42,570 nt of DNA from the IMG/VR virus record IMGVR_UViG_3300020215_000031, positions 1-42,570 of that record. One strand, given 5' to 3'. Made by a program: the position numbers and the translations under genes. The notes below the pieces were generated by a model. The model saw only the letters and a program-made list of their open reading frames with translations, had not been told where the DNA came from and made no database searches. Below, one piece after another: positions 1 through 42,570 of this stretch (position 1 is its first letter; every line of letters begins with the position of its first letter). The stretch comes from a virus.

Positions 1-127
1 AGTCCATTAATATCCTTAATATCCTTCAGCGAAGGATGGGTCTGGAACTCTGGGGCTAATCCACCACGCCAATCTGGGGCGGCTGTGGGTGCTGGAGTTG
101 CGGCGGCGGGTTGTGCTACAGGTGCAG
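1..127. repeat. Terminal direct repeat, left copy (circular closure)
   Basis: This stretch is identical to the last 127 bases of the window (42444-42570). It lies inside one open reading frame that reads through the join in the same frame. A length of exactly 127 is a common largest k-mer in short-read assemblers, so I read it as an assembly overlap of a circular molecule rather than a biological terminal repeat. Confidence 0.93.
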
Positions 128-158
128 CTTCTGGATTTGCTGTAATGGCTTCACTCAT
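1..158 (-). CDS. Scaffold / capsid assembly protein, N-terminal part
   Basis: The ATG lies at 158-156 and overlaps the TGA of the Bbp19-like gene (ATGA). The first 52 codons encode an Ala/Pro-rich, probably disordered start (MSEAITANPEAAPVAQ), followed by a segment with DWRGGLAPEFQ and HPSLKDI, typical of podovirus scaffold proteins. The frame continues at 42443 after circular joining, giving a 286-residue protein that ends at 41741. Its place between portal and major capsid gene is the usual scaffold position. The internal ATG at 42415 is not the true start. Confidence 0.85.
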   Translation of the reverse strand, partial: MSEAITANPEAAPVAQPAAATPAPTAAPDWRGGLAPEFQTHPSLKDIKDING

Positions 159-418
159 GATTTAATTTCTTCCTCGATGGGGTTGGCGAGAGTTGCCTTC
201 TCGCGTAGTTTTAATTTCCTCTTGATGTACAAATAGACCGCACGCTTCCCCTCATTGAAGTAGGTGGAGTGTGGGTCTCCAGCCACAGCCGATGTGCCAT
301 TCGCATGGCAGTGCTGGGCTAAATCTTCCAAGACAGCCTCCCCATCCACTGTGTCAAAAATGGCGTGGTACGAATCGAGGAGTTTAATGTTTGCTTGAGA
401 TACTTCTAAATTATCCAC
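155..418 (-). CDS. Bbp19-like small phage structural-region protein
   Basis: A small protein of about 87 residues encoded between portal and scaffold. The core (AVLEDLAQHC, then TYFNEGKRAVYLYIKRKL) resembles the Bbp19-like family of BPP-1-type podoviruses, whose function is not established. I prefer a GTG start at 418, which overlaps the portal stop by a few bases. An upstream ATG at 487 in the same frame would give 110 residues but overlap the portal gene by 77 bases. The stop overlaps the scaffold ATG, so the genes are probably translationally coupled. Family assignment is from motif memory. Confidence 0.75.
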   Translation of the reverse strand: MDNLEVSQANIKLLDSYHAIFDTVDGEAVLEDLAQHCHANGTSAVAGDPHSTYFNEGKRAVYLYIKRKLKLREKATLANPIEEEIKS

Positions 419-2051
419 CTTGGGCCTTTGCAGTTGCTGCCTGCGCCAAGGCGATGTCTTTAATTCCTGCCGCAGCTGTACCACCAACCTGAGCTGCCTG
501 TGCTAAATCCATTTGAGCTTGTCGCGATTGACGAATTTCCATCACGTCATCTGACTTACGCTTCACTCGATTCGAGACCCCACGAAGATCAACAATCATT
601 CGAGCAACCTCATCTAAATCCAAGTTATCAAAAATATCTGGGCGAACTTGCCCGATAGGAGCCAAGTCTTGAATCGCTCGCTGGACATCCATAATCTTCG
701 TGGCCGATTGAGCACGAGCTGCTGGGCTCACATACTTAATCATTAAAGCCCCTCGTCCTTCTCTGCGAAGCTGCGCGGCGTATTGCTTTAACCGCATCGG
801 CGCATCTGGAATCTGGCCAGCCGCCTCAAGTAAATTGTAAGTGCGCTGGATCATTGGCCCGAGGAGTTCTTGCTGAACTCGACCAAGCATCGGAGCCCCC
901 ATGCGCGTCATCTCATCGCGATCATCCATGATCTCTACCGCTGTCTGGCGCTCACGCTTTCGTTGAGCACGAATGAAGTCCACATAGAAGGCCTTCATGA
1001 TCTGCTCACGTCGCTGATCCATCATATCCATCCCAATATCAACACGCCCCTTAGTTTCCAGAGGCTCAATGCGATCCTGTGTTCCAGACTGATAGAAAAG
1101 GAGCGAAGATGGTGAAGTGCGAATTGGCAGGATGAAGCCGTCATCAGGAACCATCAGTGGCGGGTCAACAATCTTCTGGGCTGCCTTAATCACCACCTTC
1201 GACATCTCATTGATCATCCGAATCTCAGGGAGGCAATCCCAAGCTGGGGATCGGCCATAGGTTTCACCAGCCACCCGAGTCCAGCGAGGGACGTGATAAG
1301 GAAACTCCTTGTATCCACCCTCTAAGACCAAAACCTTTAAATCTATGCACACCCAGCAAGAAGCAAACTCGAAGTTCTTCGAGGTGTACTTGCTTGGATC
1401 GCGATCCTTCCGAGGATAAACCGCATGGAAGAAATGCCACTTCTTATCCTCATCCTTGTCATCCAAGATCTTTGATGGAGTCGCCTCACCAAATCGTTGA
1501 ATGACTTGCCGCTTCGTCCACATAATCTTGCGGAAGAGCGTGTCAATTTTCCCATCATACCCCTCATCGATATAGCAACTGGCTAATGGGAACGTCTTAA
1601 AGAATGGTCGGAAATAGCGGTCATCTCGGTCTTGGTAAACAACCGCAGTTCCAAAGGAGCCTATATCCAAGAAACATTCGTGGACCGTCGGTTGAAAACC
1701 GACCTCAGAGAGGCTGTAATGGTAGTAGGTCCGATCTGACGCTAATTCCAACCAAGCTTTTATGTCTTCATCTTCAACTAGCTCTCGATCTTCAATGGTA
1801 AATCCATACCAACGATCTGAAGCTGGAGTGAGCGATTGGTGCAGCCACGATCCAAATTGGCCTAGAGACCATAGGGCTGTTCCATCATAAATCTTGTCCG
1901 TACGCGAATCGCCAACATATCCTTGACGATTAAAATCAAGAGCGTTTGGACGAACCAGCTCCTTGATTTCCTGCAATTTGGAATCATAAGTGGAACGAGC
2001 CGCAATCATGCGCTCGTACCGCTTGATTAATTCTAAGGCATCGGCTGGCAT
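411..2051 (-). CDS. Portal protein (T7-type head-tail connector)
   Basis: The 546-residue protein matches the head-to-tail connecting family (PF12236) of T7-like phages in length and pattern: an N-terminal LIKRYERMIAARS helix, then DSRTDKIYDGTALWSL and LHQSLTPASDRWY, and a helical C-terminus rich in Ala and Gln. Portals form a dodecameric ring at one capsid vertex, through which DNA is packaged and ejected. The start directly follows the stop of the Pro-rich small gene (TAAATG). Its place between terminase and scaffold is standard. Identification is confident. Confidence 0.95.
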   Translation of the reverse strand: MPADALELIKRYERMIAARSTYDSKLQEIKELVRPNALDFNRQGYVGDSRTDKIYDGTALWSLGQFGSWLHQSLTPASDRWYGFTIEDRELVEDEDIKAWLELASDRTYYHYSLSEVGFQPTVHECFLDIGSFGTAVVYQDRDDRYFRPFFKTFPLASCYIDEGYDGKIDTLFRKIMWTKRQVIQRFGEATPSKILDDKDEDKKWHFFHAVYPRKDRDPSKYTSKNFEFASCWVCIDLKVLVLEGGYKEFPYHVPRWTRVAGETYGRSPAWDCLPEIRMINEMSKVVIKAAQKIVDPPLMVPDDGFILPIRTSPSSLLFYQSGTQDRIEPLETKGRVDIGMDMMDQRREQIMKAFYVDFIRAQRKRERQTAVEIMDDRDEMTRMGAPMLGRVQQELLGPMIQRTYNLLEAAGQIPDAPMRLKQYAAQLRREGRGALMIKYVSPAARAQSATKIMDVQRAIQDLAPIGQVRPDIFDNLDLDEVARMIVDLRGVSNRVKRKSDDVMEIRQSRQAQMDLAQAAQVGGTAAAGIKDIALAQAATAKAQGG

Positions 2052-2267
2052 TTATTGGCCGAGTAATTGTTTCTTTTGAACTGGAGCTTCTTCTGCCACC
2101 CCTTGGCCGCCAGTTAAGAGCGTAGAAGACCTTCCTTGATTCTTACGCAGCGTTGCCTTAGCTGCTTCTTCTTTTGCCACTCGATCAGCCGCGTCATCGC
2201 GAGTGGGAGGGGGAGGCGGTGGAGGAGGAGCGGAAGGAGAAGGAGTGGAGCCAAAGATTTTAGCCAT
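2052..2267 (-). CDS. Small Pro-rich protein between terminase and portal
   Basis: The 71-residue protein begins MAKIFGSTPSPS and contains a run of eight prolines, then a charged Ala/Lys helix (KEEAAKATLRKNQG) and SSTLLTGG. Small proteins with a Pro stretch and a TLLTG-like motif are common just before the portal gene in podoviruses; their role is unknown. No SD sequence precedes the ATG. The upstream 60 bases instead carry the TACGTA palindromes, so this gene may start a sub-operon with a very short or absent leader. Confidence 0.8.
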   Translation of the reverse strand: MAKIFGSTPSPSAPPPPPPPPTRDDAADRVAKEEAAKATLRKNQGRSSTLLTGGQGVAEEAPVQKKQLLGQ

Positions 2268-2276
2268 AAAAAGACT

Positions 2277-2321
2277 TACGTAACATAAGTTACGTATTAG
2301 CTAGTCTAATACTTTACGTAT
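2277..2321. promoter_or_regulatory. TACGTA motif cluster before the portal group
   Basis: A perfect inverted repeat, TACGTAAC-ATAA-GTTACGTA (2277-2296), lies 9 bases upstream of the ATG at 2267. A second motif, TACTTTACGTAT, occupies 2310-2321. The same 12-mer occurs at 29850-29861 and, inverted, at 41718-41729. On the minus strand a TTGACG sits upstream near 2328-2333 and could be a -35 element. I infer an internal late promoter or operator; no regulator is identified. Confidence 0.55.
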
Positions 2322-2327
2322 AAATCG

Positions 2328-3659
2328 TCAAATTGAAAAGATTGAGTAATCATTTAAAGCCTGCTCCTGTGGAGGCTTCTTATCGCGACGCACATCCTTT
2401 GTGCCTACAGCCAAGGTTCTAAAGCTATCTGCTCCATGGCTCGACCAATCATGGATGGGCTGCTCTCGAAACACCTGGCGCTTCTCATCAAACTCTTTTC
2501 GGTACTGCTTCAACGCCTCAATCCCTCGCTTGCACTTCTCTTTATCAAACCAGCAACGAGGCAGAAGGTTTCTCACCGCTTCAATCCCATCCTGCACCTC
2601 CTGGCGCTTCACCACATCAAACCGAATCCCAAGCCCTCTTGCTACCTCAAGCCTGCTCTTCCCTGTTCCAAGCTCTCTCACCTCAATGTCATGCGGAGCT
2701 TTATGGCGAGCATAAGCGTATTCTTGCTTCTTCAAGTGGTTGATGTAATGCGCGATCCCCTCCCCACTATTCTCGTAATAATCAATCACTCGCACCTGAC
2801 CATATCCATCCAGTTGGTAAAACCAGATCGTCATCGAGTCATCCATTCCAAGGTCCCAGGCAGTATGCACTTCCAGCCGAGGTTCCCAAGGGACATGACA
2901 AATCCTGCCTTCAGCTTGCAGCCAACTCATCTGTTTTGAGTAGTAAGCTCCAACCAATGGAGCATCGAAGGAGCAATAAAATTCCTGTTGAATTAACTCC
3001 TCTGGCATTCCTGACTTTCGAGCATTTTGAATCTTCTCCTCTGAAACTGCCTTTGTTTCAGTCACCGACAACACCTGGGCAAACCAATCCTTTTCATCGC
3101 GAGCCATCTCTAGAAGATCGTAGCCGTGATTGTGACCACGAGGAGTGTAGATAAAAATTGCCCAGCCATCGTTTTCAGCCAAAATGGGTTGGATCAAGTG
3201 CCAGGCTGCTGGGTCTTGCAGGGAGTACTCGGAGAAGATGCAGCCAACGGGATTAGCTCCAACCAATCGATCCACTGAATCTGTTCCAACCACCTGGTAA
3301 ACACTATATCCGCGATGCGTGTTGATCTTTAATCGCATCTCTGTGTCGTTCTTTGCCTCAATGAGCGGAGGTGGAAAATGGTCTAAGAAAGGCCTTCCTT
3401 CCTTCGTGAAGCCCTCCCAGGCAATCTTGCGTCCTTGGCTGTACGTGGGAAAGAGGTGCCAGTAAAGACCTGGGCGAATCAGTGCTTGTTCTGCACACAC
3501 ATTGATGCCGAATAAGTCCTTCCCAGCTCGACGATGCCAAATACAGGCAGCGCGTTTCTTCTTAATGACCTTCCCATCCTTGTGAAGGTAGTTCCAGAGT
3601 GGGAGCTGGTATGGCCTAGGCGACCAGTTAAATGGGACGGTTATGGCGAGTTCGGACAT
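2328..3659 (-). CDS. terL: Terminase large subunit
   Basis: The 443-residue packaging motor has an N-terminal ATPase and a C-terminal nuclease. The Walker A-like motif is HRRAGKD (about residues 42-48). A Walker B-like strand, GCIFSEYSL, uses Ser-Glu where many terminases have Asp-Glu, and the coupling motif YTPRGHNHGYD follows. The nuclease domain begins with AWDLGMDDSMT, which supplies acidic residues for metal binding. The start overlaps the preceding 54-codon gene by 19 bases. It should act with the small subunit at 4096-4578 and the portal to translocate DNA. Confidence 0.95.
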   Translation of the reverse strand: MSELAITVPFNWSPRPYQLPLWNYLHKDGKVIKKKRAACIWHRRAGKDLFGINVCAEQALIRPGLYWHLFPTYSQGRKIAWEGFTKEGRPFLDHFPPPLIEAKNDTEMRLKINTHRGYSVYQVVGTDSVDRLVGANPVGCIFSEYSLQDPAAWHLIQPILAENDGWAIFIYTPRGHNHGYDLLEMARDEKDWFAQVLSVTETKAVSEEKIQNARKSGMPEELIQQEFYCSFDAPLVGAYYSKQMSWLQAEGRICHVPWEPRLEVHTAWDLGMDDSMTIWFYQLDGYGQVRVIDYYENSGEGIAHYINHLKKQEYAYARHKAPHDIEVRELGTGKSRLEVARGLGIRFDVVKRQEVQDGIEAVRNLLPRCWFDKEKCKRGIEALKQYRKEFDEKRQVFREQPIHDWSSHGADSFRTLAVGTKDVRRDKKPPQEQALNDYSIFSI

Positions 3660-3805
3660 GGCGGTGGATCTTCAGAAGCCTCAAGCGACTCGCTGGTTGG
3701 AAACGTAAAAACAATCCCATTATAATCCGCATTACGAATCTCCTCGGGCAGACTCTCGATGTACTCCATTAGATGCTGTTCGTTTCGAAAGTATGTGCGA
3801 ATCAT
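3641..3805 (-). CDS. Small hypothetical protein between tRNA and terL
   Basis: A 54-residue acidic open frame starts with ATG at 3805-3803, six bases after the tRNA 3' end, and ends inside the first codons of terL. The product begins MIRTYFRNEQHL and includes YIESLPEEIRNADY. There is no clear SD; the bases before the ATG are the tRNA acceptor arm plus a short A run. Overlap with terL and lack of other coding capacity support it weakly. No family is recognised. Confidence 0.4.
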   Translation of the reverse strand: MIRTYFRNEQHLMEYIESLPEEIRNADYNGIVFTFPTSESLEASEDPPPCPNSP

Positions 3806-3810
3806 TTTTT

Positions 3811-3887
3811 TGGAGCCACCTGAAGGATTTGAACCCTCGACCTACTGTTTACAAAACAGCTGCTCTACCTAGCTGAGCTAAGGTGGC
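3811..3887 (-). tRNA. tRNA-Thr (anticodon UGU), CCA encoded
   Basis: A full cloverleaf can be drawn on the minus strand: acceptor GCCACCT/AGGTGGC, D stem GCTC/GAGC with GG in the loop, anticodon stem GCTGT/ACAGT around loop TTTGTAA (anticodon TGT), T stem GAGGG/CCTTC with loop TTCAAAT, discriminator T and an encoded CCA. It lies in the late block between two small genes, in the same orientation, so it would be cut out of the late transcript. It would read ACA codons. Confidence 0.95.
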
Positions 3888-3889
3888 AA

Positions 3890-4099
3890 TTATTTCTGGT
3901 TGTTAAAGTGTTCCCCTAGGCGGCCAAGGAGGTTTAGCTTTGCTGCCTCCAATGCCCCAACCACCTCGAAAACAGTTAAGTCGGACTCCTGGCCGTAACG
4001 ATAAATCGCGTTCTCAATGTCATGGAGAAGCTGAGATTCGCCTTGAGTCTTTATATCCTCAGTTTCCACTGGAATGCGCTTAATCTTCCTCTTCTTCAT
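3890..4099 (-). CDS. Small hypothetical protein downstream of terS
   Basis: The 69-residue protein starts with a basic patch (MKKRKIKRIP) followed by a mostly helical segment (LLHDIENAIYRYG, VFEVVGALEAAKLNLLG). The ATG at 4099 overlaps the terS TGA, so the two are probably coupled. The C-terminal pattern resembles small helical proteins often found beside phage terminases, but no function can be given. It ends three bases before the tRNA gene. Confidence 0.75.
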   Translation of the reverse strand: MKKRKIKRIPVETEDIKTQGESQLLHDIENAIYRYGQESDLTVFEVVGALEAAKLNLLGRLGEHFNNQK

Positions 4100-4578
4100 C
4101 GATTGTCCTCCAGTTGGGTCCCTTGAGTTGCGGGGTTAGTTTCGCCCTCAATCGCATGATCTCGAACTCTATAGCCATCTGCTGCGTCTGATTCTCCCAC
4201 AGCCACTCGTTGATTTTCTGGGTTAAGGTTGTTTTCATCGGTAAGTTCTAGGGTTTTCTCGTCTTTATTGTCGTCCTCGATCATCGCTTGTGCGATCTCT
4301 TCGCCAAATCGCTGGATAATCACCTTGATCCCGCCTTCCACCTTGGCTTCTAGGTCTACAGACTTGAGCTGTGGGGCGATATAAGGGAGCAGTGTTGCGT
4401 GGATGCGGATCCGTTCGTGACGAGGTGTTTCTGGGTCTTTAGCTTCCTCAACCATTTCACGGAAAGGGTTGTAGTTGTTCTCCTCCATGATTCGATAAAA
4501 CGTCTCCCGAATTTGCTTATCCTGCATGAACTTCGAGATAGGCTTGATGGATGTGGGCTTTTTGACTTCCTCTGACAT
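4096..4578 (-). CDS. Probable terminase small subunit
   Basis: The 160-residue protein should recognise phage DNA and load the large terminase. It begins MSEEVKKPTSIK. A helical region (NPFREMVEEAKDPETPRHE, then RIRIHATLLPYIAPQLK) is typical of small terminases or DNA-maturase A proteins next to podovirus terL, followed by GIKVIIQRFGEE and an acidic tail. The ATG at 4578 is preferred; an in-frame ATG at 4602 lies within the TACGTA element and adds eight unlikely residues. No SD is visible, so the transcript may be nearly leaderless. The call rests on position and pattern. Confidence 0.75.
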   Translation of the reverse strand: MSEEVKKPTSIKPISKFMQDKQIRETFYRIMEENNYNPFREMVEEAKDPETPRHERIRIHATLLPYIAPQLKSVDLEAKVEGGIKVIIQRFGEEIAQAMIEDDNKDEKTLELTDENNLNPENQRVAVGESDAADGYRVRDHAIEGETNPATQGTQLEDNR

Positions 4579-4580
4579 GA

Positions 4581-4600
4581 GTATGCGTAACGTAACATAC
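4581..4600. promoter_or_regulatory. TACGTA-type element abutting terS start
   Basis: GTATG-N10-CATAC forms an inverted repeat whose spacer is CGTAACGTAA, repeating the TACGTAA-like half-site seen elsewhere. It ends three bases before the terS ATG (4578). Its position fits a late promoter or operator giving a very short leader. This site lacks the exact 12-mer found at the other late sites. Confidence 0.4.
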
Positions 4601-4705
4601 ACTTATATGCCTTACGAATGCTAAATTAGGTGGACGGTCACCTATAGATGCTGAATTTGGTTTTCGCAAAGTTGACGATGGGAGGAGTTACGTCAGAACC
4701 AAAAT

Positions 4706-4720
4706 CCCCCCTAAGGGGGG
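4706..4720. terminator. GC hairpin CCCCCC-TAA-GGGGGG
   Basis: A perfect six-base stem with a three-base loop lies in the non-coding region. A U-rich run (ATTTT) follows on the minus strand and an A run on the plus strand, so it is only a weak intrinsic terminator candidate. It could also be a structured part of an origin or packaging site. Confidence 0.35.
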
Positions 4721-4875
4721 TGGCAGAAAAAACCAATAAAATAAAAAGGTGGAAACAAGGAGAGACCAGACCAATTAGCTTAGACCATGTGACCTAGTAG
4801 ACTCATGTCATCACGCTGACCATCAAACAACGCAGACCTTAATTGTAAATACATGAACACCATGTTTCCCCTCTA

Positions 4876-4921
4876 AAAACCTACGTAAAATAAAGAAAAA
4901 TCTTAAGGAAACGTAGGTTTT
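4876..4921. repeat. Inverted repeat AAAACCTACGT / ACGTAGGTTTT
   Basis: Two perfect 11-base arms (4876-4886 and 4911-4921) are separated by 24 A-rich bases. The arms contain TACGT, like the late motif family. The T run at its right end would allow weak termination on the plus strand. Confidence 0.6.
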
Positions 4922-4969
4922 AAAGACCCCTTGGTTCGCTAACGTCGCACAATGACTATTCTTGTACAG

Positions 4970-4992
4970 TTGTAAGACGTGAAATCTTACAA
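4970..4992. repeat. Inverted repeat TTGTAAGA / TCTTACAA
   Basis: Two perfect 8-base arms with a 7-base spacer lie in the non-coding region upstream of the plus-strand accessory genes. The size suits a dimeric regulator site or a small hairpin. No promoter was identified beside it. Confidence 0.5.
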
Positions 4993-5143
4993 AGTAAAAG
5001 CGCTACATGATGCATACAACTCAGTTAACACGCAATAACTATGTCACGACCAATCGAGAATGGCAAGAATTGAGCCAGTGCAAGGCAGTGAGAGTTAGCG
5101 AGTAACAAACAAAATGAAAATAAATGAAGAAAAAACTTGCCAG

Positions 5144-5162
5144 CTATACGCTACGTATAGTA
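5144..5162. promoter_or_regulatory. CTATACG-CTA-CGTATAG palindrome
   Basis: Perfect 7-base arms surround a 3-base spacer. Bases 5145-5162 match 29824-29841 at 17 of 18 positions, and that second copy lies upstream of the tail fibre gene. It is followed by CTTTTTTG, so on the plus strand it could also act as a short terminator. I group it with the TACGTA family. Confidence 0.5.
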
Positions 5163-5185
5163 CTTTTTTGACATCTTTCCAGCGT

Positions 5186-5205
5186 ATCACTGCCAAATCA
5201 GTGAT
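5186..5205 (+). repeat. Hairpin ATCACTG-N6-CAGTGAT in gene leader
   Basis: A perfect 7-base inverted repeat lies about 60 bases upstream of the gene at 5264. It may fold in that gene's mRNA leader or bind a regulator. Confidence 0.45.
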
Positions 5206-5263
5206 GGATAGATCAGAGATTCAAAACCTCTACAACAATAAAAACTAGCAAGAAAGAAATAAA

Positions 5264-5638
5264 ATGAACTCAGACATTACTGTCAATGAAGTAGCCAAAA
5301 ATATCATTCAAAACGAAATCCTTTGCTGCCAATCATCACTCGTAGATGATTTGCTTAAGCGAGAGATCTTCTTGATTGATGATGTGGTGAATCTCGGAGA
5401 GGAAATTACAACAGAAGAACAATCTGAAGAATACGGATTAGAAATCGGTGACTATCATTATCCTGAAATCTTCGAGTGGTGGTGTGTTTCATCCTGGTTA
5501 GCTGAACATCTAAAAGAAGAGGGGCAACCAGTGCTTGAAAATGGGTATGGCCAATGGTGGGGACGATGCACAACAGGTCAATCTATTGACATGGATGGCG
5601 TCATGCAACGCATCGCTCAAAAAATTATGAAGCATTAA
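5264..5638 (+). CDS. Conserved hypothetical protein of plasmid/phage type
   Basis: The 124-residue acidic protein contains a characteristic C-terminal block: EIFEWWCVSSWLAEHLKEEG, then YGQWWGRCTTGQSIDMDG and a final helix. I recognise this WW-V-S-WLA / WGR-TTGQ-I-DGV arrangement from small proteins of unknown function carried on plasmids and other mobile elements. The ATG is preceded by an A-rich leader without SD. It is the first of two plus-strand genes between the late block and attP, a typical position for accessory (moron) genes. Confidence 0.8.
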   Translation: MNSDITVNEVAKNIIQNEILCCQSSLVDDLLKREIFLIDDVVNLGEEITTEEQSEEYGLEIGDYHYPEIFEWWCVSSWLAEHLKEEGQPVLENGYGQWWGRCTTGQSIDMDGVMQRIAQKIMKH

Positions 5639-5725
5639 ATCGAAACGCGCCTTGTGCGCGTCTGCAAGCTTTAGCGACTTGCACTGATGAGACAGCTAAA
5701 ATCAAAACACAAAACAAAAAACTAT

Positions 5726-6049
5726 ATGAACACACAAATAAAAAACACTCCTGGGCCATGGATGGCTTTCAATAAAGTAGGAAATCGCATTCTAAATAAT
5801 TGGAAGGTGATGGGAGAAGAAAACGGAATTTGCACAATGGATGAAAGCTTGACGGGTGAGGAAAGAATAGCAAACGCCCGTCTAATCGCTGCCGCGCCTG
5901 AATTATTGGAAACACTAAGGGAGATCAGTAAAAAGGCTACCCTGTACTATGAGAATGCAAAACATGCTGGTTGTAATCATGACATGACCAATTATGCCCA
6001 TATCGCAGACGTGGCAGATAAGGCAATCGCCAAAGCGGAAGGACGCTAA
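5726..6049 (+). CDS. Hypothetical phage protein (ARLIAAAPELL family)
   Basis: The 107-residue product begins MNTQIKNTPGPWMAF and contains ERIANARLIAAAPELLETL, a motif common to a widespread small phage/prophage protein of unknown function that starts with a TPGPW-like segment. I chose ATG 5726 because it places TPGPW at the N-terminus; the frame could start at 5687. Its leader (AAAAACTATATG) lacks an SD and resembles that of the gene at 15032. The structured RNA at 6105 probably ends this transcript. Confidence 0.8.
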   Translation: MNTQIKNTPGPWMAFNKVGNRILNNWKVMGEENGICTMDESLTGEERIANARLIAAAPELLETLREISKKATLYYENAKHAGCNHDMTNYAHIADVADKAIAKAEGR

Positions 6050-6104
6050 ACATTCCACTTGCATCAAAACCAAGCATAACCGAAAATAAAAAACTAATCT
6101 CTTT

Positions 6105-6191
6105 GCCCTAGCTCTGAGGGGGTTTTGTCAAGTGTTGTCTTAGACACGCTTGCTAGTTTCCTCCTGTTTTGACAGAGCTAGGGCTCTTTTT
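6105..6191 (+). terminator. Large structured terminator or small RNA
   Basis: A perfect 12-base stem, GCCCTAGCTCTG (6105-6116) with CAGAGCTAGGGC (6173-6184), is followed directly by a T-rich run (6185-6191). The 56-base loop contains a run of five Gs, an AAGTGT/ACACGCTT inverted region and TTTCCTCCT (6158-6166), which complements an SD. It should end transcription from 5726. The long loop is unusual for a plain terminator, so a stable regulatory RNA is possible. Confidence 0.6.
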
Positions 6192-6263
6192 TGTCTCAAC
6201 CCAGCCCTAATTGACACTGTGCCACTGAGTTTTTCGTTGCATTTTAAGGTGATTCCTTTATGC

Positions 6264-6287
6264 CTTCTTCAGTTTCCTCCTGAAGAA
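6264..6287 (+). ncRNA. Hairpin with TTTCCTCC loop
   Basis: CTTCTTCAG and CTGAAGAA form an 8-base stem that exposes TTTCCTC, sharing AGTTTCCTCCTG with the structured element at 6105-6191. The loop complements AGGAGGAAA-type ribosome binding sites. It lies just upstream of attP. Whether it is transcribed is unknown. Confidence 0.35.
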
Positions 6288-6326
6288 ATTGTGAACCAAA
6301 GATTGTGATCCTGCCTATGTGTTAAA

Positions 6327-6376
6327 CCACAATGGCATTGTGGGGGTCAGGGGTTCGAATCCCCTCGGCTCCACCA
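6327..6376 (+). other. attP: attP core: 3' part of a tRNA-Ala (GGC)
   Basis: The sequence reads as a tRNA from the anticodon arm to CCA: stem CCACA/TGTGG around loop ATGGCAT (U33, anticodon GGC), variable GGGTC, T stem AGGGG/CCCCT with loop TTCGAAT, acceptor 3' strand CGGCTCC, A, CCA. No D arm or matching 5' acceptor strand (GGAGCCG) exists upstream. A partial 3' tRNA just upstream of a tyrosine integrase gene is the classical attP arrangement, restoring the host tRNA after integration. The Ala identity is read from the loop only. Confidence 0.8.
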
Positions 6377-6491
6377 TCTATGAAGAGTGAGCACATGTCT
6401 TTGTGCTGGTTCATTTGTGAACCCGAAAATCACAAATCCTCAGAGGGGAAATAATAATTCTCACTCTAGAACGCTGTGATTTTGTGAACCA

Positions 6492-7544
6492 ATGAAGAAT
6501 GTTTACCTTCGTAAAGGTGGCTACTACTACGCCAAGATGATTAATGGTAATCGTCAATGGATAAAACTACACACTCACGACTACGTGGAAGCCTTGGAGA
6601 AAGTCGTATCCATTCAAACCAATCCGCTCAACACACCTGGCCGCACACTCAAGTATGACATCACAAAATTTATGGAGTACAAATCTAACCGCAATCTTTA
6701 CTCTCGTGGCTCATGCTACAACAAAGCGAATGTACTCAATCAATTCGTTAGCTTCCTCCCAGATCGTGCTACCACTCAAAGCATCACACCGCAGCAAGTT
6801 GATCGCTGGTATTTATCGCTTAAACAGCGCGGCTTAAGTGAGAGTACATCTGTGAGCTATCTCATGGCTGTGCGAGCATTCTTTGCTTGGGCATCAGACA
6901 TTGCAAGGCTCAGACTCGACAATCCAACCCATAAAATTGATTGGTTTATACCTAAAACCAAATCTCACAAACCATGGGTGAGAAAAGATGATAAGAACAA
7001 ACTTATTACTAACGCTCCAAATAAGGATTTAAAGTATATCCTCTTTGCTGGCTTCGATGCTGGTCTACGCAAAGAAGAGATTATTGAAGCGCGTTGTGAT
7101 TGGTTTGATTTAGATCTCGGCCTCTTAAATGTGCGTAAATCAACTGGAAATCGGTTAAGAGAGGGGGAAACACCATTCTTCATCAAAGACCGCGATGAAC
7201 GAACAATACCCCTCACAAACGATTTTAGAGAGTTTTTAAGCGATTACCTAAAAGGCTTAGAACCCCTCGACTTTGCTCTTCAACCATACGTAAAGCATTT
7301 CCAATGGCGTTATCGCTACGACTTTCGTAGGCCATTCTCGAATTACATGAGCAGCCAAGGAATGAAATGGGTAACCGCACACACTATGCGCCATTCCTTC
7401 GCCTCGATCCTAGCCAGCCAAGGCGTTTCGTTGTTTAAGATCGCAACTTGGCTGGGTGATGACATCCGCGTAGTTCAATCCACCTACGCGCATCTTGAAC
7501 CAAAAGATAATGATATTAACAAGCTAATCTCAAATGCTGTTTAA
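6492..7544 (+). CDS. int: Tyrosine recombinase / integrase
   Basis: The 350-residue site-specific recombinase has an N-terminal arm-type region (MKNVYLRKGGYYYAKM), a SAM-like core-binding domain (about residues 55-140) and a catalytic domain with Arg in GLRKEEI (near 195), HTMRHSFAS (His and Arg near 297-300) and the nucleophilic Tyr in STYAHL (near 331). It should integrate the phage at the attP site 115 bases upstream. The ATG lacks an SD. It converges with the XRE regulator gene. Confidence 0.95.
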   Translation: MKNVYLRKGGYYYAKMINGNRQWIKLHTHDYVEALEKVVSIQTNPLNTPGRTLKYDITKFMEYKSNRNLYSRGSCYNKANVLNQFVSFLPDRATTQSITPQQVDRWYLSLKQRGLSESTSVSYLMAVRAFFAWASDIARLRLDNPTHKIDWFIPKTKSHKPWVRKDDKNKLITNAPNKDLKYILFAGFDAGLRKEEIIEARCDWFDLDLGLLNVRKSTGNRLREGETPFFIKDRDERTIPLTNDFREFLSDYLKGLEPLDFALQPYVKHFQWRYRYDFRRPFSNYMSSQGMKWVTAHTMRHSFASILASQGVSLFKIATWLGDDIRVVQSTYAHLEPKDNDINKLISNAV

Positions 7545-7555
7545 TGCGCTTAAAA

Positions 7556-7627
7556 TGACTTATAGACCATTTTATGCCATCAACCATCTTCAGACTAATC
7601 CAATCAATCAAAACGCCCTATAAGTCA
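7556..7627. repeat. Inverted repeat TGACTTATAG / CTATAAGTCA between convergent genes
   Basis: Perfect 10-base arms (7556-7565 and 7618-7627) flank 52 bases between the integrase stop and the end of the XRE gene. It may act in transcription termination in both directions or as an integrase/excisionase arm site. Confidence 0.5.
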
Positions 7628-7683
7628 AATGCGTGAGAATCTGAAGGAAAAAATCTGTATGGTTTAAAGAACTCATGATTCCG

Positions 7684-8064
7684 CTAAGGCTTTTCAAACC
7701 ATTTGATGAGTTTTGTTGCTTCATCAACGTCAAACATGGTTTGAACAACTAAGCGCGTAAGGTCTGGTTTGCTTTTGTAGTTGTTTTTAAGCCTCACAAG
7801 CTGCCTCACCCTGCGAATATCTGTTTCGACGCCGCCGAGTTCGATAATTAAGGATTCAGGCACTCTCTCTGAGAGCTTGATTGGACCAGCCTTAAGTTTA
7901 GACAGGATTGCATCCTGCTCAATGGGGTGTGGGGCAAACTTGCCAGCCACCCAACGATTCACTGTGGGCTGAGGATGGGCTACAAGCCTGGCAACCTCAG
8001 TCTGCGTTAATTTCTTTTCAGCCATCACGTCCCTAAGGCGTGCGGCAAACACCTTTTGATTCAT
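7684..8064 (-). CDS. XRE-family HTH regulator
   Basis: The 126-residue protein has an N-terminal helix-turn-helix (LTQTEVARLVAHPQPTVNRW, about residues 20-40), then a helical C-terminus of unknown type with VRQLVRLKNNYKSK. The start at 8064 has a good SD (AAGGAGT, 5 bases before ATG); a longer frame from 8142 would begin inside the AAGCAT repeats. It is probably a second immunity regulator (Cro/CII-like or plasmid-copy-control-like). The repeat clusters upstream are candidate binding sites. Confidence 0.85.
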   Translation of the reverse strand: MNQKVFAARLRDVMAEKKLTQTEVARLVAHPQPTVNRWVAGKFAPHPIEQDAILSKLKAGPIKLSERVPESLIIELGGVETDIRRVRQLVRLKNNYKSKPDLTRLVVQTMFDVDEATKLIKWFEKP

Positions 8065-8117
8065 ACTCGACTCCTTTGTTCTAAAAATACCCAAAGCATT
8101 GAAACTGTCAATGCTAT

Positions 8118-8160
8118 AAGCATGCTTCAAGCATTGCTTCAAGCATGTTCAAGCATGTTT
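8118..8160. repeat. AAGCAT repeat cluster 1 (near XRE gene)
   Basis: Four close copies occur: AAGCATGCTT (8118-8127), AAGCATTGCTT (8129-8139), AAGCATGTTC (8141-8150) and AAGCATGTTT (8151-8160), roughly one helical turn apart. Two copies are near-palindromic. They lie 55-95 bases upstream of the XRE gene start. They look like iterons or cooperative operator sites. Confidence 0.7.
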
Positions 8161-8282
8161 AGCGCGTGGGCGGCGGGTGGGGGGTAATACTTAACCAGCC
8201 TTCAATTTCAGCCAAAGCAATAAGAAGAAAAAGTAAGCAAAAAGAAGAAAGAAGAGAAGATAATACAATACAAGAAAAGACT

Positions 8283-8348
8283 AAGCATTGCTCAAGCATA
8301 AACAAGCATTGCTTGTAGCATTGCTTGTAGCATGCTTGAAGCATGTTT
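8283..8348. repeat. AAGCAT repeat cluster 2
   Basis: Six further copies of the same unit occur: AAGCATTGCTC, AAGCATAAAC, CAAGCATTGCTTG (8303-8315, palindromic), TAGCATTGCTTG, TAGCATGCTTG and AAGCATGTTT. The cluster is about 120 bases upstream of cluster 1, with a purine-rich plus strand between them. A weak minus-strand promoter (TTGACA at 8383-8378) lies just upstream. Confidence 0.7.
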
Positions 8349-8406
8349 TCAGGCAAATATTTCCCACTTTTGGTATATGTCAATAGATAGTGGGACATTA
8401 AAATTA

Positions 8407-8420
8407 GTTTACATGTAAAC
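8407..8420. promoter_or_regulatory. Perfect palindrome GTTTACATGTAAAC
   Basis: A 14-base perfect palindrome without spacer lies between the membrane protein gene and AAGCAT cluster 2. Its size is typical of an operator for a dimeric HTH protein. Which phage regulator uses it is unknown. Confidence 0.5.
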
Positions 8421-8476
8421 AGTTGATAGTGAGTCGATCTATGTCATTTGATGCTCTTTTGAATGTCAATGGCTGT

Positions 8477-8770
8477 TTATTCTTGGCCGTTTTTTGGCGT
8501 AGTGGCTGGCTTAGTTCCATCAACGTAGACCTTGATTTGATATGCCAAGAACGTGATGGCTGCTACAGAACACATGGCTGCGAAGAAATAGCTATCAATA
8601 AGCGGCTTCCCTGGATTCATGGGGGCAACCATCACATGGAGAATGATTCTGTATGCGATGGCTGCTAGGAGTGCTATTTTGAGGTTTTTGGTGAGGTATC
8701 CAATTAACCCTCCTCCAATGAGAACAAATGGATCGAGAGCCGTTGCGATGAGTTGAATGAGGAATGTCAT
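8477..8770 (-). CDS. Small membrane protein next to repressor
   Basis: The 97-residue protein has three probable membrane segments: LIQLIATALDPFVLIGGGLI, LKIALLAAIAYRIILHVMV and AAMCSVAAITFLAYQIKV, then a polar tail (TKPATTPKNGQE). It lies six bases downstream of the repressor on the same strand, so it would be expressed in the prophage. That position often holds superinfection-exclusion or lysogenic-conversion proteins, but there is no direct evidence of function here. Confidence 0.7.
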   Translation of the reverse strand: MTFLIQLIATALDPFVLIGGGLIGYLTKNLKIALLAAIAYRIILHVMVAPMNPGKPLIDSYFFAAMCSVAAITFLAYQIKVYVDGTKPATTPKNGQE

Positions 8771-8776
8771 ATTTTT

Positions 8777-9427
8777 TTAATCCGCGCTCGTTACCACCTT
8801 TCTGACCCTATACGCCCACAGAACCTTTTCTTTAAGCACGGTAAAAGCAGGATACTTATCTGAGTTCTCTGAAGTCAACACGAAGTGGTCGCCACGGTCT
8901 GTGGCGTATTTCAGCAATATTTCATTCCCCACATTCAAAAGAGTGAGCTTCCCTTGTTCAAGAGGGTGCCCTGGATAAGCTATTGCCATATCCCCTTCTC
9001 TCCATCTCGGACTCATGGAATCCCCACGAATGCTAATTACTAGCATCTCACCCCCTTCATCCACCCGCTCCTCTTTATCTGCGATTGTTATGTATTCTTG
9101 CGCTTCCTCTAAAACTTTCCGCATATCGTTAACATTCTGAACCCCCCGTAATTTTTCGTAGCTGATAATTGGCAATCGGCGCAAAGTGGCATGACCTGAA
9201 GAAATTTTTTGCAATGATTTCTCTTGCCCTTCTGAAAAGAAGAACAATGGACTCACTTCAGCGTTGGTGGCTAGCTCTGTAATTCTTGCAAAGGATAAAT
9301 TCTTTTTCCCTCGTAAAACCTCACTAAGAAACCCCTGTGAGACTTTAAGTTTTTCAGCTGCCTCCTTCTGAGACCAGCCGTGCTCATCGATTAACTGCTG
9401 TAATTTTTTCAAGAAAAGGGCATTCAT
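8777..9427 (-). CDS. S24/LexA-like phage repressor (CI type)
   Basis: The 216-residue protein has an N-terminal HTH (GWSQKEAAEKLKVSQGFLSE, residues 17-36) and a C-terminal S24 peptidase-like domain with the Ser in RGDSMSP (S137) and Lys in ILLKYA (K173). It should maintain lysogeny. A canonical Ala-Gly cleavage site before the peptidase domain is not obvious, so self-cleavage is unproven. I chose ATG 9427; a TTG at 9466 would add 13 residues but overlap the operators. No SD precedes the ATG, which lies 7 bases from operator 1, suggesting a near-leaderless, autoregulated transcript. Confidence 0.92.
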   Translation of the reverse strand: MNALFLKKLQQLIDEHGWSQKEAAEKLKVSQGFLSEVLRGKKNLSFARITELATNAEVSPLFFFSEGQEKSLQKISSGHATLRRLPIISYEKLRGVQNVNDMRKVLEEAQEYITIADKEERVDEGGEMLVISIRGDSMSPRWREGDMAIAYPGHPLEQGKLTLLNVGNEILLKYATDRGDHFVLTSENSDKYPAFTVLKEKVLWAYRVRKVVTSAD

Positions 9428-9433
9428 AAAAAA

Positions 9434-9450
9434 ATTCGCAGCCAGCGAAT
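9434..9450. promoter_or_regulatory. Probable repressor operator (ATTCGC-N5-GCGAAT)
   Basis: A perfect 6-base inverted repeat with a 5-base spacer lies between repressor start and early promoter. A second half-site ATTCGC begins at 9466, exactly 32 bases away (three helical turns), inside the early promoter spacer. This fits cooperative repressor binding. Confidence 0.65.
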
Positions 9451-9457
9451 TATTTTC

Positions 9458-9486
9458 TTTACACAATTCGCTGCATGAAATATATA
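9458..9486 (+). promoter_or_regulatory. Early promoter (sigma-70 type)
   Basis: TTTACA (9458-9463), a 17-base spacer and TATATA (9481-9486) make a near-consensus vegetative promoter directed into the early operon. The spacer contains the ATTCGC half-operator, so repressor binding would block it. Predicted transcription start is near 9493. Confidence 0.75.
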
Positions 9487-9489
9487 TCG

Positions 9490-9539
9490 CTCCACGCTAA
9501 TAAATTCTCCTATAGCAAAATAGGAGAATCCCCGTGGAG
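9490..9539 (+). ncRNA. Nested hairpin at early transcript 5' end
   Basis: An inner perfect stem ATTCTCCTAT/ATAGGAGAAT (9504-9513 and 9520-9529, 6-base loop) is enclosed by an outer stem CTCCACG/CGTGGAG (9490-9496 and 9533-9539). It would form at the very start of the early mRNA and hides AGGAG sequences in the stem. It may stabilise the transcript or act in attenuation. Confidence 0.6.
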
Positions 9540-9566
9540 GGGAAGCTTGAAAACACAAACCTTGTA

Positions 9567-9953
9567 ATGAAAACTTTAGACCAGCGAAAACAAAGCCTCT
9601 CACATGCCACTGCTTCGGGCAGGGTTTCGTCTTGCTCTTCAGGAGGGCAGGTTTGTGTACCCACTCCACTCTCGGAGCTGGTGGCAGGTGAGGCGTTTTT
9701 ATACACCGCCCCAGTGCCGCTTTCAAAAAAGCGTTCATCGTTTCTATCTTTTCACAATCTCTTCAGGAAAGAGGAAACTCTGCTTATCGGGTTATACCCG
9801 ATACGTCCGCAAGGAAAATCTCTAATAGAAAACACCGTTAACGCTATAGGGATTTCCCTTACGTGCGTTTTCTTAGTCTTCTTCTGTGAACATGGTTGTT
9901 CACAGCCGAAGTACCCAATTTCCCAATCTATTGGGATTCAACAAACAAGATAA
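9567..9953 (+). CDS. Uncertain open frame in the early leader
   Basis: An open frame runs through the leader (ATG 9567; in-frame GTG at 9534), giving about 128 residues with Cys and Ser-rich parts and a hydrophobic stretch near the end (GISLTCVFLVFFC). Other frames, including the opposite strand, are also open. There is no SD. The position, right after a phage early promoter, resembles that of small early inhibitor genes, but composition does not clearly support coding. It could equally be an untranslated leader. Confidence 0.3.
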   Translation: MKTLDQRKQSLSHATASGRVSSCSSGGQVCVPTPLSELVAGEAFLYTAPVPLSKKRSSFLSFHNLFRKEETLLIGLYPIRPQGKSLIENTVNAIGISLTCVFLVFFCEHGCSQPKYPISQSIGIQQTR

Positions 9954-9975
9954 AACCAGAAACCAGAAAACAAAT

Positions 9976-10452
9976 ATGATTATTGAAGGAAAAACGTATA
10001 CGCCAGCACCAGAGGGATTGCACAACGCCGTATGTGTCGATGTGGTTGATTTAGGTCTAAAAGACACCGAATGGGGAAAGAAGCACAAATGCCGTCTTGT
10101 ATGGGAAATTGAAGCCACTCGAAATGATGGAAAGCGTTTTCTCATCATGAAGGAATACGGTGTATCTCTCAATGAGAAGGCAACCCTTCGCAAGGATATT
10201 CAGTCCTGGAGAGGTAAACCATTAACCAGTGATGAACTCCGCAAATTTGATCTCGAATCGTTGATTGGCCGTGGATGTCAGCTCGTGGTTACTCACAGTG
10301 AATCAGATGGGAAGACTTACGCTAATGCCCAAAATGTCATGAAGCCTGGCACTAACGTACTTACACCTTCTGGCTCGTACACCCGCAAGAAGGATCGCAA
10401 GGACGAACAACAGCCTGCCGTTGCTACTGTTGGAGAATCTGATTCGTACTAA
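9976..10452 (+). CDS. Conserved phage replication-associated protein
   Basis: The 158-residue protein begins MIIEGKTYTPAPEG, then HNAVCVDVVDLG, EWGKKHKCRLVWEIE, and a block LNEKATLRKDIQSWRG. This matches a widespread family encoded at the start of phage replication modules, often beside exonucleases or recombination genes; a single-stranded-DNA-binding role has been suggested for such proteins but I cannot confirm it here. The C-terminus is polar and acidic (DEQQPAVATVGESDSY), as in SSB-like tails. The start is set by the family pattern; the upstream A-rich sequence has no SD. Confidence 0.82.
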   Translation: MIIEGKTYTPAPEGLHNAVCVDVVDLGLKDTEWGKKHKCRLVWEIEATRNDGKRFLIMKEYGVSLNEKATLRKDIQSWRGKPLTSDELRKFDLESLIGRGCQLVVTHSESDGKTYANAQNVMKPGTNVLTPSGSYTRKKDRKDEQQPAVATVGESDSY

Positions 10453-10505
10453 GATCAAACGATCTTAGTTGGCACCGCCCCCTAATGGTCTAAAGGCAGG
10501 GGGCG
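10450..10505 (+). terminator. Tandem hairpins after the first early gene
   Basis: TAAGATC-AAAC-GATCTTA (10450-10467) begins at the stop codon of the preceding gene. It is followed by CGCCCCCT/AGGGGGCG (10476-10483 and 10498-10505, 14-base loop). No U tract follows, so they may protect the mRNA end or mark a processing or antitermination site rather than terminate. Confidence 0.4.
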
Positions 10506-10624
10506 CGCTCTCGCCTAATCAAACCCACCACAATACCTAGCGCGGAAGAAAACTATCCTTGCCTTGCACCACAACAGGTAGTGGTTGGTCTGAAGACTAA
10601 ACGCCATAAAAAGTATCTTGCAAA

Positions 10625-11269
10625 ATGAAATACATCGTATTTGACATCGAAACCATGGGGAAGACGGAGGCTGAGCTTGAAGAGTTCATGCCCGAGTTTG
10701 AAGCCTCAAAGGTTCTTAAAGACCCAGACAAGATCAAGGCTGACCTTGATAAGAAGAAGGAAGAGTGGCTGCGTGAAGCACCATTAAAGGCTGAGCGAGG
10801 CGCTATTCTCGTTATTGGCCTTCTCGACCACAACGACAACATCCAAATCCTAGAAGGCGATGAGAGGGACATCATCGAAGCCTTCTGGTCTCACTATCGT
10901 AGGTCCACTTGCCAATTCTTGGGCCATAACATCAAGAACTTCGACGTCCCATTCCTGGTCCGTCGATCTTGGGTCCATGGTTTACAGGTGCCCAGCGATG
11001 TTATGTCTGGCCGTTACCTTGGCCGACGCTTTGGGGACACCATGGAAGCCTGGAGCTGTGGTACTCGCGACATGATCAAGCTGGACACTCTCGCCAAGAT
11101 GTTTGGCGTTGGAGCTAAGAATGGCAGTGGCGAGAAATTTGCTGGCCTCTACCTCGCTGGTGGCAGCGCTCGCGAAGACGCCCTGAACTACCTCAAGAAT
11201 GACCTCACCCTCACACGCGATGTCGCTAAGCGTATGGGGCTTATCTTTGGAGGAATATCTGATGAATAA
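10625..11269 (+). CDS. 3'-5' exonuclease, DnaQ-like DEDD fold
   Basis: The 214-residue protein has Exo I FDIETMG (D7, E9), Exo II GHNIKNFDVPFLV (Asp near 106) and Exo III YLKNDLTLTRD with Tyr and Asp four apart, marking the DEDDy type. The full family resembles predicted 3'-5' exonucleases related to PolB exonuclease domains. It probably acts in phage DNA replication or repair. An inserted charged helix (DKKKEEWLREAPLK) lies after Exo I. It overlaps the next gene by 8 bases. The A-rich start lacks an SD. Confidence 0.88.
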   Translation: MKYIVFDIETMGKTEAELEEFMPEFEASKVLKDPDKIKADLDKKKEEWLREAPLKAERGAILVIGLLDHNDNIQILEGDERDIIEAFWSHYRRSTCQFLGHNIKNFDVPFLVRRSWVHGLQVPSDVMSGRYLGRRFGDTMEAWSCGTRDMIKLDTLAKMFGVGAKNGSGEKFAGLYLAGGSAREDALNYLKNDLTLTRDVAKRMGLIFGGISDE

Positions 11270-11549
11270 GACGATTGAATTAGGAGATACGGTGTTCATT
11301 GAGAAAAAGTGGAGAGTCCCGCAACTTCGCGCTGTTACTAAGTCCGATGGCTCTTTCTGTCTCGAAGAAATCCCAGGAGTAGAGCCAGTCTATCAAACCT
11401 TCCAGTTTCATGGGGTAGTGGTTGGTATCCAGAAAGAAGTACTCGTCCTCGATTGCCCAGGAGGCGCTGGAGTCAGTGGCCGCTACATGGCACGCAAGCA
11501 ACATGTCGTTCAAGTGGAGAAACTCAGGAAAGAGCAGGTGGCCGCATGA
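11262..11549 (+). CDS. Hypothetical early protein (beta-rich)
   Basis: The 95-residue product begins MNKTIELGDTVFIEKKW and looks largely beta-stranded (VYQTFQFHGVVVGIQKEVLVL). ATG 11262 is chosen for its SD (GGAGG, 8 bases upstream) and its overlap with the exonuclease stop. The GDTVF/VVVGIQ pattern suggests a small SH3-like barrel, which is inference only. Confidence 0.75.
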   Translation: MNKTIELGDTVFIEKKWRVPQLRAVTKSDGSFCLEEIPGVEPVYQTFQFHGVVVGIQKEVLVLDCPGGAGVSGRYMARKQHVVQVEKLRKEQVAA

Positions 11550-11812
11550 ACAACGGAGGACCAGCGTTTCCATTGCAGCACGAAAAGCTCTTCATCAAAG
11601 ACCACATGGTTCAGAATGAAGTAGTTGAAGGCGCTAAAGGTATGTCCCTTCGAGATTACTTCGCGGCGCATGCCATGCAAGGCCTGCTTGCTGGGAATGC
11701 TCAAGACGAAATGATGGAAGGATTAGATGGTTTAAGCCCTAAGGCTGTGTTGGTAGCGCATGCTTATGAATTTGCAGACGCTATGCTCGAAGAAAAGGAG
11801 GCATGCGAGTGA
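11546..11812 (+). CDS. Hypothetical phage protein (MSLRDYFAAHAMQGLL family)
   Basis: The 88-residue product has GMSLRDYFAAHAMQGLLAG and a C-terminal helix AYEFADAMLEE. This arrangement belongs to a very common small phage/prophage protein of unknown function, usually starting with GGPAFP-like residues as here (MNNGGPAFPLQ). ATG overlaps the previous stop (ATGA). Confidence 0.85.
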   Translation: MNNGGPAFPLQHEKLFIKDHMVQNEVVEGAKGMSLRDYFAAHAMQGLLAGNAQDEMMEGLDGLSPKAVLVAHAYEFADAMLEEKEACE

Positions 11813-11985
11813 AATGGTACGGCTACATCGGTCGTGATGGCGAGACTTACGGTTCACTCTGTGAGTTTTGTGTCGCCAAGCTTTCTTGGTCTGACCACGA
11901 GTTAGCGGAACTCAGCGATCATGATCGAATTAAGCCCTGTCAACTTTGCGGAATGGAGGAGAAGTTTAATGAGCCTCTTCATTAG
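11809..11985 (+). CDS. Small zinc-ribbon-like protein
   Basis: The 58-residue product has CEFC and CQLC pairs about 27 residues apart, able to bind one zinc ion. I chose GTG 11809 because AAGGAGG lies 7 bases upstream; ATG 11803 is only one base from that SD. The GTG overlaps the previous TGA. No family is named. Confidence 0.7.
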   Translation: MKWYGYIGRDGETYGSLCEFCVAKLSWSDHELAELSDHDRIKPCQLCGMEEKFNEPLH

Positions 11986-12601
11986 AGTACAAAACTCATT
12001 CTGGCGGCATCGCAAGACTTTCAGGTTACGCGCCATCCTGGGGTCTGACGATGCTAAGTGGGTTGTACCTCAACTGTGGAGCTATGCCTCGGAAAATCAA
12101 ACCGACGGCGACTTCTCCTCCTACTCCGCACAAGAAATTGCTCAAGCTATCGACTACACCAAAGATGCTCAGACTTTATGGAGCGCTCTACATCAGACTG
12201 GCTTCCTGGAGGATGGTCGCATTGTCGATTGGGAGGAACACAACGCCTACCATTCAACTTACAAGGAGCGTGCTCAGAAAGCAGCTCGTGCTCGATGGGA
12301 CAAAGAGCGCGAGGAAAAACAAGAAGAGAGTGCAGAAGCTAAGTTCATCAAAGAACAGTTTGAAAAGTTCTACGCAGCTTACCCTCGCAAGGTTGGAAAG
12401 CCGAATGCCTTCAAAGCTTTCGAGTCAAAGAAGCTCTACGCAATGATGGACATCGTTATGGGTGCTCTTGAGAAGCAAAAGAAGTGCCCTCAGTGGCTTA
12501 AAGACAACGGCCAATTCATTCCTCACCCCGCAACCTGGATCCGTCGCGAAGGCTGGATGGATCAAGTTCAAGAAACAAACGAACCAGAATCTTTTATATG
12601 A
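11969..12601 (+). CDS. Putative replisome organiser / helicase-loader-like protein
   Basis: The 210-residue protein has an N-terminal part resembling winged-helix replication proteins (DDAKWVVPQLWSYAS, SALHQTGFLEDGRIVDWEEHN) and a C-terminal block FYAAYPRKVGKPNAFKAF, then HPATWIRREGW, a signature of phage replication-initiator or DnaD-like proteins. It should help load the helicase at the origin. It has a good SD (GGAGGAG) before ATG 11969 and is next to the primase-helicase. The middle is a charged, coiled-coil-like linker. Confidence 0.8.
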   Translation: MSLFIRVQNSFWRHRKTFRLRAILGSDDAKWVVPQLWSYASENQTDGDFSSYSAQEIAQAIDYTKDAQTLWSALHQTGFLEDGRIVDWEEHNAYHSTYKERAQKAARARWDKEREEKQEESAEAKFIKEQFEKFYAAYPRKVGKPNAFKAFESKKLYAMMDIVMGALEKQKKCPQWLKDNGQFIPHPATWIRREGWMDQVQETNEPESFI

Positions 12602-12876
12602 AGCCAGAACCTATCACTGTAAATGTTAACCGTCTATGGAATGGTTACGCTGACGTACGGAGTTACATTGTAGATAAAGCCAGACTTACTGGCCGCTCTA
12701 TCCTTATTACTCTTGGAGAAACTGGAGAGCAAAAGTTCTTCTCGCACGAAGATGGGATACAAATTAACTCAACCGAGTTTAAGAGTAAGTACGATAACGA
12801 GACTTACACGCTTGTCTCCTTTGAATGGGCCGCCAAGAAAGTAGCCCCTAAATTCCAAGGTATGCTCTTTGAATAA
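12598..12876 (+). CDS. Hypothetical protein upstream of primase-helicase
   Basis: The 92-residue product (MKPEPITVNVNRLWNGY) looks mainly beta-stranded, with LTGRSILITLGETGEQKFF. The ATG overlaps the stop of the replisome-organiser-like gene. No family is recognised; position suggests a replication accessory role. Confidence 0.75.
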   Translation: MKPEPITVNVNRLWNGYADVRSYIVDKARLTGRSILITLGETGEQKFFSHEDGIQINSTEFKSKYDNETYTLVSFEWAAKKVAPKFQGMLFE

Positions 12877-12877
12877 T

Positions 12878-14563
12878 ATGACAATGACTCGCGAAGAAAT
12901 TATTGCAGCCTACCCCATTGAAGCTGAGTTGGCTAAGCGTGGGATTCAGTTAAAGCGTAAAGGCAATGAGCTAACCTGCCTCTGTCCATTTCACACAGAG
13001 TCCACACCTAGCTTTACAGTTACTCCATCGAAATCTCTCTTCTACTGCTTTGGCTGTGGAGTCAATGGCAGCGTCATTGATCTTGTAATGAAGCTCGACC
13101 GCCTTAGTTCAGCCAAGGCGATGGCAAAACTCACGGGAGAGAATCCACCTCAACCACCAGAACCAAAAACAGCCATCACGTTTGGTGGTAAAGAAGAGAA
13201 GATCTATAAGTATCTCGATGAAACTGGCGAACTCCTCTACGAGGTTGTTCGCTATAATCCTAAAGGCTTTCGCCAGCGCCACTACGTCAACGGCAATGTC
13301 GTGTGGTCGATGGATGGTGTTCGTAGGGTTCCATACAATCTTCCTACAGTACTTAATACAAACAAAGTGTGGATCGTCGAGGGGGAAAAAGATGCGGATA
13401 AATTAGGCGATCACGGCATCGTAGCCACCTGCAACGTTGGTGGAGCTGGAAAATGGATGGAAGGCTATTCTGATTTTCTAAAAGGAAAAGATGTAATTCT
13501 TTGTGGTGACAACGATGAGCCTGGCAAGAAACATATCGCTGGCGTACTCGACTCCCTCGCTGGCAAGGTCAAGTCGGCTCGCGTTGTCACCATTCCTTCT
13601 CCTTATAAGGATGTCTCCGACTTCCTTTCGACTAATACGGTTGAACATTTCCACGCCCTTTTAGATTTGGCTGATAAGGCCCCACGCATTGACGGCGGCA
13701 TCAATATCCCTGTTCGCTCTATGGGGGAGTTGGAGCATAGTTATCGTGAGTTCCTTAAGGTGGCTGAAACCACTTCCCTTAATCTTGGTGGCTGGCTTCC
13801 AAGCTTAGGTAAGAACGTCCGCAGTCTTGTCCCTGGCGAACTTGTTACCGTTATGGCCGACACTGGTGTAGGCAAAACAGCCATCCTCCAAAACATCGCC
13901 ATTCATGCACGGCCGCTCAAGGTTCTCCTCTTCGAGCTAGAACTGCCTGGCACCCTCTGCTTTGAACGCTTTCTTCAGATCGATAGTCAACGCCCAGGAA
14001 ACCGCATTCAGTCCACGTACGCCAATGGAGGCCAAGAAGATTGGGAGACCCATGGCCGCATCAATCACATCTACACCTGCTCGCTATCCAAGCTGTCTGT
14101 GGAGGACATCGAAAAGCTCATCATTAAATCTGAGCTTAAGATTGGCGAGCGCCCCGCAGTAGTAATGATTGATTACATTGGCCTCGTGGCTGGAAAGGGC
14201 GGGAGCCGCTACGAGCGCATGTCGAACGTGGCTGAGGAAATGAAGGTGTTAGCTAAGTCCACAAACACCATCATCATCCTCTCCTCGCAGATCCATCGTA
14301 AAGCAGAAGACGCTGGCAAGGCAGTATCACTTCACGACGCCAAGGACTCTGGCTCCATCGAAAACTCCTCTGGCTTAGTCCTTGGCTGCTGGAAGGAGTC
14401 TCATGCTCAGCTCAACATCAAGGTTCTTAAGAACACCAAAGGCAAGGCTGGCTTCACCATCCCATGCCGTTTCGATGGTGAGTCCCTTTCCATCACGGAA
14501 ATGATCGTCCCAGATAAAACACCCAAATGGCTGAGAGATTCAGACCGAGAGGAGGCGGCGTGA
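12878..14563 (+). CDS. Primase-helicase (T7 gp4-like)
   Basis: The protein of about 561 residues has an N-terminal zinc-binding domain (CPFH at 36-39 and CFGC at 57-60), a TOPRIM domain (VWIVEGEKDADKL near 165, LCGDNDEPGK near 205) and a DnaB/RecA-type helicase domain with Walker A DTGVGKTA (near 328) and Walker B VVMIDYIGLV (near 428). It primes and unwinds DNA at the phage fork. I start at ATG 12878, just after the previous stop; ATG 12884 is also possible and an earlier TTG is unlikely. Confidence 0.95.
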   Translation: MTMTREEIIAAYPIEAELAKRGIQLKRKGNELTCLCPFHTESTPSFTVTPSKSLFYCFGCGVNGSVIDLVMKLDRLSSAKAMAKLTGENPPQPPEPKTAITFGGKEEKIYKYLDETGELLYEVVRYNPKGFRQRHYVNGNVVWSMDGVRRVPYNLPTVLNTNKVWIVEGEKDADKLGDHGIVATCNVGGAGKWMEGYSDFLKGKDVILCGDNDEPGKKHIAGVLDSLAGKVKSARVVTIPSPYKDVSDFLSTNTVEHFHALLDLADKAPRIDGGINIPVRSMGELEHSYREFLKVAETTSLNLGGWLPSLGKNVRSLVPGELVTVMADTGVGKTAILQNIAIHARPLKVLLFELELPGTLCFERFLQIDSQRPGNRIQSTYANGGQEDWETHGRINHIYTCSLSKLSVEDIEKLIIKSELKIGERPAVVMIDYIGLVAGKGGSRYERMSNVAEEMKVLAKSTNTIIILSSQIHRKAEDAGKAVSLHDAKDSGSIENSSGLVLGCWKESHAQLNIKVLKNTKGKAGFTIPCRFDGESLSITEMIVPDKTPKWLRDSDREEAA

Positions 14564-14934
14564 ATGAAGAACAAATCCGAAAACTCTTCCCCCAAGCCAG
14601 TGCCGACTTCATCCGAAAAAACTTTGGTGATGTGGTTGAAGGTGCCTGGGAGGACGCCTCTACTCAACCAGCTTCTAGGGATGGGACATTGGCAGAGAGC
14701 CAAGCTCAAGAAACAAATCCAGTTGGCTTTTTTATCCGCATTACGAGCGTGCGGAAAAGACTCGCGGATTGGGATGGCATCGTTGGCAAGTACCACACTG
14801 ACTGCATCCGCTATGCTGGAATCATACCTAACGATGATCCAACAACGGCGTTTATCCAAACAACGCAACGCAAAGCAGAAAAAGGCGAAGAAGAGCATAC
14901 GCTCATAGAGGTATACAAATGGAATCCATCTTAA
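14560..14934 (+). CDS. RusA-like resolvase: frame B (GTG start; catalytic C-terminal half)
   Basis: A 124-residue frame begins with GTG 14560, which overlaps the primase stop. Its first 20 residues (NEEQIRKLFPQASADFIRKN) look like the usual leader of phage RusA-like proteins. Its last 66 carry the catalytic pattern RLADWDGIVGKYHTDCIRYA then GIIPNDD: the Asp-x-Asp, Lys, Asp and Asp-Asp expected of RusA Holliday-junction resolvases. The middle part (about residues 21-58) does not resemble the family; the expected segment is in the other frame (14564-14734). Frame changes fall at A6 and T6 runs. The stop overlaps the next gene. Confidence 0.65.
   Translation: MNEEQIRKLFPQASADFIRKNFGDVVEGAWEDASTQPASRDGTLAESQAQETNPVGFFIRITSVRKRLADWDGIVGKYHTDCIRYAGIIPNDDPTTAFIQTTQRKAEKGEEEHTLIEVYKWNPS
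14564..14908 (+). CDS. RusA-like resolvase: frame A (N-terminal core)
   Basis: A 114-residue frame starts at ATG 14564, 8 bases after GGAGG, the best SD spacing here. It contains VPGRTPLLNQLLGMGHWQRA and KLKKQIQLAFL, matching the N-terminal strand-turn-helix of RusA-like enzymes. After codon 57 it becomes Ser/Thr- then Lys-rich. A -1 shift at the T6-A heptamer would join codons 1-57 to 66 codons of frame B, giving a 123-residue protein, close to the roughly 120 residues of E. coli RusA. Whether frame A is also used alone is unknown. Confidence 0.55.
   Translation: MKNKSENSSPKPVPTSSEKTLVMWLKVPGRTPLLNQLLGMGHWQRAKLKKQIQLAFLSALRACGKDSRIGMASLASTTLTASAMLESYLTMIQQRRLSKQRNAKQKKAKKSIRS
14728..14734 (+). 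other. Candidate -1 frameshift heptamer T TTT TTA
   Basis: In frame A the codons are GCT TTT TTA, so the heptamer is in register for simultaneous -1 slippage, the same heptamer used in HIV-1 gag-pol. A 6-base hairpin TCCGCA-N9-TGCGGA (14735-14755) follows directly, closer than the usual 5-9 base spacer. The -1 frame reads straight into the RusA catalytic half. An in-register A AAA AAC heptamer sits at 14616-14622 in frame B, at the other frame switch. Confidence 0.55.
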
Positions 14935-15023
14935 TTTTCATCATCGGAGCAATCTTAGGCGCAGCGGCGATGTTCGGCATTATCGCCTATGTCTTTTTTA
15001 TAAAGTTTTGGAACCACAGCTAA
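14919..15023 (+). CDS. Tiny single-span membrane protein
   Basis: A 34-residue frame starts at ATG 14919 with an AGAGG SD 7 bases upstream. It is almost entirely one membrane helix (ILIFIIGAILGAAAMFGIIA) ending FIKFWNHS. It overlaps the end of the RusA-like gene. Similar mini-membrane proteins occur in early phage operons as inhibitors or exclusion factors; no function can be assigned. Confidence 0.65.
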   Translation: MESILIFIIGAILGAAAMFGIIAYVFFIKFWNHS

Positions 15024-15031
15024 CAAACTAT

Positions 15032-15247
15032 ATGAGAACCTATATAATCGAATATTACTTTATCGAGCGACAAGATAAGTACGCCATGGACGAAAACGTT
15101 ACTGATTTCACAGAAGATAAGTCTCAGGCGTTCCGCTTCTATAAACTACTCGACACAATTGAAATTGCATCAGAGAGCGGTTGCACGTTATGGGGAGTCT
15201 ATAACGACGGATACTCTCGGAAGATCCTCGACTTCCAACACCCATGA
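15032..15247 (+). CDS. Hypothetical early protein
   Basis: The 71-residue acidic product begins MRTYIIEYYFIERQD. ATG 15032 follows an A-rich leader (AACAAACTATATG) almost identical to that of the gene at 5726 and lacks an SD. The alternating pattern with FTEDKSQAFRFYKLL suggests a small alpha/beta fold. Unknown function. Confidence 0.65.
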   Translation: MRTYIIEYYFIERQDKYAMDENVTDFTEDKSQAFRFYKLLDTIEIASESGCTLWGVYNDGYSRKILDFQHP

Positions 15248-15432
15248 CAGCTCCTCACGGCAAACCCCACAAAGCACGATGTGTGATTTGTGGGGAATGG
15301 ACACCCTCCCCCATCCTCTTCGATCCTACGTTCAATGGCTGGGTTTGCGGAGATTGTGTGGATCCAAGCTTAGACGCACAGAAGTTTTTGAAAGATTGCA
15401 ATATAACCTTAAGGCCACCAGAAGATGAGTAA
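15244..15432 (+). CDS. Small zinc-ribbon protein
   Basis: The 62-residue product has CVICGEW and CGDC pairs separated by about 20 residues, a typical zinc knuckle pair. ATG overlaps the previous stop (ATGA). Unknown function; one of several Cys-pair proteins in this cargo operon. Confidence 0.72.
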   Translation: MTAPHGKPHKARCVICGEWTPSPILFDPTFNGWVCGDCVDPSLDAQKFLKDCNITLRPPEDE

Positions 15433-15649
15433 CCCCGAATGCCGCAACTGTAGGTTTTGGTTTACCCACAATGTAAATCATGGGGAAGGACGTTGCCGTA
15501 GGCACGCCCCTGTGTGGCTTGGCATCATTACAACACTTAAAGATGAAGACAATTTTGGTTGGCCCATGACACAACGTCATAACTGGTGCGGCGACCACGT
15601 CCCAGCGCCAGAGGCGGGTGAACCCCGACAGGAGGAGAAAGAATTATGA
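15425..15649 (+). CDS. Small Cys-rich protein (CxxCRFW type)
   Basis: The 74-residue protein has CRNCRFWF, GRCRRHAP and MTQRHNWCGDH. This C-x2-C, C, W-C-G-D-H arrangement is a recurring small phage protein pattern, likely binding one zinc or iron-sulfur centre. It overlaps the previous gene by 8 bases. Its molecular role is not known. Confidence 0.8.
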   Translation: MSNPECRNCRFWFTHNVNHGEGRCRRHAPVWLGIITTLKDEDNFGWPMTQRHNWCGDHVPAPEAGEPRQEEKEL

Positions 15650-15849
15650 ACAACGTTAACAATGAAGCCGTGGGCTACCAATGTGCCCCTGTGCAGGTAG
15701 CATCTTGCCCAGCAATTTCCTTCGTGGCTGAAGAGGCGAAAGCCGAAACTCTCGCAGTGAGAGTACCGCGGAGTGGTCCAAGCTGGGGAACAACTGACCA
15801 CCAGGGGGCACGACTTCATTGTTACAATTTTCAAGCACAACAGCTATGA
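15646..15849 (+). CDS. Hypothetical early protein
   Basis: The 67-residue product (MNNVNNEAVGYQCAP) has no recognised domain. GGAGGAG lies upstream at a good distance from ATG 15646, which overlaps the previous stop. That strong SD supports expression despite the unremarkable composition. Confidence 0.6.
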   Translation: MNNVNNEAVGYQCAPVQVASCPAISFVAEEAKAETLAVRVPRSGPSWGTTDHQGARLHCYNFQAQQL

Positions 15850-16061
15850 CCACCCGCCCCTCTAGAAAGCGAAAGCCTGACGCGTGGCAGTGTGTTTACA
15901 AGGAAATGCTACGCTCTGTGAGGCGTTACGATAGAGCTGTGGAGAAGCACCTCAAGCTTGGAGCGAGGGATCTATGTCTTGTCTGGTGGAACAAAAAAAT
16001 GGGGCTTATCGAGGCGATAAACATTCTGAGGATACACGGCAAACTGAAGGACCCCAAATGA
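15846..16061 (+). CDS. Small basic hypothetical protein
   Basis: The 71-residue Arg/Lys-rich protein (TTRPSRKRKPDAW) is probably mostly helical. Its charge suggests nucleic acid binding, as inference only. ATG overlaps the previous TGA. Confidence 0.62.
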   Translation: MTTRPSRKRKPDAWQCVYKEMLRSVRRYDRAVEKHLKLGARDLCLVWWNKKMGLIEAINILRIHGKLKDPK

Positions 16062-16279
16062 ACCCAGGACGCACCCACTTTGCAGACGATGCCACATTGA
16101 AACGCCTTCTTGAGCTTGAGAACGAAAACAAGAAGCTTCGCGGGTTGTTGGAGGATGCAAATAAAGTAATAGAGAAGAAAATAATCGAGAATTATCGCTT
16201 GCAGGACACCTTGAGAGCACTGGATCTCGAAAGGAAGCGATTACGTGCCGCCTACGCCGCCCTGGAGGGGAAGCGATGA
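16058..16279 (+). CDS. Small coiled-coil protein
   Basis: The 73-residue product has a continuous heptad-rich helix (LKRLLELENENKKLRGLLE) through most of its length. ATG 16058 overlaps the previous stop. Similar short coiled-coil proteins are common in phage accessory operons. Confidence 0.65.
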   Translation: MNPGRTHFADDATLKRLLELENENKKLRGLLEDANKVIEKKIIENYRLQDTLRALDLERKRLRAAYAALEGKR

Positions 16280-16560
16280 CGGACGAGCAATTGAGAGAGA
16301 TGAAGGAGTTGTGTGAATCGCGCAAGGCGTATCTCGCATGGACCTCTAAGAAGTCGGTCGATGATATAGCGGGAAAGATTTATGTGGGCGAGATCATAGA
16401 CGAACTCCTTCGATGCCGTGAGGCGTTGCGGAAATACGCGGATCCCGAGAACTGGTGTTATTACGACGAATCAGGCTGCCCTAAGGCAATCGGCGAATCT
16501 GAAGAAAGTTGCATGCTTGGACCAACCGTAGCCCGAGAAGCCCTCCAGGAGTCCAAATGA
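16276..16560 (+). CDS. Hypothetical phage protein (ELLRCREALRKYADPENW type)
   Basis: The 94-residue product contains GEIIDELLRCREALRKYADP followed by NWCYYDESGCP. This helix and ADPENW-like turn recurs in small proteins of many phages with no known function. ATG overlaps the previous stop. Confidence 0.72.
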   Translation: MTDEQLREMKELCESRKAYLAWTSKKSVDDIAGKIYVGEIIDELLRCREALRKYADPENWCYYDESGCPKAIGESEESCMLGPTVAREALQESK

Positions 16561-16814
16561 ATCTTGAAGGCATTATTCCGAAGGGTTGGAGGCTTTACAC
16601 AATCGACGCTTCTATTGAGGGAACCTACTCAACGATGCTTGTGAGAACTGAAGCAGATCGCACGGCTTGGCATAAATTAGACGACCTAAACAAAGAAAAT
16701 GTGGATTTGTATGTATCCGCTTCTGGCAATTCATTGCGACAGTCAATTGAAGCAGCCTCTCTAAAGTGCAGTGCGTTTCCTCCGCAAGAAGCCATCCAGG
16801 AGGCGAAGCGATAA
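16557..16814 (+). CDS. Hypothetical phage protein (GWRLYTIDAS type)
   Basis: The 85-residue protein begins MNLEGIIPKGWRLYTIDAS and has WHKLDDLNKENVDLYVSASG then LRQSIEAA. The order W-R-L-Y-D-S, R, W-H, D-L-Y-V-G, L-A is that of a common phage small-protein family of unknown function. ATG overlaps the previous stop. Confidence 0.75.
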   Translation: MNLEGIIPKGWRLYTIDASIEGTYSTMLVRTEADRTAWHKLDDLNKENVDLYVSASGNSLRQSIEAASLKCSAFPPQEAIQEAKR

Positions 16815-16981
16815 TGAAAGCAAGTTTGGTTAAGCATTGTTACGTGCTCAATGGGACGGCTAAGTTTAGCTGTTTGGTAGAAACTCCATGGTTTGGTCTT
16901 GGGTTTAAGATCCATGATTGGGGAATCAGACTATTACTCGTCACACACCACCTCTGCATTCATCGGGAGGATTTTTTATGA
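16814..16981 (+). CDS. Small hypothetical protein
   Basis: The 55-residue product (MKASLVKHCYVLNGT) is hydrophobic near WGIRLLLVTHHLCIH. It lies between well-supported genes and its stop overlaps the next ATG. No family is recognised and it could be a spacer frame. Confidence 0.5.
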   Translation: MKASLVKHCYVLNGTAKFSCLVETPWFGLGFKIHDWGIRLLLVTHHLCIHREDFL

Positions 16982-17820
16982 CCACCCCAAACCCAACCCC
17001 CAAGGAATCCTTGACAGTTCAGACCCCCGACAAGAGCGAAGAGCCACTAACGCGATATACCTTTCATGACGGCTGGGGCACTGAGGAAGATAAGGTTGGC
17101 GAGCGGGTTAAACATGAAGACGCGCAACAGCGCATTGCCGCCCTACAAGGGGAGCTGGAGAAGTGGAAGAACGCTTGCATTAAGCTGGGGAGCGTAGCAA
17201 ACAACTCAGTTGGGTTGGTTATGAACAACATTCGCTCTGTCGATGTTGCCGAGCTACAAGATCTTCAATCCCAACTCACCGCCGCCACGAAGGAGAGAGA
17301 TGAGGCGAGAGCAAGTTGTGCGGCTATGCGTCAGACCCTTCTTCAAGAGAAGAGTGATTTAATCGACTGCATTAAAAACCTCGCAGCACAAGGCACCTTT
17401 GATGAGGGGCTTGAAGAAATGCTCGGCAATGTGAAGAAAGCCCTTTCCACCGATTGCGGCAAAGAGATTCTTGAGGAGCTAGAACGTCTGAGGAAGAGCC
17501 ATGCAGAGTTTTACGATGATACTGTTGAGAGCCAAACAATCATTGAAGACTTGGAAAAGCGATTGCGCCTTGCTGAAGCGGTTATCAAATCGGCTGGCGA
17601 GTTCGGCAGCTACGCAAAGGCATGCCAACATACAAACACAGGTATTTACATGGTTGGATTCTGGGAAAAGTTCCAACCATTTGAGGAAGCTTACGACGCT
17701 TTTATGGCCCACGCGAGAGACGGTGTCCAATCGCCAGAAGTGCCAACTAATCTTCCAACAACAGTGCCAGCCGAAGATCATCCTTTGCGCGGGTCCGAAG
17801 ACAAAGGAGGAGTGAAGTGA
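16978..17820 (+). CDS. Coiled-coil phage protein (Ea22/Ead-like layout)
   Basis: The 280-residue protein has a Pro/Thr-rich start, a YTFHDGWGTEEDKVGERV segment, long coiled coils (HEDAQQRIAALQGELEKW; LQSQLTAATKERDEARA; EELERLRKSHAEFY) and a C-terminal globular segment with YAKACQHTNTGIYMVGFWEK. Such modular coiled-coil proteins, often built from shared segments, are common in early phage operons; function is unknown. A strong SD (GGGAGG) precedes ATG 16978. Confidence 0.75.
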   Translation: MTTPNPTPKESLTVQTPDKSEEPLTRYTFHDGWGTEEDKVGERVKHEDAQQRIAALQGELEKWKNACIKLGSVANNSVGLVMNNIRSVDVAELQDLQSQLTAATKERDEARASCAAMRQTLLQEKSDLIDCIKNLAAQGTFDEGLEEMLGNVKKALSTDCGKEILEELERLRKSHAEFYDDTVESQTIIEDLEKRLRLAEAVIKSAGEFGSYAKACQHTNTGIYMVGFWEKFQPFEEAYDAFMAHARDGVQSPEVPTNLPTTVPAEDHPLRGSEDKGGVK

Positions 17821-18026
17821 GTGATTACACTGACCACGCGCTAATGCTCATGCCTCATGTTTCGCGATCCGCAACGGAAGTAAGAATGTATGGATGGAGA
17901 AATATGCGCACTATTACCCGCGAGGAATACGAGTACTGGCAGCGGAATATCCTTCCCATCGGGTGGGCCATCATAAGCGTGCCATCATCTTGGAAGAACG
18001 AAGCACTCCTAAAAGGAACCAAATGA
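17817..18026 (+). CDS. Hypothetical early protein
   Basis: The 69-residue product (GTG start at 17817, overlapping the previous TGA) contains YGWRNMRTITREEYEYWQRN, a helical segment, and ILPIGWAIIS. It has no known family. GGAGG lies just upstream. Confidence 0.62.
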   Translation: MSDYTDHALMLMPHVSRSATEVRMYGWRNMRTITREEYEYWQRNILPIGWAIISVPSSWKNEALLKGTK

Positions 18027-18190
18027 ACGCCCCACTATGGAGAGAGGAGATTTGCCCCGTGTGTAAGAATAGAATGATTTACCAGGGTGCTACAGCTACA
18101 GGCAAAGCGCCGTTATTCGATCACTATATTTGCTACTGCTGCGACTCACGCATTTCCGTCCAGCAGACCAAAGCCGAGGAGAACCAATGA
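18023..18190 (+). CDS. Small zinc-ribbon protein
   Basis: The 55-residue protein has CPVCKNRMIY and CYCCDSRISV, two CxxC pairs about 22 residues apart. This is a minimal zinc ribbon. AAAAGGAACC precedes the ATG, which overlaps the previous stop. Confidence 0.72.
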   Translation: MNAPLWREEICPVCKNRMIYQGATATGKAPLFDHYICYCCDSRISVQQTKAEENQ

Positions 18191-18555
18191 GCCCAGAAGC
18201 GATAAACAAAGCGGTTGCTGAAGCGTGTGGATGGAAAATTATTCCAGAGCGTCCAAATCCAGGGCATGCAAGAAATCCAGAGAATCCTCCCACATTGCGC
18301 GAACAGTATGTGAATCCAGAGGGACGCATATACTTTCTTCCCGACTTCTGCAACGACCTCAATGCCATTCATGAGGCTGAGAAGATTCTTTTGCAAGATC
18401 ATGGAGAATGGGAGAGGTATTTTTTCTTTCTCGATAGAGTGTGTGATTTTCCAAATCAGATATTCAACCCGCACGCAACCGCCGCACAACGCGCTGAAGC
18501 CTTCTTGCGCACAATCGGCAAGTGGCAACCCGCCCAAGAGAAAGGAGAAGGATGA
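18187..18555 (+). CDS. Phage ABA-sandwich-like domain protein
   Basis: The 122-residue protein begins INKAVAEACGWK and has FLPDFCNDLNAIHEAEKIL, a middle segment with YFFFLDRV, and TAAQRAEAFLRTIGKW. The order of an N-terminal helix, D(Y/F)xxDLNA-EA motif and AxxRAEAFL helix matches the phage ABA sandwich domain, a small fold of unknown role often encoded in phage cargo. A related protein is at 19242. Confidence 0.78.
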   Translation: MSPEAINKAVAEACGWKIIPERPNPGHARNPENPPTLREQYVNPEGRIYFLPDFCNDLNAIHEAEKILLQDHGEWERYFFFLDRVCDFPNQIFNPHATAAQRAEAFLRTIGKWQPAQEKGEG

Positions 18556-18755
18556 AGCTCTGCATAGATTGCAAGTATTACGTAGATAAATTTGAGTTTG
18601 CCATATGCTCGCATCCCAATAATCTCTCGCCTGTAGACGGTAAGCCTGTCGATCATTGTATGACATTGAGAGCCACTAATGCCCCTGATAAATGTGGGAT
18701 GACGGGTGCATGGTTTGAGGTAAAGAAAGAATCCCAAGAGAAAGGCGAAGGATGA
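18552..18755 (+). CDS. Small Cys-rich protein (CIDCKYY type)
   Basis: The 67-residue protein has CIDCKYYVDK, AICSHP, HCMTLRATN and KCGMTGAWFE. The Cys spacing (CxxC, C, C, C) plus the ending GAWFE recurs in small phage proteins and suggests a metal-bound fold. It has a good SD (AAAGGAGAAGG). Confidence 0.78.
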   Translation: MKLCIDCKYYVDKFEFAICSHPNNLSPVDGKPVDHCMTLRATNAPDKCGMTGAWFEVKKESQEKGEG

Positions 18756-18973
18756 TCATATACAACAACTGTAAATGTGGAGAATGCTCAGGCAAGGGTG
18801 AACAAACCAAAGAATGGGCCTTACGGGTTCTTGGAGATGAGACAATGACGAAATGGCAGTGTTTGTGTCCCTGTCACGGCGAAGAAGCAAGAGGAGAGCC
18901 AGTTTCTCCAAAGTCTGAGTTTCTAGAAATGAAGCTTGGCCCTGGCGTGACGGCGAAACAAGAGAAAGGATGA
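18752..18973 (+). CDS. Small Cys-rich protein
   Basis: The 73-residue protein has CKCGEC near the start and CLCPCHGEE in the middle, likely a zinc site. ATG overlaps the previous stop. Function unknown. It ends this run of overlapping genes; about 130 non-coding bases follow. Confidence 0.68.
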   Translation: MIIYNNCKCGECSGKGEQTKEWALRVLGDETMTKWQCLCPCHGEEARGEPVSPKSEFLEMKLGPGVTAKQEKG

Positions 18974-19104
18974 CAAACTATAACCTGACACCAGCAACAA
19001 TCTTGTCCTAGGATAGGTTTACAATAACTTTACGATCCACGAAAAATGAAGGAAGAGGTTTCAATTTTCACGCAGGTCGAATCAACCTCAGCCAACCTTT
19101 TTAT

Positions 19105-19245
19105 ATGAACGAAAAAACTTACACCCTCGAAGAGATCAAAAAGGCATTCTTTGAGGAGTTCCAAGATGCAGGCGAGGTCTACTTTGGTGACGATATTGAA
19201 AGAGAGTGGAAGTATTTTATGGAGAGATTGGAGAAACAGAAATGA
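19105..19245 (+). CDS. Small acidic hypothetical protein
   Basis: A 46-residue frame begins MNEKTYTLEEIKKAFFEEF and has a predicted helix ending EREWKYFMERLEKQK. The TLEEIKKAF-FGDD-W-F arrangement resembles small phage proteins. ATG follows an A/T-rich leader (CTTTTTATATG) without SD, after a 130-base gap that holds a possible TACAAT -10 box. Its TGA overlaps the next ATG. Confidence 0.65.
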   Translation: MNEKTYTLEEIKKAFFEEFQDAGEVYFGDDIEREWKYFMERLEKQK

Positions 19246-19610
19246 ACCCCGACGAACTACAGGCAGGCCGCGAACTCGATGCGCTTATTGCTGAGAAGGC
19301 GATGAAGGAGAGCGAGTTTCCACACCGTTGGATTGGGGCTAATGATAAAACCTGTATTTATTGCGGCCATCAAGAATGGGAAGACGAAGCAGACAAGTCA
19401 TGTGTGATTCCAAGTTATTCCTCCGACATCGCCGCAGCTTGGTTGGTTGCGGAGAAGATTGGGGCACATGACGCGGTGACGATTACTAGGCAAACAAATG
19501 GCTGTAGGTTGAGCAAGCAATGGTCCGCTAGTGCATTCTTTGAAATGGCCGAAGCAGAAACCGCACCGCTCGCTATTTGTCGCTTAGCTTTAAAGCTAAC
19601 TTTAAAATAA
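19242..19610 (+). CDS. Phage ABA-sandwich domain protein
   Basis: The 122-residue protein has AGRELDALIAEKAM at its start, a CIYCGHQEWEDEA zinc-knuckle-like insert, PSYSSDIAAAWLVAEKI and a C-terminal helix. The opening and the YSSDIAAAW motif identify the phage ABA sandwich fold, whose role is unknown. It is the second such protein in this operon after 18187. Confidence 0.85.
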   Translation: MNPDELQAGRELDALIAEKAMKESEFPHRWIGANDKTCIYCGHQEWEDEADKSCVIPSYSSDIAAAWLVAEKIGAHDAVTITRQTNGCRLSKQWSASAFFEMAEAETAPLAICRLALKLTLK

Positions 19611-19616
19611 TTTATT

Positions 19617-19643
19617 TATGGCGCACCAAGACAACCCACATTA
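19617..19643 (+). CDS. Possible 8-codon leader peptide
   Basis: ATG 19617 opens an 8-codon frame (MAHQDNPH) whose TAG is directly followed by the ATG of the DUF932 gene. The A/T-rich sequence before it resembles other non-SD starts in this genome. It may couple translation to the next gene. Chance is not excluded. Confidence 0.25.
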
Positions 19644-19644
19644 G

Positions 19645-20652
19645 ATGCGATCCATATTATTCCGACCTGGACCTACCGCTAAAACCTTTTACGGAGACCA
19701 TGGGACTCCCATCCCTGAGGGCACCTCAGTTGAAGCTGCCCTGAAGATGGCTGGACTTGATTGGCATGTCACGCGCCAACAACTCTCTGCCCACTTCTCC
19801 ATGACGCTTCTCCCTGTGCCGAATTACTACGCAGTCTTGCGAGAACCCCCTTGTACCGTTCTCTCAGTCTGTACGGGAGTCTTCGAGGTCCACACAAACC
19901 CCGAGGTCTTCTCCTACTTCCATCAGTTCCTTGTAAGTGGTGGACTCAATATGGACATCATTGGTTCTTTCGATGAAGGACGATGGATCTGGGCGCTTGG
20001 CAAGATGAAGTACCACTTCACCCTTGGCAGTGGTAACGACAAGATTCAACCTTATCTCTGTTTACGCTACAGCCACGTTCCAAACGAACGCATTCGGCCA
20101 ATCGTTCTTTGCGTTCGAGAGGTCGATCAATCTGTCTTCCCTCTCCTGCTCGATGTCGAGCGTCGTCGCATTCGCTGCAAGTCCAAGGATGAATGGGGAT
20201 GGAAGATGAAGGAGTGGTATCAAGATGTTCATGTGCTCGCTAAGAAAGCGGTTCGCACCTTTGAGAATCAAGTTGCTCTCCTCTCTCGCACGCCCGTGGA
20301 TTATGATGGACCAGTAGACAATGTCCTCTTTGAGACCTACTACGCTACACGCGACAAGAAGATCAAAGATCCCAGCCAATGCGTTCAAGTCTTGCGCTGT
20401 CAGCAAGCCATCCGTTCCATGCCTGGCTGTCAACTCTCTTCAGCTAAGGGTAACTGGTGGGGCGTCCTAAGCGGGATTGCCTGTTATACCGATCATTTTA
20501 TTCGCAAGGACAAAGGGCTGCGCATGGAGTCGGCGTGGTTCAAAGACCTGGCGAAAGCAAAACGCAGAGCACTGGAGATGATCCATAAAGCCTGCAAAAC
20601 ATTAGAACAACAATATGAAGAAGCAGAAATTAGAAAATCCAACTCCAATTGA
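19645..20652 (+). CDS. DUF932 / phage-plasmid primase-like family protein
   Basis: The 335-residue protein has AALKMAGLDWHVTRQ, an NPEVFSYFHQFLVSGGL segment, IIGSFDEGRWIWALGKM and LCLRYSHV. This is the order of the DUF932 (phage/plasmid-like TIGR03299) family, widespread on phages and plasmids with no settled biochemical role. The gene is preceded by the possible 8-codon leader and overlaps the next gene by 38 bases. Confidence 0.85.
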   Translation: MRSILFRPGPTAKTFYGDHGTPIPEGTSVEAALKMAGLDWHVTRQQLSAHFSMTLLPVPNYYAVLREPPCTVLSVCTGVFEVHTNPEVFSYFHQFLVSGGLNMDIIGSFDEGRWIWALGKMKYHFTLGSGNDKIQPYLCLRYSHVPNERIRPIVLCVREVDQSVFPLLLDVERRRIRCKSKDEWGWKMKEWYQDVHVLAKKAVRTFENQVALLSRTPVDYDGPVDNVLFETYYATRDKKIKDPSQCVQVLRCQQAIRSMPGCQLSSAKGNWWGVLSGIACYTDHFIRKDKGLRMESAWFKDLAKAKRRALEMIHKACKTLEQQYEEAEIRKSNSN

Positions 20653-21004
20653 AAAGCCGCGTGCAGGCATCGTGCCCCCACTGCCACCCGCCGAATACAT
20701 CCTAAAGCCCACACGCCTCTCTCCTCATTGGGGGCATGTCGCTCTTCCAATCTATGTCCAGGTTGATCTTGGTAATGGCAACACGATGTTCATTGGTATG
20801 CATCGTCTCCCAGGTGGCGGCATCTTTGTAGGCGTCCATGGATGGGGAGCGCTCCCACTCAATGAGTACATCACCAAGGAAGCGCTAAATGATATTTGGG
20901 ACATGCCACTCGAAGACGCTGGTAACGTGGCTGATTTGCTTAATGTTCAAATGGATACCTTCACTGAAAGCCAAGGAACTTATGAAACAAAGTACTGTAT
21001 CTAA
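20615..21004 (+). CDS. Hypothetical protein downstream of DUF932
   Basis: The 129-residue protein has a Pro-rich start (PPLPPAEY) and a Gly-rich middle (MHRLPGGGIFVGVHGWG). It begins inside the end of the DUF932 gene. I do not recognise the family. Confidence 0.65.
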   Translation: MKKQKLENPTPIEKPRAGIVPPLPPAEYILKPTRLSPHWGHVALPIYVQVDLGNGNTMFIGMHRLPGGGIFVGVHGWGALPLNEYITKEALNDIWDMPLEDAGNVADLLNVQMDTFTESQGTYETKYCI

Positions 21005-21344
21005 GGTTAAGATCCAGCAATGGAAGACTGGAGCTATTCGGGATAGCAAGGAAGGGAAAGGGAGATTTGACTTAACATCTCCACTCGTAGATCGGCTCTT
21101 AGCTCAACACTTCCAAAAAGGTGGTGCGAGACATGGAGATAGGAACTGGGAGAAAGGAATACCGTTCTCCAGCTTTTACGATTCAGCCCGTCGCCATCTC
21201 GCTTCAGAGCATGAAGGGATGAAGGATGAGGATCACCTTGTGTCAGCCCTGTGGAATATCTACTGCTGGATTCACACTCGGGAAATGATTAAGCGAGGGA
21301 AGCTGCCGAAATTCCTTGATGATCTACCTAAGTATTCTACTTGA
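20982..21344 (+). CDS. DUF5664-type (dATP/dGTP diphosphohydrolase N-terminal-like) protein
   Basis: The 120-residue protein has GRFDLTSPLVDRLLAQHFQKGG, HGDRNWEKGIPFSSFYDSARR and DEDHLVSALWNIYCWIHT. These match the phage DUF5664 domain, linked in Pfam to dATP/dGTP diphosphohydrolases of some phages with modified adenine. The helical pattern with D, E and H residues fits nucleotide hydrolysis. No purZ-like or matching polymerase gene is present, so a Z genome is not supported. It converges with the minus-strand gene at 21337. Confidence 0.78.
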   Translation: MKQSTVSKVKIQQWKTGAIRDSKEGKGRFDLTSPLVDRLLAQHFQKGGARHGDRNWEKGIPFSSFYDSARRHLASEHEGMKDEDHLVSALWNIYCWIHTREMIKRGKLPKFLDDLPKYST

Positions 21345-21570
21345 GCTTGTAATACATCAAGCTACGGACAGAGCCATTAGAGGTTATAGCCTTAAAGCGT
21401 CTCTCTTCTGCTTTACCCGCAGCCACAAGAGCTTTTAGGATACGATGGGTTTGAGATTCAGCTCTTTTAATCTCCTTCATCACCTCATTAAATGTCTTCC
21501 AGCCTGGTGGAACCTTATCTATACCATTTGTTTTAACATGCTCTTGAATCGCTTTAATCCATTCACTCAT
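21337..21570 (-). CDS. Small winged-helix-like protein, last late gene
   Basis: The 77-residue protein has VPPGWKTFNEVMKEIK, SQTHRILKALVAAGKAEERRF and a final YYKL, the layout of a small winged helix-turn-helix. It may bind DNA, but no target is visible. It is the end of the long minus-strand block and overlaps the last early gene by 8 bases tail to tail. Its ATG overlaps the phosphatase stop. Confidence 0.75.
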   Translation of the reverse strand: MSEWIKAIQEHVKTNGIDKVPPGWKTFNEVMKEIKRAESQTHRILKALVAAGKAEERRFKAITSNGSVRSLMYYKLK

Positions 21571-22304
21571 CGGTACTCCTTGAAATCAGTAGGGATCAAC
21601 CAGTGACCATCAATGTCTTCTGCCTGTACAAGGTGATACTTGCCTGTGGCTCGACAAAGTAATCCATAAGCAAAACCATGGGCCTTACGAAGCTTGCTAG
21701 GGCTGTGAGCCTCGTAGTCCATATCTAGGTTACAGAGACAGCCAATGGAGCGAGACACACGCCGTTCTAGTCCATTAATCGCATGCTCATCAATGGCATG
21801 GATATGGCCGAACAATGTAGAGCCATAAGTGATTGCTGTCATCTTCGTGGCTGCTTGCCCATGGTAGAATCCATGGAGCACCTTCAAATGACCAAGCCTT
21901 AAGATTCCATAGCGCGCATCCCAAGGAAGCATTGGGCATTCCATTCGACGCAGTAGCTCCTCAATCTCTCGTGTTGCTTTATAAGCGTAATCACTTAATA
22001 CCCCACGATTCTCTTCAATCAATTTCCATAACCGCTCATCGTGGTTGCCTCGCAGAAAGCGTGTAGGCTTGAACTTCTCCAGCCACGTTACGCCAGCAAT
22101 GTAGTCGTCCTCCATTGACTCCCTCTTCTCCTCATCACTACACTTCTTTCTCAGTGGCCGAAAGTCCCAGAGGTCTCCAGCAAAGATGCGGATTGTCGGA
22201 TTCCAATCCTTCATGAAGGAGAACAGCACTTCATTTGCTGCCTTATCCTGCTGATCCCCGTGCACATCCGAGCAAACAATAAACCGCTCGTATTTTTGTT
22301 TCAT
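21567..22304 (-). CDS. Calcineurin-like metallophosphoesterase
   Basis: The 245-residue protein carries all metal-binding motifs: CSDVHGD (D13, H15), FAGDLWDF (D44), RGNHDER (N87, H88), VLHGFYHG (H144) and FGHIHA (H167, H169). The fold cleaves phosphoesters; the substrate (nucleotide, RNA or protein) is unknown. ATG 22304 overlaps the endolysin stop, so the upstream ATG at 22331 is less likely. Such enzymes often lie beside phage lysis genes. Confidence 0.88.
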   Translation of the reverse strand: MKQKYERFIVCSDVHGDQQDKAANEVLFSFMKDWNPTIRIFAGDLWDFRPLRKKCSDEEKRESMEDDYIAGVTWLEKFKPTRFLRGNHDERLWKLIEENRGVLSDYAYKATREIEELLRRMECPMLPWDARYGILRLGHLKVLHGFYHGQAATKMTAITYGSTLFGHIHAIDEHAINGLERRVSRSIGCLCNLDMDYEAHSPSKLRKAHGFAYGLLCRATGKYHLVQAEDIDGHWLIPTDFKEYR

Positions 22305-22741
22305 CCAAGGCGTTGTTTTAATTCGCGCCAATCAGAAAATCGTGCATCTTCAAGATGCGGTAATTCCCAAGACAATGCTCGCATCCCATACTTCTCAGCT
22401 AAAACTTGCCCATGCTTGTAAGCATTCACATCACTCCATGCAGCCTCATACATATCAGTGGCCTTATCAACGCGCTGCAATGGAACCCAATCAATTGCCA
22501 ACCCATAATTATGAAAGCTTTGACCCGCATCTGCCTGAGTCACGATCTTGCCAGGGGATGTGCGGCCAATGGCATAAAGCTCCTTCTGTCTCTGAATCGT
22601 GCGGAATCCTTCGTAGACATAAGGAACAAGTCCAGCCTTCACACACTCCTCAAACCAATCATGAACTCGCTTTTGAAAATCAGGCGACAGCGTCAGGATC
22701 TTAGCCTTGGTGATTGCTGCCGCATGAGAGAGAGAAATCAT
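22301..22741 (-). CDS. Endolysin, M15 peptidase (VanY-like)
   Basis: The 146-residue peptidase has the zinc motif SFHNYGLAIDW (H77, D84) and WELPHLE (H129), plus FRTIQRQKELYAIGR typical of phage L-alanoyl-D-glutamate or D-Ala-D-Ala peptidases of family M15. It cleaves peptidoglycan peptides during lysis. There is no signal peptide, so it needs the holin at 23092. It overlaps neighbours on both sides. Confidence 0.93.
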   Translation of the reverse strand: MISLSHAAAITKAKILTLSPDFQKRVHDWFEECVKAGLVPYVYEGFRTIQRQKELYAIGRTSPGKIVTQADAGQSFHNYGLAIDWVPLQRVDKATDMYEAAWSDVNAYKHGQVLAEKYGMRALSWELPHLEDARFSDWRELKQRLG

Positions 22742-23082
22742 TTCTTTTTGATCGAGTAAACTGCTGAAGCAAGCAGCTTGTCTTGCTTCACATTCTCAAT
22801 CGCAATGGAAACTAAGGCGTGGAGGTGTGATAAGGGGACGCTGTAGTTTCCTTGTAGGCTCCCTGGGGGCGTTCCTGCGTCGATGCACAGCTTGTGAATA
22901 AACTCATGCATGCGATCAGCGCGAGCATCAGGATTAGGAACCTCAATAGAGTTTTGCCATTCAGAGTATTTTCCACGCGCTTCATTGTCATAACGTTGTG
23001 CCAGCCCCTCCTCAATGAGAGGCTTAGCAATGCCAAGCCCCTCAGAAAGGATTTTAAGGACTGCATCAACCGTGGGTGACAT
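22738..23082 (-). CDS. Hypothetical lysis-region protein hosting an embedded gene
   Basis: The 114-residue protein (MSPTVDAVLKILSEGLGIA) is soluble and mostly helical with no N-terminal membrane helix, so it is not a classical Rz. It lies between holin and endolysin and overlaps the endolysin ATG. An out-of-frame lipoprotein is encoded within it (22812-22991). Function unknown. Confidence 0.75.
   Translation of the reverse strand: MSPTVDAVLKILSEGLGIAKPLIEEGLAQRYDNEARGKYSEWQNSIEVPNPDARADRMHEFIHKLCIDAGTPPGSLQGNYSVPLSHLHALVSIAIENVKQDKLLASAVYSIKKK
22812..22991 (-). CDS. Embedded lipoprotein, candidate outer-membrane spanin (Rz1-like)
   Basis: A 59-residue frame in a different register inside the 22738-23082 gene starts MTMKRVENTLNGK, then has a hydrophobic signal segment (LLRFLILMLALIACMSLF) and a lipobox-like SLFTSC-AS, with Cys 35. 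The mature part would be 25 residues rich in Thr, Ser and Pro. This is the architecture of o-spanins, which are often nested in another gene. The -3 position is Phe rather than Leu, and no strong SD is nearby (GGAGG is about 18 bases upstream). Confidence 0.5.
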   Translation of the reverse strand: MTMKRVENTLNGKTLLRFLILMLALIACMSLFTSCASTQERPQGAYKETTASPYHTSTP

Positions 23083-23091
23083 GACTCATTA

Positions 23092-23280
23092 TTACTTAGC
23101 CACTTCAACCTTTGCGCGCTTGGCCTTATCTACAATCGACCAAACTGCACCGATTAACAGAATCACCCCACCAATAACTTCGTTGCTGATTTCAGCATCA
23201 ACCCAGCCTTTAGCAATGAATACTCCTGCCAAGCCTGTAAGGGTGTGGCGAACGAGTCCGAGTGTTACTTCTTTTGTCAT
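23092..23280 (-). CDS. Probable holin (Pam3-gp28-like)
   Basis: The 62-residue protein begins MTKEVTLGLVRHTLTGLAG and has two membrane segments (HTLTGLAGVFIAKGW and VIGGVILLIGAVWSIV) and a Lys-rich end. The start LGLVRH-LT--GG is typical of a small phage holin family. It should form pores in the cytoplasmic membrane to release or trigger the endolysin two genes downstream. Confidence 0.82.
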   Translation of the reverse strand: MTKEVTLGLVRHTLTGLAGVFIAKGWVDAEISNEVIGGVILLIGAVWSIVDKAKRAKVEVAK

Positions 23281-23302
23281 ATATTTTCCTTAGGTAAATG
23301 AA

Positions 23303-23563
23303 TTACTTTGCTTGATGTTTCTTTTGTTCAGCGATGAACTCTCTTACTGCTTGACGTGTCTCCCTTGAGTCCATTTGGATTTGCTCAAGTCGGAGATTCA
23401 AAATTTCACTTTGATACTTCTTGTCTTGCTCGTACCGATCAATAGTTAAGAAATACTTGGACAACCAAAAGATGAGAGCCATTCCTAGAACTCCCGTCAC
23501 AAGCGTGGCGGCTTTCCAGTCGAAACGAATGAAGCTATCTAAGGCGTTGTCTTCAGTTCTCAT
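23303..23563 (-). CDS. Membrane-anchored coiled-coil protein (possible i-spanin)
   Basis: The 86-residue protein has one N-terminal membrane helix (ATLVTGVLGMALIFWLSKYF) then a charged coiled coil (YQSEILNLRLEQIQMDSRET). This topology matches inner-membrane spanins, which would pair with the embedded lipoprotein at 22812. It is the first of the lysis genes. A second holin-type role is the alternative. Confidence 0.6.
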   Translation of the reverse strand: MRTEDNALDSFIRFDWKAATLVTGVLGMALIFWLSKYFLTIDRYEQDKKYQSEILNLRLEQIQMDSRETRQAVREFIAEQKKHQAK

Positions 23564-23582
23564 AAGCGTAGAGGAGTTTGTC

Positions 23583-24038
23583 TTATCGTTTATATTTGAA
23601 GGAGTAACTAAATGTGTGGTTTGTCGTTACTCCGTTCGATGAATTGATCTGGCCAGAAATAATAATCCCTTGGCATCCTTCTACGAGAATTGCCTTCGTG
23701 GTCTGATTGGTTGTTAATCCCGTCATAGGAAGGGAGACGCTGTCTTGAGGTTGAATCCCCGTATCGTAATTTGTTCCATCAGTGGTCTTGCCAATATAGA
23801 CAACCAAGTTCCCATTGGTCGTGGCTGCTGTGTGACCATGAGCCCTCACGGTAACTTCGACATAGGTAGGATTCTTATCGCCAAAGGTAATTGCCGTGCC
23901 AGCCACCTGATTCGTAGATCGACTCACCAGCGTGGTAACATTGGCCGTTAAAGATCCAGTCTCAATAATTCCATCAGCACAGCAAATAGCGATGAACGTA
24001 AGGCTTAAAAGCGTGATTAAGATCGATTTGTTTTTCAT
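23583..24038 (-). CDS. Secreted beta-rich protein before the lysis genes
   Basis: The 151-residue protein has a typical signal peptide (MKNKSILITLLSLTFIAICC) ending near CCADG. The mature part is Thr/Asn/Gly-rich and beta-structured (NGNLVVYIGKTTDGTNYDTG, SYSFKYKR), like a small virion or adhesion domain. A signal peptide is unusual for a tail protein and suggests export or a surface role. Its ATG overlaps the previous stop. Confidence 0.7.
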   Translation of the reverse strand: MKNKSILITLLSLTFIAICCADGIIETGSLTANVTTLVSRSTNQVAGTAITFGDKNPTYVEVTVRAHGHTAATTNGNLVVYIGKTTDGTNYDTGIQPQDSVSLPMTGLTTNQTTKAILVEGCQGIIISGQINSSNGVTTNHTFSYSFKYKR

Positions 24039-24256
24039 AAGAAGTAGTTGATGAGGGTTGCGATTGCTCCACCAAGTGAAGCGGAAATTGCGTCTCGTCC
24101 AAGAGATGGAGGAAGTTTCTTTGTGAAAGTGATTGTTTGAGTTTCAGTCTCAACGATATGAGCTGTCGGATAATGCTTAACCTTTGGAATCTTTGTGTAG
24201 GTTCCATTCGGATCACGCACCGCATTGTATCCCTCACCATCGTAAACAAGTTTCAT
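24035..24256 (-). CDS. Small hypothetical protein
   Basis: The 73-residue product (MKLVYDGEGYNAVRDPNG) is Thr-rich in the middle (HIVETETQTITFTKKLPP) and ends in a possible membrane helix (ISASLGGAIATLINYFL). It overlaps both neighbours by ATGA junctions. The C-terminal helix may point to a lysis or membrane role, without further evidence. Confidence 0.65.
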   Translation of the reverse strand: MKLVYDGEGYNAVRDPNGTYTKIPKVKHYPTAHIVETETQTITFTKKLPPSLGRDAISASLGGAIATLINYFL

Positions 24257-24483
24257 GAGCCGACTCCTAGCAGTGTAAAAAAGTTCGATGTTGTTCCACC
24301 GCCTGGAGCAGCAGGAGGGTCCATGGATAAAATAAACGAGCGTTGACCATGTGTGTTATAGCGCCAGTAGGATGCTCCCCCTGGATTAGTCTGCCCTGCT
24401 TTTGGACGAGCAACAATAATTGGGGTTGGCCCGTGTGCGTTGTATCTCCAAAAACTTGCATTGCCTGGATCTTCGTTTGCCAT
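24253..24483 (-). CDS. Small protein with duplicated WRYN-HG motif
   Basis: The 76-residue protein contains two tandem units, DPGNASFWRYNAHGPTPIIV and NPGGASYWRYNTHGQRSFIL, each about 25 residues. The repeat suggests a small binding module, perhaps carbohydrate or tail attachment. It follows the tailspike gene by one base. No family is named. Confidence 0.65.
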   Translation of the reverse strand: MANEDPGNASFWRYNAHGPTPIIVARPKAGQTNPGGASYWRYNTHGQRSFILSMDPPAAPGGGTTSNFFTLLGVGS

Positions 24484-24484
24484 A

Positions 24485-26131
24485 TTAAGAAACCGTTAAA
24501 TCGTCGTAATAAACTGCGATGTCGCTCGAATGCGTACAGTTGTTGCGAAGCTCAAGAATCATAATTCCGTTGCGATCATTCCCCACTTGGGGCGTAAAGG
24601 GCCCAACCGTCAGAGTTTCTTCACCACCTGTTCCTGTTGCAAATACCTCAGCAACCGATACCCCGTAATCATCCAAAAGCTTTACGGAAGGCTTGATGCC
24701 CATGTTCGCGTTGTCATCCCAACGCACTTTTACAGTGATCGTGTAAGCAGTGTTATCTTGGACAAGCACCTCTCCCCAAGCCTTGCCTCTCCCGCCAATC
24801 TTCCATTCAATGTCGCCTGCGTTGTCATTACGGGTTACGAGCGGTTGAGACTGCACGCCACCCCAGCTTCCATTTACGCCCACGGTCCCGCGTACCACTC
24901 CCCAGAGGTCATAAGGAGCAGGATTGCTTCCTGCGATGTCTCGCAATCCGCTAGCGGCTTGTAGTTGGAAAATGTTCCATGGCTCCATGCGCCCATTGTT
25001 TAGGAGCAATGGCATTTGATAGAGAGGCTGGTACGCCGTTGAATTAGCTCCTACGTTGCAGTTCGTGCGGTCGGTCGAGTTCGCGAAGAAATTATTATAA
25101 TTCTCCATCAAATCTTCGTTCGTGGCGACCGCCGTTGCCCCTTGAGCTGCCGCAGAACCACCGCTGAAGATGTTGTTATGGGCGAAATTGGTTTGGCCAA
25201 CATTCGGAGCGGTAGCAACACGCACGCAGAAACCGCAACCAATCATGTGACAGTTACGGACCCGCACGCCGCCATATCGGGAAATGGCAACAGCCGAAGA
25301 GGTAATGCCAACAAAGACACAAGACTCGACTAAGTTTTCCGAGTTATCCGAAACCGTACTGACTGATAAGTTGCAAGCTGTAGTTCGGTTCTGAAAGAAG
25401 AAACATCGTCGGACTGTTTGATGACCTCCCGTTCCCGCAATGTTGATCTGTACGCTATTAGACCCCGCTGGAAGGAAGGTGCAGTCTTCAATGATAAACC
25501 CGTTGTGAACCGAGTTAGTCTCGTTAAACAATACACCCGTGCACGTATCAAAGCTAAATCCCCGCCAAGTTCGATAATCTCTTGTGGTTGAGGTAATGCA
25601 ATTCGCTCGCGTTGCCGTTTGATCATTATCTGAGCCAGTGATGCGGACCTGGCCTCCGATACCATCCGTTAATTCCCCCGTTCTATCCCCGATATACTTA
25701 ATATCTCGCCATGTACGGTAAGAAGCTCCTGTTGCCGTTGGCCCTTGGTACTCCTTCTTAAGCGTGATCTGAGTATTTGAATCGACCGACTCGATTTCAT
25801 AGGGGGAGTCTGCAAAGGTCGTTACGTAGGATGTAAGTGTTAGACCGCGAATCTGAAATTGACCGTTTGCGAAAACGTTCCCTGTGAAAGTCGTTCCCGT
25901 GCCAGTGACAATCTTTGATCCTTGGGTTACAGCAACCGTGCCAGTCGTATAAAGAGAGCCGCCAGAAACATCGACGGTCAGGGTTTCACGATAAGTGCCA
26001 GGACCAACAATAACCTCATCCCCAGATACAAGCGGAATGTCTTCAGCTCCGTTAAGCGTAGCTTTACGCAACGCCCAAGAAAGGCCGCTATTCGCGTTAT
26101 TCCCGCCTGGCCCTACAAAGTAAGTCGGCAT
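24485..26131 (-). CDS. Beta-helix tailspike-like protein
   Basis: The 548-residue protein begins MPTYFVGPGGNNANSG and a segment typical of right-handed parallel beta-helix proteins (GPGTYRETLTV), with many short turns (IIEDCTFLPAG, RVRNCHMIGCG, YNNFFANS). The C-terminal 150 residues look like a jelly-roll or carbohydrate-binding domain (VYYDDLTVS). It is likely a receptor-binding or polysaccharide-degrading tailspike. No catalytic residues can be picked out by eye. Confidence 0.82.
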   Translation of the reverse strand: MPTYFVGPGGNNANSGLSWALRKATLNGAEDIPLVSGDEVIVGPGTYRETLTVDVSGGSLYTTGTVAVTQGSKIVTGTGTTFTGNVFANGQFQIRGLTLTSYVTTFADSPYEIESVDSNTQITLKKEYQGPTATGASYRTWRDIKYIGDRTGELTDGIGGQVRITGSDNDQTATRANCITSTTRDYRTWRGFSFDTCTGVLFNETNSVHNGFIIEDCTFLPAGSNSVQINIAGTGGHQTVRRCFFFQNRTTACNLSVSTVSDNSENLVESCVFVGITSSAVAISRYGGVRVRNCHMIGCGFCVRVATAPNVGQTNFAHNNIFSGGSAAAQGATAVATNEDLMENYNNFFANSTDRTNCNVGANSTAYQPLYQMPLLLNNGRMEPWNIFQLQAASGLRDIAGSNPAPYDLWGVVRGTVGVNGSWGGVQSQPLVTRNDNAGDIEWKIGGRGKAWGEVLVQDNTAYTITVKVRWDDNANMGIKPSVKLLDDYGVSVAEVFATGTGGEETLTVGPFTPQVGNDRNGIMILELRNNCTHSSDIAVYYDDLTVS

Positions 26132-26382
26132 TAGTCGATTACTCCGTCAATGTTCTGCTTTCTCCGAGCAGCACGCATACACACATCAAGCAGAACTCGC
26201 TTTACCTCCGCATTGGTGAGGTATCCATCCGCTACCATTTGCTGGATGTCGTCAGGGAAAAGCATGTTGTAGACGGTTTGCACACCGTCCTTCTCGATCT
26301 TGAACTGCACTCGCCATTGACGAGGAGTTCCTGTGGGAGCTACCGCGGTCGAGAAATCGAAATGTTGATTAACGCCCATCAT
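26131..26382 (-). CDS. Small tail-region protein
   Basis: The 83-residue product (MMGVNQHFDFSTAVAP) contains GTPRQWRVQFKIEKDGVQ and a C-terminal helical segment. ATG 26382 overlaps the preceding TGA; the upstream continuation of this frame is a shadow of the neighbour. Located between two tail genes, it may be a chaperone or tail accessory. Unknown family. Confidence 0.7.
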   Translation of the reverse strand: MMGVNQHFDFSTAVAPTGTPRQWRVQFKIEKDGVQTVYNMLFPDDIQQMVADGYLTNAEVKRVLLDVCMRAARRKQNIDGVID

Positions 26383-27764
26383 CACACCTTGCTTTGGTAG
26401 CCGCTCACGTTGATGTATACCGTGCTCGTCGCTGCCGACACGTCGTAAGCTAGTGCTGTGTTCGCCGACGTCTTGAATAGTGCTGGTCCCGCGCATGCTG
26501 GAGAATTGGAGCCCCCATTTGGAGGAAGTACTGCTCGCCATAAAACGGATCCCGCCGTCCCATCGCGAAAATCGATGTAGATCGGAGTTGTTCCTGCATC
26601 CGTGCGGAACACTTGAAAAGCTGTGATGTAATTCTTGGTACTTGCTACTGCGGTAAAGATTGAAGAAGCCGTTGAATTGCCGTCAGTATTTGAAGTTGCA
26701 TCAGACAGAACGTCTGCCCCAGAGGTGTTGAGCTTCACCATCTGCAAGCCGTCAGCATCTGCATAACCATCAGTTCGGTCCCCGTCTGCAACAAGCGTGA
26801 TACCTTTCGGAGAGGTTTCAGCTTTAAAACCGACCTTTACAGGGGAACCAGAATCAACCGCGTCATGGGCGACATTACCCCCAGCGATCGTTACCGCACC
26901 TGTGTTGCAGGCTGTGATCTTGCCGTCAATCGAGGCTAGCGAAGTGTTCCCTGTTGTTTGATTGGCGGCTGTGGATGCGCCAGTGGGAAGGGGTAAGGAT
27001 GCCGCAGACACTGGCTGAGTCACTGCACTACCGTCTACCTTTACTGCTGTGGCATTTGCCCCTGTATTGGCGAGAGATACCTGGAGAGGCACTGCCGCCA
27101 CCCCTGTTTCTGCACCAGCGTTATTCCTTAAATTGATGTGGAGGCCACGTTGTTCTGTAATACGAAGAGCGGCTAATCCATTCTCAGCAGGCGTGCTTGT
27201 CGATGCATCATCGAATTGAGCGTAAATAGTTACATCATCTGTGGCTGCATCTCGCGCAGGTTGCGTCTCTTGAAACACATGGAGCTGCCCTTTGTTCGTG
27301 GCATTGAGCGCAATGTTATCGCCATCAGCCGAGACCTCATTGGTAACGAGCGTATCGCGACGTCGAGCCATCGACATAATCCCCACTGGGTTTGCAGCAG
27401 CTGCTGCATCTTCAGTGTATTCGGTGTTAGCAGCTGCAACCCCTGCCACTCTTAAAGCCCCGTTCGCATCCACCTGTAGCGCGGTATAGTCGCCATCAGC
27501 GCCAGCAATACTTGCTGCCGCGTCTTTACGAACAACCAAAGCCAAAGTTCCAGTGTCGCCACTGACGTGCGCTGTATCCTCTTGATACTGCGTACCGCCT
27601 GCACCACCACCACCCACTGATTTTGTAAGAATAGCTCCAGTGTCTTTATCAATGGAGGCTACCACCGCATCGTCTTCAGTGTAGGTTGGCGGGTTGGCCG
27701 AATCTACAGCGCGGCCACCAATGATCTTAAGACGATACTGATTAACTACATCCCAGAAGCCCAT
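26382..27764 (-). CDS. Tail/fibre-region structural protein, Ala/Thr/Gly-rich
   Basis: The 460-residue protein has a low-complexity middle with repeated DGDYTALQVDANGALRV-like and YTEDAAAAANPVG elements and a C-terminal beta domain (VFRTDAGTTPIYIDF, WRAVLPPNGG). Such Ala/Asp/Gly repeats are typical of exported fibre or decoration proteins. It is encoded after the main fibre and before the tailspike. Precise role unknown. Confidence 0.75.
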   Translation of the reverse strand: MGFWDVVNQYRLKIIGGRAVDSANPPTYTEDDAVVASIDKDTGAILTKSVGGGGAGGTQYQEDTAHVSGDTGTLALVVRKDAAASIAGADGDYTALQVDANGALRVAGVAAANTEYTEDAAAAANPVGIMSMARRRDTLVTNEVSADGDNIALNATNKGQLHVFQETQPARDAATDDVTIYAQFDDASTSTPAENGLAALRITEQRGLHINLRNNAGAETGVAAVPLQVSLANTGANATAVKVDGSAVTQPVSAASLPLPTGASTAANQTTGNTSLASIDGKITACNTGAVTIAGGNVAHDAVDSGSPVKVGFKAETSPKGITLVADGDRTDGYADADGLQMVKLNTSGADVLSDATSNTDGNSTASSIFTAVASTKNYITAFQVFRTDAGTTPIYIDFRDGTAGSVLWRAVLPPNGGSNSPACAGPALFKTSANTALAYDVSAATSTVYINVSGYQSKV

Positions 27765-27769
27765 AAGTT

Positions 27770-28072
27770 CTACGGTTTAGGAATTTCTTGTTTCACTTGC
27801 TCACGAATCGCTTGAATGCGGTTCGCTTCATTGGGACGGTTTTCGACAACCTTCTCCCATAATGCGACAATCAGCGCCTCAATGCTTGCGCCACGCTTCT
27901 GGTATTCTTCCTGCCTGCGTTCCTCTATTGGTCTAGGAGGGGCAACGTACACCACAATCTCGGCTGTTCCGCTAGCCACTTGCTGAAGTACTTCTCGATA
28001 AAAACGATGATCTTTCGGAATGCTTTTTCCATTACCAACAACAAAGGAGCCGTGATCTTGATAAGTAATCAT
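27770..28072 (-). CDS. Tail fibre assembly-type small protein
   Basis: The 100-residue protein contains HRFYREVLQQVASGTAEIVV, a Pro/charged hinge (APPRPIEERRQEEYQ) and a C-terminal helix. Small helical proteins just after a fibre gene with such a hinge often serve as assembly chaperones. The ATG overlaps the fibre stop. Inference from position and layout. Confidence 0.65.
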   Translation of the reverse strand: MITYQDHGSFVVGNGKSIPKDHRFYREVLQQVASGTAEIVVYVAPPRPIEERRQEEYQKRGASIEALIVALWEKVVENRPNEANRIQAIREQVKQEIPKP

Positions 28073-29781
28073 AACTCAGAATCGTAAAGAATGGCTGCTG
28101 TAGCCGACGTGCATTCAATTGTTGCACAGCGCCCAGTTGTAAGAGTTCCCGCCGTGCTTGTAATGTTGATCACCACATGATCGGTCGCCCCATCCGCTGT
28201 AGAAATAGATGTCGTATCCACCGTCACGCTTCCATCCAGCGCTTTAATGTCCGCAAGCGATCCTCGACTGGAAACACTTGGCGAGGTTCGCATGAAACTC
28301 GGGAAGGCCACCCACATCTTGCAAAGAGTAGAGTTTTGCACCTTGGCTAAACCCAAAGTTACAGAAGCCATTCCATGCTCGAAATAGTATCGACGACAAA
28401 GAATATCCTCTATCGAACGCTGACGAGATTCAAACTTAGTGTAAGAAGATCCTTCTTCGAGCTGAACTTCAGACAGATACACTGCATGGCCGTTAGTTGT
28501 CGTCTTGTCATCGCTCCAGATAATAACAGCTAAGTTATTGAAGGTGCTGCCGAGCGTTGCTGTAACTGAAAATAGTTGATAACTTGTACTGACAGCCAAA
28601 GCTGCTGGGGTATTGATAAAAGCATAATTCGCGACCAACGTGGGATTTGTACCAGCGCCACCCCAAGCGGAAATTGGGTCAGAAGTGAGGCTGTTGACAG
28701 CTCCAGTCCACTCTACAATTCCAGCTCGTAGATCCGTAATGCTGGCATCAGCCTTCGCATAAAAAGACAGAGTGACCGTCTTTCCTCGCAGATTCTTACA
28801 CCACTCCCCCTCAATAAACTGGACAACTCCAAACTTGTTATTGTTCGTTGCTGTGGCTGCGAGCTTCATCGCGTAAAGCTCGTTGTTGATCGTTGACGTT
28901 TCGCGTGTGATGGTTACGGCATTCGCTGCCTCAACAAGCGCTTTCCATCGATCCAACGTATAAGCTGCGTCTGTTGCATTGGTGTGGGTTGTCCCCCGTT
29001 GGGCAACACCAAACGCTCCATTGATAATCTTGTTGCGATAAGAATGAAGGCCTAACCCGTACTTCAGACCCGTGGTCTGAGCACTGTCAGCCATAAGAAC
29101 CGTTCCATTGGAACCAATGGCCAAGCGTGCATTTGCAGAACCATCGCGTGTCAGTATGTCGCCTTTTGTAGTTAAAGGCACCGCTGCTGATACGGCAGAA
29201 GCCGCAGAAGAAGCAGAGGCCGCTGCGTTCGTTTCCGATGTAGCTGCCGCTGCCGCACTCGCAGCTGCTGCCACGGCTGAATCAGAGGCATTTGCGACCA
29301 AGGTAGGATCCCCGCTCGCATCAAATCCAAGCATCTTATTGGCTCGCTGGGCGGCCAATGGAAGGGTTGCTACCGCAGAAGTTGTCTCATTGGATGGATA
29401 CTGGAGGCAGCGATCCACGTTCTCATCCGTCTGCTGGATGGCCATAATCGCCTTATCAATATCCCTCTCCAAGGTTTCCTCAGGAAAATCATCGTCATTG
29501 ACATAATCCGTCAGCTGGGTCAGAGGAACAACACGACGAATCGTTACCCGAAGCCCATTAGCTGGAGCCACAAGGAATGTAACCGTTCCACCAGCACCTG
29601 CCCCAGCCCCAGTAACAGTGTAATCAGTTGTGATCAGCTTGGTTGTCTCAGCTCCCGTACTTAAATCGGTCGTGGTGACAACAAGATGGGAATTGTCGTA
29701 GAAAAGGTAGGGGAAGGAAAAAGCTGTCGTGACCCCATTTGCCGTATGCTGTGCTTTGTTTTGAGTGGTCGAAAAACTCAT
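28069..29781 (-). CDS. Tail fibre protein with T7 gp17-like N-terminus
   Basis: The 570-residue protein starts with the adapter domain seen in T7 gp17 (FSFPYLFYDNSHLVV, TDYTVTG, VTIRRVVPLTQLTDYVND), then an Ala-rich coiled coil (about residues 165-200) and a C-terminal domain with LYAMKLAAT, LSFYAKADA and VQLEEGSSYTKFE, typical of carbohydrate-binding-like fibre tips. It attaches to the tail tube and probably contacts the receptor. No SD; the upstream 50 bases are pyrimidine-rich and contain the TACGTA elements further out. Confidence 0.88.
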   Translation of the reverse strand: MSFSTTQNKAQHTANGVTTAFSFPYLFYDNSHLVVTTTDLSTGAETTKLITTDYTVTGAGAGAGGTVTFLVAPANGLRVTIRRVVPLTQLTDYVNDDDFPEETLERDIDKAIMAIQQTDENVDRCLQYPSNETTSAVATLPLAAQRANKMLGFDASGDPTLVANASDSAVAAAASAAAAATSETNAAASASSAASAVSAAVPLTTKGDILTRDGSANARLAIGSNGTVLMADSAQTTGLKYGLGLHSYRNKIINGAFGVAQRGTTHTNATDAAYTLDRWKALVEAANAVTITRETSTINNELYAMKLAATATNNNKFGVVQFIEGEWCKNLRGKTVTLSFYAKADASITDLRAGIVEWTGAVNSLTSDPISAWGGAGTNPTLVANYAFINTPAALAVSTSYQLFSVTATLGSTFNNLAVIIWSDDKTTTNGHAVYLSEVQLEEGSSYTKFESRQRSIEDILCRRYYFEHGMASVTLGLAKVQNSTLCKMWVAFPSFMRTSPSVSSRGSLADIKALDGSVTVDTTSISTADGATDHVVINITSTAGTLTTGRCATIECTSATAAILYDSEL

Positions 29782-29823
29782 GGGTAGAGGAAAGAGGAGG
29801 AAAGAATGGAGCGTGGCGCAGTA

Positions 29824-29861
29824 TATACGCTACGTATGGTAATATAGATTACTTTACGTAT
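29824..29861. promoter_or_regulatory. TACGTA motif pair before the tail fibre gene
   Basis: Bases 29824-29841 match 5145-5162 at 17 of 18 positions (TATACGCTACGTATGGTA), and 29850-29861 is the exact 12-mer TACTTTACGTAT also found at 2310-2321. A TATATT box on the minus strand (29848-29843) could be a -10 element. The site lies 40-80 bases upstream of the fibre ATG. Inferred internal late promoter/operator. Confidence 0.55.
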
Positions 29862-29900
29862 TATTAAAGCTAAAAAAGGATGGGTGGATTATTATTTTTA

Positions 29901-32534
29901 CTAATCTTGAAGCCGCTCTTTCATGGTCTCCTGGATGCCCCCAGGAAGCTCCTGGATTCCCTCTACAAAGCCTTGGCCAATGGGACCACTGCCACCATGA
30001 GGAATCACACTGGAAGGCGGCACAAAGAAGTGCTGCTTATTCTCCCTCTCAATCTTGCGTTCCATGCGTCGCAAATACCCTGGATTCGCCATCTCCTGAA
30101 GCTGGTAGATCACTGCATAATCCATGGCTGTACGGAGGTAGAACAGGTTAAGCATCGGGGTGTTATTGGCTCCCATCTTGACAAGAGTCCCTTTAAAGTC
30201 TTCCCCCTTTTGGATCTGGGTCTTTAATTCCAATAACCCACCCGCCAATTCAGCGGGAGCAGGACCAATCACCGTTTCCCCAAAACTACGGCCATAGCGG
30301 TTATATTCTCCAAAGAGAAAATCACTATAAATACCTAGGCCGCCACCTTGGGCCAAAGCAGCCAGCCACGTCTTCTTGTCATCCAGTCTTCGATGCTCTC
30401 GCCCTTTCCACCAATCCTTGGCTGCTAATGCGAGATACCCAAAGATCGTTGTGCCAGCAATCATCCGAGCCATGCCAAGCATTGCCCCACCACCATTAAA
30501 CACAAGGTTCTTCATGGCGCTCCCAAATCCCTGAGTTGGCCCACGCCCGTAAATTTCCCTACCAACCACCTTATTGATCATGGTCACAGAAAAGCTTTTG
30601 AACTGCATCATGAAGCGAATCGCTTCACCTAATGGCGTGCCTCGCTGGGTCCCGAAGGTAACAAGCACACGATCCCCAGCATCTGGAGTTGGGACCGCAA
30701 AATCTGCCTGATCTGCAAAGTATTGTCGGAACTTGGTCTCAATGTTATTAAAGTAACGCTTCACATTCCCAGGTGTAGCCTTTATCCCATCGCGTTCCAT
30801 AAACTTTACAATGTCATCTTTTTCTAAGGCATGAATCATGGATGGATCTAAAAAGGGTCTACCATCAACATCATCAAATTTAATCGAGCGGAAAGCGTCC
30901 CATTCTGCATCGGTGATATTATAAAGCTTAAATGTCCTTTGAAGATCTGGGTGAAGCTTAGAGAATGGCTGCGAGGATTGTTTCGCTAAGTTATTAGACA
31001 TTAAATCCGCAGCTGCGATGCGAAGGCGATCCGTCATGTGGTTCTGTCCATTAAGAGTGAAGAAAAGCTTAACTAGCTTTGCCATTCCACCACTCAATGG
31101 TTCGTGGCCAGACTGACGTAGCATCGTATTGCGATTCATGCTGTCAGCCATCGTTCCAACTGCTTCGGCGAGCAATTTTCTTTCTTCGATTCCCTTCGGA
31201 GAACTAATTAAGGCATCAAGAGACTTGTAAAACGACTCACCCAAATCAATCCCCTGGTACTTCATCCCTGAAGCAAGATTTGGTATATCTGTAACAGTAG
31301 AGATACCTGAACCACCTAATTTTGTGGTAATCATGAATGATCGAACATTTGTACCAAATCGAGCCAACGCTCCACTGCCTGGGATGTTTACAGAGCCATC
31401 CAGTTCTTTGAATGCAGCTGTCAACATCCAGCGACTGCCACGAATGCGATCAATAATACCAACATTCTTGCGTGATACTTTTTGAATATCACCCATCACC
31501 TTCTCAAACATCGCTTCAGGTCGCGTCCCTAACATCTCCAGCATCGCAAGATTTCGAGCTGAATACTCCACGGAAGAATTAATAGCATCTCGCAGTGTTC
31601 CTTGACCGTATTTGAGATTGTACTCGTACTCTGCGTTTCCATCCTTGAAATGAAGAACGCGAGATTGTGAAACCTTTCTCGCAAGATTTCGATCTCCTTG
31701 AAAAAGTTTTAATCCCGCACCATCGACATTGTCAGAAGAGATGGACTTAAGATGCACCCCGCTTACCAAGCCATCATAAATTCCCTCCAGAAACTCATCC
31801 ACATTTTCTACATCTTTCAGGATTTTTGGATCAATATAACTCAACGTGTCCTTCTTCCACTGATCGAACCCTGCGCGTCGGATAAGATCCATGGAATGTA
31901 TTCGGCGAGTTATGTATCCATCTAGGTCGCCAATATCCGCACCAGCAAGGTTTAACATTTCCCTTATTTTGCGATTATTGGACTTCAAGACCTCCGCTAT
32001 TGCTTTCGCCTTCTCAGGAACCTTTAGACTTGGATCCATTACCTTGCCCTCAGAGTCTAGGTTACCCATCCACTGATAAACCTCACGATCCAAAGCTCCA
32101 GTTTGGTACTCCTTCAACACTCCACGCTTATGCAAACCAGAAACATTCATTTGCATGAAGGTTGTCAAAATACCCTTAAAGTGAGTATTAACCGAAAACC
32201 TCTTCTTATTTGTTCCAATAAGGTAAGAACGAAAGCCTTCTACAGGATCTTTGAAAATTGGATCCTTGATATATTTATCAATGCGACGATTGACGACCCT
32301 GTTAATTGCCTCTTCAAGCTTCAACTTCTTAGCTTCCCGCTCCAGTGAGTCAGCCACCTCACCAGCATATTCATTCCAGGCTTTCGCATCAGCCACCTCT
32401 TGCTGTCCAAGACGCTTCTTCTTAAGTTGATCCTTAAGCTGCTTAGAAACCGCATCACGCTGTTCAGCGCTAATTACTCCTTGATTCTTCAACTCCTGAA
32501 GGATTAGCGAACAATCTTTTTGTGATATAGCCAT
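29901..32534 (-). CDS. Large internal virion protein (T7 gp16-type position)
   Basis: The 877-residue protein is highly charged and mostly helical, with hydrophobic segments near the C-terminus (GGGAMLGMARMIAGTTIFGY). In T7-like phages the last internal core protein is ejected into the host envelope and helps DNA enter; this is the matching position, after two other internal proteins and before the fibre. No lytic transglycosylase motif was seen. ATG 32534 follows GGAGGAGG and overlaps the previous stop. Confidence 0.78.
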   Translation of the reverse strand: MAISQKDCSLILQELKNQGVISAEQRDAVSKQLKDQLKKKRLGQQEVADAKAWNEYAGEVADSLEREAKKLKLEEAINRVVNRRIDKYIKDPIFKDPVEGFRSYLIGTNKKRFSVNTHFKGILTTFMQMNVSGLHKRGVLKEYQTGALDREVYQWMGNLDSEGKVMDPSLKVPEKAKAIAEVLKSNNRKIREMLNLAGADIGDLDGYITRRIHSMDLIRRAGFDQWKKDTLSYIDPKILKDVENVDEFLEGIYDGLVSGVHLKSISSDNVDGAGLKLFQGDRNLARKVSQSRVLHFKDGNAEYEYNLKYGQGTLRDAINSSVEYSARNLAMLEMLGTRPEAMFEKVMGDIQKVSRKNVGIIDRIRGSRWMLTAAFKELDGSVNIPGSGALARFGTNVRSFMITTKLGGSGISTVTDIPNLASGMKYQGIDLGESFYKSLDALISSPKGIEERKLLAEAVGTMADSMNRNTMLRQSGHEPLSGGMAKLVKLFFTLNGQNHMTDRLRIAAADLMSNNLAKQSSQPFSKLHPDLQRTFKLYNITDAEWDAFRSIKFDDVDGRPFLDPSMIHALEKDDIVKFMERDGIKATPGNVKRYFNNIETKFRQYFADQADFAVPTPDAGDRVLVTFGTQRGTPLGEAIRFMMQFKSFSVTMINKVVGREIYGRGPTQGFGSAMKNLVFNGGGAMLGMARMIAGTTIFGYLALAAKDWWKGREHRRLDDKKTWLAALAQGGGLGIYSDFLFGEYNRYGRSFGETVIGPAPAELAGGLLELKTQIQKGEDFKGTLVKMGANNTPMLNLFYLRTAMDYAVIYQLQEMANPGYLRRMERKIERENKQHFFVPPSSVIPHGGSGPIGQGFVEGIQELPGGIQETMKERLQD

Positions 32535-34009
32535 TACTGTCCTCCTCCAAATAAGCAAGCCGCGTAATCTAAGATTCCCCTACGAGCCTTGGTTGCATCC
32601 TTAATCTTCTCGTCGTGTTTGCTGATGGCTTCAAGATCTTCCTCTAAAAGCTCATCCTTAAATGAATCCATCTTTTCTTTTAAGTCACCATCGATACGTT
32701 CAATCGCTTCCCTGGTTGTTGTTGGCTCTGGCCGCTCTTCAATCTTTGGCTCCTGGAAATCATCATCGAGAGCGATGTGCTTACGCTCAGAAGCCTTACG
32801 CATGGAATACTTTCCCTCTTCCTGCTTGCGAAGCTCGCGAGCTTTTTCTTTCACGTCATGTTCCATGCGGAGCTTGCGCTTTTCCGAAATCTTCTCGGTC
32901 TCTAAAATCTCACCCATTCGCTTTGGGTTTTCATCGAAAAGCTTTTTGTAGAGCTGTGGATGTTCTGAGAGAATATTCGTTGGCACATGCTCCCCACGAC
33001 GAAATGCCTGCTCAATGGTGGATTCCTTCAGCTCTCGCAAGGCTGCTTGCTTCGCGGGGTCAAGCTCTACGCCATCATTTGACTTGGAGCGCAAATACTC
33101 CTCCATCGTCATTTCCCATTCACTCTTAGTGCGATGATCAAGAAGATCTCCATACTTCGCTTGGATTTCTGGATCCTGAAGCGCTTTATTCCTCAACACT
33201 TCATCGCTCATCGCAATCACATCCACATGGGATTCCACAGGGCGATCATGGATAAGGTCAGCCACCGCCGCTGTTTCTGTCTCCATGACAGTCTCAGGTT
33301 TGAGGTTGTACCGCATCGCTCGCGCATTGCGATAAGCCCCAATACCAGCGCCTGCCACATGGAGGCTTGTTCCAAAGATCGTTCCAAAAGCAATATTGGT
33401 TGCAGAATCAGCCAAGGTGTAATTCGCTTGCTCAAACTGTGCTTGAGAGTAAACAAGAGGTTCTAGTAAAGCGCTGCCTACCACAGACTCCGTTGTTCCC
33501 ACCACTGCCGCTGCCCCTAGGCGACGAGCTGCTGTGGTTGCAATCAAGCCTTGAGCGATCTTCCCATATCTCGTCCAGCCAGCAATTGGGATAAAGTTCG
33601 CAGCCAGTCCAAATGGATCCGCTGCACTCGATACTACCCCACCTGCAAAACCCGCCGCGTGCTGCGGGATGCCTCGCGCTCGCCCCATCGCATCCTGATT
33701 GCGTAACTCTCGCAGCTTTAGCTCATGCATTATCCTCGCTGCCGATTCACGCATGGGTGCTTCAAACTTTAATTGGCCGTCTAATCCGTAAGTCTCATTA
33801 AGCGTCTTCTCATCGAGGAAAGGAGAGTTCTCATCTCGATGCGCCGCGTCCATCTCCAAAAGACGAACGTAGCTTGAGAATGGATTACGAACAAAAGAGT
33901 CATCCGCAGTGGCTGCAAAGATTTCTGACGTAGTTGCAGGGAGTGCCTGGTAATCCCAGGGGCCTTCCTGGGGCGTCATGTACTGACCAAGGGGAAAAAT
34001 AGAACTCAT
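32534..34009 (-). CDS. Internal virion protein
   Basis: The 491-residue protein has an N-terminal alpha region (SSIFPLGQYMTPQEG), Gly/Ala-rich hydrophobic segments around residues 115-220 (GFAGGVVSSAADPFGLAAN; NIAFGTIFGTSLHVAGAG) and a long charged helix at the end. This resembles podovirus internal core proteins that form the ejection conduit. It sits between two other large internal protein genes. Confidence 0.75.
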   Translation of the reverse strand: MSSIFPLGQYMTPQEGPWDYQALPATTSEIFAATADDSFVRNPFSSYVRLLEMDAAHRDENSPFLDEKTLNETYGLDGQLKFEAPMRESAARIMHELKLRELRNQDAMGRARGIPQHAAGFAGGVVSSAADPFGLAANFIPIAGWTRYGKIAQGLIATTAARRLGAAAVVGTTESVVGSALLEPLVYSQAQFEQANYTLADSATNIAFGTIFGTSLHVAGAGIGAYRNARAMRYNLKPETVMETETAAVADLIHDRPVESHVDVIAMSDEVLRNKALQDPEIQAKYGDLLDHRTKSEWEMTMEEYLRSKSNDGVELDPAKQAALRELKESTIEQAFRRGEHVPTNILSEHPQLYKKLFDENPKRMGEILETEKISEKRKLRMEHDVKEKARELRKQEEGKYSMRKASERKHIALDDDFQEPKIEERPEPTTTREAIERIDGDLKEKMDSFKDELLEEDLEAISKHDEKIKDATKARRGILDYAACLFGGGQ

Positions 34010-36303
34010 TGTACAGGGATAAAGCTAGATAAAGCGGCTTTATTAAGCTCAATCGGTGACACATCTCTCCTTGGCATTTCTTTTGTAAGCTCAGAGACGG
34101 GGAATCGATAAGGTTGGCCTTTCCCATCCTTAATCCTTTGAGGCACCCCATTAAGATCTGGAGCCCAGAACTCATAAGCCTGGCCATCTGGAGTAATTGA
34201 ATAAAACCCTTGCATCTGGATTGCTGTACGAATGCGATGCTTCACTACATTATCAGCCAACCCTGGAGTCTGATTATAAATATCCACGTTCAATTCAGAG
34301 TCAGGCTTTGAGAGGAGACTTGATGCAGCCACTTCCAGATTCAACTGCACGTTATCAATCTCTTCTTCAGAGTAAGGCCTACCTGTTGGATCTTCCTTGG
34401 GGATCAAATACGTCTTCTGCCCATACTCGCCATATTCGTAAGGAAGTAAAAGATCTGCCGCTTTTTTAACCGCACTGCCAAAATCTCGCGCTTCCTTATT
34501 CACTATCATATCTTGAGCTACGAGCGTTAATGCGTTTCGCATTTCTTTAATTCCCTCGATTTTATCCACGCCAGGAACAGAACTCACAGCTCTTTCAAAG
34601 TCTTCCACTGCCTGTGCGCCAAAAGCCGATTGCTTGGCTGTTTCTGGAATAGAGCCAGCCACCGATTCTAAAGATTTTGGGTCCGCATACAGCGCACGAT
34701 GGATTCGATGAAACACATGAGGCTTCCCAATGTTCGCAAATGCGAGCGTTGTCAGAAGTGGAGGACGCGCTTCCTTAGGTAGCTTCTGCATCGCAGCCAC
34801 AAGATGAGGAGTGTACTCGCCATACTCCTGCATCGTGCGAGCCATTCTACTACGAAGCTCCTCTGGATTCTTCGTGTTAAACGACTGAGAAACCATGGCT
34901 GCCTCTTCGAGGGAAACCCCAAGAGGATCCGTGACTCCCACATTCTTTTGCCAATTAAGACGCTTCTCAATTAAATCTTTTCTGACTGCCGCTACCTCTT
35001 CAGGTTTGGCTGTGTTATCTACTTTTAAAGCTTCCAATGCCGCACTTGCCGCTCTTACCTCTGGAGCACGATCAGCCGCACTTGCAGGGTTTAGCTTTCG
35101 CATCTGCATCTCTTTTGCAATCGCCTGCTGCGCGTACTCAAAGACATCCTTCTGCGTGGAGTAACCAAACTCTGCTTTCTCTAAGATTGGGTTACCTGTC
35201 TCGTCGTTACGAACTGCGATCATGACATCGCCAGCCACCTCATCGGGTACTTGCGCGCCAGGATTTGATGCGAGAAAGAGCTTTACCTTCTCTTGGTTCT
35301 CTCCTTTTACAATCGGCTTATATCGAGCGAGAATCCCTTGCATCTCCTCAATGGGCGCATTCTGAATCGATTGATTGATGCGATGTTGACTCCACGCCAC
35401 TTGCGCTCGCTTCTTATACTCTGGCGATTCCCGCATCGATGTCCCCATCGCAAAGCCGTCATCTACTCCATGATCAATAATCTGCTCAAGATGACTCGCT
35501 AATGCGTCGCCATTCTTCTTGGATCCCAAAGAATCCATGCGCTTAGCTGCGTCTTTATAGCGGCTATATAGGGATGCATATAGGTCACCACCAAGTTTTT
35601 CAGCTAAAACAATCTTGCCGCTCTTATCTTTTTCTTCGAGCTTCGCAATAGCTCCATGCGGATTATCGCGAGCCATATTCTCAAGCGCTGTTGTGTAAAT
35701 CTCTTGTTGAGCCTTCTTGGATAACGTCGCAAACTGCGAAGCGTGGAGTCTTCCTTGCGCTCCATTCACCAAGCTCTGACCACCCTGCGCGAGTTCATCC
35801 ATCAGCTCAGGCTGCATAGCTGCCATCGCCACTTTCTGAGAAAGATTAGTGTTAAGATCTTGCGCGAGCTTCGCTTGCTGCTCATGGGCTTCAAATACAA
35901 GCGATTGCGCGTGGAGACTTTCACCTAAATTATTCAATTGTCCCAAGAGTGCTGCTTGCGAAGTTCCCGATGGAGCAGCTTTCAAGTACTGCTTCATGAA
36001 CTCGCCATACTCTTTTCCTACACGAGGAGTAAATCCACCCGCGCCAGGACCAGCTTCTTTCTTGAGTTGCTCCATGCGCTCCATCCAGTGCATGCGAGCT
36101 TGTGTCACCGTATTATCTACCCAAATCGCCTCATCCTGACGCTTCCTCTTCTCAAACACATCTGCCACATCTGAAGCCGCACCCATAAGAGCATTGCCTG
36201 CCCGTGCGTCAAATCCACCTGTGAAAGCAGAGGCATCTGCCATCGCTCCCGTAGAGCCAGTGTAGACATTCTCTTGTCGTCGATATTCTTCGATGCGAGC
36301 CAT
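34006..36303 (-). CDS. Internal virion protein (T7 gp15-type position)
   Basis: The 765-residue protein is predominantly helical, Gln/Ala/Glu-rich, with ARIEEYRRQENVY at its start and segments such as QEIYTTALENMARDNPHGAI, characteristic of the second internal core protein of T7-like podoviruses. It is ejected with the genome. The ATG overlaps the previous stop (TAATG). Confidence 0.78.
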   Translation of the reverse strand: MARIEEYRRQENVYTGSTGAMADASAFTGGFDARAGNALMGAASDVADVFEKRKRQDEAIWVDNTVTQARMHWMERMEQLKKEAGPGAGGFTPRVGKEYGEFMKQYLKAAPSGTSQAALLGQLNNLGESLHAQSLVFEAHEQQAKLAQDLNTNLSQKVAMAAMQPELMDELAQGGQSLVNGAQGRLHASQFATLSKKAQQEIYTTALENMARDNPHGAIAKLEEKDKSGKIVLAEKLGGDLYASLYSRYKDAAKRMDSLGSKKNGDALASHLEQIIDHGVDDGFAMGTSMRESPEYKKRAQVAWSQHRINQSIQNAPIEEMQGILARYKPIVKGENQEKVKLFLASNPGAQVPDEVAGDVMIAVRNDETGNPILEKAEFGYSTQKDVFEYAQQAIAKEMQMRKLNPASAADRAPEVRAASAALEALKVDNTAKPEEVAAVRKDLIEKRLNWQKNVGVTDPLGVSLEEAAMVSQSFNTKNPEELRSRMARTMQEYGEYTPHLVAAMQKLPKEARPPLLTTLAFANIGKPHVFHRIHRALYADPKSLESVAGSIPETAKQSAFGAQAVEDFERAVSSVPGVDKIEGIKEMRNALTLVAQDMIVNKEARDFGSAVKKAADLLLPYEYGEYGQKTYLIPKEDPTGRPYSEEEIDNVQLNLEVAASSLLSKPDSELNVDIYNQTPGLADNVVKHRIRTAIQMQGFYSITPDGQAYEFWAPDLNGVPQRIKDGKGQPYRFPVSELTKEMPRRDVSPIELNKAALSSFIPVQ

Positions 36304-36833
36304 TAGTATCTCCTTCCAAAATCAGGGTTCGGCATCTTGCTTGCCTGTGGATTTGTTCGAGGCATGTCCATGTAAGTGTTCACACCTTTGCCAACTCCAG
36401 AAATTAACGTCGCTCCAGCTTGCGTATACCCTGAACGCATCGCGTTATTACCAGAGTACGTACTTAAAACGGATTCATCCATGTTGCGCTGGAATCCCAT
36501 ATCTCCCTTGTATTTCGTCGCCAACACATCCAGCTCTCCACTGATCAATGTATCGGACATCACGTCAGAAGCTGTTTCATCCAGAGTGATTCCAGACTTC
36601 GCGTACCCCGCCTTCTGCGATCCCATGCGCCTTAAATTCATTTCACGCTGGCGAGCCATCTCAAATGCGGATTGCTGCTGAGCAGCTAATGCATTGTTTT
36701 TAGAGACTGCCGCGTTATAGTCCCCAGCTTTCTTTGCAGCTTGCGCTTGCTGCATTTGACCGTAAACGGCCATTCCTGTTCCAATCGCGGTAAGCGCAAG
36801 AGACGCGATTGCTAATGGTGCTGCTGTTGCCAT
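36303..36833 (-). CDS. Internal virion protein (T7 gp14-like)
   Basis: The 176-residue protein begins with a hydrophobic segment (LAIASLALTAIGTGMAVYG), then MQQAQAAKKAGDYNAAVSKN, and a Gly-rich C-terminal half. This layout is typical of the small internal virion protein A of podoviruses, ejected early and located in the outer membrane in T7. Confidence 0.85.
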   Translation of the reverse strand: MATAAPLAIASLALTAIGTGMAVYGQMQQAQAAKKAGDYNAAVSKNNALAAQQQSAFEMARQREMNLRRMGSQKAGYAKSGITLDETASDVMSDTLISGELDVLATKYKGDMGFQRNMDESVLSTYSGNNAMRSGYTQAGATLISGVGKGVNTYMDMPRTNPQASKMPNPDFGRRY

Positions 36834-36834
36834 A

Positions 36835-37266
36835 TCAGTAAGTTATTGCGAATTGATAATAATCCTTCTTATCGGGACCGTACTTTTTACAGATCCCTTC
36901 AAATTGAAATCCCATCGTCTCCACCCAGCGAACCCCCGCTTCAAAGCCCACAAGCACGTGGGACTGAATGCGATGAAAGCCACCCATCGTTCGGATCTTA
37001 GGTAAGCACTGCTTCACCGCTCTCTGAAGAGCGAGTGGATGCTTCTGAAGTCGTGGAGTTAAATGCGCCCAAGCCTCCCCCATCCCAGGCCAGCAAGGGA
37101 GCACCCCAGCGCAGCCAATGGGTTTTCCATCCTCCATGGCAGTATAAGCCATGTGCTCACGCTCAATGGTTCTCGCGTAAGTCTCTACGCCACCAACCTC
37201 CAGAAATGGATGATCCTCTTTCATCTTCACAAGATGCTCAGCTAGATATGGGACAATCGTAATCAT
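36835..37266 (-). CDS. GNAT-fold protein (T7 gp13-like)
   Basis: The 143-residue protein shows the acetyltransferase-like strand order: AYTAMEDGKPIGCAGV, RAVKQCLPKIRTMGGFHRIQ and a final ETMGFQFEGICKKYG. T7 gp13 is a related protein required for virion morphogenesis, and this gene occupies the same place between tail-tube and internal protein genes. The usual acetyl-CoA binding Q/R-x2-G-x-G/A is not clear, so it may lack activity. Confidence 0.82.
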   Translation of the reverse strand: MITIVPYLAEHLVKMKEDHPFLEVGGVETYARTIEREHMAYTAMEDGKPIGCAGVLPCWPGMGEAWAHLTPRLQKHPLALQRAVKQCLPKIRTMGGFHRIQSHVLVGFEAGVRWVETMGFQFEGICKKYGPDKKDYYQFAITY

Positions 37267-39521
37267 CGGTACACCACCACTTCTGGCATCAACGCTAAGA
37301 TCGTCAGTGGATAAGGATTGGTCTGCTTGATGACATAGACGCCTTCAGACTCAATAGGCAGCTCTGGCAATACATCCTTGTCTCCAGTAAATAACGGAGG
37401 AGAAGACCCTAGATCATCATTCGTCGAGCGAAACGGAAGAGCGATTAAATGCTCTTCATCTGGGCCGTAGGAAAGCCCTAACGAGTTCAATAATCGAATC
37501 CCTATGCGATGCACACGCTTACTTTTCCCTTGAGACGTTCCAGCCTCACCACCACCTTCAACAGGTAGAGTTTTAATCGTTGAATCGTATTTTAACCCTA
37601 CGTGACACAGCGTGGCTGAGCTTTGAAGTGTGATCGATCCATTGGTCACTGTTCGATCTGGATGCACCGCCCCATCAGCACATACCCCCACAGTTTGGCC
37701 TTCCAAATGGAATAACCCTGAAATCGTCGTGGCCGCACCCCCAGAATAGGTGAGGCCACTATCGAGGAAGAACATATTCGTTTTATCCGTAGAGGAAGAC
37801 GGATTGAAGGGTTCTTCCAGGAACTCTACATAGCGTTTCGTGGCACCATTGATCGTTCGCTTCACAATCATCCAGAGTTGATCCGCTGTTCCTTCTGGAT
37901 TCGGAATCACTGCAATAGACTCAACCACCGCATTACCCGAATCAAAAGACCCGCCAGGCACCACTTGAAAAAATCCAACAACCTCTTGCTCTGGAAGATA
38001 AGTCATTCCAACAAGCACGCCATCCTTGCGAACCATCCACATCACACTGTCAGGCTCCTGCTGAAACGCGATGTCTGTAATGTAATCCCCCTCACGCAGA
38101 AGATGCTCTGAAAGGAGGCTTAGCTCCTTAGACACAAAACCATCGATCTGAAAGTTGTATTGATACTCTCGCACCTTGCGACCACTGCGCTGGATGTAGA
38201 GAATAGCCGACCCCACCCTGCGTGAACGAAGCAGCCGCGATCCATATTTCGTCTGCTGAGTCGCCTGAATATTCGTCGGCGTAATCGGCTCATTGATAGA
38301 TCCAGCCTTCACCTGCCACTCAGAACCAGCAGTTCCCAAGCTCAGCACTGGACCAGAATCCAACCAGCGAATCGCATTAACAGTGTTTGAAGAAAGGGTT
38401 GCAGTAATTGCGCTATCATCAGCCACTGTTCCATCTGTGGCTGTTGGTGCGAAGTTCTCATAATCAGCCGACTTGCTCATCCAGAAAGTCTGAGGTTGGG
38501 ATGGGGTGTTTGCGAAAGTTAGCCGATCCTCATGGAACACCACACATTGCGGATAGTTCGCAGTGTAAAATGATCCCAGACGCCAGGTAGTGACAGCTGT
38601 TGTTGCTCCAAAATTACTTTTTACATCCGCAGTGACTTGTGTCACCCCTGTAAATCCCACGATCTTTGCATACCCCCAGGTGCTGGAATGCTTGATGCGA
38701 ATCAATCGCCCAACATCATTCGCGGTAAAAGTCGAGGCAGACGCCGTAATCGTGATGCCATTTCCAGAAGTGGCAGATGGCGTCATTGTTGTAGACGTCG
38801 TATTCTCAGAAATATATGGACCATCAAGTAGATCAATGGTTGATAGCGTCCAAGAGGTATGCCCTGTTCTTGTCAGCTTGCGCGGCGCATAATCAGGGTG
38901 AGTGATGTACAGCGTGTCTGCGCTCTGAGTGAATTGAAGCTCAAACAAATCCGCTGCAAGGTAGGGAGTGGTAATCTCGTAGATCTCTGAGATTGTTCCA
39001 CCACTCGTGTACGTGGTGTAGCCAGTGCTATTGATCCCAGAAAGCTCAAAGGTGTTTGCACCCGCATTGACATTGGCAACGGTAAATTCGCGGTTGTTCA
39101 GCTCAACCATGCCAGCCACGCCAGCAATTAGGACTCGATCCCCATTCGCATAAGTATCCGCGCCAGCATACGTAACCACAGCTGGATTTGCTTTAGTGAT
39201 GCCCGTGATGTTTTGAGCAGCTAAGGCAATAACTCCTTCGTCCTTAAAGAAGCGGAGATACTGATCTCCAAACTCGATGACATAGGCTTGAGTGGTTGAA
39301 AACTCAAATTCGACTAAACGTGTCGAGCTTGCACTTGTCTTAACTTCAGCCGCGTACTTATTTCCGCTTCTCCGATAAACGCCACCCTGAGGAATGATAA
39401 TGAAATTCTTAAGCTTCTGGACGCCATTATTATAACGAGCAATATCCACTCTCCCTTTAATCCTCGGAGAGACTTCGCCTGCCGTAAAATTGGTCTGGAT
39501 TGGATTATGGCGATTGCCCAT
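37263..39521 (-). CDS. Tail tube/nozzle protein (gp12-type)
   Basis: The 752-residue protein begins GNRHNPIQTNFTAGEVSPRI then GRVDIARYNNGVQKLKNF, the hallmark start of podovirus nozzle proteins (many with the ..GE.SP...GR.D...Y..G...L.N motif). Repeated beta-rich domains follow, with FLEEPFNPSSS and DSGLTYSG. It forms the tail tube with the next protein. Confidence 0.9.
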   Translation of the reverse strand: MGNRHNPIQTNFTAGEVSPRIKGRVDIARYNNGVQKLKNFIIIPQGGVYRRSGNKYAAEVKTSASSTRLVEFEFSTTQAYVIEFGDQYLRFFKDEGVIALAAQNITGITKANPAVVTYAGADTYANGDRVLIAGVAGMVELNNREFTVANVNAGANTFELSGINSTGYTTYTSGGTISEIYEITTPYLAADLFELQFTQSADTLYITHPDYAPRKLTRTGHTSWTLSTIDLLDGPYISENTTSTTMTPSATSGNGITITASASTFTANDVGRLIRIKHSSTWGYAKIVGFTGVTQVTADVKSNFGATTAVTTWRLGSFYTANYPQCVVFHEDRLTFANTPSQPQTFWMSKSADYENFAPTATDGTVADDSAITATLSSNTVNAIRWLDSGPVLSLGTAGSEWQVKAGSINEPITPTNIQATQQTKYGSRLLRSRRVGSAILYIQRSGRKVREYQYNFQIDGFVSKELSLLSEHLLREGDYITDIAFQQEPDSVMWMVRKDGVLVGMTYLPEQEVVGFFQVVPGGSFDSGNAVVESIAVIPNPEGTADQLWMIVKRTINGATKRYVEFLEEPFNPSSSTDKTNMFFLDSGLTYSGGAATTISGLFHLEGQTVGVCADGAVHPDRTVTNGSITLQSSATLCHVGLKYDSTIKTLPVEGGGEAGTSQGKSKRVHRIGIRLLNSLGLSYGPDEEHLIALPFRSTNDDLGSSPPLFTGDKDVLPELPIESEGVYVIKQTNPYPLTILALMPEVVVYR

Positions 39522-39527
39522 GTAAGA

Positions 39528-40124
39528 CTATCCTGAGTTATGCGCCCTTAAAAGACCTGAACTATTGAAACGCGCCACATCCCAGTCATCTGCCTGCAAA
39601 GTAGATTCAGAATCTTCAGTTGCATCCGCATGCTTTGCCCTGCGAAGAACCTTTTCAAATTCGGACCACTTCACATCTTGCAGCCCAGCATCCTGCATGA
39701 GGGCATAACAAATATCGTAAGCGAGGTAACAAGCAATGGCCTCAGTACAGAGAACGTCCAGTTGAGTGGGGTCGGTAACTCGATAGATGTACTTAAGATC
39801 GAGCTGAGTCGCATCCGCAAGAAGCTTTCGCCCTTCAACCTTGTATGGCGTCTCAACAGGCTGAATCTCAATAACTCGCAGCAAGTCCGAGGGTAATTGA
39901 AACTCATTGGAAAACTCGAATGCTGGAGTAGAAACGAGTGGACTCATGATCACCCGAGACATCGCACAATTCCATGGGTGCATCCGAAGGACAATGTCCC
40001 TGACTTCTTCGTAGCGAAGCTTGGCTAGGTTCGCCTGCTTTGTTCCATCATCGAAAGAAATAATGGTCGATGTTCCTAACTTGATCAGCGCCGCATTTGC
40101 TACCGCTACCCAAGATGAAGCCAT
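39528..40124 (-). CDS. Tail tube adaptor protein (gp11-type)
   Basis: The 198-residue protein has VANAALIKLGTSTI, an RDIVLRMHPWNCAM motif and EFQLPSDLLRVIEI, then a helical C-terminus with CYLAYDICYALMQD. These are signature elements of tail tubular protein A, which links portal and nozzle. The RDxVLrxHPWN motif is especially typical. Confidence 0.92.
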   Translation of the reverse strand: MASSWVAVANAALIKLGTSTIISFDDGTKQANLAKLRYEEVRDIVLRMHPWNCAMSRVIMSPLVSTPAFEFSNEFQLPSDLLRVIEIQPVETPYKVEGRKLLADATQLDLKYIYRVTDPTQLDVLCTEAIACYLAYDICYALMQDAGLQDVKWSEFEKVLRRAKHADATEDSESTLQADDWDVARFNSSGLLRAHNSG

Positions 40125-40179
40125 GGATTTAGAAATTGGTTGGGGCTGGAGAATTTCTCCTCCAACCCCAAGAGGTTAC

Positions 40180-40629
40180 TTAATCAACAACGTAGAAGAT
40201 TGCTCCCCAGAAGTTGTTGGTATTCAGCGCATCCACCGCAGTGGTTGCTGTGATTTCAGTAGCCGAGGTGTACTGATAACCGAACCCAATATCAGGGGTT
40301 TCAGTTGTCGGAGTACGCATAGCGCGGAAGCTATAAGCCACCGCAGCTGTTCCGATGTCGAACGCGGAAACCAAGCGATCTGTGTCGCCCGAATCACCGA
40401 TTTCGATGGTTGCACCAGCGTTACCGCAGTCTTCGCTAGCAAACGCAATCGCAAGAACGCGAGCGCCAGCTGGAACCTTGGTAAGCTTAATCGTGGAACC
40501 GCTGGCTTCACTCTCACAAGTATGTGAGAAGAACGCCACTCGGATACGGCCTTCTAAGTCGATAGGATCTAACTTATCAACTGTTGTGCCATCGATTACC
40601 TCGAATTGATTTGTTTTAGTCGTAGCCAT
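40180..40629 (-). CDS. Probable head decoration or capsid-stabilising protein
   Basis: The 149-residue beta-rich protein (MATTKTNQFEVIDG) has GARVLAIAFASEDCGNAGAT and IEIGDSGDTDRLVSA. It lies 18 bases downstream of the major capsid gene, where podoviruses commonly carry a head fibre or decoration protein. The SD is AAGGA. Family from position and pattern. Confidence 0.7.
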   Translation of the reverse strand: MATTKTNQFEVIDGTTVDKLDPIDLEGRIRVAFFSHTCESEASGSTIKLTKVPAGARVLAIAFASEDCGNAGATIEIGDSGDTDRLVSAFDIGTAAVAYSFRAMRTPTTETPDIGFGYQYTSATEITATTAVDALNTNNFWGAIFYVVD

Positions 40630-40647
40630 ATTAGTAATTCCTTACGG

Positions 40648-41541
40648 TTAGACTGTTTCGTCGCAGAGGATTTCGACGACTTTGCTTTCCCACATGCGTG
40701 TTGCACCAAAAGAGGCACAGACATACACTTGTGTGGAGTTGCGCTTGTCGCGGCGAGGTCCGACATCAACCATGATGTCTTGAGCCATGCCGAGAAGAAG
40801 CCCATTGCGTGCCCATGCTAAGCATGTGCGGTTATTGCCACTCTTGGTTAAGCGTTCTGTACGAACAAACTTAAAGCCCATGAACGTATCCACTTCGCCA
40901 TTTACCAAAGCTTTGACTGTGTTGTAGTCCGAGCTTGTGATTTCCGTTGTGCGGAGAAGCGATTGGATTTGGTTCGAGGTAAGAGCGAGGATTAAAGCTT
41001 CACCATCTTCAGCTGCCTCAGCTGCATCCAGGATTTGGCGAGCTTTGCGAAGTTTGCCAATCGTGAGATTGGAAGCTGTCGCTCCACCGCTTTCCACATA
41101 GTTCGCTGCGATACGGTTATTAGTCGTATCGAACGTGGTCGATGTGCTCCCTGTTTTGCCAGAGTAAGCTGTTCCCGAAGCCGCAGAAATGATCTCGTCA
41201 TCCATAGAACGGCCAAGAGCGAAAATCGCGTTGGTCGTGTATGCGGATGTCGGATCAGCCAACATGCGGAGACGATCATTCCGATCAATAAGATCAGCCC
41301 AATCGTAATCCACGAGCTGACATCGTCGGCGGTCGTGAGGTGTAGAGATAAGAGGTGTATCCCCGTGACGTGATGTTACCTTGACAGCTGCTGTCGATGT
41401 AACCCGATCATAGAAGTCGTATTCAGCATTTTGTGTTTCGACTCGAACGTAAGGACGAAGTCTTGAACCTTTTTGCTGAAAACCAACCTCGATGTTGTTT
41501 TTATAAGCCTGTACAAAGGCTGTATCGATTTGATTGCTCAT
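40648..41541 (-). CDS. Major capsid protein (gp13-like family)
   Basis: The 297-residue protein has QAYKNNIEVGFQQKGSRLRP, DTPLISTPHDRRRCQLVDYD, a DEIISAASGTAYSGK segment and GFKFVRTERLTKSG. These mark the phage capsid family seen in several podoviruses and related to HK97-fold proteins. It forms the shell around the scaffold. It has a strong SD (GAAGGAGA) and a structured 200-base leader with a TACGTA site further upstream. Confidence 0.93.
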   Translation of the reverse strand: MSNQIDTAFVQAYKNNIEVGFQQKGSRLRPYVRVETQNAEYDFYDRVTSTAAVKVTSRHGDTPLISTPHDRRRCQLVDYDWADLIDRNDRLRMLADPTSAYTTNAIFALGRSMDDEIISAASGTAYSGKTGSTSTTFDTTNNRIAANYVESGGATASNLTIGKLRKARQILDAAEAAEDGEALILALTSNQIQSLLRTTEITSSDYNTVKALVNGEVDTFMGFKFVRTERLTKSGNNRTCLAWARNGLLLGMAQDIMVDVGPRRDKRNSTQVYVCASFGATRMWESKVVEILCDETV

Positions 41542-41599
41542 TGCGAGCGATCTCCTTCTAGGTTTGGTTTTTGAACTTGTCGTTTTACGGACGAGCTAC

Positions 41600-41695
41600 C
41601 CGACACACGTCGGACCCATTCCTAGCGATGACGCTCGCTGAAGCGGTTGAGTTATCCCCAACTACCAATCGGACCCATGGGAAGGGCTGCCCGAT
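41600..41695 (-). ncRNA. Four-hairpin leader of the capsid gene
   Basis: On the mRNA (minus) strand four stems follow one another: ATCGG/CCGAT (41695-41668), GTTG/CAAC (41662-41646), AGCGA/TCGCT (41639-41624) and CCGAC/GTCGG (41613-41600). The CGGACCCAT block (plus strand) occurs twice (41611-41619 and 41670-41678). The strong SD and ATG follow after about 55 bases. The density of structure suggests an mRNA-stability or translational control element. Confidence 0.5.
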
Positions 41696-41716
41696 GCTTT
41701 ACATATTAGCATAACT

Positions 41717-41731
41717 TATACGTAAAGTATA
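41717..41731. promoter_or_regulatory. TACGTA motif before the capsid gene
   Basis: ATACGTAAAGTA (41718-41729) is the reverse complement of the 12-mer found at 2310-2321 and 29850-29861. It lies between the scaffold stop and the hairpin leader of the major capsid gene. TAATAT on the minus strand follows 6-11 bases downstream (41709-41704). Inferred internal late promoter/operator. Confidence 0.5.
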
Positions 41732-41740
41732 GTTGGAAGC

Positions 41741-42570
41741 TTAAGAACTTTTTCCTGGGTGGGCGATTCGGAATAGATTCAGCCGCTTCTCAACAGCCGC
41801 TTTATGGCCTGCATGCGTGGAATCATTGAGAGCTTTCTGGAACTCCTGATCCATCGAGAGAGCCTTCAATTGTTCTGTGGCTTGCTCCTGCGTCGTTGCA
41901 AACCCTTCATTAGATCGGCCATCAGCGCGATCTTCTGACATCTTGGTGTAATTATCGTAAAAGTGCTTCACCATCGCGGGATGATTGCGAAGATTGTACT
42001 CGTCAAGAACTGCCTCAAGTTCTGGGTTTTGAAACTTTGAATATGCTAAATTCGCCTTGTTTAAACGCTCCTCATACTCTTGACCCCATTCACCCTTTAA
42101 TTTTTCAACCGCTTCAGTGTTGGCCTTCTCGCGAGCAGCTAACGTCTCAGCGACTTTGCCACCTTGTAACTTTAGGTACTCCGAATAAACGGTTTCTGCC
42201 TGCTTCTGGGAGAGGCCAGCTTTATGAAATACACCAAGCATATTCTTAGCTACCTGCTCATCCACGCCAACATCCTTGGGGAGATTTAGAGCCTGTACGT
42301 CAGGGAGCTTATACTTGTCTGGCGACTCGGGGCGACCAAGCTTACTATAAACACCATCCCATTCCTCAGGTTTCGCGTCTGCCTTAGGAAGGACAATCTT
42401 TTCCGCTCCAATCATGGACTGAGCGGAGATATAGCTCTTAGCTAGTCCATTAATATCCTTAATATCCTTCAGCGAAGGATGGGTCTGGAACTCTGGGGCT
42501 AATCCACCACGCCAATCTGGGGCGGCTGTGGGTGCTGGAGTTGCGGCGGCGGGTTGTGCTACAGGTGCAG
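41741..42570 (-). CDS. Scaffold / capsid assembly protein, C-terminal part
   Basis: This is the rest of the gene that starts at 158 on the other side of the circular join. The segment includes GRPESPDKYKLPDVQALNLP, AGLSQKQAETVYSEYL, TEAVEKLKGEWGQEYEE and NPELEAVLDEYNLRNHPAM, strongly typical of podovirus scaffold proteins. The whole protein is 286 residues. It should act as an internal scaffold for capsid assembly and be released before packaging. The frame is open to the right window edge because of the repeated 127 bases. Confidence 0.92.
   Translation of the reverse strand, partial: APVAQPAAATPAPTAAPDWRGGLAPEFQTHPSLKDIKDINGLAKSYISAQSMIGAEKIVLPKADAKPEEWDGVYSKLGRPESPDKYKLPDVQALNLPKDVGVDEQVAKNMLGVFHKAGLSQKQAETVYSEYLKLQGGKVAETLAAREKANTEAVEKLKGEWGQEYEERLNKANLAYSKFQNPELEAVLDEYNLRNHPAMVKHFYDNYTKMSEDRADGRSNEGFATTQEQATEQLKALSMDQEFQKALNDSTHAGHKAAVEKRLNLFRIAHPGKSS
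42444..42570. repeat. Terminal direct repeat, right copy
   Basis: Identical to 1-127; see the left copy. The scaffold reading frame is continuous across the two copies. Confidence 0.93.

Follow-up and report, generated by a model that had tools for sequence, protein, structure and literature searches.

RusA cleaves Holliday junctions in a Mg2+-dependent manner, acting as a dimer, and the catalytic residues of the E. coli enzyme are an aspartate triad, D70, D72, and D91, plus the lysine K76. The known members of the RusA family consist of one chain of about 120 amino acids encoded in one frame (PMC3485210). In phage SPP1, genes 44/45 (G44P) seemed to specify a truncated RusA until a corrected sequence merged the two ORFs (PMC3485210). 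Two further kinds of described systems are close to the present case, namely same-strand overprinted genes of viruses such as phiX174, in which two open and selected frames have separate starts and of which the classic pairs encode unrelated products, one usually created de novo (PMC8227390), and programmed -1 frameshift genes such as those of phage tail assembly chaperones, dnaX, and IS elements (PMC5009743).

The gene described here is located in the window, that is, the whole stretch of 42,570 nucleotides that was analyzed (IMG/VR virus record IMGVR_UViG_3300020215_000031). It is similar to the RusA family (PF05866, E. coli RusA, phage RusA-like proteins, and PHROG_34) in its Asp/Asp/Lys/Asp residues, the order beta2-alpha2-beta3-beta4, the N-terminal P..N motif and helix, the total size, and the adjoining primase-helicase gene. 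In contrast to that family, its halves are in two overlapping frames, its catalytic chain has an extra leader, and it has no Pfam match; it was not filed as a standard RusA because two frames are present in all 121 distinct members. As with SPP1 genes 44/45, a RusA-like gene is seemingly split so that a small ORF of its own contains the catalytic part, but the split in SPP1 was a sequencing error, whereas the split here is conserved. The two open, selected frames with separate starts are as in overprinted genes, although the products here seem to complement each other as the halves of one conserved enzyme fold. The -1 overlap and the in-register heptamer of the window are shared with -1 frameshift genes, from which the locus differs by the absence of a conserved slippery site, by long open frames on both sides, and by the frames having their own starts in relatives. 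To our knowledge, there is no overlapping gene pair whose frames encode complementary halves of one conserved enzyme fold. When the literature was searched for RusA together with overlapping genes or frameshift, no description of an overlapping or split RusA was found, and thus no earlier description of a RusA-like enzyme in an overlapping-gene architecture; one tool paper names 'RusA/RuvC', without detail, among genes said to contain frameshifts.

The two frames and their similarity to RusA

The 0-frame coding sequence extends from GTG 14560 to position 14934 of the plus strand (124 aa) and contains a leader (EEQIRKLFPQASADFIRKN), a linker, and the RusA-like catalytic half (beta2-alpha2-beta3-beta4) with the motifs IRITSVRKRLADWDGIVGKYHTD...GIIPNDD and the residues D70, D72, K77, and D92; ATG 14527 is a possible alternative in-frame start. 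The +1-frame coding sequence, from ATG 14564 to 14908 of the same strand (114 aa), contains the RusA-like N-terminal core LKVPGRTPLLNQLLGMGHWQRAKLKKQIQLAFLSALRACG, hereafter the N-half, with beta1, the invariant Asn35, and helix alpha1, followed by a basic tail. The sequence-only reading had assigned the N-terminal core and the catalytic half to two frames, and both frames and the quoted motifs were located where it had put them. A Shine-Dalgarno (SD) sequence, AGGAGG, was detected by the SD scan at 14550-14555 (plus strand), 4 nt before GTG 14560 and 8 nt before ATG 14564, and this single element could serve both starts. The TGA stop codon (14561-14563, plus strand) of the upstream primase-helicase gene (12869-14563) overlaps GTG 14560 (GTGA) and abuts ATG 14564 (TGAATG), an arrangement suited to translational coupling, and both starts are likely coupled to this stop. 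The upstream replication module (9886-14563) encodes a phrog_862 protein, a 3'-5' exonuclease, a replication initiator, and the primase-helicase, which has CHC2 zinc-finger and DnaB_C domains. Elsewhere in the window are a tRNA-Thr (TGT) gene at 3811-3887 of the minus strand and, at 19645-20652, a 335-aa ORF matching phrog_1221 (8.5e-18), whose function is unknown.

D70, D72, K77, and D92 were invariant in all 36 rows of the catalytic alignment and aligned with D70, D72, K76, and D91 of E. coli RusA. PHROG_34 (RusA) was matched by 20 of the 36 catalytic-frame members, the best at 1.3e-12. The window protein itself gave E = 0.071, and the Pfam search of the catalytic frame gave no PF05866 match. 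An HMM of the catalytic frame matched six single-chain phage RusA proteins (5e-5 to 1.7e-7), and the catalytic profile, when compared with canonical RusA, covered residues about 38-120 (P = 1.4e-7). The AlphaFold2 model of the catalytic chain (pLDDT 74) has a strand at residues 57-65, a helix at 76-85, and strands at 97-105 and 113-120, and is without the first strand and helix (beta1/alpha1); in some lineages the leader is predicted to be structured. In BFVD the model matched RusA proteins at a probability of 1.0. In PDB Foldseek, RusA 2h8c had the highest probability among the matches listed (0.66, E 0.8), with no significant match for either half, and the PDB sequence search found no RusA.

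The N-half profile aligned with phage RusA over residues about 3-52 (hhalign 67.5%, P = 5e-5), a value that dropped to 14% when E. coli RusA led the alignment. Asn35 of the N-half is invariant and corresponds to the invariant Asn of the RusA family. The N-half was modeled as the alpha1 helix followed by a long basic helix; the Pfam search gave no match for the N-half, and the structure search with its model alone gave none. Homology of the N-half to RusA, as judged from profile and motif, is moderate.

Conservation of and selection on both frames

When viral contigs were scanned with the 0-frame protein, 25 loci were obtained, and all of the full-length ones had an open +1 frame similar to one another. 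In the profile scans, 56 and 63 loci were retrieved with one or the other frame as the query, the opposite frame being recovered each time. Further relatives with both frames were the divergent branch L142-L145, L155-L161, the record BK063671.1, and 77 additional loci. In total, 239 loci representing 121 distinct cores were collected, in which the catalytic and N-half matches overlapped in the same +1 register without exception, the single-frame loci in the tally being solely canonical RusA controls fetched on purpose. Clustering of the 115 usable cores gave 79, 55, and 27 clusters at 90, 75, and 60% identity. Bacterial carriers were a Verrucomicrobiaceae MAG (L146) and a second genome of the Verrucomicrobiota phylum (L151); the search of the phylum that started from this MAG found the overlapping pair in only 2 of 289 genomes. 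INPHARED gave no matches when searched with the window proteins or L043, and one record, BK063671.1, when searched with the divergent L142 and L145. This record is Caudoviricetes sp. vir555, an archaeal-virus record whose host is given as Methanomicrobiales; the pair occupies 2462-2806 (L152), of which the annotation contains the N-half frame only, as the hypothetical protein DBA35050.1, and misses the overlapping catalytic RusA-like ORF. Two viral records were unusual in other respects. In IMGVR_UViG_3300011114_000728 (L021) the overlapping pair is present twice in tandem (42-641 and 1845-2381), with nearly identical catalytic halves and unlike leaders (of the MTDAMRRCMHREP type and the FPNAS type), which suggests a recent duplication or recombination at the leader boundary. 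In IMGVR_UViG_3300032305_000789 (L025/L082/L141) the similarity ends after DEDNLCEK in both frames, and this copy looks like a broken or recombinant one.

The codon alignment placed the differences between relatives on position 1 of the 0-frame codons (the wobble position of the +1 frame) in the N-half and on position 3 in the catalytic half. Counted over 24 disjoint sister pairs at 0-frame codon positions 1/2/3, there were 40/23/58 differences in the leader zone (residues 3-23), 136/69/48 in the N-half zone (residues 25-55), and 106/64/177 in the catalytic zone (residues 65-113), and the N-half and catalytic zones differed with chi2 = 64.7 and P = 9e-15 in the disjoint-pair test. The constrained frame therefore alternates along the gene. 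On the plus strand of the window it is the 0 frame in the conserved leader of the catalytic chain (14566-14628), the +1 frame in the N-half zone (14632-14724), where the 0 frame is an open linker, both frames over about nine codons (14725-14751), and the 0 frame again in the catalytic zone (14752-14898), where the +1 frame remains open and encodes the basic tail of the N-half chain. In the dual-coding zone (residues 56-64), the same bases encode the end of helix alpha1 and strand beta2, as FLSALRA in the +1 frame and FFIRITSV in the 0 frame of the window, and among relatives both FLSALRA and the 0-frame RFLVRVTS are conserved. Purifying selection on each frame thus acts mainly in its own zone, and on both frames in this short zone.

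Each frame is also open outside its own zone. When the 0-frame protein was held fixed and synonymous codons were redrawn, the +1 frame over residues 65-110 was open in 33 of 33 sequences, compared with 22-43% expected, and the reciprocal run, with the +1 protein fixed, gave an open 0 frame over the N-half in 33 of 33, compared with 19-60% expected. Across the catalytic core, the +1 frame was open in all 26 usable ones of the 27 clusters with <60% identity, where 7.8 were expected, and the control +2 frame was open in 1 of 26, where 0.5 were expected; these tests assume independent sequences, an assumption that even the 60% clusters satisfy only approximately. Such openness is needed by two full-length proteins and not by a frameshift fusion, and it therefore favors two proteins.

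Starts, slippery sequences, and rival readings

A 0-frame start codon was present upstream of the N-half ATG in 101 of the 121 relatives and only inside the N-half gene in 13; three had no 0-frame start, two of them being cut by contig ends. The starts of the catalytic frame were GTG or TTG only in L176, L191, L199, and L205. In at least four relatives, L161, L181, L182, and L187, a stop inside the N-half gene closes the 0 frame and is directly followed by an SD sequence and an ATG (AAGGAactcaggacATG, GGGAGcgtaaaaaATG, GGGAGcgtaagaaATG, and GGAGcttagaaaATG, respectively), which places the start of the catalytic chain at strand beta2. SD sequences before the N-half ATG were modestly enriched (36 of 110, compared with a background of 19%). 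The leaders of the catalytic chain are lineage-specific, including the FPNAS type, the CxxC zinc-ribbon-like type (L043, L084-L086), the MTDAMRRCMHREP type, and others, and appear to have been swapped as modules. In L043, L084, L085, and L086, a CxxC...CPKC zinc-ribbon-like leader replaces FPNAS upstream of the overlap, and the leader of L155 is similar. An MTDAM leader is in the catalytic frame in L009, L011, and L020 and in the N-half frame in L005, its frame being set by the length of the A-run before the N-half ATG (L005 1450-1520 compared with the other three). No ATG, GTG, or TTG start was found for the catalytic frame of L005, because the MTDAM leader is in frame with the N-half.

The sequence-only reading had identified slippery heptamers at both switch points. 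T TTT TTA (14728-14734, plus strand) has the register required for a -1 slip that leads from the ATG to the GTG frame, and the codon-position differences bear out a change of the selected frame near this T6-A run. The other proposed boundary, A AAA AAC (14616-14622, plus strand), is in register with the GTG frame, but slipping by -1 at this site would lead into the third frame (14562), in which stops are close, and not into the N-half frame; passage from the GTG frame to the ATG frame requires a +1 shift. This heptamer can therefore not mark a -1 switch between the coding frames. Among 43 representatives, T TTT TTA occurs in the window only, with T TTT TTG at the same spot in L035; in-register heptamers of some kind are present in about half of them at scattered positions, and no slippery site common to the 43 was found. 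The proposed alignment of homologues thus had a divided outcome, since the frame break is conserved in all 121 cores and the T6-A heptamer is not conserved among the 43 representatives.

Three mechanisms had been offered for the frame break, programmed frameshifting, transcript slippage at homopolymers, and two compensating indels, and the relatives speak against each of them. A -1 ribosomal frameshift at or near T TTT TTA would fuse the N-half and the catalytic half into a single chain of RusA size. This could explain why the heptamer is in register, why constraint passes from one frame to the other within a few codons of it, and how the catalytic frame of L005 could be translated without ATG, GTG, or TTG. 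However, the frame break is maintained where this heptamer and any other shared slippery site are lacking, the open stretches of the +1 frame past the switch (about 45 codons) and of the 0 frame before it (about 30 codons) exceed chance and are not needed by a fusion, the upstream leader is constrained in the 0 frame, and several relatives have an internal SD sequence and ATG. Furthermore, one shifted chain cannot hold both the helix end and strand beta2, because FLSALRA and RFLVRVTS share bases and are both conserved. A frameshift is therefore quite unlikely as the explanation of the family, and it is possible that it occurs in odd members such as L005. Transcript slippage is in difficulty for the same reason of the shared bases and because the heptamer is nearly absent from relatives. 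Slippage at A6 was, like the frameshift at T6-A, rejected as the principal mechanism.

Two compensating errors in sequencing or assembly, or decay of the gene, might be suspected from the precedent of SPP1 genes 44/45 (PMC3485210) and because both suspect sites are homopolymers, but the same frame break is found in all relatives, that is, in 121 distinct sequences from independent assemblies, with an archaeal virus record and two genomes of the Verrucomicrobiota phylum among the carriers and with selection on both frames. Error or decay was rejected on this conservation across 121 distinct cores and is extremely improbable; the frame split at the RusA-like gene is real and, as the relatives show, an ancient and conserved design. 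Alternatively, two proteins might be made of which the +1 product would not belong to the nuclease but would be an overprinted partner or regulator, with the catalytic chain acting alone and its leader replacing the N-half. The moderate homology of the N-half to RusA and the structured leader of the catalytic chain in some lineages are consistent with this. In contrast, it is specifically the N-terminal part of RusA to which the N-half aligns, with the invariant Asn present, the catalytic chain alone is modeled without beta1/alpha1, and the N-half is retained in every relative, whereas the leader varies from one lineage to another or is missing. A +1 product outside the nuclease is thus unlikely.

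A proposed split resolvase

The reading that we prefer, to which we assign a probability of roughly 0.68, is that the overlapping genes together encode a split RusA-like Holliday-junction resolvase from two separately initiated chains. The +1 chain (ATG 14564) would provide beta1, the loop with the invariant Asn, and helix alpha1, plus the basic tail, and the 0-frame chain (GTG 14560) would provide the active site (Asp/Asp/Lys/Asp), preceded by a leader that is specific to the lineage and by a linker encoded across the N-half region. In the window, ordinary initiation would take place at the two starts, which are separated by 4 nt, follow a single AGGAGG, and would be coupled to the primase-helicase stop, whereas in other lineages the start of the catalytic chain would lie inside the N-half gene or farther upstream. 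Both chains would probably associate and thereby rebuild one RusA-like subunit for phage replication and recombination. Separate translation of two polypeptides is well supported by the comparison of relatives for the family as a whole, and we infer it for the window itself. Co-assembly of both chains may be expected because their coverage of the RusA fold is complementary and the N-half, kept in all relatives while the leaders of the catalytic chain vary or are absent, is never lost. Cleavage of Holliday junctions is the predicted activity because the catalytic residues belong to the RusA family. We also consider it rather probable that these loci constitute a clade of heteromeric RusA enzymes, in which one domain is made of two obligate partner chains encoded in overlapping frames, with starts that allow their co-production and with coding regions that are inseparable by recombination.

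If this is true, the locus would represent a naturally split enzyme with its halves tied to each other physically in the genome. It would also be a rare instance of two partner halves of which one restricts, through its own code, the code of the other. The overlapping pair occurs widely among uncultivated viruses, one record of which is assigned to an archaeal host, and has been hidden from annotation because pipelines call at most one frame, which in vir555 was that of the N-half only. It would add to the RusA-like enzymes a resolvase clade that is missed by the Pfam RusA model, and it would provide a clean, testable system for the origin and upkeep of overlapping genes.
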